DNA from: Polyangiaceae bacterium
GTDB lineage: Bacteria > Myxococcota_A > Polyangia > Polyangiales > Polyangiaceae
Reading direction: 5' to 3'
Length of the DNA: 42,623 nucleotides
Assembly: GCA_023150915.1 (NCBI GenBank)
Contig: JAKLKA010000052.1
Coordinates: 1 to 42,623, forward strand
In this document: positions 1 to 42,623 of the stretch, one piece after another
Numbering within the stretch: position 1 is the first letter of the stretch
Layout: each line of letters begins with the position of its first letter
The notes under the pieces: model-generated
Databases searched by the model: none
Seen by the model: the letters and a program-made list of their open reading frames with translations, nothing else
Told to the model about the DNA's origin: nothing
Position numbers and translations under genes: made by a program

Positions 1-2
1 CC

Positions 3-1289
3 GGCGGCGATCCGCAGGTCGTTGCTCAGCTCGGCGTCGGAAAGAGCCGCGCGCTCCGTCGCTGGCTCGGGCGCGCGCTCGCCCTGATGGCGCTCGCGGC
101 GGTGGTCGCGGGGGTCTTCGTCTGGCGCTCGCGGGTGAGCAAGACCACGACCGAGAGCTACGTGAGCTCCGCGGTGGAGCAGGGTGACTTGCGCGAAACG
201 GTCACGGCCACGGGCACGCTCTCGCCGCTCGACTCGGTGCAGGTCGGCGCAGAGGTGACCGGTCGCGTGCTGAAGGTCAACGTGGACGTGAACGACCGGG
301 TGACGGCGGGGCAGGTCTTGGTGGAGATCGACCAAGAGCAGCTCACGGCGCGGGTCGAAGAGTCTCAGGCCCAACTGCGAAGCGCCGAGGCTTCGGTCAA
401 GAGCGCCCGAGCCAGCGTGAAGGAAGCCGAGCTCAAGGCCCAGCGCCTGCGCGAGCTCGGAAAGCGTGGCCTCGCGTCCGCCCAAGAGCTCGAGTCGGCC
501 GAGGCGACGCTGGAGCGGGCCAAGGCCCAGGTCGGGAGCGCGGCGGCGCAGGTCACCGTGGCGCGGGCGGGGCTCAAGTCCACCAAGACCAGCCAGAGCA
601 AGGCGTCGATCAAGTCCCCGATCGACGGGATCGTGCTCGCCCGAAGCGTCGAGCCCGGGCAGACGGTCACCGCCGGCTTCCAGACACCGGTGCTGTTCAC
701 TCTGGCCCGCGACATCACCCAGATGCGCCTGCTGGTCGACGTGGACGAGGCCGACGTCGGCAAGGTCAAGGACGGGCAGCCGGCCAGCTTCGTGGTCGAT
801 GCCTACCCGCGGCGGCAGTTTCTGTCCAAGGTGGTGCGCCTGAACAACCTGCCGAAGTCCGGCACCACCGTCATCACCTATGAAGGCCTGCTGACGGTCG
901 ACAACTCGGAGCGCCTGCTGCGCCCCGGGATGACGGCGACGGCGACCGTGGTGACTCGCGAGGTGCAGGGGGTGTTGACCGTGCCCAACGCGGCGCTGCG
1001 TTTCCGACCCACCACCACCGCCGGTGCGTCGCAGCGGGGCGGGGGGATCCCCATGCCCGGCTTCGGTCGCCCGCCGGGGATGGGGGGCGGGCCGCGCCCG
1101 GCCGGCTCGGCTGCTCCGGGCGCGGGCACGCAGAAGCGGAGCGCGGCGGTGTACGTGTTGCGCGACGGCAAGCCCGCGCGGGTCGCGGTCGAGGTGGGGG
1201 TCACCGACGGCAAGCGCACGGAGGTCCGCTCGAACGAGCTCGGGGCCGGCAGCGAGGTCATCACCGACGTGGCGGAGACCAAGAAGTGA
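3..1289 (+). CDS. MacA-like periplasmic adaptor (HlyD/RND membrane fusion protein), 5' partial
   Basis: Adaptor subunit of a tripartite efflux pump, bridging an inner-membrane ABC transporter and an outer-membrane TolC channel. The frame is open from the left edge with no ATG, GTG or TTG between 3 and 86, so the true start lies outside the window. The in-frame ATG at 87 would cut the N-terminal membrane segment (ALALMALAAVVAGVFVW) in half. From that Met, a biotinyl-lipoyl half-motif (about 35-75), a long coiled-coil hairpin rich in Ala, Glu and Lys (about 85-175), the second lipoyl half (about 175-210) and a beta-barrel domain follow in family order. A Gly/Pro/Met-rich insertion lies near residues 315-347, before the membrane-proximal domain. 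The stop overlaps the next gene (GTGA), so translation is probably coupled. Family is secure; substrate is unknown. Confidence 0.9.
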   Translation, partial: GGDPQVVAQLGVGKSRALRRWLGRALALMALAAVVAGVFVWRSRVSKTTTESYVSSAVEQGDLRETVTATGTLSPLDSVQVGAEVTGRVLKVNVDVNDRVTAGQVLVEIDQEQLTARVEESQAQLRSAEASVKSARASVKEAELKAQRLRELGKRGLASAQELESAEATLERAKAQVGSAAAQVTVARAGLKSTKTSQSKASIKSPIDGIVLARSVEPGQTVTAGFQTPVLFTLARDITQMRLLVDVDEADVGKVKDGQPASFVVDAYPRRQFLSKVVRLNNLPKSGTTVITYEGLLTVDNSERLLRPGMTATATVVTREVQGVLTVPNAALRFRPTTTAGASQRGGGIPMPGFGRPPGMGGGPRPAGSAAPGAGTQKRSAAVYVLRDGKPARVAVEVGVTDGKRTEVRSNELGAGSEVITDVAETKK

Positions 1290-2044
1290 GCGCCGCGCCC
1301 GGCCCGGTGGTGGAATTTGCGCAGGTGTTCAAGATCTATGGCGCGGGCGACACCGAGGTGCGGGCCCTGGACGGCGTCGACATGCGGATCGACGCCGGAG
1401 AGTTCGTGGCCATCATGGGCTCTTCGGGCTCGGGCAAGTCGACGGCGATGAACATCATCGGATGCCTGGATGCGCCCACCCGCGGCGAGTATCGCTTCCG
1501 AGGCGTCGACGTGGGCGCGCTCGATCAGGACCAACGCGCGCTCTTGCGCCGGCACTACGTGGGCTTCGTCTTCCAGGGGTACAACCTGCTCGCGCGTACC
1601 ACCGCCCTGGAGAACGTGGAGCTTCCGCTGGTCTACCGGCGGGTGCCCACCCGCGAGCGTCACGAGCAGGCAATGGCCGCGCTGGTGGCGGTCGGGCTGG
1701 CGGATCGCGCGGGCCACACCCCCGCCGAGCTTTCCGGCGGGCAGCAGCAGCGGGTCGCCATCGCGCGGGCGCTGGTCTCGAGTCCCTCGCTGCTTCTGGC
1801 CGATGAGCCGACCGGAAACCTGGATTCGGCTCGGAAGCACGAAATAGTGGAGCTCCTGGTGCGACTCAACCGGCAGCTCGGCATCACCATCGCCATGGTC
1901 ACGCACGAGCCGGACATGGGGCAGTACGTCTCGCGGGTCGTGATGTTCAAGGACGGGCGCATCGTGGATCAGGGGCTCCCGGCCGATGTGTCGTTCGCCG
2001 GCCCGATCTCCAATCGGCCGCTGTCGCAGCGGGGGGGCGCGTGA
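1286..2044 (+). CDS. MacB/LolD-type ABC transporter ATPase
   Basis: Cytoplasmic ATP-binding subunit that drives the permease encoded next, as in MacAB-TolC or LolCDE-type mechanotransmission transporters. A complete nucleotide-binding domain of 252 aa is visible: Walker [10 protein letters not shown] near residue 45, Q-loop in VFQGYNLL, signature LSGGQQQR near 147, Walker B LLLADEP followed by TGNLDS, and the H-loop in MVTHEPD. All catalytic residues are intact. The GTG start overlaps the stop of the MacA-like gene in GTGA, and its own stop overlaps the permease start the same way. In E. coli MacB the ATPase and permease are one chain; here they are split, which is common outside the gammaproteobacteria. 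Substrate cannot be read from sequence. Confidence 0.95.
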
Positions 2045-3246
2045 TCCACCTCACCCTGGTGATGGCGCTGCGCCAGATCCGACGCAACACCCTGCGGTCG
2101 TTCTTGACCATGCTGGGGATAGTGATCGGCGTGGGCGCAGTGATCGCCCTGGTGACCATCGGCGAGGGGGCCACGGCCAAGGTCACCGCCGACATCGGCA
2201 AGCTGGGCGACAACCTGCTGATCGTGCAGCCCGGCGGATTTCGCCGGTCGAGCGGCTTTCAAAGCGCGAACGCTTTCACCAAAGAGGACGTCGACGCCAT
2301 CCGTCGGGATGTGCCCGGCGCCGAAAAGACCGCGCCGACGGCGGGCAAGCAGGCGCTGGCGGTGTGGGGCAATCGCAACTGGCGCACCAGCGTGACCGGC
2401 ACCACGGCCGAGTACCTGGAGATCCGCACCTACACCGTGGCCGAAGGGCGAACCTTCACCGAGGCGGAGAGCTCTGCCGGGCAGCCGGTCTGCGTGCTGG
2501 GCGCCACGGTGAGGAAAGAGCTGTTCGGCTCCGACCGCGCCCTGGGCGAATCGATCCGCGTGGACAAGCTCTCGTGCGAGGTGATCGGTGTGCTCACCGC
2601 CAAGGGGCAGTCGGGGATGGGCCAAGATCAGGACGACGTGGTGCTGGTGCCGCTGAGGGCGGCACAGCGCCGCCTGGCGGGCAACAACGACGTGAGCGGG
2701 ATCTATGTCACCGTGGCGTCTGGGCGCAGCACGACCCGGGTCAAGACGCAGATCGAGGAGCTGCTGAGGGAGAGGCGCAACATCGCTGCCGGCGCGGAAG
2801 ACGACTTCAACGTGCGCGACATGGCCGAGATCGCCCAGACCGTGTCCAGCGCCACCGGCGCCCTGACCGCGCTGCTTGGCGCGATCGCCGCGGTGAGCCT
2901 CTTGGTCGGAGGTATCGGCATCATGAACATCATGCTGGTCAACGTCACCGAGAGGACCCGCGAAATTGGCATCCGGTTGGCGATCGGCGCCATGGCGCGC
3001 GAGGTGCTGCTCCAGTTCCTGGTCGAGGCCGTGGTGCTCAGCACCATCGGCGGCGTGATCGGCATCGGCGCCGGATTGCTCGGGTCGTGGGCGGCCACCC
3101 GGGCACTGAACGTCCCCTTCGTGGTCGTTCCGAACATCTTGGTCGTCGCCTTCGTGTTCTCCGCCGTGATCGGCGTGCTGTTCGGCTATCTCCCCGCGCG
3201 CAAGGCCGCGCGGCTCAACCCCATCGAGGCCCTGCGCCATGAATGA
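2041..3246 (+). CDS. MacB-like ABC transporter permease (MacB_PCD/FtsX family)
   Basis: Inner-membrane subunit of the efflux transporter. The 401 aa chain has the standard MacB/FtsX layout: a first membrane helix around residues 20-42, a periplasmic MacB_PCD domain of roughly 220 residues, and three C-terminal helices between about 270 and 395. The second helix carries the conserved GGIGIMNIMLV, followed by the cytoplasmic TERTREIGIRLAIGA motif that contacts the ATPase. The ending YLPARKAARLNPIEALRHE is also typical. The GTG start overlaps the ATPase stop (GTGA), and the last codons overlap the TolC-like gene by eight bases, so the four genes behave as one translational unit. Confidence 0.95.
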   Translation: MIHLTLVMALRQIRRNTLRSFLTMLGIVIGVGAVIALVTIGEGATAKVTADIGKLGDNLLIVQPGGFRRSSGFQSANAFTKEDVDAIRRDVPGAEKTAPTAGKQALAVWGNRNWRTSVTGTTAEYLEIRTYTVAEGRTFTEAESSAGQPVCVLGATVRKELFGSDRALGESIRVDKLSCEVIGVLTAKGQSGMGQDQDDVVLVPLRAAQRRLAGNNDVSGIYVTVASGRSTTRVKTQIEELLRERRNIAAGAEDDFNVRDMAEIAQTVSSATGALTALLGAIAAVSLLVGGIGIMNIMLVNVTERTREIGIRLAIGAMAREVLLQFLVEAVVLSTIGGVIGIGAGLLGSWAATRALNVPFVVVPNILVVAFVFSAVIGVLFGYLPARKAARLNPIEALRHE

Positions 3247-4720
3247 AGCGACGAAGTGCCTGTCCACCCTGCTCGTGATCACCGCCCTCTCGTCCGCGAG
3301 CGCACGTGCTTCTGCCCAGAGTGCAGCCCGCCGCCTGGATGTCGGGACTGCGGTTTCCGAGGCCCTGGCGCACAACCCTGCGAGGCAGGCGGCCGAGATC
3401 GACGTCGAGCGTGCGCGCCAGAACGTGCTCGCCGAACAGGGGCGCTACTCGTACGTTCTTCAGGCCGACGCCGGCATCACCCATCAGAAGAGCGCCCGCC
3501 TGGGCGCGGGTGACACTCTGAGCGCTTCGACCACGCGCACGTACACCGTGGGCTCGGCGCTACGGCGCACCTTCGCTACCGGCACCAGCGCCGAGTTGCG
3601 CCTGCAGGGCGAGCGCTTCGAGAGCTCGGGCTCGACTCTGGGGGGAAGCACCGCCACCGGGTACGGCGTGAGCGGAAGGGCGTCGCTCAGCCAACCGCTA
3701 TTGCGCGGGGCGGGCACGCGGGTCGGCGAGGCCGAGCTCCGGGCGGCGCGCGTGCAAAAAGAGCTGGCCGACAAGTCCAGCCTGCGCAACCAGAGCGCGC
3801 TCGTGCGCGACGTGGTCTTGGCCTACTGGGAGCTGTGGTACGCCGAGGAATCGGTTCGCATTCAGCGCTCGGCCCTCGCCCTGGCGAAACAGCAAGAGAG
3901 CGACGCGAAGGTTCGGGTCGTCCAGGGCGCGGCGGCGCCGACCGACGTGCTCACCTTCGCGACCCGCGTGGCCGAGCTCGAGGAGGCACTGGTCGCGGCA
4001 GAGCTCGGCCAGACCCAGCGCGCGCTGGAGCTGGCGCGGCTGATGGGCAGCCCGGACCCCGATCGCCAGCTGGGCGCGCTCTCGAGCCGGCCGCCTTCGG
4101 CGGGGCCGAGCGCCACCCGCGCCGACGTGGAGGCCGCGCTGCGCAGCGGGTCGTTGGAGCTGGCCGAGCTCGAGACGCAGGTGAAGCTGGCGCGCACGCG
4201 GGCCGACGTCGCCGGTGAGTCGACCCGGGCTCGGCTCGACCTCGAGGGCTATCTCGAGTCCCAGGGCCTGAGCGAACGCGTGCCCACCGCGGCGCGGCGC
4301 GCTGGCGAGCTCGGCTATCTCACCGCTCACGTGGGCGTGATCTACGAGCTGCCGCTGGACGACTCGCGGCAGAATGCCGAGAAGCGCGCCGCGCTCTTGG
4401 CGGTGCGCGCCGCGGAGCACAACCTGAAGTCGGTGCGCGATCGGATCACCGCCGAGGCCGCGCTCTCGGTCACCAACGAGCGCGCTGCCTCTCGTCGCGT
4501 GGTGCTGGCCGAGAAGACCCAGGCGGTGGCCGAGAAAGCCCACGCCGCAGAGAAGGCGCGCTTCGAGCTGGGGCAGTCTCTGCCCATCGCGGTGCAGCAG
4601 GCCGAAGACGAGCTGCGGCGGGCGCGCCTGCGCGTGGCCCGCGCGCAGGTCGACCTGGTGCAAGAGCAGACCGTGGTGCTCCACCTGGCGGGGAAGCTCT
4701 TGTCCCAGTATCGGGGATGA
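3239..4720 (+). CDS. TolC-like outer-membrane efflux protein
   Basis: Outer-membrane channel of the tripartite pump. The 493 aa product begins with a Sec signal peptide ending near ASARASA-QS, then shows the two-fold repeat of the OEP family: long Ala/Glu/Arg-rich helices, SLSQPLLRGAG near residues 145-155 as the first strand/helix turn, and a second OEP copy from about residue 290 on. The ATG lies within the overlap ATGAATGA, eight bases before the permease stop. I see no lipobox, so unlike many Pseudomonas-type OMFs it is not acylated. It is last in the efflux operon; the next gene starts 35 bp later and is functionally unrelated. Confidence 0.9.
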   Translation: MNEATKCLSTLLVITALSSASARASAQSAARRLDVGTAVSEALAHNPARQAAEIDVERARQNVLAEQGRYSYVLQADAGITHQKSARLGAGDTLSASTTRTYTVGSALRRTFATGTSAELRLQGERFESSGSTLGGSTATGYGVSGRASLSQPLLRGAGTRVGEAELRAARVQKELADKSSLRNQSALVRDVVLAYWELWYAEESVRIQRSALALAKQQESDAKVRVVQGAAAPTDVLTFATRVAELEEALVAAELGQTQRALELARLMGSPDPDRQLGALSSRPPSAGPSATRADVEAALRSGSLELAELETQVKLARTRADVAGESTRARLDLEGYLESQGLSERVPTAARRAGELGYLTAHVGVIYELPLDDSRQNAEKRAALLAVRAAEHNLKSVRDRITAEAALSVTNERAASRRVVLAEKTQAVAEKAHAAEKARFELGQSLPIAVQQAEDELRRARLRVARAQVDLVQEQTVVLHLAGKLLSQYRG

Positions 4721-4755
4721 TTGTCGGCCGCGCCCTGCCCGACTAGAACTCGCGC

Positions 4756-5382
4756 ATGCAGAAGCTCGCCAAGGGGATCCACTCGTTTCAGAGCGGATAC
4801 TTCGCGACCCACCGTCAGCTGTTCGAGCAGCTGGCGACGGCGGGCCAGAAGCCCGAGACGATGTTCATCACCTGCTCGGACTCGCGCGTGGTGCCGAACT
4901 TGATCACCGACGCCGCGCCGGGTGAGCTGTTCTTGATCCGCAACGTGGGCAACGTGGTGCCGCCCCCGACCTTGCCCGGCGGCACGGCCGCGGCAATGGA
5001 GTACGCCGTCGAGGTGCTCGGTGTACAGAACGTGATCGTCTGCGGTCACACCCAGTGCGGGGCCATTCAGGCCATCTTGCACCCCGAGACGGTCGCGCAC
5101 CTGCCCTATGTGAGCCGCTGGGTCGACGGCGCCACCACCCTCAAGAGCATCTTGGCCGACCGCTATGCGGATCTGAGCGGCGAAGAGCTGGCCACCGCAG
5201 CCGTCCAAGAGAACGTGCTCTTGCAGGTCGAGCACCTGCGGCAGTTCGAGTTCATCGAGAGTCGCCTGGTGGCGGGCACGCTGCACATCAGCGCCTGGGT
5301 CTTCAAGATCGGCACCGGCCAAGTCTTCGACTACGACCCGAATCTGTGCGAGTTCGTCGAGCTGTCGGCCGCCCAGCGTTGA
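4756..5382 (+). CDS. Beta-class carbonic anhydrase
   Basis: Zinc enzyme that interconverts CO2 and bicarbonate in the cytoplasm. The 208 aa chain keeps every active-site ligand of the bacterial beta class: C40, D42 and R44 in the CSDSR motif, and H98 and C101 in GHTQCG. The Asp-Arg dyad (D42/R44) is present. Length is normal and there is no signal peptide. The ATG at 4756 is the first plausible start after the efflux operon. MurJ begins about 43 bp downstream on the same strand, so the two may be cotranscribed, but the link is not functional. Confidence 0.95.
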   Translation: MQKLAKGIHSFQSGYFATHRQLFEQLATAGQKPETMFITCSDSRVVPNLITDAAPGELFLIRNVGNVVPPPTLPGGTAAAMEYAVEVLGVQNVIVCGHTQCGAIQAILHPETVAHLPYVSRWVDGATTLKSILADRYADLSGEELATAAVQENVLLQVEHLRQFEFIESRLVAGTLHISAWVFKIGTGQVFDYDPNLCEFVELSAAQR

Positions 5383-5425
5383 CCCCTTTTTGCCCGGGGG
5401 GGGCCGCCGGTGGTACTCGCCCGGG

Positions 5426-7033
5426 ATGGCCGACCAGGGCCCGTCTGCCGCCGAGACCGAGCGCAAGAAGATCACCGGGCGCGCCGGCATCGTGGCCGCC
5501 GGCACGCTGTTCAGCCGCGTGCTGGGGCTGGTCCGCGACCAGGTGCTCGCCGCGATCTTCAGTCGAGCGGCGACCGACGCATTCTTCGTGGCGTTCACCA
5601 TCCCCAACGTGCTTCGCCAGCTGTTGGCCGAGGGCGCGGTGCAGAACGCGGTCTTGCCGGTGCTGGCCAAGACCCGTGAGCAAGAGGGCGACGCTGCGGC
5701 CCGCCGCCTGTTCCGTGCGCTGCGCGGGCTGTCGCTCGCCATCTTGCTGGCGGTGAGCGTGGCCGGCGTGCTGCTGGCGCCGCAGCTGGTCGACCTGTTT
5801 GCTGGCGGCTTCCGCGCGCACCCGGGCCAGTACGAGCGCACCGTGACGCTCACGCGCTGGGTGTTCCCCTACATCTTCTTCATGGGCACCGCCGCCCTGG
5901 GCGTGGCGGCGCTCAACGTGCACCAGCGGTTCGTCGCCACCAGCTTCGCTCCGGCGCTGCTCAACGTGGCGTTCGTGGTGTGCGCGCTCGCGTTGCCCGA
6001 CGTGGTGGGGGCGCGGGGGCACGACCGCACGCTGGCGCTGGCCGCCGGCGTGCTCTTGGGCGGCGCGCTGCAGGTCGTGGCGCAATGGCCCAGCCTGAAG
6101 GCCATCGGCTATCTGGTGGCGCCCAGCTTCGAGCTCGCGCTCTCGGGCGTGCGCGAGACGCTGCGTCGCATGGGGCCGGTGCTGATCGGTCTCGGGGTCT
6201 ACTACGTCGACGTGGTCCTGGCCCGCCGCTTCCTGTCCGAGCTGGGCGTCGGTGCGCAGAGCTACTTCGGTTGGGCGCTGCGGCTCTGCGACTTTCCGCA
6301 GGGGATCTTCGTGATGGCGCTGTCGAGCGCCACCTTGCCCAGCCTGGCGCTCTTGGTCGCTCGCGGCGAGCACGACGAGGTGAAGAAGACCTTCTCGTAC
6401 GGCATGCGGCTGGCGCTGTTCGTGGCGCTGGCCGCCAGCGTGCTCTTGGTGGCGCTGGCCGAGCCGGTGGTGGCGCTGATCTTCCAGCGTGGGCAGTTCG
6501 ACGCCGAGTCGACCCGCGAGACCGCCAAGGCGCTGGCCGCCCAGGGGCTCGGGATCTGGATGGTCGCGGCCGTGCGCCAGCTGGTCTCGGTCTATTACGC
6601 GCTGGGTGACACGCGCACCCCGGTGATCGTCGCGGCGCTGGATCTGGCAGTGTTCGTGGCGCTCGCGTTGATCTTGCGGGGCCCGCTCGGGCACGTCGGG
6701 ATCAGCCTGGCGGTCAGCGGGGCCAGCGCCGCGCAGATGGTCATGCTCTGGGTCGGGCTCAGGCTGAAGCTGGGCGACACGCGCTTCTTCGAGATCGCCA
6801 AGAGCGCGCTCAGGACGCTGCTCGCCACGCTCCCGGCGGCCGCGGCGGGGATCGGCGTGGCGAAGCTGCTCACGGCGCCGGTTGGCTCGGGGGCGGCCCG
6901 CGCCCTGGCGCCGGGGCTGGCGGCGGTCGGCGTCTATGGCGGGGTGTTCCTGGTGGCCGCCTGGCTGGTGAAGAGCGAAGAGCTGCGCGGGCTGGTCGAC
7001 GCTGTGGCGCGCCGGCGTCGACGAAGCCCCTGA
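5426..7033 (+). CDS. murJ: Lipid II flippase MurJ (MviN family)
   Basis: Polytopic inner-membrane protein that moves lipid II across the membrane for peptidoglycan synthesis. The N-terminal stretch GTLFSRVLGLVRDQVLAAIF, followed by DAFFVAFTIPNVLRQLLAEGAV, is the MviN signature, and the 535 aa hydrophobic chain has room for the usual 14 helices. I chose the ATG at 5426; the frame is open to a TTG at 5390, but those 12 extra codons (MPGGGRRWYSPG) look like untranslated leader and are not family-like. It precedes the essential GTPase gene engB by 54 bp. A related MOP-family exporter is the only real alternative. Confidence 0.93.
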   Translation: MADQGPSAAETERKKITGRAGIVAAGTLFSRVLGLVRDQVLAAIFSRAATDAFFVAFTIPNVLRQLLAEGAVQNAVLPVLAKTREQEGDAAARRLFRALRGLSLAILLAVSVAGVLLAPQLVDLFAGGFRAHPGQYERTVTLTRWVFPYIFFMGTAALGVAALNVHQRFVATSFAPALLNVAFVVCALALPDVVGARGHDRTLALAAGVLLGGALQVVAQWPSLKAIGYLVAPSFELALSGVRETLRRMGPVLIGLGVYYVDVVLARRFLSELGVGAQSYFGWALRLCDFPQGIFVMALSSATLPSLALLVARGEHDEVKKTFSYGMRLALFVALAASVLLVALAEPVVALIFQRGQFDAESTRETAKALAAQGLGIWMVAAVRQLVSVYYALGDTRTPVIVAALDLAVFVALALILRGPLGHVGISLAVSGASAAQMVMLWVGLRLKLGDTRFFEIAKSALRTLLATLPAAAAGIGVAKLLTAPVGSGAARALAPGLAAVGVYGGVFLVAAWLVKSEELRGLVDAVARRRRRSP

Positions 7034-7087
7034 GCGTGGATTGTTCGTGGCGCCGCCGTCGAAGAACGTGAGAAGCTGCGCCCCATC

Positions 7088-7720
7088 ATGAGTCGTGACG
7101 TCGCTTCGCCGCTCTCTGCGATCAAGAACGCCGAGTTCGTCGCGGCAGCGGCGGCGCTTGGTGAGCTGCCCCCGCCGTTGGCGGTCGAGGTGGCGTTCGC
7201 CGGGCGCTCGAACGTGGGCAAGAGCAGCCTGATGAACTGCCTGCTGTCGCGCAAGAGCCTGGTGCGCGTGAGCAGCACGCCGGGCTGCACCCGCACCATC
7301 AGCTTCTTCGCAGCCGAGCTGGGCGACGGCGCGCGGCTCACGCTGGTCGATCTGCCGGGCTATGGCTTCGCCCGGCGGAGCAAGGCCGAGCGCAGCGCCT
7401 GGGCGTCGCTGATCGAGGGCTACTTGATCGGCCGGGTCACGCTGCGGGCCGTGGTTGCCATCATCGACGTGCGGCGCGGGCTCGAGGCGGACGATCGCGA
7501 TCTGCTCGAGCTCTTGGCAACCCCACCTGGGGTCAGCCGCCCACCGCTCACCACCCTGGTGGTGGCCACGAAGCTCGACAAGCTGCCGCTCAGCAAGCAG
7601 AAGATCGAGCTCGAGCGCGTGAAGAAGGCGGCAGGGCTGCCGGTCCTGGGGTTTTCGGCTGAGACCGGCTTCGGCCGCGACCCGCTGTGGAAGCGGCTGC
7701 GCGCGGCGGCCGGGATCTGA
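7088..7720 (+). CDS. engB: Ribosome biogenesis GTPase EngB (YihA/YsxC)
   Basis: TRAFAC-class GTPase needed for assembly of the 50S ribosomal subunit and usually essential. In 210 aa the G motifs are clear: G1 GRSNVGKSS at residues 39-47, G2 within the STPGCTRTISFF segment, G3 DLPGYG, G4 TKLD and G5 SAETG. The usual TPGRTQ of the family is here TPGCTR, a mild variation in the switch region. The ATG at 7088 places the G domain about 37 residues in, as expected. The stop codon abuts the stop of a convergent gene with no base between them. Confidence 0.95.
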   Translation: MSRDVASPLSAIKNAEFVAAAAALGELPPPLAVEVAFAGRSNVGKSSLMNCLLSRKSLVRVSSTPGCTRTISFFAAELGDGARLTLVDLPGYGFARRSKAERSAWASLIEGYLIGRVTLRAVVAIIDVRRGLEADDRDLLELLATPPGVSRPPLTTLVVATKLDKLPLSKQKIELERVKKAAGLPVLGFSAETGFGRDPLWKRLRAAAGI

Positions 7721-8434
7721 TCACGGCGCGACGGTGAACGCTTCGGCCTCTTCCAGCTCGCGCCCGCAGTCGCCGTAGAGCGCGAACTTGTGCGGGCTGC
7801 CGGGGATCTCGAAGCGCCACGCCGGGCCGGCCTTGGCGCGGTAGTACTCGATGCGGGCCATGCGGTTGCGCGGTGCGCCGGCCTTGATGGCGTGCGCCCA
7901 CACCTCGGCGAAGCCGCAGCGCGGGGGCTCGGGCAAGGGGTCGAGCACCTGGGTCGGGCAGGGGTAGTCGGTCACGTCCGGATCGGCGACCAGCCCCTCT
8001 TTCTTCAGGTGCACCGTCTGCTTGCCGCAATAGTGGCGGCGCGGCAGCGTGCCGGGCTCGCGCGCCGGCTGCGGGCCGTCCCCCTCCAGGCTCTGGAAGG
8101 TGTAGCGCGCGCGGCCCGAGACGTCGTTCAGATCGATGGTGCCGTCGCTCTTCACGCCCTCGGCCCAGATGTTCCGCAGGATCTTGCGCCGGGTCACGGC
8201 GCGTGCCCCGGGCAGCGACCCCACCGCGTCGACCGCGTTGGGGAACCCGACGATGCCGCCAGTGGTGGGCGGGGCGGGCGGATCGGCGACCTCGGGCTTC
8301 GACGCGCGCTTGGCCCACAGCGACAGGGCCAGGCTCGCGACGAACGCCACCACGATGATCATCAGCCCCACGACCCGGTCGCGGCCGCGGTGGGCTTCGA
8401 TTTCGGCAAGGAGCGCGCGCTGGGGCTCGGTCAT
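7721..8434 (-). CDS. Hypothetical membrane-anchored protein with four cysteines
   Basis: Unrecognised family. The 237 aa product has a short polar N-terminus, one hydrophobic helix around residues 22-41 (VVGLMIIVVAFVASLALSLW), a Pro-rich linker and a soluble C-terminal domain of about 180 residues predicted to be periplasmic. That domain has exactly four cysteines, in HYCGK, YPCPT, PRCGF and GDCGR, which could form two disulfides. The aromatic and basic content suggests a real folded domain, and an intact frame on the strand opposite engB supports coding. The gene is convergent with engB, stop against stop. No catalytic motif is recognised. Confidence 0.75.
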   Translation of the reverse strand: MTEPQRALLAEIEAHRGRDRVVGLMIIVVAFVASLALSLWAKRASKPEVADPPAPPTTGGIVGFPNAVDAVGSLPGARAVTRRKILRNIWAEGVKSDGTIDLNDVSGRARYTFQSLEGDGPQPAREPGTLPRRHYCGKQTVHLKKEGLVADPDVTDYPCPTQVLDPLPEPPRCGFAEVWAHAIKAGAPRNRMARIEYYRAKAGPAWRFEIPGSPHKFALYGDCGRELEEAEAFTVAP

Positions 8435-8478
8435 CGGACGGGGGCGACCCTATATCACGAAGTGGCTTTCGCGATGGC

Positions 8479-8507
8479 TTGCCCTTCCGGCCCACGCGCG
8501 CTATCTA
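8479..8507 (+). promoter_or_regulatory. Candidate sigma-70-type promoter for tRNA-Val
   Basis: TTGCCC at 8479-8484 and TATCTA at 8502-8507 are separated by 17 bases, the optimal spacing. Transcription would start near 8514, about 45 bases before the tRNA. A GC-rich hairpin (CCGGCC / GGCCGG, about 8540-8557) sits in the leader just ahead of the mature 5' end. The call rests only on the match and position. Confidence 0.4.
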
Positions 8508-8560
8508 CCGCGGCTCCCGGGGCCCTGGCCCGGGTCGAACCGGCCTTCGCGGGCCGGCTC

Positions 8561-8632
8561 GGGCGCATAACTCAGCGGTAGAGTGCGACCTTCACACGGT
8601 CGAAGTCGCAGGTTCGATCCCTGCTGCGCCCA
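8561..8632 (+). tRNA. tRNA-Val (anticodon CAC)
   Basis: A full cloverleaf can be drawn: acceptor GGGCGCA (8561-8567) with TGCGCCC (8625-8631), D stem ACTC/GAGT around loop AGCGGTA, anticodon stem CGACC/GGTCG around loop TTCACAC giving anticodon CAC, and T arm GCAGG-TTCGATC-CCTGC. The discriminator is A8632. The next bases are CCC, so the 3' CCA is not encoded and must be added. It decodes GUG, a common Val codon in such a GC-rich genome. Confidence 0.95.
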
Positions 8633-8675
8633 CCCGGTCTTCCCCCAGCGCGCCGCGCCCTGGCCGCGCCCCGGG

Positions 8676-9197
8676 TCACCCCCCGAACAACTCCGAGTGC
8701 ACCTCGTCCAAGATTTCTTGGGACTCGGCCCGGGGGATCTCGAACACGCTCGAGAGCGCCTCGATGGCTGCGGCCTCGGCGTGGGCCACGTGATCGTCCA
8801 CGAACGCCACGCCCGCCGCCAGACGGAACGCGAAGGCGCGCGCGTCCGGCGTGGTGACGCGCCTTGCGCACGCGTCGAGCCGCGCACGCCAGCCGTCGCG
8901 CGCCAGCTTCTCGTTGAAGCGGTCGAGCAGCGCTTGCAGATCGATGCCCTTCACGTGGTGCATGTCGACCACCGCCTGAAAGCTCGCTGCCAGCTGCTCG
9001 AGCTCGTCTTTTTGCACCACGCCGTCCACGGCGGCCATCAGGAACATGGTCTCGAGCGTGGCCTCGAACTCGGCGGCGCGCGCCTGGGTGGTGTCGTCGA
9101 GCTGCTCGCCGGGCCTGAGGCTCTTCGCCAGCGCGTGGGCGGCCTCACCGGCGGTGACGCCGGTGGCGATCTTTCGGAGACGAGCTTCGAGGGCCAT
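8676..9197 (-). CDS. TerB-like (TerB/DjlA-type) protein
   Basis: Cytoplasmic, all-helical protein of 173 aa. Residues of about 45-165 fit a TerB-like domain: a helix with FLMAAVDGVVQKDELEQL, an acidic DG turn typical of the first metal-binding half, and a second half with GVAFVDDHVAHAEAAAIEAL. TerB-like domains occur in tellurite-resistance operons and in stand-alone stress proteins, but no ter gene is nearby, so a tellurite role should not be inferred. I use the ATG at 9197; the frame stays open far upstream but that region overlaps recO. It lies 17 bp downstream of recO on the same strand. A second TerB-like gene lies at 26149. Confidence 0.75.
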   Translation of the reverse strand: MALEARLRKIATGVTAGEAAHALAKSLRPGEQLDDTTQARAAEFEATLETMFLMAAVDGVVQKDELEQLAASFQAVVDMHHVKGIDLQALLDRFNEKLARDGWRARLDACARRVTTPDARAFAFRLAAGVAFVDDHVAHAEAAAIEALSSVFEIPRAESQEILDEVHSELFGG

Positions 9198-9214
9198 GGC
9201 CGGGACTCTAGCAT

Positions 9215-9946
9215 TCAATCGAAGCCCAGATGCGCCCGGAACCCGCGCTCGACCAGATCGAGCGCCACGTCCAGATCCGACTGCTCCAGGGCGCCCGGCT
9301 CGCCGGCGGCCGCCCGGATCATCCGCAGGCGCGGCGCGCTGGCGATGCGAAAGGCGGCGCCGCCGCAGCTCCGGCACACCAGACCGCCGCGGGCGACGTC
9401 GACCTGGCCGGAATTCCCCGCGGGGCAGGGCTTTCCGCACGAGACGCAGCGCTCCAGATCCAGGCCCCAGCCGAACGCCGCGAGCAACGCGAGACCGGTC
9501 TGCGCCAGCTCGGTGCGCGCGCTGCCCGCGGCGTCGAGTGCGTCGAGGCGTGCCAAGAGCGCGTCGAGCGCGCGCCACACTTCGGGCTCGGGGGTCCGCG
9601 GCGGCGCGGCTCGCCGCACCCAGCCCAGGGCGCGGCCGGCGGCCTCCATCTGCTCGAGGCTGGTCAAGAGCCGGGTTCGCGGCGTCTCGATCTTCGACTC
9701 GCGGAGCGCCATCAACTCGGACGTTGCCCGCTCGTCGAGACGCATCGAGAGGGTGTGCAGCGGTTCGAGCACGCCGCCGAAGCGGCGCTGGCTCTTCCGC
9801 GCACCCCGGGCGAGCGCGCTGACCTTGCCGAGCGACTCGGTGAACAGCGTGAGCACCAGATCGCTGTCGCCGTAGTCGACGCGCCGAACCACCAGGGCAC
9901 GGGTGGTGTGGGTGCGCGTCGCGATGCGAGAGCGCGCCGTCGCCAC
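9215..9946 (-). CDS. recO: DNA repair protein RecO
   Basis: Recombination mediator that helps load RecA onto SSB-coated DNA in the RecFOR pathway. The 243 aa chain has the N-terminal OB-fold signature (RALVVRRVDYGDSDLVLTLF, then GKVSALARGARKS), the helical middle part and the zinc-ribbon pair CVSCGKPC and CRSCGG seen in many RecO proteins. The GTG at 9946 sits two bases after the stop of the RodZ-like gene, giving tight coupling and the correct N-terminus; longer in-frame extensions would run through that gene. The family is clear despite low overall conservation of RecO. Confidence 0.92.
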   Translation of the reverse strand: MATARSRIATRTHTTRALVVRRVDYGDSDLVLTLFTESLGKVSALARGARKSQRRFGGVLEPLHTLSMRLDERATSELMALRESKIETPRTRLLTSLEQMEAAGRALGWVRRAAPPRTPEPEVWRALDALLARLDALDAAGSARTELAQTGLALLAAFGWGLDLERCVSCGKPCPAGNSGQVDVARGGLVCRSCGGAAFRIASAPRLRMIRAAAGEPGALEQSDLDVALDLVERGFRAHLGFD

Positions 9947-9948
9947 GG

Positions 9949-10380
9949 TCAGGCGCGCGCCGACGGCGCGGCCACGCCGCTCAGCTCTTGCGGCATGTCG
10001 TCGCCGCGGGGCTTGAGCACGATGCTGAGCGCCAGCGTGAACAAGATCAGCAAGAGGACGAAGGCCAGCGCGACACCGTAGCGCCGGCCGCGGGCCGGCC
10101 GCACCGCCGGGTTGCTGGTCGAGAGCGGCAGCGGGGTCACCCACGCCACGCGGCGGCTCGCGGTGTAGCGCGCGAGCACGTCTTCCGGCTCGAGACCCAC
10201 CGCCCGAGAATACGACTTGAGAAAGCCGCGCACGAAGACCTCACCGGGCAGCTCGTCGAACCGATCGGACTCGATGCGCTCGACGCTCGACATCGGCACG
10301 CGCGTCGCGCGGCTGATTTCCTCGGCGCTCATCCGCTTCTCCAAGCGGTGCCGACGCAGGAGCTGTCCCACGGTCTCCAT
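9949..10380 (-). CDS. RodZ-like HTH membrane protein
   Basis: Short RodZ-type protein of 143 aa. Residues 1-70 form the Xre-like HTH_25 domain (METVGQLLRRHRLEKRMSAE, then IERIESDRFDELPGEVFVRGF in similar form), the surface that binds MreB in RodZ. A basic juxtamembrane patch (RPARGRRYG) precedes a single helix at about 101-121. Only some 20 residues follow the helix, so the usual periplasmic DUF4115 domain is missing. The gene directly follows a PilF/Tgl-like gene (15 bp gap) and precedes recO. The pilF-rodZ adjacency is also known in gammaproteobacteria, where it is followed by ispG. A role in shape or cytoskeleton is inference. Confidence 0.85.
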   Translation of the reverse strand: METVGQLLRRHRLEKRMSAEEISRATRVPMSSVERIESDRFDELPGEVFVRGFLKSYSRAVGLEPEDVLARYTASRRVAWVTPLPLSTSNPAVRPARGRRYGVALAFVLLLILFTLALSIVLKPRGDDMPQELSGVAAPSARA

Positions 10381-10395
10381 GGCGAGGCAGAGAGC

Positions 10396-11196
10396 CTACT
10401 TGAGATTGGCCAGGATGGAGCTGCATTCTTTGCCCGCGGGCGAGGTGGGCATCAGCTCTTTGCATTTGCGCAGGTCGGGCGCAGCGTCGGCCCCGCGCCC
10501 CAGCTTCACCAGGACTCGGCCCCGGCCCAGATAGGCGTCTTGCAGGCCCTTGCAGGCGGGCGACTCGGTCTCGAGCGCGCGGCCGTAGGCTTCGACAGCC
10601 TCGGTGAGCTGCTTCTTCTTCTCGTGCGCCACCCCCAGGCGGAAGTTGCCCACGCAGAACAGGGGTTGGGCCGCCACGCTGCGCGACAGCGCGTCGATCG
10701 CGGCGTCGAGCTTCCCCTTCTCCAGATACGCCCAGCCGAGATTTCCCCAAGCATTCTCGGGGGTCTGGTACAGCATGTCTTCCGAAAGGGGGCGCAGAAC
10801 GGCGATCGCCTCGTCGTACTTCTTCGAGTGGATGAGCACCACGCCCAGCGTGTTCTTGGCCTCCCGGAAGTCCTCTTTCGCCTGGATCGAGGCGCGGGCG
10901 TACTTCTCGGCGTCCGGCAGGCGGCACTCGTCCTTCGGCGTGCTGCACAGAGCCAGGTAGATCAGGGCCACCAGGTGCGACGCCTCGTGGTTGTCGGCGT
11001 GCAGATCCACCGCCTTGAGGGCGTGCTCCAGCGCCTTGCGCGGGTTCTTCTGCCGCAAGAAGGTGTCCCGGGCGATGTCGTATTCGGCCTCGCTCATCCG
11101 CTCGGGGTCGCCGCCCCCGGGCGAGTTGGCCCCGCCGCCGAGGCAGCCCCCCACACCCAGCGCCACGCTGATGGCCGCGAGCCGTCGAATCCACAT
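10396..11196 (-). CDS. TPR lipoprotein, PilF/Tgl/PilW-like
   Basis: Predicted outer-membrane lipoprotein of 266 aa. The signal peptide ends in a lipobox, VGGC with acylated C18, and a Gly/Pro-rich tether follows. The rest is a row of about five tetratricopeptide repeats; clear ones contain ALEHALKAVDLHADNHEAS, AKNTLGVVLIHSKKYDEAI and AWGNLGWAYLEKGKLDAAI. Paired cysteines in the TPRs (CSTPKDEC) and near the end (CKEL, KECS) suggest disulfides outside the cytoplasm. PilF/PilW/Tgl proteins are pilotins for assembly of the type IV pilus secretin PilQ. Architecture, length and the RodZ-like neighbour support this assignment, but TPR lipoproteins are numerous, so the pilus role is probable rather than proved. 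Confidence 0.8.
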   Translation of the reverse strand: MWIRRLAAISVALGVGGCLGGGANSPGGGDPERMSEAEYDIARDTFLRQKNPRKALEHALKAVDLHADNHEASHLVALIYLALCSTPKDECRLPDAEKYARASIQAKEDFREAKNTLGVVLIHSKKYDEAIAVLRPLSEDMLYQTPENAWGNLGWAYLEKGKLDAAIDALSRSVAAQPLFCVGNFRLGVAHEKKKQLTEAVEAYGRALETESPACKGLQDAYLGRGRVLVKLGRGADAAPDLRKCKELMPTSPAGKECSSILANLK

Positions 11197-11235
11197 CCCG
11201 GCCGGCGATACCGCACGCCTCCGGGCGAGTCAACG

Positions 11236-11943
11236 CTAGGTGCCTGAGATCGCAGTGGTCTTGGAAGCTGCTTCTTCGTCGCCCAGGATCTGGTCGCGGA
11301 CGCCCAGCAGGCCGTACAGCTCTTGCAGCGCGCTGGGATCGGGCAGGGCCACGGTTTCGTCGACAATCTGCACGTAGCCGCGGTCTCTGAGCTGCTGAAC
11401 GATGCGCTTCACCGTGTCGACGTCGAGCCCGACGCGGGCCGAGAGCTCGAGCGGCGAGACCGCCAGCTCGACCGGCCCCTGGCCCTGACCCTCGGCGATG
11501 GCGTGCCGCGCGAGCTTGATCAGCGAGACCACCACCTTGGAGTGCGAATCGCGCAGCATCAGCACCTCGATCTGGTCCTCGGCGTCGCGCAACCTGCGGA
11601 TCAGCTGCTGCAACACCCGGCTGCCGACCGCGGCGTTGCTCGAAAGCACCTGCTGGAAGGTCGAGTGGTCCAGGGCCAGCGCCATCCCGTCGGACAGGGC
11701 CACGGCCGTCGAGTTGTGGAGCCCGCCCCGGACCAACGCCGATTCTCCGAACAGATCCCCGGGCCTGAGCACGCGCAGCCCGCGCTCCATGGCGCCCACC
11801 TGCTTGATCAGGCGCACCCGCCCGTTCTGCAGCAGATAGGCCTCGACCGCCGGTGAGCCGTCCCGGAACAGGACGTCGCCCGCCGCAAACTGCCTGCCGA
11901 ACCGGGCGAGCAAGCGCTCTTGCTGATCTTCGGGGCTCGGCAC
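11236..11943 (-). CDS. Crp/Fnr-family transcriptional regulator
   Basis: Cyclic-nucleotide-type regulator of 235 aa. Residues of about 10-125 form the beta-roll effector domain, with the conserved RPGDLFGESALV in place of the CRP phosphate-binding cassette; the Arg that would contact cyclic phosphate is not evident, so the ligand is uncertain. A long dimer helix leads to a winged HTH (SPLELSARVGLDVDTVKRIVQ). No Fnr-type cysteine cluster is seen. I prefer the GTG at 11943, which gives a typical N-terminus (VPSPEDQQERLLARFG); a TTG at 11979 would overlap the tsaB stop as TTGA and add 12 residues. It is probably cotranscribed with tsaB. Confidence 0.85.
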   Translation of the reverse strand: MPSPEDQQERLLARFGRQFAAGDVLFRDGSPAVEAYLLQNGRVRLIKQVGAMERGLRVLRPGDLFGESALVRGGLHNSTAVALSDGMALALDHSTFQQVLSSNAAVGSRVLQQLIRRLRDAEDQIEVLMLRDSHSKVVVSLIKLARHAIAEGQGQGPVELAVSPLELSARVGLDVDTVKRIVQQLRDRGYVQIVDETVALPDPSALQELYGLLGVRDQILGDEEAASKTTAISGT

Positions 11944-11975
11944 GCCGGCAGTCTGCCAGCAGGTTCGAGCGATCT

Positions 11976-12650
11976 TCAACCCGCTCGGCGGACGATGGGC
12001 GAGGGGGGCAGGTTCTGTGGGGTCGCGCCCGAGTCCCGAACGTAGAGCGGCTCGCGCACCGAGTCGGCCGGGTCGCGCCCCGCGACCAAGACGGCGATGC
12101 CCGCGGCGTCGGGCAGGTCGCTGGTTTCGGAGCGAAAAACCGAGGGCGCACCGAGGGCGGGGCCGATCTCACCCAGGAAGACCGCCCCCGGATAGCGCTC
12201 AGCCAGAGAGGCGAGACCCGACGCGCGAGGCAATGCCTCGGCGATGCCCTCGGGCCTGCCGGCCCCGGCGAACGCCTGCGCGAAGATCTCGTCGCGCCGG
12301 GCATCGAGCAGCGCGACCCGCGGCCAACCCACCTCGGCGGGGCACGCCGCGGCCATGGCCTCGAGCGAGCCGGCGCCGATCCAGGGACGATCGAGCCCGA
12401 GCGCGATGCCTTGGGCGAAGGCGATACCCACCCGCAGGCCCGTGAAGCTGCCGGGCCCCATGCCCACCCCCAGGCGATCCAGCTGGTGCTTCGACCACCC
12501 GGCTTCGGCCAGCACCTGGTCCAGCAGGGCGCGCAGGCGCTCGGCGTGGGCGTTCAGCTCGGAGTGGGTGGCCCGCGCCACCAGGCGCGTGCCCTCGGCC
12601 AGGACCACCGACCCGCGACGCGACGACGTCTCGATGCAGAGCAGGCGCAC
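11976..12650 (-). CDS. tsaB: tRNA threonylcarbamoyladenosine biosynthesis protein TsaB
   Basis: Partner of TsaD and TsaE in t6A37 modification of ANN-decoding tRNAs. The 224 aa ASKHA-fold chain begins with LLCIETSSRRGSVVL, the phosphate-1 strand pair of the family, and has the hallmark GPGSFTGLRVG at about residues 65-75. Like other TsaB proteins it lacks the metal-binding His pair of TsaD. The GTG start at 12650 gives the standard N-terminus. It is the first gene of a minus-strand run and is divergent from the aminotransferase gene with a 79 bp gap. The partner genes tsaC, tsaD and tsaE are not in the window. Confidence 0.93.
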   Translation of the reverse strand: MRLLCIETSSRRGSVVLAEGTRLVARATHSELNAHAERLRALLDQVLAEAGWSKHQLDRLGVGMGPGSFTGLRVGIAFAQGIALGLDRPWIGAGSLEAMAAACPAEVGWPRVALLDARRDEIFAQAFAGAGRPEGIAEALPRASGLASLAERYPGAVFLGEIGPALGAPSVFRSETSDLPDAAGIAVLVAGRDPADSVREPLYVRDSGATPQNLPPSPIVRRAG

Positions 12651-12729
12651 GCCGCGACCGATAGCAGCTGGGCGACGTCGTGACCAGACTGCTGCGGGGG
12701 GCGCGCGCTCGCGCTATGACGGGCGCGCC

Positions 12730-14337
12730 ATGCAGAGCGCCTTCGACCGATTCGCCAAGAGCTTCCTCGGCCTCGAGCGCCGGGACCGGGTGTTCGAACA
12801 GAGCACGCCCGAGCGTCGCATCTACCTGGACACCACGGCCACGGCGTTGATGCCCGAGGTGGTGTGGCGAGGGCTCGAGCGGTACTTCGCGGCGGCCTGC
12901 GCCAACAGCCACACCGAGGCCCACCGCGCCGGGCGCGACACCACGCGCGCCATCGAGGACAGTCGCGACGCCATCGGGCGGCTGGTCGGCTATCGGCGCG
13001 ACTCGGACGTGGTGCTGTTCACCGCCAACGGCGCCACCGGTGCGATCAACTTCCTGGCGCGGGCGCTCTTTCCGTCCGAGCTGCGCGCGGTGAACAAGCG
13101 CTTTCCCGGCGGCGCGCCGGCCGAGCTGGTGCAAGCGCTGGCGGCGACCCTGGGCGAGACCGGTCGCGCGGTGCTGGGCGAGATGATCGAGCGCCCGCTG
13201 GTGGTGGTCACCATGATGGAGCACCACTCGAATCTGATCCCTTGGATGGAAGCGGTGGGTCACCACAACCTCCGGGCGGTGCGCGTCGATCCGCGGACCG
13301 GCGGGCTGAACCTGGCCGATCTGGACCGCATTCTGGAGACGGAGGGCCGCCGCGTGCGCCTGGTGGCGGTCACCGGGGTGTCCAACGTGACCGGGATCGT
13401 CAATCCGGTGCACGCCATCGCGCGCCGCGCTCACGCGGTGGGTGCGCAGATCTTGGTCGACGGCGCGCAGTGGGTGCCCCACGGCCGGGTCGAGATGCAC
13501 GCCGCCGACCCCGCCGAATCCATCGACTACCTGGTGCTCAGCGGACACAAGCTGTACGCGCCCGGCAGTCGAGGGGCGTTGATCGGAAGCCTTTCGACCT
13601 TGAGCGGCCGGCGCTGCGTCACCGACGTGGGGGGGGGCATGGTCGAGTACGTCACGATGGACGACTTCGAGATCAAGGACGACGTGGCCGCGCGCGAAGA
13701 GGCCGGCACGCCCAACATCCCCGGCTCCATCGCCATGGGCCTGGTGGGCGAGACGCTGCTTCGCATCGGGATGGACGTGGTCGCGGAGCGCGAGCACCAG
13801 TTGACCGAGCGGCTGGTGCGGCGCCTCGAGCGCGTGCCCGGGCTCACCCTCTACGGCAGCACCGACCTGTCGGCGGTCCCTCGCGCTGGCGTGGTCAGCT
13901 TCAACCTGGCCGGGCTGCACTACGGGCTCGTGGCGGCGTACCTCAACGACTTCCACGACATCGCGGTTCGCCACGGCTGCTTCTGCGCGCACCCCTACGT
14001 CAAGGCGCTGATCGGCGTCGACGAGCAGACCGAAGCCAGCTACCGCCGCGAGATGCTGTGCGGTGATCGCCGTAACGTGCCTGGCATGGTGCGGGCGTCG
14101 CTCGGGGTCTACTCGACGGACGACGACGTCGAGGCGCTGGGCGAGGCGCTCGAGCGGCTCGCGAAGCGTGCCGACGAGATGGCCGGGCGGTACGTCGGCG
14201 GTCTGGACGGGCGCTTCTTGCTGGCCGGAGCCAGCGAGCTGCCGACCACCTATTCCGTGGGCGAAGAGGTCGAGGCCTGGCTGGGCGGGCCGGGGCCCGG
14301 GGCAGCGCGCGGGGCCGAGCGCGTCGAAGTGCACTGA
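12730..14337 (+). CDS. Class V aminotransferase, cysteine desulfurase/selenocysteine lyase fold
   Basis: PLP enzyme of 535 aa. The Schiff-base lysine is K274 in SGHKLYAPGS, the cofactor Asp and Gln are D244 and Q247 in DGAQ, and the stacking His is in the MEHHSN motif at 163-168. C417 and C419 in RHGCFCAHP align with the catalytic-Cys loop of SufS (RAGHHCAQP), so desulfurase or lyase activity is possible. The chain is longer than SufS (about 410 aa), with an insertion near residues 120-158 and a C-terminal tail after about 490. No suf or isc scaffold gene is adjacent. I use the ATG at 12730; the open frame upstream overlaps tsaB antisense and is not credible. Exact substrate is unknown. Confidence 0.85.
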   Translation: MQSAFDRFAKSFLGLERRDRVFEQSTPERRIYLDTTATALMPEVVWRGLERYFAAACANSHTEAHRAGRDTTRAIEDSRDAIGRLVGYRRDSDVVLFTANGATGAINFLARALFPSELRAVNKRFPGGAPAELVQALAATLGETGRAVLGEMIERPLVVVTMMEHHSNLIPWMEAVGHHNLRAVRVDPRTGGLNLADLDRILETEGRRVRLVAVTGVSNVTGIVNPVHAIARRAHAVGAQILVDGAQWVPHGRVEMHAADPAESIDYLVLSGHKLYAPGSRGALIGSLSTLSGRRCVTDVGGGMVEYVTMDDFEIKDDVAAREEAGTPNIPGSIAMGLVGETLLRIGMDVVAEREHQLTERLVRRLERVPGLTLYGSTDLSAVPRAGVVSFNLAGLHYGLVAAYLNDFHDIAVRHGCFCAHPYVKALIGVDEQTEASYRREMLCGDRRNVPGMVRASLGVYSTDDDVEALGEALERLAKRADEMAGRYVGGLDGRFLLAGASELPTTYSVGEEVEAWLGGPGPGAARGAERVEVH

Positions 14338-14387
14338 ACGCCCCGCTGGCTAGCGGCACGCGCGGGGCTGGCGTAGAAATCTCGGCG

Positions 14388-16310
14388 ATGGCGGCCCCCG
14401 GCACAGAACCTCCCCGAGCGGAGACCGAGTACCTCGGCCACCTGCCGGTGGGCGTGTACCGAACCACGCCGGACGGCGCCTTCCTCTACGCCAACGCCGA
14501 GCTCGCTCGCCTGCTGGGGTTCGGGTCGGTGGCCGAGCTCATGGCGGTGAGCACGCGCGACCTGTACGCCGACCCCGCCGATCGTTCCCGCTGGCAGGCG
14601 CTGATCGCGACCGAGGGCCGGGTCACCGACTTCGAAGTCCAGAAGCGCCGCAAGGACGGCACCCCCTTGTGGCTGCGGGACAACGCGCGGGCGGTGCTCG
14701 ACGCCTCGGGCGCCGTGGCCTTCTACGAGGGCGCGGTGATCGACGTCACCCGCCAACACCAGGCCGAAGCCGAGCTCCGGGCGAGCGAAGGCCGATACCG
14801 CGCCCTGGTCGACGCCATCCCCGACGCCATCTTCTTGTTCGGGTCGGACCGGCTGTGCCAAGACGCGCGCCTGGGCGCGCTGTCGCGCATGTTTCCGCCC
14901 GTGGCGCGCTGCTTGGGTGCCCCGCCCGAGGCCATCTTCGACGAAGCCCTGGCGAAGCTGTGCCGGTCGGCCGCCGATACGGCACGCGACGGCGGCCCGG
15001 TCGCCATCGAGCATGCTGCGAAGGGTCCGCATGGCGACGCCTTCTTCGACGTCTGCGTGACCGCCACCGACGGCGGCGGCGCGCTGGTGCTGCTGCGCGA
15101 CGCCACCTCGACCCGCCGCTTCCGCGAGTGGATGGTGCGCAGCGAGCGCCTGGCGTCGGTGGGCAGCCTGGCCACCGGCGTGGCGCACGAGATCAACAAC
15201 CCGCTGACCGCAGTGGTCGCCAACACCGATTTCGCGCGCGAGCTGGTGGCCCAGTGTCGGGTCGACGCCGAAGATCGCATCGCCCGCCACGATCCGGCAT
15301 TCGACGCGCGAGCGAGTCAGGCGCTGCGCCAGGCCGAAGAGGCGCTGGACGAGGTCTCGCAGGGCGCCAGCCGCATCGCCGACGCGGTGCGGGCTCTCAA
15401 ATCGGTGGCCGAGCCGTCGGACGACGTCCCCAGCTCGGTGGTGCTCGAGGCGGTGCTCGAGACCGCGATGCGCGTCGTGAAGAACCACATCCGGCACCGC
15501 GCCGAGCTGGTCCGTCAGATCGAGCGGCTGCCCCCGGTGTGGGGGAACGCCACCCGACTCGAGGACGTGTTCGTGGGCCTGCTGGTCAACGCGGCAGAAG
15601 CCATCGAGCCGGGGCGTGCCGACGAAAACGAGATCCGCATCGCCGCCCGCGAGGGAGCCGACGGGCGCGTGGTGGTCGAGCTCAGCGACACCGGTGCGGG
15701 CATCGCCACCACCGAGGTGGATCGCATCTTCGACCCGTTCTACACCACCAAGGCGTCCGGCCGCAGCACGGGCATGGGCCTGTCGGTGTGCCGCGCGATC
15801 CTGTCGTCGCTGGGCGGTGAGATCCAGGTCACCAGCACTCCCGGCAAGGGCACCACCTTCACCGTGCAGCTGCTGTCGGCCAAGACCGCGCCGGCGCCGC
15901 GCCCGACCTTGCCAGTGCGCCCCCGCGGTCGCGTTCGGGGTAGGGTCGCCGTGATCGACGACGACTCCATCGTGGGGAGCGCCTTCGAGCGCATGCTGAG
16001 CGGCGAGCACGACGTGTTCGTTGCCCAGGCGGCGCAGACGGTGCTCGACGCCCTCGACCGCGGCGAACGGTACGACGTGATCTTGTGCGACGTGATGATG
16101 CCGGTGCTCACCGGCGTGGCGTTCCACCAGATCGTGACCGAGCGTCACCCGGACCAAGCGCCCGCCATCATGTTCATCTCGGGCGGCGTCTTCACCGACG
16201 ACATGCGGCGCTATCTGGCCCAGATCCCCAACGTGACCCTGGAGAAACCGGTGCTTCCAGGGACCTTGCTCCGGGCCGTGGGCGAGCAGGTCGAGCGGGC
16301 ACGAGCGTGA
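14388..16310 (+). CDS. PAS-domain hybrid sensor histidine kinase with C-terminal receiver
   Basis: Predicted soluble two-component hybrid kinase of 640 aa with no membrane helix. Order: PAS domain (about 10-125, with PAC motif DFEVQKRRKDG), a second, weaker PAS-like region (about 130-245), HisKA with phospho-acceptor H267 in GVAHEINNPL, HATPase_c with N401 (N box), DTGAGI at 434-439 and GMGLSV at 462-467, then a receiver domain from about 518 with D524/D525, phospho-acceptor D568 in LCDVMMP and K620. All catalytic residues are intact. A hybrid kinase of this form usually needs a separate phosphotransfer protein or output regulator; none is nearby. It is 50 bp downstream of the aminotransferase gene. 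The sensed signal is unknown. Confidence 0.92.
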   Translation: MAAPGTEPPRAETEYLGHLPVGVYRTTPDGAFLYANAELARLLGFGSVAELMAVSTRDLYADPADRSRWQALIATEGRVTDFEVQKRRKDGTPLWLRDNARAVLDASGAVAFYEGAVIDVTRQHQAEAELRASEGRYRALVDAIPDAIFLFGSDRLCQDARLGALSRMFPPVARCLGAPPEAIFDEALAKLCRSAADTARDGGPVAIEHAAKGPHGDAFFDVCVTATDGGGALVLLRDATSTRRFREWMVRSERLASVGSLATGVAHEINNPLTAVVANTDFARELVAQCRVDAEDRIARHDPAFDARASQALRQAEEALDEVSQGASRIADAVRALKSVAEPSDDVPSSVVLEAVLETAMRVVKNHIRHRAELVRQIERLPPVWGNATRLEDVFVGLLVNAAEAIEPGRADENEIRIAAREGADGRVVVELSDTGAGIATTEVDRIFDPFYTTKASGRSTGMGLSVCRAILSSLGGEIQVTSTPGKGTTFTVQLLSAKTAPAPRPTLPVRPRGRVRGRVAVIDDDSIVGSAFERMLSGEHDVFVAQAAQTVLDALDRGERYDVILCDVMMPVLTGVAFHQIVTERHPDQAPAIMFISGGVFTDDMRRYLAQIPNVTLEKPVLPGTLLRAVGEQVERARA

Positions 16311-16326
16311 CGCTCGCGATAAGCGC

Positions 16327-16354
16327 TTGCAATCTGTGAAAAAACGTCTACCTT
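16327..16354 (+). promoter_or_regulatory. Candidate promoter for tRNA-Pro
   Basis: TTGCAA (16327-16332) and TACCTT (16349-16354) are 16 bases apart in a short AT-richer patch that includes AAAAAA. Transcription would start near 16361, just before the tRNA at 16386. A hairpin, CCCTCGC (16362-16368) with GCGAGGG (16375-16381), lies between; it could be a leader element or a weak end for the upstream kinase mRNA, but it has no T-tract. Confidence 0.4.
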
Positions 16355-16385
16355 CCGCGAACCCTCGCGACCAAGCGAGGGGGTT

Positions 16386-16463
16386 CGGGGCGTAGCGCAG
16401 CCTGGATAGCGCACCAGACTGGGGGTCTGGGGGTCCCGGGTTCAAATCCCGGCGCCCCGACCA
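16386..16463 (+). tRNA. tRNA-Pro (anticodon GGG)
   Basis: The acceptor stem is CGGGGCG (16386-16392) with CGCCCCG (16453-16459), followed by discriminator A and an encoded CCA. The D arm is GCGC around AGCCTGGATA, the anticodon stem is CCAGA/TCTGG around CTGGGGG giving anticodon GGG, and the T arm is CCGGG-TTCAAAT-CCCGG. It reads CCC codons, and CCU by wobble. Unlike tRNA-Val in this window it encodes its CCA. Confidence 0.96.
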
Positions 16464-16472
16464 TTTTCAGCT

Positions 16473-17321
16473 CTACCGCGCGGCGAAGCTCGTCGCGCGG
16501 ATCAAGTAACGCTCCAGCGCGCGCAGGTGCGCCAGCTGAGCCGGCGCGGCCGGTACGAAGCGCCGGGCTCGGAACAGGATCTGGCCCGCCGCCAAGAGCT
16601 CGGGCGGCGGGCTCTCGCACAGCGCTCGGCGGAGCGCGGCGATCGCGCTGGCCTCCAGTGTGGACGAGGCCGCAAGCACGTCCGAAGGGATGGGTCCCGC
16701 CCGCTTCACGATCGTGACGGCGCTGCCGCCCCAGCCCGCACGCTGGGTGGCGCCCGTCGGATCCAGGTGCAGGTAGGTCGCGCCCACCGCGTTCCGGTCC
16801 GCCAGCACCGCGCTCACTACCGAGTCGTGGCTGTGGGCGAAGGTCTGGCTCTGGAAGTCGCGCGCGACGTCGAAGCCCTCGGCATCGAGCGCCGCGCGCA
16901 TCATCAGGTAGCCCGAGGCGCTGCCCTCGTCGACCCAGAACGCCTGGGCGCCGCGCAGGCCGGACAGCGTGCAGCGCGGCGAGTCGGCGCGGACGAACAG
17001 CGCCGACCAGTACCACGCGCTGTCGCCGCGCTCGGGCAGCGCAACTGGGCTCACGTCGGCGCGGAGCGCCGCCAGCGCGACCAGCGGCGACAGCCAGGCC
17101 AAGTCGACCTCGCCGGCCTTGAGACGGTGCAGCAACCGATCGTAACGCGGCGCTGCGTACGCCACGATGTCCAGCCCCGTGGCCCGGGACAGCTCGCGGC
17201 AGAACGCGTCGAGATCGGCCCGCGTCGGCCCTTCGTTCTCGCTCGACCGGCGCTTGCTGCGCCGCCCCAGCTCGGAGAGCGCCACTCCGAATCGGATGCG
17301 ACCGGACACTTGGGGCAGCAT
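16473..17321 (-). CDS. PhnD-like phosphate/phosphonate-type binding protein without signal peptide
   Basis: Member of the PhnD/SsuA/transferrin solute-binding superfamily, 282 aa from the ATG at 17321. The chain starts directly with a first beta strand (GRIRFGVAL) and shows the usual pattern: YDRLLHRLKAGEVDLAWLSPLVAL for the first lobe, then the hinge and LRGAQAFWVDEGSASGYLMMR for the ligand loop, with a Ser-Gly pair. There is no signal peptide or lipobox, and no permease or ATPase gene is near, so it is likely a cytoplasmic binding or sensing protein rather than a transporter subunit. A longer frame to 17447 exists, but the added 42 residues are Arg-rich and overlap the divergent gene. It ends 10 bp after tRNA-Pro, convergent with it. 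Confidence 0.8.
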   Translation of the reverse strand: MLPQVSGRIRFGVALSELGRRSKRRSSENEGPTRADLDAFCRELSRATGLDIVAYAAPRYDRLLHRLKAGEVDLAWLSPLVALAALRADVSPVALPERGDSAWYWSALFVRADSPRCTLSGLRGAQAFWVDEGSASGYLMMRAALDAEGFDVARDFQSQTFAHSHDSVVSAVLADRNAVGATYLHLDPTGATQRAGWGGSAVTIVKRAGPIPSDVLAASSTLEASAIAALRRALCESPPPELLAAGQILFRARRFVPAAPAQLAHLRALERYLIRATSFAAR

Positions 17322-17365
17322 ACACCGGGATTGGCGCTCGGCGGCTCTGCGCCTAGGCTCTCGCC

Positions 17366-18712
17366 ATGACGGCCTGGGACTATCTGGTGATCGGCGGTGG
17401 TAGCGGCGGCATCGCTTCGGCGCGCCGCGCTGCGCGGCATGGTGCACGGGTGGCGCTGGTCGAGGCCGGGCGCCTGGGCGGCACCTGCGTGAACCTGGGT
17501 TGCGTGCCGAAGAAGATCATGTGGAACGCGGCCAGCATCGCCGAGGCACTGGGCGACGCCGAAGGCTATGGCTTCGACGTGGACCCCGCGGGCTTCGACT
17601 GGGCCAAGATGAAGGCTGGGCGGGACGCCTATGTCGAGCGGCTGAACGGGATCTACGCGCGGAACCTGGAGGGCTCGGGCGTGACCGCGATCCGCGGCCG
17701 CGCGACCCTGCTGGGCCCGGGGGAGATCGAGGTGGGGGGGCAGCGGCACACGGCGGCGCACGTGCTGATCGCCACCGGCGGGCGCCCCCGGGTGCCGGCC
17801 GTGACCGGCGCCGAGCTCGGCATCACCTCCGACGGGTTCTTCGGGCTCGAGCGCCAGCCGAAGCGGGTCGCGATCGTCGGCGCGGGCTACATTGCGGTGG
17901 AGATCGCGGGAGTGCTGAGCTCGCTGGGCTCCGAGGTCACGCTGCTCTTGCGCCACCAGGAGCTGTTGCGGCGCTTCGACGTCACGCTGCGCGAAACGCT
18001 GATGACCGAGATCGCGGCGCATGGCATCAACGTGATGAGCTGCATCCATCTGGAGCGGGTCGAGCGCGCGGCCGACGGGGGCCTCGAGCTGTGCGGCTCG
18101 ATGGGCGAGAAGTTGTCGGGCGTGGACGCGCTGATCTGGGCCGTGGGCCGCGACCCGAACACCGAAGGGCTGGGCCTGGGGGCCGCCGGCGTGCAGACCG
18201 ACGAGGCCGGTCACGTGCAGGTCGACGAGTGGCAGAACACCAGCGCCGCTGGCGTCTACGCCGTGGGCGACGTGACCGGCAGGTGGCCGCTCACGCCGGT
18301 GGCGATCGCCGCCGGCCGCCGGCTCGCCGATCGCCTGTTCGGAAAGCAGCCCGATGCGCGGCTCGACTACGACTTCATCCCCAGCGTGGTGTTCAGCCAC
18401 CCGCCCATTGGCACGGTGGGGCTGACCGAGGACGAAGCCCGAGATCGTTGGGGCGACGCCGTCAAGATCCATTCGGCGCGCTTCACCAACATGTACCACG
18501 CGCTCACCGCGCGCCGGACGGCGAGCGTGGTCAAGCTGGTGACCGTTGGGCCCGAGCAGAAGGTGGTCGGCGTGCACGTGATCGGCATCGGCGCCGACGA
18601 GATGATCCAAGGGTTCGCCGTGGCGGTGCGGATGGGCGCGACCAAGGCCGACTTCGACCGCACGGTGGCCATCCACCCGACGGCCGCCGAAGAGCTGGTC
18701 ACGTTGAGCTAG
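17366..18712 (+). CDS. gor: Glutathione-disulfide reductase
   Basis: FAD enzyme that reduces glutathione disulfide with NADPH in the cytoplasm. In 448 aa the motifs run in order: FAD-binding [11 protein letters not shown] near residue 10, redox pair C41-C46 in [18 protein letters not shown]-binding [13 protein letters not shown], the Arg pair in [13 protein letters not shown] that marks NADPH over NADH preference, the second FAD motif [10 protein letters not shown], and the C-terminal [13 protein letters not shown] with the catalytic His-Glu pair. Length and motifs fit glutathione reductase rather than mercuric reductase or lipoamide dehydrogenase. It is divergent from the PhnD-like gene with a 44 bp gap. 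Confidence 0.93.
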
Positions 18713-18754
18713 CCCCGGGCCGAAAGCCGCGATATTGGTGACGGCCCCGTCCGC

Positions 18755-21445
18755 ATGCGCCTCGCCGTCGTCGTCGTCCCCTCCGTGGCCAAGGCCAAAG
18801 CGACGGCGCGTCGGATCTCTGGCCTCGCCGACCGCGTGGCCGACCGCCTGTCGGAACCCGACGCGGCCTACCGGGTCGAGGTGCTGGAAGCGCGAGGCAG
18901 GTTGGGGGAGCGCATCGAGAGCCTGCTGCGCGATGCGGGGGCGCGGGGGCCCACCCTGGTGTTCATCTCGTCGGACATCGAGCTGGGGGACGACGGGCCG
19001 GCGCTCGCGCTGGCCGGTGACAGCCGGCTCTTGCTCTCGGATCTGCGCACCACGCTGACCGCCCACGCCGACCAGATCTTGCTGGTGATCGACGGTCAGC
19101 ACGTGCCCGACGAAGACGACCCGACGCTCTCGGCCTCGCTCTTGGACGCCGCGCGGGCAGCGATCGAGCCGAAAGAGAGCGGCATCGCGCTCTTGGTGGG
19201 TGCGCGCCCCGAGGCCGAAGACGAGCCCGGCACCTCGCTGTTCGTGCAGGCGTTGCTTGCCGCGCTCGATCGCGGGCGGGCGCAACTCTCGAAGAGCGGC
19301 AGCGTGGGCGCCGACGCCATCTATCAGGCAATGCGCGCCGACGACGAGCGCTTCCACGCCATCGCGGCGGCTGGCTTCTTCCAGGGTCGCAGCGACTTCC
19401 CGGTGCTGGTGCAGCAATCGGTGGTGGTGGCGGGGGCCGAGTCGGGGCCGCCCTCACGGCGCAGCGCGGCGCCCAGCTCGACCAGCGTGCGCCCGTCGAT
19501 CCCACCCGGTGCCCGCACGCCGGCGGTCGAAGAGGCCTGGAAGCTGGGCAGCACGGCCGCCAGCGAGGGGCGTCACGCCGACGCGGTGGAGCACTACAAG
19601 AAGGCGCTGCTGCTGCTCGGCCAGAAGCCCGAGCGCGCCGAGCTCTACCACCGCATGGGTAGGGCCAAGGCTGCGCTCGGCAAGGACGCCGAGGCACTGC
19701 ACAACTACGACAAGGCCCTGGGCATCGAGCCGCTGCATCACGAGGCCTTCGAGCGCGCCCGTGAGTTGCTCGAGAAAGAGAAGAGCTTCGCGCGGCTCGA
19801 GGCGCTGCACAGGCGCAGGCTGGAAGCGCGGGCCGACGTCGAGGCGAAGATCAAGGAGCTGTCGGCGATCGCGGGCCTGTGGGCCGAGCAGGCCGGCGAG
19901 CCCTCGAAGGCCATCCCCGCGCTCGAGCAGTGGGTCCGCCTGAGGGAAGACGTCGAGGCGCTGGAGCGGCTGGTGGCGGCGCGCGCAGCGGCCGGTCGCC
20001 ACGCTGGCGCGAACGAGGCGCGCAAGCGGCTGGCCGAGCGTTGCGACGCCGACCCGGCGAAGCGGGCGCAGGTGCTGGCCGCGGCGGCCCAGACGGCGCA
20101 GAAGCACTTGCCAGGGGGCGGCGACGCCCTCGAGCTGGCTCGCGCGGCCCTGGACGCCGATCCGGGTGCGCTGGCGGCGCTCGAGGTGGCGGCGCTTGCC
20201 CTGGGCACGCGCCGGCGCTGGCGCGAGCTGGGCGAGATCTACGAGAGCATCTTGCCGCGCATCGCGGACGACACCGTGGGTTGGGATCTGGGCAAGAAGC
20301 TCGGCATGCTCTACCGCGACGAGCTCGACGATCTGGAAGGGGCGCTGCGGGCGTTTGCCAGGGCCGCGCTCAGGAACCCCACGGACGTGGAGCTGCACTT
20401 CTGGCTGGCCGAGCTGTACGAGGCCAAGCAGGACTACGCCGCGGCGGCCACCGAGATGCGGCGCGCCGCCGGCGCCGCCCCCGAGCGGGCCGACGTGCAC
20501 CGGCGTGCGCTGTGGTGCTTCGAGAAGCTGGGCGAGGCGGACGCCGCGTGGAGCGCCGCGTGCGTGCTCGATCAGCTGGGCGAGGCGGACATCAACGAGT
20601 CTCTGGTCGCCGACGCGCATCGCCCCGAGGGGCTGCTCAACGCCCGCGGCGCCTTCGCTGCCGAGCAGTGGGCCGATCTCAGGCCCGAGCGGGACCCGGC
20701 CCTGGAGCGGGTGCTGGCGCTGGCGGCGCCGGCGGCCATCGAGCTCCGACTGCGCCAGCTGACGGACGCCGGGCAGCTGCCGAAGCTGAGCGACGCCACG
20801 CTGCAGAACCCCGCCGGCACCACCACGCTGATGCGCAGCCTGACCTGGACCGCTCGCGTGTTCGGCGCGTCGGCCCCGGCGGTGCACGTCTTGCCCAAGG
20901 TCGAAGGCGATCTCACGCCGCTGCCGCTGGGCGAGCCCACCGCCGCGGCCGCCATCTCGGTGGCCAGCGGGCTCGAGCTGCCCGACCTCGCCTTCTTGTG
21001 GGCACGCGTGCTCGGCTACTTGCACCCCGATCATCGCCTGGTGGTGTTCTTTCCCACGGCGCCCGACGTGGCGAAGCTGCTGCTCTCGGTGCTGGCGCTC
21101 GCCCAGGGTGAGCTGGGCGACGACGACGCATCGGGCATGGCGCGAGAGCTCGACGGCGCGCTGGGCGACGAGGCGCGTGAACAGCTGGTCGACGCCGTGG
21201 CTGCCCTGGGCAAGAAGCGGCTCAAACACCGGGTCGCGACCCATGTGAAGGGCGTTCACGCGGCGGCCAGTCGCGCCGGGCTCGTGGCGTGTGGGGACAT
21301 CGCCCGGGCCATCGCGCTGGCCGGTCGGTTCCCGCTCGGCTCTGGCGCGAGCGAGGCCGAGGTGATCGCCGACCTGCGCGCCTTCGCCATCAGTGCCGAG
21401 CACTGTCGGATCCGCGAGCACCTGGGCGTGGCGGTCCGGGGCTGA
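18755..21445 (+). CDS. Large protein: inactive caspase-like domain, TPR region and conserved C-terminal domain
   Basis: 896 aa, apparently cytoplasmic. Residues 1 to about 225 follow the caspase/metacaspase (C14) strand order: VVVVPS strand, TLVFISSDIE where the catalytic His motif FYYSGHG should be, LLSDLRTTL helix, ILLVIDGQHV where the D-x-C-H-S-G Cys motif should be, IALLVGARPEAE strand, then TSLFVQALLAAL. His is replaced by D74 and Cys by Q115, so I infer a pseudo-enzyme. After a Ser/Pro linker, TPR-like helices run from about 250 to 690 (YHRMGRAKAALGKDAEALHN is a clear repeat). The last 200 residues, from about LMRSLTWTARVF on, resemble the C-terminal module of other large myxobacterial TPR proteins; I know no function for it. 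It starts 42 bp after gor on the same strand. The caspase reading is a manual fold match. Confidence 0.8.
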   Translation: MRLAVVVVPSVAKAKATARRISGLADRVADRLSEPDAAYRVEVLEARGRLGERIESLLRDAGARGPTLVFISSDIELGDDGPALALAGDSRLLLSDLRTTLTAHADQILLVIDGQHVPDEDDPTLSASLLDAARAAIEPKESGIALLVGARPEAEDEPGTSLFVQALLAALDRGRAQLSKSGSVGADAIYQAMRADDERFHAIAAAGFFQGRSDFPVLVQQSVVVAGAESGPPSRRSAAPSSTSVRPSIPPGARTPAVEEAWKLGSTAASEGRHADAVEHYKKALLLLGQKPERAELYHRMGRAKAALGKDAEALHNYDKALGIEPLHHEAFERARELLEKEKSFARLEALHRRRLEARADVEAKIKELSAIAGLWAEQAGEPSKAIPALEQWVRLREDVEALERLVAARAAAGRHAGANEARKRLAERCDADPAKRAQVLAAAAQTAQKHLPGGGDALELARAALDADPGALAALEVAALALGTRRRWRELGEIYESILPRIADDTVGWDLGKKLGMLYRDELDDLEGALRAFARAALRNPTDVELHFWLAELYEAKQDYAAAATEMRRAAGAAPERADVHRRALWCFEKLGEADAAWSAACVLDQLGEADINESLVADAHRPEGLLNARGAFAAEQWADLRPERDPALERVLALAAPAAIELRLRQLTDAGQLPKLSDATLQNPAGTTTLMRSLTWTARVFGASAPAVHVLPKVEGDLTPLPLGEPTAAAAISVASGLELPDLAFLWARVLGYLHPDHRLVVFFPTAPDVAKLLLSVLALAQGELGDDDASGMARELDGALGDEAREQLVDAVAALGKKRLKHRVATHVKGVHAAASRAGLVACGDIARAIALAGRFPLGSGASEAEVIADLRAFAISAEHCRIREHLGVAVRG

Positions 21446-21454
21446 ACGCGGGGC

Positions 21455-21772
21455 CTAGCGCGCCGAAGCGCTGGGCGCCGGCGCGGCGCCGCCCGCCACG
21501 CTGCACGCCCAGTCGCCGACCAGGTAGAGCGCCCGGTGGCAGCTCACGCTGACCTGCCCGCGGCCGTCCACCGAGAAGTCGAAGCTCTGCCCGATGGGGT
21601 TCTTCGCCTCGCGCGTCATGCGCGGCTGCGAGTCCTTGGGCGAAGCTGCCAGCTTCTGGGCCATCTGCCGGACCTCGGTGTTGTCCGCGAACACGTTGTA
21701 CAGGCCCAGCGCCGACAGTGCCAAGAGCACCACCGGCAGCAGAGCGCGGAGCGGGCTTCGGCTCTCGGCCAT
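21455..21772 (-). CDS. Small membrane-anchored hypothetical protein
   Basis: 105 aa, no family recognised. A membrane helix at about residues 9-28 (LLPVVLLALSALGLYNVFA) is followed by a soluble domain with two cysteines (SVSCHRALYLVGDWACSVAG) that could form a disulfide outside the cytoplasm, and an Ala/Pro/Ser-rich tail. It starts two bases after the stop of the methyltransferase gene, so they form an operon. It is convergent with the TPR gene, nine bases apart. The SVDGRGQVSVSCHRALYLVG stretch looks like a small beta domain. Confidence 0.7.
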   Translation of the reverse strand: MAESRSPLRALLPVVLLALSALGLYNVFADNTEVRQMAQKLAASPKDSQPRMTREAKNPIGQSFDFSVDGRGQVSVSCHRALYLVGDWACSVAGGAAPAPSASAR

Positions 21773-21774
21773 GG

Positions 21775-22368
21775 TCACCCCGACATCTCGAGCTCGAAGA
21801 ACGGCACTTCGCGCTCTTTGCTCCACCACAGACCGCAGCCGATGTTCAAGAAGTGCTTGTTCAGAATGCCGCGATAGTACGAGCCGTTCCGCACGTGGAT
21901 GTCGGCGTCGGTGCGAGTCTGGTCGCAGCGCTCGCGCAGGTCGAGGCGGGTGGTCACCTCGAGGTAGACCAGGCCCTTGCTCATCGCCGCGATGTTGGCC
22001 ACGGCCGGCGCCACGTCTGGGTCGGGCAGGTACTGGAGGACGCCCTGGCACACGATCAGATCGTGCTTCTTGCGATCGCGCCAGCGGGCGATGTCCCGGT
22101 GTGAGAAGCCATACTTCTTGCACATGGCCTGGCTGACCTCGGTGCCCGTGTAGGCCACACCCTTGGCGTTCTTCTCGATCCAGCGCTTCCAGTGGCCGAC
22201 GCCCGCACCGATGTCGAGCACGCTCTTGACCTCGATCTGGTTGTAGCGGGCGAAGGAAAACACGAACTCGGACAGAGCAGCATGCTCGTCCGCCGAGGTC
22301 ACACGGGTTTTCGGGTCTTCGTAGAAGCGGTGGTAGTAGGCTTCATCGAAGCGCCGGAAGCGGTCCAT
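21775..22368 (-). CDS. Class I SAM-dependent methyltransferase
   Basis: Rossmann-fold methyltransferase of 197 aa. Motif I is DIGAGVGHWKRWIE near residues 52-65, the acidic end of strand 2 is TGTEVSQAMCKKYG, motif IV is DLIVCQGVLQYLPD near 102-115, and the following helix (VANIAAMSKGLVYLEV) fits motifs V and VI. The C-terminal part (RNGSYYRGILNKHFLNIG) is like methyltransferases that act on small molecules or lipids, but the substrate is not readable. It is followed two bases later by the small membrane protein gene and preceded by an 87 bp gap to sfsA, in which I see nothing. Confidence 0.85.
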   Translation of the reverse strand: MDRFRRFDEAYYHRFYEDPKTRVTSADEHAALSEFVFSFARYNQIEVKSVLDIGAGVGHWKRWIEKNAKGVAYTGTEVSQAMCKKYGFSHRDIARWRDRKKHDLIVCQGVLQYLPDPDVAPAVANIAAMSKGLVYLEVTTRLDLRERCDQTRTDADIHVRNGSYYRGILNKHFLNIGCGLWWSKEREVPFFELEMSG

Positions 22369-22455
22369 GCGCGGCAGTCTACCGCGAGGCCTCGGCGGCG
22401 GGATAGCCCAAGAACCAGCCTTTCTCGGCTGCCCGGGCTCGGGGCCGGTCGGCCG

Positions 22456-23226
22456 TCACGGCGTCTGCGCGAGCGCTTCGCGGTAGCGGCGCACGGGCGT
22501 CAGGTCGTAGGGTGCGAGATCCACCGGCAGCTCGCCGAGCACGCGGTATCCGAGCGGTGTGGGTCGGATCTCGAGCGCCCGAAAGGCGACACCGGCGCGC
22601 CCCGCGCGGCGCGCGGCGGCTGCGAAGCGTGGATCGTGAACGTCGGAAGGGCGCACGCGCCGGGCGTCGGTTCGTTGAACGGTGAAGAGCACACTGGCCG
22701 CCCGTCCGCTCTTCACCACCCGCGTGAGCTCTTCCAGGTGGCGCAGCGCGCGCTCGGACTCGGCGTCGGGGAAGTAGGCCACGCGGTCCGGGTAGACCAG
22801 GTGGCAGTTTTTCACCTCGATGAAATGCTCGCGCGACGTGCTCGCCAGCCGGAAGTCGACCCGCGAGGCCTTGCCGTAGGGGTACTCGGCCGACAGCTCG
22901 GTGAAGCGCCGGAACCCGCGCAGCGCGCGCGCCTCGAGCACCGCGCGCACCAGGCGATTGGCCATGATGGTGTTCACCCCCACCCAGCCCGAGTCGAGCT
23001 CGAGCAGCTCCCACGTGTAGGCCAGCTTGCGGCCGGGTCGCGCGGGCGAGAGCAGCACGCGCCGCCCCGGCACGAGCAGGCCTTCCATGCGGCCGGTGTT
23101 CACGCAGTGCGCGACCACGCGCTCGCCGCTCGCCAGCAGCACGTCGGCGAAGAACCGCTTGCGGCGACCGATCAGCTGGCCCGCGACCAGCGGCGCCGCG
23201 TGCGGCACGAACACCCGATCGCTCAC
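22456..23226 (-). CDS. sfsA: SfsA family protein (sugar fermentation stimulation)
   Basis: SfsA-family protein of 256 aa with an N-terminal OB-like part (AHCVNTGRMEGLLVPGRRVLL) and a PD-(D/E)XK nuclease-like core (SRVDFRLA, then HFIEVKNCHLV as the E-x-K strand). The ending HDPRFAAAARRAGRAGVAF matches the family's YDP-F. SfsA was named for its effect on maltose metabolism in E. coli; it binds DNA, and its biochemical role is unsettled. The GTG at 23226 overlaps the stop of the DTW gene (GTGA). Longer frames upstream run inside that gene and are rejected. Confidence 0.92.
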   Translation of the reverse strand: MSDRVFVPHAAPLVAGQLIGRRKRFFADVLLASGERVVAHCVNTGRMEGLLVPGRRVLLSPARPGRKLAYTWELLELDSGWVGVNTIMANRLVRAVLEARALRGFRRFTELSAEYPYGKASRVDFRLASTSREHFIEVKNCHLVYPDRVAYFPDAESERALRHLEELTRVVKSGRAASVLFTVQRTDARRVRPSDVHDPRFAAAARRAGRAGVAFRALEIRPTPLGYRVLGELPVDLAPYDLTPVRRYREALAQTP

Positions 23227-24344
23227 TTCGCGAGCCCCGATCGAGCTCGGAGCGCCTGTGCGATCGCCAGCGCCTGGCCCAGCCGCACGGCGCTGCGGCC
23301 GCGGACCTGGGCGGGCACAGGCGCGAGGTTCGCGCGCGCCACCACCGCCTCGAGCGTGCCCGGAGCGCGCTCGAAGGCATTGGCCCAGAGTGCCTTCAAG
23401 CACAGGCCGGCGGGTTCCAGGTCGGCGGCGGCGAGCAGATCCAGCGTGCTCTGGTTCCAGGCGAGCACGATGTCCCGCTTCTTGCGGAAGCTGCGCCAGG
23501 CGCTGGCCAGCTCGGCGGCGGACGCTCCGTGGGCGAGGTCCTGGTCCGACAGCCGCATGTGAAGCTGGCCCGAGGGCGGCGGCCCGGCGACGATCTGATC
23601 GAAGACCTCGCCGGTGGCGGCGCGCATCGCCACCACCTGCACCAGCGCGCGGTGCCCGACACCCGGCGCCGACTCGGCGTACGCGAGCAAAAGATCGGGC
23701 CAGCGCTCTGCGATCACCCGCGCCACCCCGCGGGCGCCGACCCCTCGCCGGCGCTTGCTGCGTCGCGGTCCGGGGCGCTGCTCGATGAAGCGCAGCTGAT
23801 CGTCGATCATCGCGTCGAAGGCGCCGAGCAGTTCGTCGAGGCCGCGGGTCTCGGGCTCGAGCACTCGCAGCGCGGCGACCACCGCTTCCACGGTCGAGAC
23901 GCACTCGACCCGCGGCTCGCGCCGGATGCGATAGCGGCTGGGGTCGACGGCGCCGAGCGTGACCTTCGGCACGCCCGCGAGAAACCCCAGATCACGCTCC
24001 AGGGTGTGGGCGTGGTGCCAGGTGCCGTCGAGCACGATCAACTGCTCGGGGCGCTCGACCGGGGACAGCGATTCGATCGGCCGCGCATCGGCCCCGGGGT
24101 AGAGCAACGCGGTCCCGGGCGCGATCTCGGGGAGCGCACCCCTTGGGCCCGAGAGAAAGGTCACGTCCAGCCGCATGCGCGCCAGCGCCAGCGTCAGAAG
24201 CCGCACCGTGCCGATGGGGTGACGTCGCTCGCGAGGGTGCTGCAGGACCCAGATGCGGGTCCGGTTGTCGACCCGCGGCACGCGCGCGCAGAGGCACGTC
24301 ACCGCCGGCTTCATGCAGCGATAGCAGAAGGGCCGCCCGGTCAC
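23223..24344 (-). CDS. DTW-domain tRNA-uridine aminocarboxypropyltransferase with C-terminal extension
   Basis: DTW proteins (TapT/TuaA family) add the acp group to uridine in tRNA, using S-adenosylmethionine. Of 373 aa, residues 1-190 are the DTW domain: cysteines C7, C10, C17 and C19 in the N-terminal CYRC-MKPAVTCLC pattern, then NRTRIWVLQHPRE, and the name motif DGTW at 106-109. A basic linker (RRSKRRRGVGARG, 194-206) leads to an extra domain of about 165 residues. It looks like a DEDD/DnaQ exonuclease fold with decayed active site (see findings). The GTG at 24344 overlaps the kinase stop as GTGA, and the stop overlaps sfsA as GTGA. The modification position is inferred from the family only. 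Confidence 0.87.
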   Translation of the reverse strand: MTGRPFCYRCMKPAVTCLCARVPRVDNRTRIWVLQHPRERRHPIGTVRLLTLALARMRLDVTFLSGPRGALPEIAPGTALLYPGADARPIESLSPVERPEQLIVLDGTWHHAHTLERDLGFLAGVPKVTLGAVDPSRYRIRREPRVECVSTVEAVVAALRVLEPETRGLDELLGAFDAMIDDQLRFIEQRPGPRRSKRRRGVGARGVARVIAERWPDLLLAYAESAPGVGHRALVQVVAMRAATGEVFDQIVAGPPPSGQLHMRLSDQDLAHGASAAELASAWRSFRKKRDIVLAWNQSTLDLLAAADLEPAGLCLKALWANAFERAPGTLEAVVARANLAPVPAQVRGRSAVRLGQALAIAQALRARSGLAK

Positions 24345-26053
24345 TTCGGCTTGCTCAGCTTCTTGTCGGGCTTGCCCTTGCCCTTGCCCGGATCGCCCTT
24401 CGGATCGGGGTTGGCGGGCGGCGGCGGCGCGGCGCTGGCCGACGAGGTGGCGGTGGGCGCAGCGGGAGGGGGGCTGGTCGACGGCGCGAGGGCCGCGGCC
24501 TTCGGCGCGGCACCGCTCGGGGCCGCCGCGGCAGACGGCCCCGGCGTGGCGCTCTTGGCCGGCGAGCTGGCGGGCTTGCTCGGGGGCACGGGCGTGCCGG
24601 CGGGGCCGGGCTCGCTCGGATCGGCCGGCGCTGGGGTCGGCTCCGTCGCCGTCGGAGCCGCGCCTGCGGGCGGCGCCGCGTTCGCGATCTCGGGGCTGGC
24701 GGATGCCGCGGCGCCCGGCGACTCCCACGGTCGCATCAGCAGCGCGCCCGCAGCGACCAGGCCGAGCGCCACCAGCCCGAACGCAGCGAACACCAGGAAC
24801 GCCACGGCGCCGCGATGCTTCTTGGGGGTCGGCAGCGGCGCGGCAACTGCCGGCGGCGCGCCCGCCATCGAGTACGGGGGCAGCGATGCGGGGACGGGCT
24901 CGGCGGCGAACTGCCCGGGCGCCGCCAGCGAGTACGCGGGCAGCGACGCGGGAACGGGCTCGGCGGCGAACTGCCCGGGCGTCGCCAGCGAGTACGCGGG
25001 CAGCGACGCGGGAACGGGTTCGGCGGCAAACTGCCCGGGCGCCGCCAGCGAAGCCGGCGCCTGCGACGGCCCCGGCGCCACGACCGTGATCGGCGCGGGC
25101 GACACCACCGTCGGAGCCTCGCGCAGCGACGCCGGCCCTTCGATCCGGGTGGCTTCTTCGGCGCGGGCCGTGGCCGCCATGGCGAAGTGGGGCAGGGTGC
25201 CCTCGAGCACGGCTCGCACGTCGCGCTGCATGGTTGCGGCGTCGGGGTAGCGGGCGTCTTGCGAAAACGCCAGCGCCCGGTCGACGATCGCGCAGACCGC
25301 CGGCGGCGTGGCCGGCGCCACCTCGGCCAGGCGTGGCGCCGGCTTGGTCGCCATGGCGACCAAGAGCTCGGCCTCGCTCGGCTCTTCGTGGATGCGACGC
25401 CCGGCGAGCGCGCGGAACATCAGTGCACCCAGCGCGAACAGATCCGTGCGGCCATCCACCTTGCCGCGGCGACCCAGCGCCTGCTCGGGCGCCATGTAAG
25501 GGATGGTGCCGAGCGCAAGCCCGGTGCGCGTCTTGAACTCGCTTGGCACGTCGTCGATCACGCGCGCAATGCCGAAATCCAGGATCTTGATGCCACCCTG
25601 TGCCGGCACGAAGACGTTGTCGGGCTTGATGTCGCGATGCACCACCCCGGCCGCGTGCGCCGCGCCCAGCGCGCTCAGGATCTGGTCCGAATAGCCGAGC
25701 AGGTCTCGCACCGTGAATTGATCCGCGCGCTGCAGGCGCGCCCCCAGCGACTCGCCCTCGAGCAACTCGAGCACCAAGAACACGTCGGGCCCATCCGCGT
25801 GCTCGAGCACCCGCACGATCCCCGGATGGCCGATGCGGTTGGCCACGTACGCCTCGCGCAAGAAGCGCTCTTTCAGCTCGCGCCGCCTCGCCATCTCGGC
25901 GTGCAAGATCTTCAGCGCGACGCGCTGGCCGCTCGCGTCGGTCGCCTCGTAGACCGAGGCCATCCCGCCGCTGCCCAGGAAGCGGATCAGCCGCCAGCGG
26001 TCGCCGACCGTCTGGCCGCTTCGGTCTTCGGCAATTTCGGGGGGCAGCGCCAT
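24341..26053 (-). CDS. Eukaryotic-type serine/threonine protein kinase with membrane anchor
   Basis: Inner-membrane Hanks-type kinase, 570 aa. The kinase domain (about 20-285) is complete: Gly loop GSGGMASVYE, K48 in VALKIL, catalytic D141 in HRDIKPDN, D159 in DFGIAR, and MAPEQ at the end of the activation segment. A cytoplasmic linker contains three 20-residue repeats (about 336-395, unit like LAAPGQFAAEPVPASLPAYS). One helix at 415-440 follows a basic KKHRG stop. The outer tail is Pro/Ala/Ser-rich and ends in a lysine-rich stretch (KGKGKPDKKLSKPK), with no PASTA or other sensor domain. It is first in an operon with the DTW and sfsA genes. Myxobacteria encode many such kinases; substrates are unknown. 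Confidence 0.93.
   Translation of the reverse strand: MALPPEIAEDRSGQTVGDRWRLIRFLGSGGMASVYEATDASGQRVALKILHAEMARRRELKERFLREAYVANRIGHPGIVRVLEHADGPDVFLVLELLEGESLGARLQRADQFTVRDLLGYSDQILSALGAAHAAGVVHRDIKPDNVFVPAQGGIKILDFGIARVIDDVPSEFKTRTGLALGTIPYMAPEQALGRRGKVDGRTDLFALGALMFRALAGRRIHEEPSEAELLVAMATKPAPRLAEVAPATPPAVCAIVDRALAFSQDARYPDAATMQRDVRAVLEGTLPHFAMAATARAEEATRIEGPASLREAPTVVSPAPITVVAPGPSQAPASLAAPGQFAAEPVPASLPAYSLATPGQFAAEPVPASLPAYSLAAPGQFAAEPVPASLPPYSMAGAPPAVAAPLPTPKKHRGAVAFLVFAAFGLVALGLVAAGALLMRPWESPGAAASASPEIANAAPPAGAAPTATEPTPAPADPSEPGPAGTPVPPSKPASSPAKSATPGPSAAAAPSGAAPKAAALAPSTSPPPAAPTATSSASAAPPPPANPDPKGDPGKGKGKPDKKLSKPK
24871..25050 (-). repeat. Three tandem 60-bp repeats inside the kinase gene
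   Basis: Three consecutive 60-base units (24871-24930, 24931-24990, 24991-25050) are nearly identical and differ at only a few positions. The period is an exact multiple of three, so each unit codes for 20 residues of the linker between the kinase domain and the membrane helix. A recent slippage or recombination origin is likely, and copy number may vary between strains. Confidence 0.95.
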
Positions 26054-26148
26054 TTCCGAGCCGCTAGCTTAGCGCCGAACCCGCCGGCTTTTCTCGCAAG
26101 AGTAGCGGGGGCAGCGCGGCGAAGTGAAATCACAGTAGGATTATCGGC

Positions 26149-26550
26149 ATGACCCCCAGCGAGAAGAACATCGTGAAGTCCTTGGTGGCGGTGGCGTGGG
26201 CCGATGGCAAGCTCGAACAGCCCGAGTCGCACGTGATCGAAGGCCTGCTCGCGGGCTTCGACGCCAGCGACGCCGAGGAGAAGGAATTGCTCGAGTACGC
26301 CAAGACCAAGCGCACGCTCGAGAAGGACATCCCGCTGCACGCCCTGGGGACCGAAGAGCGCGAGCTGCTCTTGGCCAACGCGGCGCTCTTGACCCACGCC
26401 GACGGCGAGCAGAGCGACAGCGAGAAGGCGCTGCTCGACAAGCTGATCGAGCTCTTGAGCTTCAGCAAGGAAGACGCCGAATCGATCCTGGCGTCGGTCA
26501 AAGACGGCGCGTTGCGGCTTGGAAGCAACGTGCTCGAAGACGTGAAGTGA
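26149..26550 (+). CDS. Small TerB-like protein
   Basis: 133 aa, acidic, all helical and cytoplasmic. It has the two-fold TerB pattern: VAVAWADGKLEQPESHVI early and ALLTHADGEQSDSEKALL late, each with an acidic A-D-G turn followed by Glu/Ser that can bind metal in TerB. The middle RTLEKDIPLHAL and the end SKEDAESILASV match TerB-like proteins. It starts 95 bp from the divergent kinase gene; AGGATTAT just upstream is AT-rich but I cannot call a promoter. The next gene begins four bases after its stop, so it leads a three-gene operon. Function is unknown. Confidence 0.75.
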   Translation: MTPSEKNIVKSLVAVAWADGKLEQPESHVIEGLLAGFDASDAEEKELLEYAKTKRTLEKDIPLHALGTEERELLLANAALLTHADGEQSDSEKALLDKLIELLSFSKEDAESILASVKDGALRLGSNVLEDVK

Positions 26551-26554
26551 GCTC

Positions 26555-26992
26555 ATGCTCGACAAGAACGAGCGGCAGTTCTTCGCGCAAGAGCACGCCG
26601 AGAGCGTGCTTCAGACGGTGACCGGGACGCTTCACGCCCAGGGCGTGCCGCTGGCGCAGACCGGCCCGAACCAGTGGGCGGGCCGTGGTCAGGTCCCGAG
26701 CCACGGCATCGTGCCCAAGGTGTTGGTCTCGATGATGCCGGTGCAGGGCGGGTTCTTCCTCGAGGTGCGCGCGGTGGCCGATATCGAGTCGAACGCCATC
26801 GTGCTGTTGATCGTGCTCTGGCTGGTGTTCTTCCCGGTCGCGATCATCTTGGCGGTGATGGCCTATCAAGACTGGGAGCGCCGTCAGCTCTACTTGTTCC
26901 AGTCGGTGTGGGCGCCGCTCGCGAACCGCATCGCGGCGCCGCCGGGGCCTCAGTTCGGCCCACCCGGGTTCGGCTACGGAGGCCCGCGGTGA
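26555..26992 (+). CDS. Small hypothetical membrane protein
   Basis: 145 aa, unrecognised. A soluble N-terminal domain of about 75 residues (with VTGTLHAQGVPLAQTGPNQW, and beta-rich VLVSMMPVQGGFFLEVRAV) precedes one or two membrane helices at about 80-103 (AIVLLIVLWLVFFPVAIILAVMAY). A short aromatic and basic stretch follows, and the end is Pro/Gly-rich (PPGPQFGPPGFGYGGPR). Placed between the TerB-like and SDR genes with four-base gap and GTGA overlap, it belongs to their operon. The arrangement resembles small integral proteins whose soluble part faces the cytoplasm. Confidence 0.7.
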   Translation: MLDKNERQFFAQEHAESVLQTVTGTLHAQGVPLAQTGPNQWAGRGQVPSHGIVPKVLVSMMPVQGGFFLEVRAVADIESNAIVLLIVLWLVFFPVAIILAVMAYQDWERRQLYLFQSVWAPLANRIAAPPGPQFGPPGFGYGGPR

Positions 26993-27780
26993 GCGTGTTC
27001 CGAGACGGGCTCTTGGCCGGGCAGGTGGCGCTGGTCACCGGGGGCGGCAGCGGCATCGGCGCGGGCATTGCCGCGCGCTTTGCCCAGCAAGGCGCCCAGG
27101 TGGCGCTGCTCGGTCGCAAGCTGGACAAGCTGGAGCGCGTCGCGGCAGAGATTGCCGAGCGCGGCGGGCAGGCGCTCTCGGTGGCGGCCGACGTGCGCGA
27201 CTTCGCGGCGGTCGAGGCGGCGGTCGAGCGGGTGCTCTCGACCTTCGGGCGGCTCGACATCTTGATCAACTCGGCCGCAGGCAATTTCTTGTCGCCGGCA
27301 GCGGCGCTGTCGGCGAACGGGTTTCGCACGGTGATCGACATCGATCTGGTCGGCACGTTCAACGCGTCGCGGGCCTGCTTTGCTGCGCTGTCCAAGAACG
27401 GCGGCAGCATCGTGAGCATCACCGCGACCCAGGCCTGGGTGCCGACCCCGCTGCAGTGTCACGCTGGCGCCGCCAAGGCCGGCATCGCCAAGCTCACGCA
27501 AGATCTGGCCCTGGAGTGGGGTTCGAGCGGGGTGCGGGTCAACGCCGTGGCACCCGGGCCCATCGCCGACACCGAGGGCATGCGTCGTCTGGCACCGAGC
27601 GAAGGCGACGCGCGCGCGCGGCTCGAGGGCAAGATGCCGGTCGGGCGCTGGGGCAAAGTGGCCGAGATCGCCGACGCGGTCTTGTTCTTGGTCTCGCCCG
27701 CGGCCGGTTTCATCACCGGCACGACGCTGGTGGTGGACGGCGGCCAGTCGCTGGTGGGCGCCCGCGATCTGTTCGCGTAG
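26989..27780 (+). CDS. 2,4-dienoyl-CoA reductase-like SDR oxidoreductase
   Basis: Short-chain dehydrogenase of 263 aa. The NADP-binding TGGGSGIG is at residues 17-24, with the ADVRD motif at 67-71. The segments NSAAGNFLSP (94-103) and CHAGAAKAGIAKLT (157-170), with LEWGSSGVRVNAVAPGPI after, match peroxisomal 2,4-dienoyl-CoA reductase (DECR2). In ordinary SDRs this second segment is YxxxK; here A159 replaces Tyr while K163 stays, as in the dienoyl reductases. It would help break down unsaturated fatty acids, but no other beta-oxidation gene is near. The GTG start overlaps the membrane-protein stop (GTGA). Convergent with DUF502, one base apart. Confidence 0.85.
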   Translation: MSVFRDGLLAGQVALVTGGGSGIGAGIAARFAQQGAQVALLGRKLDKLERVAAEIAERGGQALSVAADVRDFAAVEAAVERVLSTFGRLDILINSAAGNFLSPAAALSANGFRTVIDIDLVGTFNASRACFAALSKNGGSIVSITATQAWVPTPLQCHAGAAKAGIAKLTQDLALEWGSSGVRVNAVAPGPIADTEGMRRLAPSEGDARARLEGKMPVGRWGKVAEIADAVLFLVSPAAGFITGTTLVVDGGQSLVGARDLFA

Positions 27781-27781
27781 G

Positions 27782-28369
27782 TCAGCTCTTGCCAGCGCGC
27801 GCCGAGAGCGGCGCGGGCTCGATGCCCAGCCCCGAAACTCCGCCCGAGACGATGAAGGCCATCACGTCGGTGCTGTTCGCGGACAGCGTCTCGACCTGGT
27901 CTTTCGGCACCACCAGCACGTTGCCCGCGAAGTTGTACGACTGCGGGAAGTAGACGGCCAGGCAGTCCTTCATCTCGATCTGTGCCAGCGACTCGCGGGT
28001 GACGAAGCCCAGGGCGCGGGTCTTGCTGCCGGGCACGATGGCCACGGCCACCGGGCGGTCGAACTTCTTCTTGTCGCCCACGAACGCCCCGACCAGGTCG
28101 CGGATCGAGGTGTAGAGCAGCTTGACCAGCGGCACCCGAGCCAGCCACTTCTCGGTCTCGCGTACCACGGCCTTCCCGATCACGTTCGAGGTCAGGAAGC
28201 CGACCAGGGTGATCAAGACCAGCGTGAGCACGAAGCCCACGCCGGGCACCCCCACCGGCAAGATGCGATCGATGGTGGTGAAGACGAGCCACGCGATGTA
28301 GAGAGTGATGCTCACCGGAGCGAGCACCAGGCATCCACGCCAGAAATAGCCGAGCAACGTCTTCGTCAT
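27782..28369 (-). CDS. DUF502 family membrane protein
   Basis: 195 aa inner-membrane protein of the DUF502 family. Two helices are seen (about 7-30, GCLVLAPVSITLYIAWLVFT, and 43-65, VGFVLTLVLITLVGFLTSNV), then a conserved cytoplasmic part with LARVPLVKLLYTSIRDLVGAF and a beta-rich end containing FPQSYNFAGNVLVVP. No function is established for this family to my knowledge. The ATG at 28369 gives the standard N-terminus. It is divergent from the MFS gene with a 51 bp gap. Confidence 0.88.
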   Translation of the reverse strand: MTKTLLGYFWRGCLVLAPVSITLYIAWLVFTTIDRILPVGVPGVGFVLTLVLITLVGFLTSNVIGKAVVRETEKWLARVPLVKLLYTSIRDLVGAFVGDKKKFDRPVAVAIVPGSKTRALGFVTRESLAQIEMKDCLAVYFPQSYNFAGNVLVVPKDQVETLSANSTDVMAFIVSGGVSGLGIEPAPLSARAGKS

Positions 28370-28420
28370 GGCCCACGGGATAGCTCATTTTGCCAGCAGT
28401 GTGGGGGGCTCTGGCAGCGC

Positions 28421-29617
28421 GTGAAACCCACGCCGGCATCCACAGCGGGTGGGGAGCGGGTGGTCACACGGCGCTTCGTGCTGGCCACGGTGGCCAACCT
28501 GGTCTTCTTCATCGGCGTCACCGCGTTCTTCTCGTTGCCGGTCCATCTCGAGGCCGTGGGCGCCAGCCGCGCGGACGTGGGTCGGGTGATGGGCGCGTTC
28601 GGCTTGGCCTGCCTGGTGGCCATCCCCCTGACTGGATCTCTGGCCGATCGCTTCGGGCGACAGCGCTTCATGTTCGCGGGCGCCCTCGGGTGGGTCGGGC
28701 TCTCGCTGCTGTTCACCGCCGTCGATCGCGTCGGGCCCCTGGTCTACGGTCTGCGCTTGGGCCAGGGGGTCGCCTTCTCGCTGGCGTTCGTCGCCACCAA
28801 CGCGACCATCGTGGATCTGGCCCCAGCCGGCTCGCTCGGGCGAGCCATTGCCTGGTTCGGCGCCACCACGCTGATCTCGCACGCGGTCGGACCCTCCCTG
28901 GGCGAGTGGGTCGCGACCACGTGGGGTTTCCGCTCGCTGTTCCTGCTCTCGGCGGCGGTGGCCCTGGCGTCGCTGCCTCTGTACTTCGCGGTGCACGACG
29001 TGCCGCGCCCGCAGAGCTCGCCCGCGATGGCGCGCACGGCGGCGCGCGCGCTGTTCTTTCGTCGGGGAGGGTTGGGGCCGCTCGCCTGCGCGCTGGGTAC
29101 GGCCGTGACCTTCGGCACGGCATTGAACTTCATGCCGGTCTTCGTGCGGGCGCGCGGCCTGCCCAGCCACGCGCCGTTCTTCGTGACCTATGTGGCGGCG
29201 GCGATCATGGTGCGGATCTTCGCCGGCGGGCTGGGCGACCGCGTCGGGCACCGGCGCGTCGGCCTGGTGGGCGCTGTGGGCTTTGCGCTCGCGGCCCTGG
29301 GCTTCGCGTTCGTGGGGGCACGCTGGCAGCTGATCGGGGTCTCGCTCGGGTTCGGGCTGGCCCATGGCCTGGCCTACCCGGCGATGAACGCGGCCTTCGT
29401 CGGCAGCGCGCCAGCCCAGGCCCGCGGCCGGGCGATGGCGCTGTTCAACCTGGCGTTCAATCTGGGGGTCACGCTCAGCGCGTTCGTCGCGGGCGAGCTC
29501 GCCGAACGCTTCGACTACCGTGTGATGTGGGCGGTGTCGGCGGCGCTGTCGCTGGTGGGCGCGCTGGTGTTCTTCGTCGACCGACCCGCGCTCAGCGCGG
29601 CAGATCGAGCCGGATGA
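28421..29617 (+). CDS. MFS transporter
   Basis: Major facilitator superfamily protein of 398 aa with about 12 helices. Motif A between helices 2 and 3 is seen as GSLADRFGRQRFMFAGAL, and its echo between helices 8 and 9 is GGLGDRVGHRRVGLVG. The size and two-fold layout fit a drug/metabolite efflux-type carrier, but no substrate can be named. I keep the GTG at 28421; a GTG after GGER, about 12 codons on, is an alternative. Its last 26 bases overlap the 3' end of the convergent amidohydrolase gene, so the true ends depend on both stops, which are unambiguous. Confidence 0.9.
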   Translation: MKPTPASTAGGERVVTRRFVLATVANLVFFIGVTAFFSLPVHLEAVGASRADVGRVMGAFGLACLVAIPLTGSLADRFGRQRFMFAGALGWVGLSLLFTAVDRVGPLVYGLRLGQGVAFSLAFVATNATIVDLAPAGSLGRAIAWFGATTLISHAVGPSLGEWVATTWGFRSLFLLSAAVALASLPLYFAVHDVPRPQSSPAMARTAARALFFRRGGLGPLACALGTAVTFGTALNFMPVFVRARGLPSHAPFFVTYVAAAIMVRIFAGGLGDRVGHRRVGLVGAVGFALAALGFAFVGARWQLIGVSLGFGLAHGLAYPAMNAAFVGSAPAQARGRAMALFNLAFNLGVTLSAFVAGELAERFDYRVMWAVSAALSLVGALVFFVDRPALSAADRAG

Positions 29618-30734
29618 CCCGCCGGGCGTTCTCTCCGTAGATCTTGCGCTTCACCGCGTCGGGCAGGTCGATGCCGCTGATGCGCCAGCTGCCTTGGATT
29701 GGCGTGGGGTGCTCGAAGTCGCGGTCGGCGGTCTCGAAGTAGCGCCGCGTTGCGGTGAAGAAGCGCTGCTCTTCCTTGGCGCCGGCGGGCTGTTTGCCCT
29801 CCGAGCCCAGGAACAGCGGCTCGGGCTCGGCGCTCACGCCGAGGTCGCTGCCGTACAAGATGCGGTCCTGGAACTCGACGAAGAAGGCGCGCATTTTCTC
29901 GGGCGGGTGACGCCCCATCTCGGGGATGCGTGCCGCGGTGTCGACATACAGGTTGTCGTACTTGCGGAGCCAGCCCGCCACGCGGTCCGGGTCTTCGGCG
30001 CAGTTGCCGAAGTGCACCGAGATGAACCGGGTCTTGGGGTGGCGCGCCACCCGTCGCTCGAGCTGCGCCAAGATTTGATCGAAGGTCGGCACCTCTTGGC
30101 CGAACTGCGACCAGCCGGGGTGCGCTTCCAGCTCGTCTTTGCGTTCGTTTCGCTCGTCGGTGGGCAGCCAGAAAGCGCGCGGGTCGCCGCTGTGGATCGC
30201 CACCGGCATGTCGAGCTCGCCAGCCGCTTCGAACACGGGGTCGAGCCCCGGATCGTCCACCGCGAGCAGGCGGCCGTCGGGGCCCGGCAGGCCCAGGCCC
30301 AGAACCTTGGCGATCTTGAGCCCGCGAGCGCCTGCAGCGTGGGCGCGTCGGAGCGCGGCTGCCATCCGCGCGCCATAGTCGGGGAAGCGCGCATCGGAAT
30401 AACTCAGCGTGGTGAAGACCGTGACGCGACCGCCGGCGGCACGCGCCGCGGCCAGCTGCTCGCCCAGGCCGCGCGCCGGGCTTCCACCCGACAGGTTCAC
30501 GACGTGGTCGAACTGCCAGCGCTGCATCAGCCGCCCCAGGCGGTCCACGCCGTCAGGGCCGAGGTGCACGTGGACGTCCACCACGAAGGGGCGCTCGGTC
30601 GGGGTGGCGCTGGGCGCGGGATCCAGCTTCGACGGGGGAGGCCGCCGCACGGCGAACCAGCAGCCGACCAGTGCCGTCAGCGCCACCAAGGCGGCGACTC
30701 GCCAGGGACGCTTGCGCTCGGCCACGCCGGCCAT
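29592..30734 (-). CDS. Membrane-anchored or lipoprotein amidohydrolase (amidohydrolase-2 family)
   Basis: TIM-barrel metal-dependent hydrolase of 380 aa. After an N-terminal hydrophobic segment (ALVALTALVGC), which reads as a lipobox LVGC or an uncleaved anchor, residues 50 on start with DVHVHLG, giving the HxH metal pair. Later come IHSGDP, ISVHFGNCAEDP and LYGSDLG, the last holding the conserved barrel-end Asp. This suggests a decarboxylase or hydrolase of the ACMSD-like group, placed outside the cytoplasm, but the substrate is unknown. It starts six bases after the FHA gene stop, so the two are cotranscribed. The 3' end overlaps the convergent MFS gene by 26 bp. Confidence 0.87.
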   Translation of the reverse strand: MAGVAERKRPWRVAALVALTALVGCWFAVRRPPPSKLDPAPSATPTERPFVVDVHVHLGPDGVDRLGRLMQRWQFDHVVNLSGGSPARGLGEQLAAARAAGGRVTVFTTLSYSDARFPDYGARMAAALRRAHAAGARGLKIAKVLGLGLPGPDGRLLAVDDPGLDPVFEAAGELDMPVAIHSGDPRAFWLPTDERNERKDELEAHPGWSQFGQEVPTFDQILAQLERRVARHPKTRFISVHFGNCAEDPDRVAGWLRKYDNLYVDTAARIPEMGRHPPEKMRAFFVEFQDRILYGSDLGVSAEPEPLFLGSEGKQPAGAKEEQRFFTATRRYFETADRDFEHPTPIQGSWRISGIDLPDAVKRKIYGENARRVIRLDLPR

Positions 30735-30740
30735 GGTACG

Positions 30741-31604
30741 TCAGCCCGGGCCGACGGCACCCAACATGTTCGCCAGGTTGTGCAGCCGCGAGAGCACGAA
30801 GCGATCCCCCGGGCCCAGGCGCAGACCCTCGACCAGGGTCACGTAACGGCGAAGCAGCGCCGGATCCAGACGCGAGGCTCGGCGAGCGACGCCGAACAGC
30901 TCGTCCACCGACTCGAGCGGCAAGAGCATGCGCTTGGCCAGGAACAGCCGCAGCGGGTACTCGACCCACTGACTCTTGCCGGTGGCGCGGGCCAGCTTGA
31001 GCGCCGCCTGGCTGGCGGCCACCGCGACCTCGCTCGGCACGTCGCCGTTCTTCTGCGCCTCTTCCAGCACCTCGGCCAGCAGCGTGCCGAGCAAGCGCTC
31101 GGCCTCGTCCGGCTTGCCGAGGGCGATGGCTTTGTCGACCACGCCGAGCATCAGCTGAAAGGCGTGCGTCCGGCGGGTGGTGACGTCGGCAGGGTGGCCG
31201 TCGTCTGCGTCTTGGGTGGGAACGCGCTGCGTGGCGCGCACCGCCTCGTTGCGATCGGCCAGCGCCAGGCTGAAAAACTCGTCGGCGATCGAGATCCGCA
31301 CCCCGGCGGTCACCAGCAGCCGCCCCTGGACCACCGCGCCGTCGACGCGCACACCGTTGACGCTGCCCAGATCCTCGACGAACACCGCGCTGTCGGTGAC
31401 GATGATCTTGGCGTGCCGTCGCGAGACGCGGTGGTTGTCGACCACGATGTCCACGTCGGCGCCGCGGCCGATCACGCTCTCGCCCGCCGGCAGCGGGATG
31501 CGCTCGGCGCCCCGCTCGAGCACCCAGCGCCCCTTCGGCTGGGTGCCGCTCTCGTGACGGCTGAGCGCGAAGACTGGCTCGGTGCGTGCTGGGTCCCTCG
31601 CCAC
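30741..31604 (-). CDS. FHA-domain protein
   Basis: Cytoplasmic phosphopeptide-binding protein of 287 aa. The FHA domain (about 35-110) keeps the binding residues: G46-R47 in VIGRGAD, S61 and H64 in VSRRHAK, and N83-G84 in GSVNGV. Such domains bind phospho-Thr on partners of Ser/Thr kinases; a kinase gene is about 5 kb away but not linked in an operon. Residues of about 140-287 form an all-helical region (AFQLMLGVVDKAIALGKPDE, then LLRRYVTLVEGLRLGPGD) that I do not recognise, possibly TPR-like. The GTG at 31604 gives the only reasonable start. The amidohydrolase gene follows after six bases. Confidence 0.9.
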   Translation of the reverse strand: MARDPARTEPVFALSRHESGTQPKGRWVLERGAERIPLPAGESVIGRGADVDIVVDNHRVSRRHAKIIVTDSAVFVEDLGSVNGVRVDGAVVQGRLLVTAGVRISIADEFFSLALADRNEAVRATQRVPTQDADDGHPADVTTRRTHAFQLMLGVVDKAIALGKPDEAERLLGTLLAEVLEEAQKNGDVPSEVAVAASQAALKLARATGKSQWVEYPLRLFLAKRMLLPLESVDELFGVARRASRLDPALLRRYVTLVEGLRLGPGDRFVLSRLHNLANMLGAVGPG

Positions 31605-31649
31605 GGCAGGCTCAGGTTAGAGCAAAAACCCACGACTGCAAGACGCGGA

Positions 31650-31691
31650 AACGCCCCGAGGGCAGCCGGGGATCGGCGCCCGCGGGGCGTT
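31650..31691 (-). terminator. Stem-loop downstream of the SCP2 gene, possible terminator
   Basis: AACGCCCCG (31650-31658) pairs perfectly with CGGGGCGTT (31683-31691), and the inner bases GGGC/GCCC extend it. It lies in the 106 bp gap between the SCP2 gene and the FHA gene. No T-tract follows directly on the minus strand; a TTTTT occurs about 20 bases later. It may end the SCP2 transcript with Rho or act as an mRNA-stabilising stem. Confidence 0.45.
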
Positions 31692-31710
31692 CACGGGGTG
31701 AAAAAAATGA

Positions 31711-32037
31711 CTACTTCAGGACCTCGGTCAGCTTCTGGAGCTTCATGGCCAGGCCCATGTCGCCCTCGATCTTCAGCTTGCCCGAGAAGAACAGCTGCTG
31801 GCCGTTGGCGCGGCCTTCGAGCATGTCGACGTAGTCGTTCGCCGCCATCTTGATGGTGCAGGCCGCGTCGCCCTCGCCCTCGGTCACGCCGGGGTTGTCC
31901 TTGAGGTTCATCACCCAGGTGCCGCCGCCGTCGCCCGCGAGCACGAACTTGTAGACGGCGCCGATGGCGGCGGCCTTGTCCTTGTGCTCGGCAATCTTGG
32001 TCGCGGCCTCGGTCATTTTTTCTTGGGCAGTTGCCAT
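31711..32037 (-). CDS. SCP2 sterol-carrier-domain protein
   Basis: Stand-alone SCP2 domain of 108 aa. SCP2 proteins are small cytoplasmic folds with a hydrophobic tunnel that bind lipids or fatty acyl-CoA. The family pattern is seen in YKFVLAGDGGGTWVMNLKDN, EGEGDAACTIKMAANDYVDML and the ending FFSGKLKIEGDMGLAMKLQKL. I chose the ATG at 32037 because it has an excellent ribosome binding site (AGGAGAG seven bases before the ATG); the longer frame to 32220 is in the GntR gene region. It is 80 bp downstream of the FadR/GntR gene on the same strand and could be part of its transcript. A lipid role is inferred. Confidence 0.88.
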   Translation of the reverse strand: MATAQEKMTEAATKIAEHKDKAAAIGAVYKFVLAGDGGGTWVMNLKDNPGVTEGEGDAACTIKMAANDYVDMLEGRANGQQLFFSGKLKIEGDMGLAMKLQKLTEVLK

Positions 32038-32116
32038 GCTGTCTCTCCTGTGTTGTTTCGGTTGCCAGCTGGAGCCAAGCGGCTCCGAGGTGCCGGACAT
32101 GCCGGCAGCGTGCATC

Positions 32117-32869
32117 TCAGCGAGCGGGCGGCGGCCGGCTCTTCTTTCCCAGCGAGTCGACGAAGCGTTCGTGCCGACTGCTCCAGATCCAGAGCAGCAG
32201 CGAGCGGGCGCGCTCGGCATCGCCGGCGCGGACGGCCTCGACGACGTGCTCGTAGCCTTCGGTGATCGAGCCCGGCGACACCCACAGCGTCTCCAAGTAG
32301 GGCGTGTACTTCTTGAGCAGGCCGCGCACGCTGTTCAACAGCAGCCGCGGGACGACGTTCTGCGCGGCGCCGGCCAGGGCCCAGTTGAAATCGAAGTCGA
32401 GCCAGAGCAGGCGTGACAGGTTCTTCTCGCCGCGCATCTCGGCCAAGACGTGGTCGAGGGCACACAGATCGTCGTCGCTGCGGCGCTTGGCCGCCAGCTC
32501 GGCGATGTCGGCGCTCAAGATGCGGGCGACCTCGAGCAGGTTCTTCAGCACCTCGGCGTTGACCACGCCCTCGGGGGTGACGACCAGGTATTCGATGACG
32601 TCGACGCTGGCGTGCTGGGAGTAGTCGAGCACCTCGGTGCCCGAGCCGGGCCGGCGCTCGATCAGCCGCAGCTGCTCGAGCTGGTTCATGGCCTCGCGAA
32701 CGGTGAAGCGATTGACCGCCAGATCTTCGGCCAGCGCGAGCTCTGGCGGCAGCTTGTCGCCGGGGGCGTATCCGCCCGACAGGATCCGGCGCTTGAGCAG
32801 CTCGGCCACCTGGGTCCCGAGCCGCGGGCTCGGTGCGTCGGGCTTCTTCTTTCGCGCGCTCGCGACCAC
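32117..32869 (-). CDS. FadR/GntR-family transcriptional regulator
   Basis: 250 aa regulator. The winged helix-turn-helix covers about residues 15-78 with the GntR signature LSGGYAPGDKLPPELALAED followed by NRFTVREAMNQLEQLRLIERR. The C-terminal domain (about 95-235) is all helical, in the manner of the FCD/FadR group that binds acyl-CoA or organic acids; I cannot find the full FCD metal triad with confidence. The start is a GTG at 32869. Upstream lies a palindromic operator (32894-32923) that fits autoregulation. The SCP2 gene follows in the same direction, so both may be under its control. Ligand unknown; a fatty acid derivative is a reasonable guess. Confidence 0.88.
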   Translation of the reverse strand: MVASARKKKPDAPSPRLGTQVAELLKRRILSGGYAPGDKLPPELALAEDLAVNRFTVREAMNQLEQLRLIERRPGSGTEVLDYSQHASVDVIEYLVVTPEGVVNAEVLKNLLEVARILSADIAELAAKRRSDDDLCALDHVLAEMRGEKNLSRLLWLDFDFNWALAGAAQNVVPRLLLNSVRGLLKKYTPYLETLWVSPGSITEGYEHVVEAVRAGDAERARSLLLWIWSSRHERFVDSLGKKSRPPPAR

Positions 32870-32893
32870 CGGGCGAGGTCTTAGCCCGGCGAA

Positions 32894-32923
32894 TGTTCAA
32901 CATTCAACATCAAATGTTGAACA
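32894..32923 (-). promoter_or_regulatory. Palindromic operator upstream of the GntR gene
   Basis: TGTTCAACATT (32894-32904) and AATGTTGAACA (32913-32923) form a perfect 11-base inverted repeat with an 8-base spacer. Each arm contains a small palindrome of FadR type, TGT-NNN-ACA (TGTTCAACA centred at 32898, TGTTGAACA centred at 32919); the centres are 21 bp apart. A third, weaker copy (CATTCAACA) is centred at 32905. On the minus strand, TTGAAT (32902-32907) and TAAGAC (32878-32883) with 18-base spacing could be the promoter, placing the operator over its -35 region. The site ends 25 bases before the GTG of the regulator gene. Confidence 0.7.
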
Positions 32924-32942
32924 AAGGCGTAAACGTCAGAGA

Positions 32943-32978
32943 TCAAACAAAAAAGAACGAGGCCCCGACAGGGCCTCG
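32943..32978 (-). terminator. Rho-independent terminator of the Thr-rich lipoprotein gene
   Basis: On the minus strand, CGAGGCCC (complement of 32971-32978) pairs perfectly with GGGCCTCG (complement of 32958-32965) around a 5-base loop, and is followed by TTCTTTTTTGTTTGA. An 8-bp GC-rich stem with a U-rich run is the classic form. It is 26 bases beyond the stop of the lipoprotein gene at 33005 and shields the GntR promoter downstream. Confidence 0.88.
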
Positions 32979-33004
32979 CTCCAGAGCTTGCCGGGAACGG
33001 CGGC

Positions 33005-33289
33005 TCACTGAGTCGGCGCGGCGCCGGCATCGGCGGCGGCGGGCTTCGGCGCGCTCAGCACCTTGCCTGGGGTGGCCGGCGGGGTGGTGGTGGCCGTGGT
33101 GGTGGCCGTGGTCGTGGCGGTGGTGGTCGCCGTGGCCGCGGGCGTGGTCGCCGCCGGCGCGCCGGTGGCAGCGGGCTGGGTCGTTGCCGCCGGCGTCGAA
33201 TCGGCCGGGCGGTTCTGGACCACGCAGCCGATGAACACGACGGCCAGGGTACCGAGGATCACAACACTCGAAAAAGCCTTGGACTTCAT
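33005..33289 (-). CDS. Small Thr/Ala/Pro-rich lipoprotein
   Basis: 94 aa lipoprotein of no known family. The signal peptide (MKSKAFSSVVILGTLAVVF) ends in lipobox FIGC with C22. The mature part is almost all Thr, Ala and Pro, with a run of TATTTATTT-type repeats near residues 53-70, and no folded domain is visible. The DNA of this run is a GGT/GGC-rich simple repeat. A Shine-Dalgarno-like AGGTAGG lies ahead of the ATG and a strong terminator follows, so this is a real single-gene unit. It may be a surface linker or spacer; a role cannot be assigned. Confidence 0.8.
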   Translation of the reverse strand: MKSKAFSSVVILGTLAVVFIGCVVQNRPADSTPAATTQPAATGAPAATTPAATATTTATTTATTTATTTPPATPGKVLSAPKPAAADAGAAPTQ

Positions 33290-33328
33290 GAAGAACCTAC
33301 CTTGTGGAGCGCCGCGAGCTTACACCGA

Positions 33329-33350
33329 AACCCCGCGACGTCGCGAGGTT
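33329..33350. other. Inverted repeat between lipoprotein and peptidase genes
   Basis: AACCCCGCGA and TCGCGAGGTT pair with one mismatch around two bases, in the 85 bp gap between the Thr-rich lipoprotein gene and the prolyl oligopeptidase stop. No T-run follows on the minus strand, so I call it only a stem-loop candidate for the 3' end of the peptidase mRNA. Confidence 0.4.
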
Positions 33351-33374
33351 CGACGGAAGCGCGAGGGTTTGTAC

Positions 33375-35573
33375 TCAATCGGCGCCCAGCTCGGACAGCA
33401 CGAACGCGAACAAATCGGCATATTCGTCGGCGATCTTGCTGATCGGCTTGCCCGCGCCGTGCCCGGCTCGGAGCTCCGAGCGCAGCAAGATCGGCCGGCG
33501 GGAGGCCTGCGCGTGCTGCAGCGCGGCGGCCATCTTCCGGGCGTGCATCGGATCGACCCGGGTGTCGCTCTCGGCGGTCATCAGCAAGACCGCCGGGTAG
33601 GCCGTTCGAGCACGGACGTGGTGGTAGGGCGAATAGGCGTGCAGCCACTCGAACTGCTTGGGGTCGTCGGCCGAGCCGTACTCGGGGACCCAGAGCTTGG
33701 CGATCTGGAAGTGGTGGTAGCGCAGCATGTCGGTCAGGGGCACGCCGCTCACCGCCGCGGCGAACAAGTCGGGCCGCTGCACCAGCGTGGCGGCCACCAA
33801 GAGGCCACCGTTCGAGCGGCCGTGGATCGCCAGCCGCTCGGGTCGCGTGACCTTGGTGCGGATCAGATCTTCGGCGACGGCGATGAAGTCGTCGAACACG
33901 TTCTGCTTCTTCTCGAGCTGACCGGCGCGGTGCCAGTCTTCGCCGAACTCGCCGCCGCCGCGTAGGTTCGCCTGAACCGAGACCCCGCCGCGCTCGAGGA
34001 ACGCGTAGGTCGAGCGCGAGAAGCGCGGCAGAAGGCTCACGTTGAAGCCGCCGTAGCCGTAAAGCAGCGTCGGGTTCTCGCCGCTGGCGAGCGCCGCGCC
34101 CTTCTTGTGAACCATCAGATAGGGGATCAGCGTGCCGTCCTTGCTCTTGGCCTTGCGGGCGGTGACGGCAAACTCGTGCGTGGGGATGTTCGTCTTCACC
34201 TCTTTCCACACGCTGATCTTCCCCGACGCCAGGTCGAGGCGGCGAATGCTGGGGGGCGTCACGAACGACTCGAAGTCGAAGAACGCCTGGGTGTCGTCGT
34301 GCAGGCCGGCAAACCCGTTGCTGTTGCCCAGCGTGGGCAACTCGACCGCGCCTTTGCTCTTGCCGCTCGAGTCGAAGCGCTCGAGCCGGCTCACCACCTC
34401 GTGGGTGTAGGCGACCAAGATCTCGCCACCGATCACGTTGAAGTCGTTCAGGACGTCTTCGCGGTGTTCGGCCACGACCTGCTTCCAGTGAGCGCGCTCG
34501 GGCTTCTTCGGGTCGACGGCGTAGATCGCATAGCGCGGCGCGCCCTCGTTGGTGCGCACCCAGAGCACGTCGTCCAGGGGCAGCGGGTCGTAGACGTTGT
34601 CCAGGTTTGCCGTGAGCTCTTTCCAGGCCAGCTGCGGGTCGCGGGTATCGGCGATGAACAGCGCGCTCTTGCTCCAACCCTGGTGCACACGCATCACCAG
34701 CCAGCGGCCGTTCGGCGAGATGGCGCAGCTGGGGAAGTCGGTGAACACCTTGGCCTTGAAGACCCGAGGGTCGGCGTCGGGCGAGCGCCCGAGCTGGTGC
34801 TCGAAGATCGCCCGGTGATACTTCTCTTCACCCGGCGGCACGCTGCCCTTCGCCGGGAAGCGCGAGTAGTAGAAGCGCTTGCCGCCGGGGAGCCAGCACA
34901 CCGACGAGTAACGCGCACGCGTGATCTGATCGGGAAGGTCCTTGCCGGTGGCGACGTCGCGGACGCGAAGCGTGCTCTCTTCGCTGCCACCCTCGCTCAC
35001 GCCGTAGGCCAGAAGCGCGCCGTCGTTCGACGGCTGGTACCAGTCGAGCGACGTGGTGCCGTCGGCGCTCATGGAATTGGGGTCGATCAAGCTCTTGTCG
35101 CGGCCGCTCAGACCATCGCGCACCCAGAGCACCGGTTGGTTTTGGTGGCCATCACGCCGGGTGTGGAAGTAGCGCAGCGGGCCCTTGGCGGTGCGCTTCA
35201 CGCTGGGCAGCGACTCTTCGCCGATGGTGAGCAGCTCTTCCAGCCGGGTGCGCAGGGCGGCCCGCGCCGGGATGCGCTCGAGATAGGCGCCGAGCTGGCG
35301 ATTCTGACCCTCGACCCAGGCCGTGACCTCGGGGTCGTCGGACTTCTCGAGCCAACGGTAGGGGTCGGCGATGGTGCGACCGTGCACGGTCTCTTGCAGA
35401 TCCTGTCGTCGGGTCATGGGTTTGGCTCTCTCGGCGCTGCTCTCGAAGAGGATGGAGCTCAGGCCGGCAGCCCCTTCGGGCCGGGGCGCGGCTTCGGAGC
35501 CGAGCGGTGGTGGGCCGCAGCTGACCGAGAGGAGCAGGCTGGTGACGGCCACGCGCGCGAGCTGCCGGAGCAT
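33375..35573 (-). CDS. Prolyl oligopeptidase family serine peptidase (S9A), lipoprotein
   Basis: 732 aa peptidase of the prolyl endopeptidase family, which cleaves short peptides after proline. A signal peptide with lipobox SVSC (C19) indicates export and acylation. The beta-propeller spans roughly 60-470 (starting DPYRWLEKSDDPEVTAWVEGQ without gaps), and the alpha/beta-hydrolase domain follows with LLYGYGGFNVS, LRGGGEFGEDWHRAG and the catalytic triad S587 in GRSNGG, D670 in ESDTRVDP and H705 in AGHGAGKP. The ATG at 35573 is chosen for its signal peptide; a longer frame to 35930 overlaps the divergent gene. A role in feeding on peptides outside the cell is inference. Confidence 0.93.
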   Translation of the reverse strand: MLRQLARVAVTSLLLSVSCGPPPLGSEAAPRPEGAAGLSSILFESSAERAKPMTRRQDLQETVHGRTIADPYRWLEKSDDPEVTAWVEGQNRQLGAYLERIPARAALRTRLEELLTIGEESLPSVKRTAKGPLRYFHTRRDGHQNQPVLWVRDGLSGRDKSLIDPNSMSADGTTSLDWYQPSNDGALLAYGVSEGGSEESTLRVRDVATGKDLPDQITRARYSSVCWLPGGKRFYYSRFPAKGSVPPGEEKYHRAIFEHQLGRSPDADPRVFKAKVFTDFPSCAISPNGRWLVMRVHQGWSKSALFIADTRDPQLAWKELTANLDNVYDPLPLDDVLWVRTNEGAPRYAIYAVDPKKPERAHWKQVVAEHREDVLNDFNVIGGEILVAYTHEVVSRLERFDSSGKSKGAVELPTLGNSNGFAGLHDDTQAFFDFESFVTPPSIRRLDLASGKISVWKEVKTNIPTHEFAVTARKAKSKDGTLIPYLMVHKKGAALASGENPTLLYGYGGFNVSLLPRFSRSTYAFLERGGVSVQANLRGGGEFGEDWHRAGQLEKKQNVFDDFIAVAEDLIRTKVTRPERLAIHGRSNGGLLVAATLVQRPDLFAAAVSGVPLTDMLRYHHFQIAKLWVPEYGSADDPKQFEWLHAYSPYHHVRARTAYPAVLLMTAESDTRVDPMHARKMAAALQHAQASRRPILLRSELRAGHGAGKPISKIADEYADLFAFVLSELGAD

Positions 35574-35642
35574 TGGGGCAGAGTCTAGCCCGGCTGGTCG
35601 GGATTTGGACGCACCGCGGCCGGTGGGGCAGATTATCGGCGC

Positions 35643-36770
35643 GTGCGCCCGCTGATCGCCTTTGCCCTGGGGCTTGCCGCGTGCTCGGCGCCCGCAGAGG
35701 TGCGCGGGCCGGCTCCCCCGCCGCCCCCGCCGGTGGGGCGGGTCGCTCCGAGCGCGACCGAGCCCGCACCGGTCCGCGTGCCGCCGCCGGCCACGGACGT
35801 CGCTGTCCGCTTTCTCAAAGGCCAGACCCACGTCCACACCAATCGCTCGTACGACGCCCGCACCCCGCCCGAACAGGTGGTGAAGTTCTACCGCGAGCGC
35901 AGCTACGACTTCCTGGTGGTGACCGATCACAATCGCGTCACCGCGCCGCCTTCACCCGACGGAATGCTGGTCTTCGCCGGGGTCGAGCTCACGCAGAACT
36001 CGACCGTGTGCGAGCCCAAGGCCTCGCCCGGGTACCGCTGCCTGTTTCACCTGAGCGGGCTGTTCGTCGACCCGGCGCGCGACGTGCACCGCGGCGAGAA
36101 GTTCCCGTTGCCGTTCCGCCCTGGCCGGCTCGAGGCCTACCGCGCCCAGCTGGCGCTGGCGCGGGAGCTGGCGGGCACCGCGGTGCTCAACCACCCCCTG
36201 TTCCACTTCGCCGCCGACGGTCGCCTGGTGAAGGCGCTGGCCGACGACGGCGTGCGCCACGTCGAGCTGTGGAACGCCAGCCTCGACCAGCAGCATCCGG
36301 CGAGCCGCGAGAGCGCCGAGCGTCGCGCCGAAGCGCTGTGGGACGAAGTGCTCACCCTGGGGGCGCGCGTGTTCGGCGTCGCGACCGACGACGCACATCA
36401 CTTTGCCGACGCCGCCGAGCGCGCCAGGGTCGGCAAGTTCGCCTACGTGGGCGATCGCGCCTGGATCATGCTGCGCGCCGACAAGACCCCGGCGGCAATC
36501 CGTGCGGCCTTCGAAGCCGGCGACTTCTACTCGTCGACCGGCGTGACGCTGAGCGCGATCGAGCACCGGGCCGGCGCGCTGGCGCTCACCGCCGTCGCCG
36601 ACCCGGGGCAGAGCTACACCATCCGGTTCGTCGGCAAGGGCGGACGCGAGCTCGCGCGGGTGGTGGGAACCAGCGCGCGCCACGCGCTCGAGCCGGGCGG
36701 CGGCTATCTCCGCGCCGTGGTGGAGGACTCGCGCGGGCACAAGGCGTGGACTCAGCCCCTCTGGGAGTGA
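35643..36770 (+). CDS. PHP-domain metallohydrolase lipoprotein (CehA/McbA type)
   Basis: 375 aa, starting with a GTG and a short lipoprotein signal (LAAC, C14), then a long Pro-rich tether. The PHP-type core has H63 and H65 in GQTHVHTNRSYD, D95-H96 in VTDHN, E115 in AGVEL, H184 in LNHP and D250/H252 in TDDAH, a complete polynuclear metal site of the family. CehA/McbA members hydrolyse phosphoesters or carbamates, so an exported phosphoesterase is likely. A C-terminal beta domain (about 300-375) is seen, like those of CehA. It is divergent from the peptidase gene with a 69 bp gap. Confidence 0.87.
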   Translation: MRPLIAFALGLAACSAPAEVRGPAPPPPPPVGRVAPSATEPAPVRVPPPATDVAVRFLKGQTHVHTNRSYDARTPPEQVVKFYRERSYDFLVVTDHNRVTAPPSPDGMLVFAGVELTQNSTVCEPKASPGYRCLFHLSGLFVDPARDVHRGEKFPLPFRPGRLEAYRAQLALARELAGTAVLNHPLFHFAADGRLVKALADDGVRHVELWNASLDQQHPASRESAERRAEALWDEVLTLGARVFGVATDDAHHFADAAERARVGKFAYVGDRAWIMLRADKTPAAIRAAFEAGDFYSSTGVTLSAIEHRAGALALTAVADPGQSYTIRFVGKGGRELARVVGTSARHALEPGGGYLRAVVEDSRGHKAWTQPLWE

Positions 36771-36832
36771 CCGGCCCGCGGAGCCGAGCGCGGTGGACGG
36801 GGCCGCGCGGGGCGCGTAACTTCGGGTCGCGG

Positions 36833-37135
36833 ATGCTGGACTGGTACCGGCGCTACCGGAAGTGGGCCCACGCGAGCGCGGACCAGCGAGCCAACGTGGT
36901 GCTCGCGGCGGGCGCGGGGGCGCTGGGTGCCGGGCTGCTGTCCGCGTCGCGGATCTTCGGCTGGCGCTGGCAGCCGATGCTCGCCTGGCTGTGTGTCGTC
37001 GGCGGGCCCATCGCTGCGTTAGATGCCCTGGGTGCGGCGCGCTATCGCGGCCAGCCCGCCGAAGGCTGGGCGCGGTTCGGGGTGATCTTGGTGCTCTCCG
37101 CCATCGGGGCCTGGGTCGGCTTCGCCGCGCGCTGA
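36833..37135 (+). CDS. Small hypothetical membrane protein
   Basis: 100 aa, unrecognised. After an amphipathic, aromatic and basic N-terminus (MLDWYRRYRKWAHAS) three hydrophobic segments follow at about 20-38, 46-62 and 80-98, so it is an integral inner-membrane protein. The ATG at 36833 lies 62 bp downstream of the PHP gene in the same direction; cotranscription is possible. It ends 27 bp before the convergent hypothetical gene. The longer frame upstream runs antiparallel to the PHP gene's own frame and is not used. Confidence 0.65.
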   Translation: MLDWYRRYRKWAHASADQRANVVLAAGAGALGAGLLSASRIFGWRWQPMLAWLCVVGGPIAALDALGAARYRGQPAEGWARFGVILVLSAIGAWVGFAAR

Positions 37136-37162
37136 GCCGCGCGGGGGTGCACGGCGGCGAGC

Positions 37163-37924
37163 TCAGCCGCTGCTCGTCGCCGGGGGCGGCGGCACGACGC
37201 CCAGCCCCACGCGCTCGAGCTCTTGATCGAAGCGCGCGTCGAACGCCGTGATCTCTTCTGCGATGCCGGGATCGGCGAGCGCGTGCTCCACGTGCTCGGC
37301 GCCCTCGCTCACGGCCTGCCGCTCGCCCTCGGGGAGCTCGCCGCCCGCCCCGGGTCTTTCGAACATGGCGGCCACGGCCCGACCCGCGGCCGAGAGCCCC
37401 CGCTTCGAGCGGCTGACCACCGCCGACAGCGCGCGCTTCGACAGCGGCAGCTCGCCGCCGGCGAGCGCCCGCTCGAAGGCGCCGCGGATCAGCTTGGCCT
37501 GACCCGAGAGCTCGCCGCCGCCCTCGGGCAGCAGCCCACGCGCCAGGCAGCGCTCCACGCTTCGGCCGAAGAGCAGCGCCGTGATCAGGTCACGGGCGAT
37601 GCCGCGCACGGCGCCCAGCCAGGCCAAGAGCTTGCGGATCGGAAAGAGGATCAGCTTCGCCAAGAGCCGGGGCAGGGCAGTCAGGCAGCCGCTCAGGCAG
37701 CCGACCTCTTCGGTGTAGAGCGGCGCGACCAGCTTCGACGAGAACGTGCGCCCATGCCGATCGAGCGCCTGGCTCACGATCAGCCGCGAGACCGCGTTGC
37801 GGAAGATCTCGTCGGCGAACGGCAGGGGGACGAAGCGGCACGCCGAGTAGAGCAGCGCCATGAGCACGAGCGCGCGCTCGAAGGTCGGGGCGCGCTCGGT
37901 GGCGAGCGCAGTGGTGTCGGTCAC
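37163..37924 (-). CDS. Hypothetical protein with hydrophobic helices, downstream of gltA
   Basis: 253 aa, unrecognised. Residues 1-80 contain moderately hydrophobic helices (FERALVLMALLYSACRFVPLP; CLSGCLTALPRLLAKLILFP) with three cysteines, then a helix-rich middle with repeated KRALSAVVSRSKRGLS and a Pro/Ser tail. The start GTG (37922-37924) directly abuts the citrate synthase stop with no base between them, so it is translated from the gltA message. The sequence looks membrane-associated rather than a classic multi-span protein. I cannot assign a role. Confidence 0.65.
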   Translation of the reverse strand: MTDTTALATERAPTFERALVLMALLYSACRFVPLPFADEIFRNAVSRLIVSQALDRHGRTFSSKLVAPLYTEEVGCLSGCLTALPRLLAKLILFPIRKLLAWLGAVRGIARDLITALLFGRSVERCLARGLLPEGGGELSGQAKLIRGAFERALAGGELPLSKRALSAVVSRSKRGLSAAGRAVAAMFERPGAGGELPEGERQAVSEGAEHVEHALADPGIAEEITAFDARFDQELERVGLGVVPPPPATSSG

Positions 37925-39247
<1,323 letters not shown>

Positions 39248-39344
39248 GGCGTCGTTTTTCGTCGGCCCGCGCGCCGGGGGCAAGCCCGGCTCCCGGCTCC
39301 GCCGTTTTCTGGGCCGGACGCGGCCCTTTTGGCAAACCGGGGGG

Positions 39345-41000
39345 ATGGCTGCCGGTGTCTCCCTCTGCGCCCCCCTGCGCGAACCCTCGTCCGGGCGAGG
39401 GCAGGCCGGGGCTTTGGCCGCAATTTGCGCGTTTTCGCTGCTCGCCGCCGTGGGCTGCGACGGGTTCTTCGGCAAGAACGATCCCGGCGCGGCCAAGGTG
39501 AAACCCGAAAACGGGGGCACCCAGGTCGAAGAAGAAGACTGGTCGAACGTGCCGGTCCCGCCGGAAGACGGGCCCAAGCTCGCCCCCGTTGCGATGGTGG
39601 TGCCGGTGCTGCCCAAGCCCGACAAGCAGGCCGCGCCCATCGGCTACCTGCGGGTGGGCGCCCGGGTCAGCCGTTCGGCAGATCCGGTCTCGCGCCGGGA
39701 CTGCCCCGACGGCTGGTACGCGGTCCGCCCGGTCGGCTTCGTGTGCGCCGGACCGGAAGCGACCACCAAGCTCGATCACCCCATCGCGCGAGCCATCACC
39801 ACCGAGCCGCATCGCGACTGGGCAATGCCATATCGCTATGCATTCACGCGGGCGATCGCGCCGAACTACATGCGCATTCCCACCAAGGACGAACAGTTCC
39901 AGTACGAGATGCGCCTCGAGCGCCACCTGCGCAACTGGAAGAAGCTGAGCGACCAATGGGACATTCTCACCGTCGGCGCCAACGACGTGCCGCTGGACGA
40001 GGCCGGGTTGGCGGTGGGGGCCATCCCCGAGCATGCCAAGCCGCTGGGCATCAGCGAACGCTTCGGCGGCTCGGGCGACGACGCCATCCCGTGGTGGCTG
40101 GTGGGTGAGCGACGCATCCCGAACATCTCGAGCTTCCGCGCGCCGCCGTACGCGGTGATCGCCAACCGCGTGAAGCGTCATGCCGGTGTCGCCCTGATAG
40201 GAACTTTCGTCACCGGTCCCGAGGCGCAGAACCGCCGTTTTGCCATCACCACCGACGCGCGCATGGTGCCCGCCGACAAGCTGAAGGCCGACAGCGGTTC
40301 ACCGTTCCACGGTCAGTCGCTGAAAGACGTAGGCTTGCCGGTGGCCTTCGCGCGCAAGGCGGGCGCCACCTGGTGGGACCTGAAGGAAGGGAAGCTCGAG
40401 AAGGGCGAGCGCCTGGGGTGGCGCGAGTTCATTCCGCTCACCGGCACGGTGAAGATGCTGCACGGCTTCCGTATGGTCGAGGCCAAGAACGGGCGCTGGC
40501 TCAAGAGCGACGATCTGAAGACCGCCGCCAAGCCCAGCCAGCTGCCGTCGTGGGCGAAGAAGGGCACCAAGTGGATCGACCTGAGCATCGTGAGCCAGAC
40601 CCTCACGCTCTGGGAGGGCGATCGCCCGGTGTACGTCACGCTGGTGTCGACGGGGAAAGACGGGCTCGGCGAGCCCGGCAAGACCCTGAGCACGCCCCGC
40701 GGCACGTTCCGCATCTACCAGAAGCACATCACCACCACCATGGACTCCGAGGTCGCCGACCACGAGTTCGAGCTGCGTGACGTGCCCTGGGTACAGTACT
40801 TCAAGGGTGGCTACGCGCTGCACGGCGCCTATTGGCACGACGACTTTGGCAAGGTTCGCTCGCACGGGTGCGTGAACCTGGCGCCGATCGACGCGCGCTT
40901 CGTCTTCATGTGGACCAGCCCCGAGGTCTCGGCTCACTGGCACGCGACCTACGCCGGGGACGCGACCGAGCAGGGAACGATCGTGAGCATCCACCCCTGA
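39345..41000 (+). CDS. L,D-transpeptidase (YkuD) lipoprotein
   Basis: 551 aa exported lipoprotein; lipobox AVGC at C38 near the end of a hydrophobic stretch AALCAF...AAVG. After a Lys/Pro/Glu-rich linker and a long central region (about 90-390; partly SH3-like), the YkuD domain occupies about 400-551, with the catalytic motif HGAYWHDDFGKVRSHGCVNL, H at 507 and nucleophile C509. Such enzymes make 3-3 crosslinks or attach proteins to peptidoglycan. I use the ATG at 39345; the frame runs to 39204, but inside gltA. The central region is longer than usual for the family and has no name I can give. Confidence 0.9.
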   Translation: MAAGVSLCAPLREPSSGRGQAGALAAICAFSLLAAVGCDGFFGKNDPGAAKVKPENGGTQVEEEDWSNVPVPPEDGPKLAPVAMVVPVLPKPDKQAAPIGYLRVGARVSRSADPVSRRDCPDGWYAVRPVGFVCAGPEATTKLDHPIARAITTEPHRDWAMPYRYAFTRAIAPNYMRIPTKDEQFQYEMRLERHLRNWKKLSDQWDILTVGANDVPLDEAGLAVGAIPEHAKPLGISERFGGSGDDAIPWWLVGERRIPNISSFRAPPYAVIANRVKRHAGVALIGTFVTGPEAQNRRFAITTDARMVPADKLKADSGSPFHGQSLKDVGLPVAFARKAGATWWDLKEGKLEKGERLGWREFIPLTGTVKMLHGFRMVEAKNGRWLKSDDLKTAAKPSQLPSWAKKGTKWIDLSIVSQTLTLWEGDRPVYVTLVSTGKDGLGEPGKTLSTPRGTFRIYQKHITTTMDSEVADHEFELRDVPWVQYFKGGYALHGAYWHDDFGKVRSHGCVNLAPIDARFVFMWTSPEVSAHWHATYAGDATEQGTIVSIHP

Positions 41001-41020
41001 GTCGCGGCCGCGCGCGTGGG

Positions 41021-41095
41021 TCAGCGCTGGCGAGCGATCAGCACCAGCACGCCCAGCACCAGACCTGCCGCCACGAGCAAGAGAGCCGCCGCCAT
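41021..41095 (-). CDS. Candidate 24-residue membrane peptide
   Basis: A tiny frame, MAAALLLVAAGLVLGVLVLI then ARQR, reads as one membrane helix with a basic end. It starts six bases after the stop of the GYF gene, with GAGCGGG just upstream as a possible ribosome site, so translational coupling is possible. In a GC-rich sequence a hydrophobic 24-codon frame can arise by chance. No homology can be claimed. Confidence 0.3.
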   Translation of the reverse strand: MAAALLLVAAGLVLGVLVLIARQR

Positions 41096-41100
41096 CCCGC

Positions 41101-42623
41101 TCAGCGCGAGAGCCCTGGGATCTTGGGCATCCCGTCGGCGCCGTACAAGCCTGCCGGCTGCTTGAGGAAGAACGACGCCGCGGCGCCGCCGCCCACCACC
41201 ACGACCAAGAGCAAGAGCACGAGGACGCAGCCCACCCGTGACTTCTTCTGCGGCGCGGGCGCCTGGGGCATGGGCGCCGGCGAGGCGTAACCGCCGCTGC
41301 CGGGCATCGACAGCGGGCCTTGCGACGAAACGGGGCTCGACGGATGCGGTTGGATCCCGGTGGGTTCCCACAGCGAATCGAGGGGGCGATCACGCCCGGC
41401 GGGGGGCGCAGCCATGTCGACGCCCGCGAACAGATCGGCGGGCTGCCCGCCCAGCGCGACGTCTTCCGGGGTGCCCGACATCAAGGTGTCGAGCGAGAAC
41501 GAGTCCCCCGGGGCAGCCGCCACCATCCGGGGTTGCTCCAGCGTGGTGTCTTCTTCGCCCAGCAAGTCCGCAGCCGACATCGGCCTCGACTCTGCGAGGA
41601 AGCCGTCTTCCATCGCGAGCGTGCGCTCTTCCATGTAGCTGAGCAGGTCATCGACGTCGGCGGTGCCGGCGGCCGGCGCCGCGGCCATCTCTTCGTGCAC
41701 CGTGGTCGGCACGTCGTCGAACTGCGCGGCCATGATTTCCGGCTTCGACTTCTGGGCGTCGCGCTGCTGGCCAGAGAGGGAGGCGAGGAGGCCCTGGGCG
41801 CTCTGCCGATCGAGCGACACGGTCACGTCTTCGAAGCCGACCTCTTCGTCGCGCCCGGGCTCGTGCCACACCCCGGACGGGATCTTGCCGCGGCTCGAGG
41901 GCGGGCCGAGCACACCCAGGCTGGCGACGATCGTGGCCTCGTCCTCGTGGGGCTCGTCCATCGGCATGTCGTCGTCATCGACGACCTTCGGCTCGAGGCC
42001 CCGGGCCGAGAGCGCTGCGGCGATCATCGGGATTTCCCAGGGGCGCTTCCAGTCCTCCATCCCGTCGGCCCAGATGAAGGTCTCTTGATCGATGCTTCCC
42101 CGCGCGTAGAGCTGCACCACCTCTGCGGTGCGCATCTCTTCGTGCTGGTCGTCGGTCAGTGCGACGGTCCACTCGGGCTCCGAATCCGCGGACTCTTCCG
42201 CCGCGGGCTTCGACGGCAGCGCGGGTCGGCCGCCGGTGCCCAGCTTGTCGACGGACGGCGGCGCGGGGGCGGCACCCTTGGGGGCCTCGAGCCCGCCAAG
42301 CATGGTTCGCTTGGCAGCGCTCGCGGGACGCGGCGCGCTGATCGGGCTCGACGGCCGTGGCACGCTCGACGCGGGCGGCCCGGCCGAGGCCGGCTCGCGC
42401 CACGCCACGGTCTTGCCGCCGCTGTCGGTCAGCGCGCTCCAGTCGTTGTCGTCGTGGGGGACGGACGCTGGTTTGGAGGCAGGGCCTGCGCCGCCGGGCT
42501 TGGCGGTCAGGACGGCTGGCCGGGGCCCCACCGCGCCGGCCTTGGGCGCGGCGGCGGCGGGCTTGGGCGCGGCGGCGGCCGGCTTGGCTGCCGCGACCGC
42601 CGGCTTGGGCGCCGCGACCGCCG
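41101..42623 (-). CDS. GYF-domain membrane protein, gliding-protein-like, 5' partial
   Basis: Open to the right edge; at least 507 residues visible and the N-terminus lies outside. Reading inward from the edge: an Ala/Lys/Pro repeat (units like KPAAAAP), low-complexity linker, a GYF_2 domain at about 41998-42171 (EWTVALTDDQHEEMRTAEVV, followed by GSIDQETFIWADGMEDWKRP), an acidic linker with short motifs (VDDLLSYMEERTLAMEDGF), then a basic stop (KKSR) and one helix (VGCVLVLLLLVVVVGG) near the C-terminus. In myxobacteria such GYF proteins often carry an N-terminal MJ0042 zinc ribbon and include AgmX/GltJ of gliding; that part is missing here, so the role is inference. The GTG at 42531 is probably internal. 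Confidence 0.8.
   Translation of the reverse strand, partial: AVAAPKPAVAAAKPAAAAPKPAAAAPKAGAVGPRPAVLTAKPGGAGPASKPASVPHDDNDWSALTDSGGKTVAWREPASAGPPASSVPRPSSPISAPRPASAAKRTMLGGLEAPKGAAPAPPSVDKLGTGGRPALPSKPAAEESADSEPEWTVALTDDQHEEMRTAEVVQLYARGSIDQETFIWADGMEDWKRPWEIPMIAAALSARGLEPKVVDDDDMPMDEPHEDEATIVASLGVLGPPSSRGKIPSGVWHEPGRDEEVGFEDVTVSLDRQSAQGLLASLSGQQRDAQKSKPEIMAAQFDDVPTTVHEEMAAAPAAGTADVDDLLSYMEERTLAMEDGFLAESRPMSAADLLGEEDTTLEQPRMVAAAPGDSFSLDTLMSGTPEDVALGGQPADLFAGVDMAAPPAGRDRPLDSLWEPTGIQPHPSSPVSSQGPLSMPGSGGYASPAPMPQAPAPQKKSRVGCVLVLLLLVVVVGGGAAASFFLKQPAGLYGADGMPKIPGLSR

Follow-up and report, generated by a model that had tools for sequence, protein, structure and literature searches.

The window, that is, the whole stretch of 42,623 nucleotides of a Polyangiaceae bacterium that was analysed, carries a gene for a protein of 896 amino acids, in which a pseudo-caspase domain, a linker, a series of TPRs and a C-terminal module related to M48 peptidases follow one another (Table 1). 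The open reading frame is real, running from an ATG at 18755 to a stop at 21445, and its translation is as the earlier note gave it. When the complete protein was searched against Pfam and NCBIfam, only TPR models were matched, and no match was found among the defence families of PADLOC-DB. Neither a signal peptide nor a membrane helix was seen in the protein.

The annotated open reading frames around this gene encode an oxidoreductase, a kinase, a methyltransferase and a TerB-like protein. The end of a pyridine-nucleotide disulphide oxidoreductase gene lies 42 bases upstream, and the two genes also adjoin in one congener (G002); they are separated in a second congener (G001) and were not found side by side in other genera, and no operon partner was inferred. 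Gene order around the pseudo-caspase gene is not conserved beyond the genus, other genera having other neighbours. In members of four genera (L029, L030, L031 and L035) a gene of some 720 codons runs convergently towards the pseudo-caspase gene; it encodes an M3 family oligopeptidase in the two that were tested (L029 and L030) and was judged by size and position in the other two. Elsewhere in the window, a Ser/Thr kinase gene (24341-26053, minus strand) contains, in its Pro/Ala-rich part, a 60-bp tandem repeat of 3.5 copies (24840-25101).

Table 1. Coordinates in the window of the pseudo-caspase gene, its domains and the motifs assigned by alignment
Feature	Residues	Position	Strand	Basis
Whole gene (pseudo-caspase domain, linker, TPRs, M48-related C-terminal module)	1-896	18755..21445	+	
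N-terminal domain, predicted caspase fold, without cysteine	1-222	18755..19420	+	AlphaFold2 (AF2), VIA, hhalign, sequence
Former His motif (SGHG), now SSDI; D74 codon 18974-18976	72-75	18968..18979	+	Sequence, alignment/profile columns
Former Cys motif (DxCHSG), now DGQHVP; Q115 codon 19097-19099	113-118	19091..19108	+	Sequence, alignment/profile columns
Ser/Pro-rich linker	223-260	19421..19534	+	Sequence; pLDDT low from about residue 221
TPR region	261-582	19535..20500	+	Pfam TPR families, best E 5.6e-10
C-terminal module, probably M48/gluzincin-related with zinc site lost	591-896	20525..21442	+	AF2, VIA, hhalign
Putative former HExxH, now R751-V752-L-G-Y755	751-755	21005..21019	+	Profile alignment, module columns
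Putative former M48 third-ligand region (VxxAxRAGLxxCGD), Glu position H835		21254..21298	+	Profile alignment, module columns

Caspase fold and lost catalytic residues

Based on an alignment of 16 homologues (the window protein plus 15 from related genomes), the N-terminal domain was modelled by AlphaFold2 with a pLDDT of 90.3 and a pTM of 0.89. All 50 matches listed by Foldseek for this model were caspases, paracaspases, metacaspases or a bacterial homologue (best E 8e-7). Among the 50 matches listed by VIA-align only caspase-like folds were present, with procaspase-7 at the top (Z 17.6; rmsd 3.0 Å over 194 residues) and the dead domain of c-FLIP-L (3h13) among them (Z 16.5). Residues 1-222 are thus predicted with high confidence to have a caspase fold whose boundary lies at about residue 222. 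The structure prediction that the earlier note had proposed for residues 1-230, for comparison with metacaspases and paracaspases, therefore gave the caspase fold, in agreement with its reading that the first 225 residues follow the caspase order of elements.

At the level of sequence, homology of this domain to C14 peptidases appears in profile comparisons only. The search with a Peptidase_C14 model that had also been proposed gave nothing for the single sequence: residues 1-232 had no Pfam match even at E 10, and PF00656 matched none of the 16 family members. By hhalign, on the other hand, the family profile was aligned with 24 C14 domains of its own bacterial family at a probability of 98.0 (E 2.9e-13), versus 0.3% for the best of 30 column-shuffled controls, at most 0.3% for crosswise controls and 5.1% for the reversed one. 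The family profile itself also picks up Pfam-confirmed C14 proteins that bear SGHG and the Cys (E 5e-9 to 6e-5). Among PDB sequences it found nothing credible, the best match (E 0.022) being a designed binder.

In the hhalign alignment, the His column of SGHG is occupied by D74 and the Cys column of DxC by Q115, and the same placement was obtained from four Pfam-confirmed C14 proteins (L107, L109, L110 and L111). Both of the replacements described in the earlier note, SSDI with D74 and DGQHVP with Q115, lie exactly where it had put them, and the protein has neither the catalytic His nor the catalytic Cys of an active C14 peptidase. As residues 1-250 contain no cysteine at all, the window domain cannot be a C14 cysteine protease. 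Among 61 homologues, the Cys column holds a Cys in none (mostly R, V, A or H) and the His column a His in one (some members carry Y), while position 113 is D or E in all 61. The member with the His (L088, on G131:C926) is the only one in the family that keeps SGH, as SGHV, and has V at the Cys site. All three species of the genus have D74, but only the window species has Q115, with K in the other two. Thus D74 and Q115, which were to be examined for fixation in orthologues, are not fixed; what is fixed is the lack of the Cys, along with the near absence of the His. In many homologues (for example, L029, L031 and L113-L120; an E-C-[RH]-H subset) a Cys stands one residue before the old site, and this subset is without the catalytic His.

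In a quick maximum-likelihood tree with midpoint rooting, built on a divergent alignment, the dead family was separated from C14 domains by one branch with an SH-aLRT of 100. Within the genus, dN/dS of the N-terminal domain is 0.15-0.30, with similar values for the TPR and C-terminal parts, so that all domains are under purifying selection of similar strength. The catalytic loss is ancient and shared across the family; the decay of a real C14 site suspected earlier was rightly recognized, yet it is not recent. Given the family-wide loss, the single branch and the purifying selection, we take the domain to be an old, maintained pseudo-enzyme. An inactive C14-like domain joined to TPRs, the core of the earlier proposal, is hence backed by fold, profile homology and the alignment of orthologues.

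Via profile search, the pseudo-caspase domain was found in 53 genomes out of 183 from the order, and every one of the 53 belongs to the family of the window; the count excludes G134 and G139, whose matches were a genuine C14 protein and a doubtful match. The family was taken as Polyangiaceae because, where a carrier has a name, it is Sorangium cellulosum, Polyangium, Minicystis rosea or a Byssovorax assembly. Matches elsewhere in the phylum were weak, and the four that were read are C14-like proteins, three of them with the His/Cys pair. A single-protein scan of the genome contigs with the N-terminal domain of the window protein found no relative.

A p20-like domain without the His-Cys dyad would place the protein among the pseudo-orthocaspases, of which the substitution classes YS, YA, YN, FS and QC have been published, the FS class reportedly with TPRs C-terminal to p20 (PMC6426788). 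These were reported mainly in Alphaproteobacteria and Cyanobacteria, via searches for recognisable p20 domains (PMC6426788, PMC7889975), and one of them affects survival of oxidative stress in Synechocystis (PMC7889975). The window protein shares with them the p20-type caspase fold, the replaced dyad and, as in the FS class, the TPRs. However, its D/Q pair belongs to none of the published classes, and it differs further in being part of a Polyangiaceae family that lies under Pfam detection, in which the pair varies widely outside the window, and in its M48-related C-terminal module.

The C-terminal module and its relation to GltI

Residues 591-896 were modelled as one confident domain (pLDDT 94.9; AF2). 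Pfam gave no consistent match to the module and none to M48 for any single member. The top structures by VIA are all zinc proteases of the gluzincin type: Ste24p (Z 8.2), BlaR1, BepA (Z 7.5) and abylysin, a minigluzincin (Z 6.8; rmsd 2.6 Å over 94 residues). This fold comparison is weak, with VIA Z at most 8.2 and Foldseek not significant. By hhalign, the module was aligned with 16 M48 domains at a probability of 94.1 and an E of 1.2e-7, with no control above 0.3%, in an alignment that takes in the helix of HExxH as well as the segment of the third ligand. Across the aligned modules, the H, E and H columns of HExxH most often hold R, H and Y, respectively, and the motif is absent from 40 aligned modules and from 20 matches phylum-wide. 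With M48 peptidases (Ste24, HtpX, BepA) and other gluzincins, the module thus has in common a distant profile homology and a weak structural likeness over residues ~690-860, but it differs from them in having no HExxH and, in the window, a His at the position of the third-ligand Glu. We read it as a distant M48 relative and a second retired protease, less certainly than we do the pseudo-caspase. That the protein ends in a conserved module had been recognized in the earlier note; the M48 relation and the lost zinc motif had been missed.

The module is present in 49 of 54 apparently complete family members from many genera. The members without it are short paralogues of Polyangium-type genomes (L033 and L074-L077), where a second, shorter protein of ~517-530 amino acids has the pseudo-caspase and TPRs. 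In the closest orthologue (L025, on G002:C98), a single in-frame stop (8571-8573, plus strand) falls in the C-terminal module and homologous sequence resumes beyond it, suggesting either a sequencing error or a recent truncation.

Beyond the family, the module was found in 129 of 235 genomes of the phylum, often ending open reading frames of 3,300-4,200 amino acids. The best paralogue in the window's genome is such a TPR giant (3,779 amino acids, on contig C292; E 5.9e-67 over window residues 276-894), and its gene adjoins a GltG-like gene (E 9.5e-101 to NF033760, which is under the curated cut-off of that model). In M. xanthus, gltI/agmK is a TPR gene of 4,132 amino acids in the G1 cluster with gltG (PMC3169522). 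We read the 3,779-residue giant as GltI/AgmK on the basis of neighbourhood, length and TPRs rather than a curated GltI model. As the TPRs and module of the window protein match the tail of this giant beside gltG, the protein resembles the tail of a GltI-type protein with a pseudo-caspase placed in front. TPRs, the same C-terminal module and the absence of a signal peptide (PMC3169522) are common to both, whereas GltI/AgmK is of ~3,800-4,100 amino acids, versus 896, and the window protein bears the pseudo-caspase at its head and is encoded in no glt cluster. Being found in only 53 of the 183 genomes of the order, it is therefore not a core part of motility.

Possible roles of the protein

We favour, at a probability of roughly two in three, the reading that in Polyangiaceae the protein serves as a scaffold or adaptor, soluble and probably cytosolic, whose TPRs lie between an N-terminal pseudo-caspase and a C-terminal pseudo-metallopeptidase. 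Both former protease folds would no longer cut, and their old protease surfaces may bind partners or peptides; the TPRs would hold further partners, so that the protein would assemble a complex. Its likeliest place may be the gliding or other motility machinery, a guess from its presumed descent from a GltI-type tail. The scaffold role that had been suggested earlier fits this anatomy in its TPRs, its lack of catalytic residues at either end and its lack of a signal peptide or membrane helix. A single conserved ligand at the pseudo-active site is not suggested by its residues, which differ greatly from genus to genus. In a broader and distinctly more tentative version, the pseudo-M48 module, taken to end GltI and other TPR giants across the phylum, would serve generally for docking in the motility or polarity complexes of myxobacteria, and this adaptor of two retired proteases would connect a caspase-like sensor to them.

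The protein might instead act on an active bacterial caspase as a decoy or dominant-negative regulator, much like c-FLIP; a decoy in a bacterial peptidase network had been suggested in the earlier note. This would be in line with the likeness of the fold to c-FLIP-L among others and with the presence of genuine C14 proteins in 63 of the 108 genomes of the family, a count that takes in some dead ones, for example L125. Both c-FLIP-L and the window protein keep a dead caspase fold, in c-FLIP-L as a binding module; but c-FLIP-L is metazoan and paired with active caspase-8, and no such partner is evident here. The congeners G001 and G002 carry the protein, yet a C14 domain was detected in them neither by Pfam nor by the C14 profile, and for this reason the decoy is unsupported and unlikely. 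In the window's own genome, one TPR-linked protein with a Pfam C14 match (L125; G000:C289, about 249-1532, minus strand) is apparently dead, with FAGR at the His site (R for His) and DGSR, thus no Cys, at the Cys site. The only C14-like match found there that bears His and Cys (L217; G000:C50:9065-9607, minus strand) has a caspase-like domain with SSHG and DSC and a lipoprotein-like N-terminus, by which it is probably exported.

A decaying relic under no useful selection, which we hold to be about as improbable as the decoy, would account for the variable site, the patchy distribution and the in-frame stop in the G002 copy; it is at odds with the dN/dS in every domain and with the 49 apparently complete copies that retain the TPR-module architecture in many genera. 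Continued catalysis by the N-terminal domain through a remodelled active site, such as one built on the displaced Cys of E-C-[RH]-H members, is very improbable: many homologues do have that Cys, but the subset has no His and both sites are freely variable. For the window protein itself, with no Cys there, a shifted-Cys enzyme was set aside. The silence of the Pfam C14 model for the single sequence and the 16 family members might point to some other Rossmann-like alpha/beta domain, least probable of all, as it is effectively refuted by the fold search (Z 17.6, caspase-like folds only among the 50 listed) and by the profile alignment at 98.0 versus its controls.

Compared with the literature searched, what appears new is the Polyangiaceae family, its C-terminal pseudo-M48 module and the connection with tails of the GltI type. 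The first would mean that a bacterial caspase was retired long ago throughout a whole family, unnoticed by standard domain libraries. As the pseudo-caspase is kept where no active caspase is detectable, the caspase fold would be separated from proteolysis in bacteria. Furthermore, a dead M48 peptidase may offer a testable identity for the unexplained tail that TPR giants of the GltI type carry in the gliding machinery of myxobacteria.

Follow-up and report, generated by a model that had tools for sequence, protein, structure and literature searches.

The locus raises the question of what a DTW enzyme, predicted to modify tRNA, gains from a second domain appended to its C terminus, and from where that domain came. 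In the window, by which we mean the whole analysed stretch of 42,623 nucleotides, positions 23223–23732 translate on the minus strand into residues 205–373 and the stop codon of a 373-residue open reading frame. A preliminary description had read this part as a decayed DEDD exonuclease resembling DnaQ, and the stretches that it quoted (LLLAYAES, TGEVFDQIVAGP, RLSDQDLAHGASAAELASAW, DIVLAWNQSTLDLL and SAVRLGQALAIAQAL) are all present in the protein, with E224 and D302 correctly numbered. The gene encodes two domains, a DTW domain and a C-terminal domain (hereafter C-domain) homologous to DEDD exonucleases, and its near relative L003 encodes a protein 78% identical to that of the window. The gene and its parts are as follows:

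23223..24344, minus strand: two-domain gene, DTW plus pseudo-exonuclease, 373 amino acids, GTG start; full length conserved in relatives
23793..24335, minus strand: DTW domain, residues 4–184, a predicted tRNA-uridine aminocarboxypropyltransferase (Pfam PF03942; PDB 9kyt)
23226..23738, minus strand: C-domain, residues 203–373, putative inactive DEDDh/ERI1-like exonuclease homologue (hhalign with controls; member matches in NCBIfam and Pfam)

Over residues 4–184, the protein scores 138.1 bits with the Pfam DTW model, above the gathering score of 33.7 (E 3.9e-40), and its sole significant solved relative by sequence is 9kyt, a tRNA-uridine aminocarboxypropyltransferase (E 2.7e-8, residues 7–160). 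The TDD family is defined by a D-s-o-W motif, an Asp or Glu after strand 1 and a Glu in the penultimate helix (PMC4275035), and the window protein carries this signature as E39, E153 and the motif at

24018..24029, minus strand: DGTW, residues 106–109, the DTW/TDD family signature

In the fused relatives with a full DTW domain, C7, C10, C17, C19, H36, E39, D106, G107, T108, W109 and E153 are the same in 124 of 124 (the partial DTW of L203 was excluded, hence 124 of 125). Fused proteins outside the host's class have the same residues in 17 of 17 cases, bar one G107A. The residues predicted to form the DTW catalytic site are conserved across the fused relatives. The same intact DGTW, Glu and Cys residues are found in the DTW domains of Escherichia coli TapT (YfiP) and human DTWD1 and DTWD2 (PMC6895100). 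An RNase role had been guessed for the DTW domain in 2014 (PMC4275035); later work showed that TapT and DTWD1/2 form acp3U (PMC6895100), and by analogy with these named families the window protein most likely makes acp3U on tRNA from S-adenosylmethionine. The main text of the TapT paper never uses the word exonuclease, so an extra domain of this kind is not discussed there. A second, unfused DTW protein is encoded in the same genome (L002, G000:C144:789-1310; E 4.1e-36, Pfam E 1.1e-36), and the fused protein is therefore not necessarily the main tRNA enzyme of its host.

The C-domain of the window, searched alone, matched no Pfam or NCBIfam model at E ≤ 1, and its E value of 0.87 with an ERI model places it among the weak members of its family. 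Its relatives are more telling. In an alignment of 28 C-domains (A1; L021, with a stop within the match, and L023, at a contig end, were left out), 4 of the 28 members matched Pfam RNase_T, with a best E value of 0.0036, and members matched NCBIfam exonuclease/DnaQ models with E values down to 1.9e-5. The top PDB matches with A1 were DEDDh (E 0.012), Cas2-DEDDh (0.026) and PolC exonuclease (0.16). When genomes were searched with the A1 profile, separate genes were also retrieved at E 1e-6 to 1e-3, some of them RNase_T exonucleases themselves, which came up at E 1e-6 to 1e-4 (e.g., G026:C41 and G017:C928). The profile of a larger set, of 129 C-domains, aligned end to end with exonucleases in hhalign. 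For 21 DnaQ- and ERI-like sequences the alignment spanned 149 columns at 97.8% and E 1e-12, and for 17 ERI-like sequences it spanned 158 columns at 98.4% and E 5.1e-15. The controls stayed far from these values: the reversed profile gave E 0.39–0.57 against four sets, the best of 20 column permutations gave 0.039, and the DTW profile as target gave 0.061. Eleven of the 22 sequences in the first DnaQ-/ERI-like set had been chosen through C-domain profile matches; 10 exonuclease sequences chosen independently of that profile gave E 7.4e-9 with 28 C-domain rows and 1.6e-9 with 129. At the level of single members, HMM searches at E ≤ 0.01 matched 64 of 129 with the ERI-like model and 56 of 129 with the DnaQ-like model, and none of the 129 shuffled members with either. 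The 28-row profile gave a nonsignificant E value of 0.034 against 32 RNase_T loci that are mostly oligoribonuclease-like by motif reading, and not all RNase_T subgroups thus align with the C-domain.

One could argue from that last result, and from the failure of the window's own C-domain to match any library model, that the domain is unrelated to exonucleases and the pattern in it arose by chance. Structure prediction could be cited on the same side: AlphaFold models of the full protein and of residues 203–373, each from two sequences (window and L003), were of low confidence (pLDDT 38.8 and 51.3, respectively) and neither had an RNase-H-like fold, the model of residues 203–373 being all helical; at this confidence we take both models as uninformative. 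Against the E values of the family profile, with its clean controls, and the NCBIfam matches of individual members, we consider a chance origin of the pattern extremely improbable. In these comparisons the C-domain resembles DEDD exonucleases beyond chance, which supports their homology, and the likeness noted in the preliminary description stands; as significance is reached by the family profile only, that reading had caught by eye what a single sequence hides.

The catalytic residues of DEDDh exonucleases are the D-x-E of motif I, an Asp in motif II and a His and an Asp in motif III. To count these we used 161 loci, 160 of which yielded a C-domain, and duplicate removal left 131 and then 129; L001, L002 and L003 are absent from this survey, and C-domain carriers in the host's class outnumber those that it includes. 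Of the 129, 2 have the first Asp of motif I and none has D-x-E, and the window protein retains a remnant:

23673..23675, minus strand: E224, remnant of the D-x-E of motif I, with the first Asp replaced by Tyr; Glu in 121 and Asp in 5 of 129

In motif II, an Asp is found at position 300 in 1, at 301 in none and at 302 in 35 of the 129, and in motif III, in the ERI-like alignment, His 352 is found in 1 and Asp 357 in 2; the register of motifs II and III is uncertain, since the DnaQ-like and ERI-like alignments differ slightly. Another 17 C-domains from outside the host's class include one with D-x-E (L237) and none with His 352 or Asp 357, and a complete exonuclease site is found in none of the 146 (129 and 17). 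The earlier statements that most catalytic acids are gone and that E224 is kept agree with these counts. The claim that D302 is left from the site fares less well: the catalytic Asp of motif II aligns at 300 in the ERI-like alignment, and D302 is probably not its remnant.

The single protein with D-x-E, L237 (G352:C79), is a fused relative outside the class that keeps the motif I as D-x-E-x-x-G and has lost motif III, and it is possibly an intermediate of the exonuclease decay. Together with the Glu or Asp at position 224 in 126 of 129, it is what could be cited in favor of a C-domain still active as a metal-dependent nuclease through E224 and replacement residues. Such an enzyme would have to work with the first Asp missing in 127 of 129 and with the near absence of the Asp at 300 or 301 and of His 352 and Asp 357 counted above, and we regard it as very unlikely. 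The residue counts instead support a C-domain that is predicted to be catalytically inactive as an exonuclease, its catalytic set being lost throughout the sampled family.

The preliminary description had taken DnaQ as the closest source. In a tree of 66 rows, 29 C-domains (a random draw from the 129 plus that of the window; L228 was left out) and 16 ERI1/KapD-like rows fell on one side of a branch with support of 100/97. Constraining the C-domains to group with the DnaQ-like sequences costs 17.95 log-likelihood units and is not rejected (AU P = 0.094), and the C-domain stem is long, at 1.62 changes per column, which makes the exact attachment point uncertain. Single-sequence scores are divided, with 53 of the 129 members scoring better with DnaQ, 51 with ERI and 25 tied. 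As profiles, the DnaQ-like DEDDh exonucleases match the C-domain at E 5.6e-11, more weakly than the ERI-like set (score 70 vs. 95), and where their motif II has HN, the C-domain has WN or WG. The ERI1/KapD-type exoribonucleases match over 158–167 columns, including SWG and LK stretches, and are the neighbors in the tree; the window family differs from them in missing the complete catalytic set and in its fusion to DTW. The label ERI-like itself rests on L101, which matched ERI1 structures at E 3.3e-20 and the KapD model at E 7.4e-26, the latter below that model's cut-off. The source of the C-domain is probably the ERI1/KapD branch of DEDDh exonucleases, with DnaQ the less favored origin.

A domain descended from exonucleases and stripped of their catalytic set is naturally guessed to have a noncatalytic role such as RNA binding, and some of its residues are strongly conserved:

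23457..23459, minus strand: W296, near-invariant Trp at motif II, aligned to the Trp in SWG-x-Y-D of ERI1-like sequences; Trp in 127 of 129
23295..23297, minus strand: R350 of the GRA/GRS stretch in the motif III region, which lacks the catalytic His and Asp; Arg in every filled row (125 of 125), the other 4 of the 129 being gapped

R350 is also found in 14 of the 17 C-domains outside the host's class, and other conserved positions are G349 (118 of 125 filled rows) and R241 (123 of 129). The conservation of W296, R350 and E224 suggests selection for something other than catalysis. The enzymes of the ERI1 branch act on RNA substrates. We favor, with reasonable confidence, the reading that the protein is a TapT-type acp-transferase joined to a dead descendant of a DEDDh exoribonuclease that most likely docks the RNA substrate. 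The intact DTW site would place the 3-amino-3-carboxypropyl group from S-adenosylmethionine on a tRNA uridine, and the dead C-domain, no longer cutting RNA, would dock the RNA and thereby help to choose or position it for the DTW site. The docking step, taken by itself, we hold to be somewhat better than an even guess.

The same conservation of W296, R350 and E224 would suit a structural or interface role; the dead exonuclease might then serve as a protein–protein or dimerization module. RNA binding is the simpler assumption for a domain that sits on a tRNA enzyme and whose relatives in the ERI1 branch act on RNA, and we take a protein module to be unlikely, if well short of negligible. More speculative, and in our view unlikely, is an extension of the docking model in which the fused enzyme is specialized and not a second copy of TapT: the Trp and Arg of the ERI1-derived domain would recognize an RNA 3′ end or a stem-loop and direct acp3U to a site or an RNA different from that of the unfused paralog.

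The combination of domains is not new, contrary to the earlier statement that no described fusion of this kind was known. Burroughs and Aravind reported in 2014 that delta-proteobacterial and planctomycete DTWD2 proteins are fused to a catalytically inactive 3′–5′ exonuclease domain, and proposed RNA binding for that domain (PMC4275035). The published fusion agrees with ours in the two domains, in the inactivity, in having delta-proteobacteria among its carriers and in the suggested RNA binding, and the window protein, with DTW fused to a predicted inactive exonuclease domain in this group, falls under that description. The 2014 account of the fusion neither mentions the ERI1 branch nor surveys the residues of the fused domain, and identity with this exact lineage is our inference. 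A literature search found no later paper on the DTW–exonuclease fusion. Both the fusion and the proposal that it binds RNA have thus been known since 2014, which makes the gain as a discovery small, and what is added here is little: the probable ERI1/KapD grouping, the correction on D302 and the extension of the fusion beyond the class. The family offers what looks like a clear case of a domain that once degraded RNA, lost its chemistry and was retained as part of an RNA-modifying enzyme. It also suggests, in a form open to testing, a way in which DTW enzymes may select their RNA, for which the family-wide survey points to W296, R350 and E224 as the residues to mutate.

The distribution was followed in overlapping genome samples of increasing breadth. 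Relatives of the whole protein are found in 87 of 98 family genomes at E ≤ 0.001, with DTW-only matches counted. Within the order, 112 of 183 genomes have the C-domain at the same threshold, 7 of these by a weak match only, and it is found in 110 of 192 genomes of the class sample, 8 of them weak only. In the phylum sample, 35 of 187 genomes have it at E ≤ 1e-8, and 16 of those lie outside the host's class. A DTW domain is in the same open reading frame for 125 of the 129 C-domains and for all 17 outside the host's class, and the fusion therefore extends beyond the class. Among the four C-domains without DTW, three (L132, L137 and L174) are at a contig end; the fourth, L167 (G054:C286), has no recognizable DTW in its 2.1 kb and is either a C-domain encoded on its own or a disrupted gene. 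Four genomes carry a DTW-only gene immediately next to the fused one (G042:C47, G069:C209, G081:C172 and G090:C87). A search of viral contigs with the whole protein retrieved no relative, and a plasmid search gave three matches in the DTW part, none spanning more than 48% of the query.

On both sides, the gene overlaps its neighbors by a few bases:

24341..26053, minus strand: gene for a Ser/Thr protein kinase, lying upstream, with a stop that overlaps the DTW start (Pfam Pkinase E 4.8e-39)
22456..23226, minus strand: downstream sfsA, its GTG start overlapping the DTW stop (Pfam SfsA E 4.8e-37, SfsA_N E 1.6e-21)

We considered a conserved operon and rejected it beyond close relatives: across 31 loci, sfsA was an immediate neighbor at 4 and a kinase match at 7. 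Both counts take in the locus of the window itself and have one contig twice, as L003 and as L005, and they draw on flanks of at most 1.5 kb except for L003. The kinase and sfsA occur together only in the loci of the window and its closest relatives, and so say little about function. The kinase gene itself contains a 60-bp tandem repeat at 24840–25101, with 3.5 copies and 91% matches, in an Ala/Pro-rich linker. The window also contains genes for a tRNA-Val (cac) at 8561–8634 and a tRNA-Pro (ggg) at 16386–16463, at distances of about 7 to 15 kb from that for the DTW protein.
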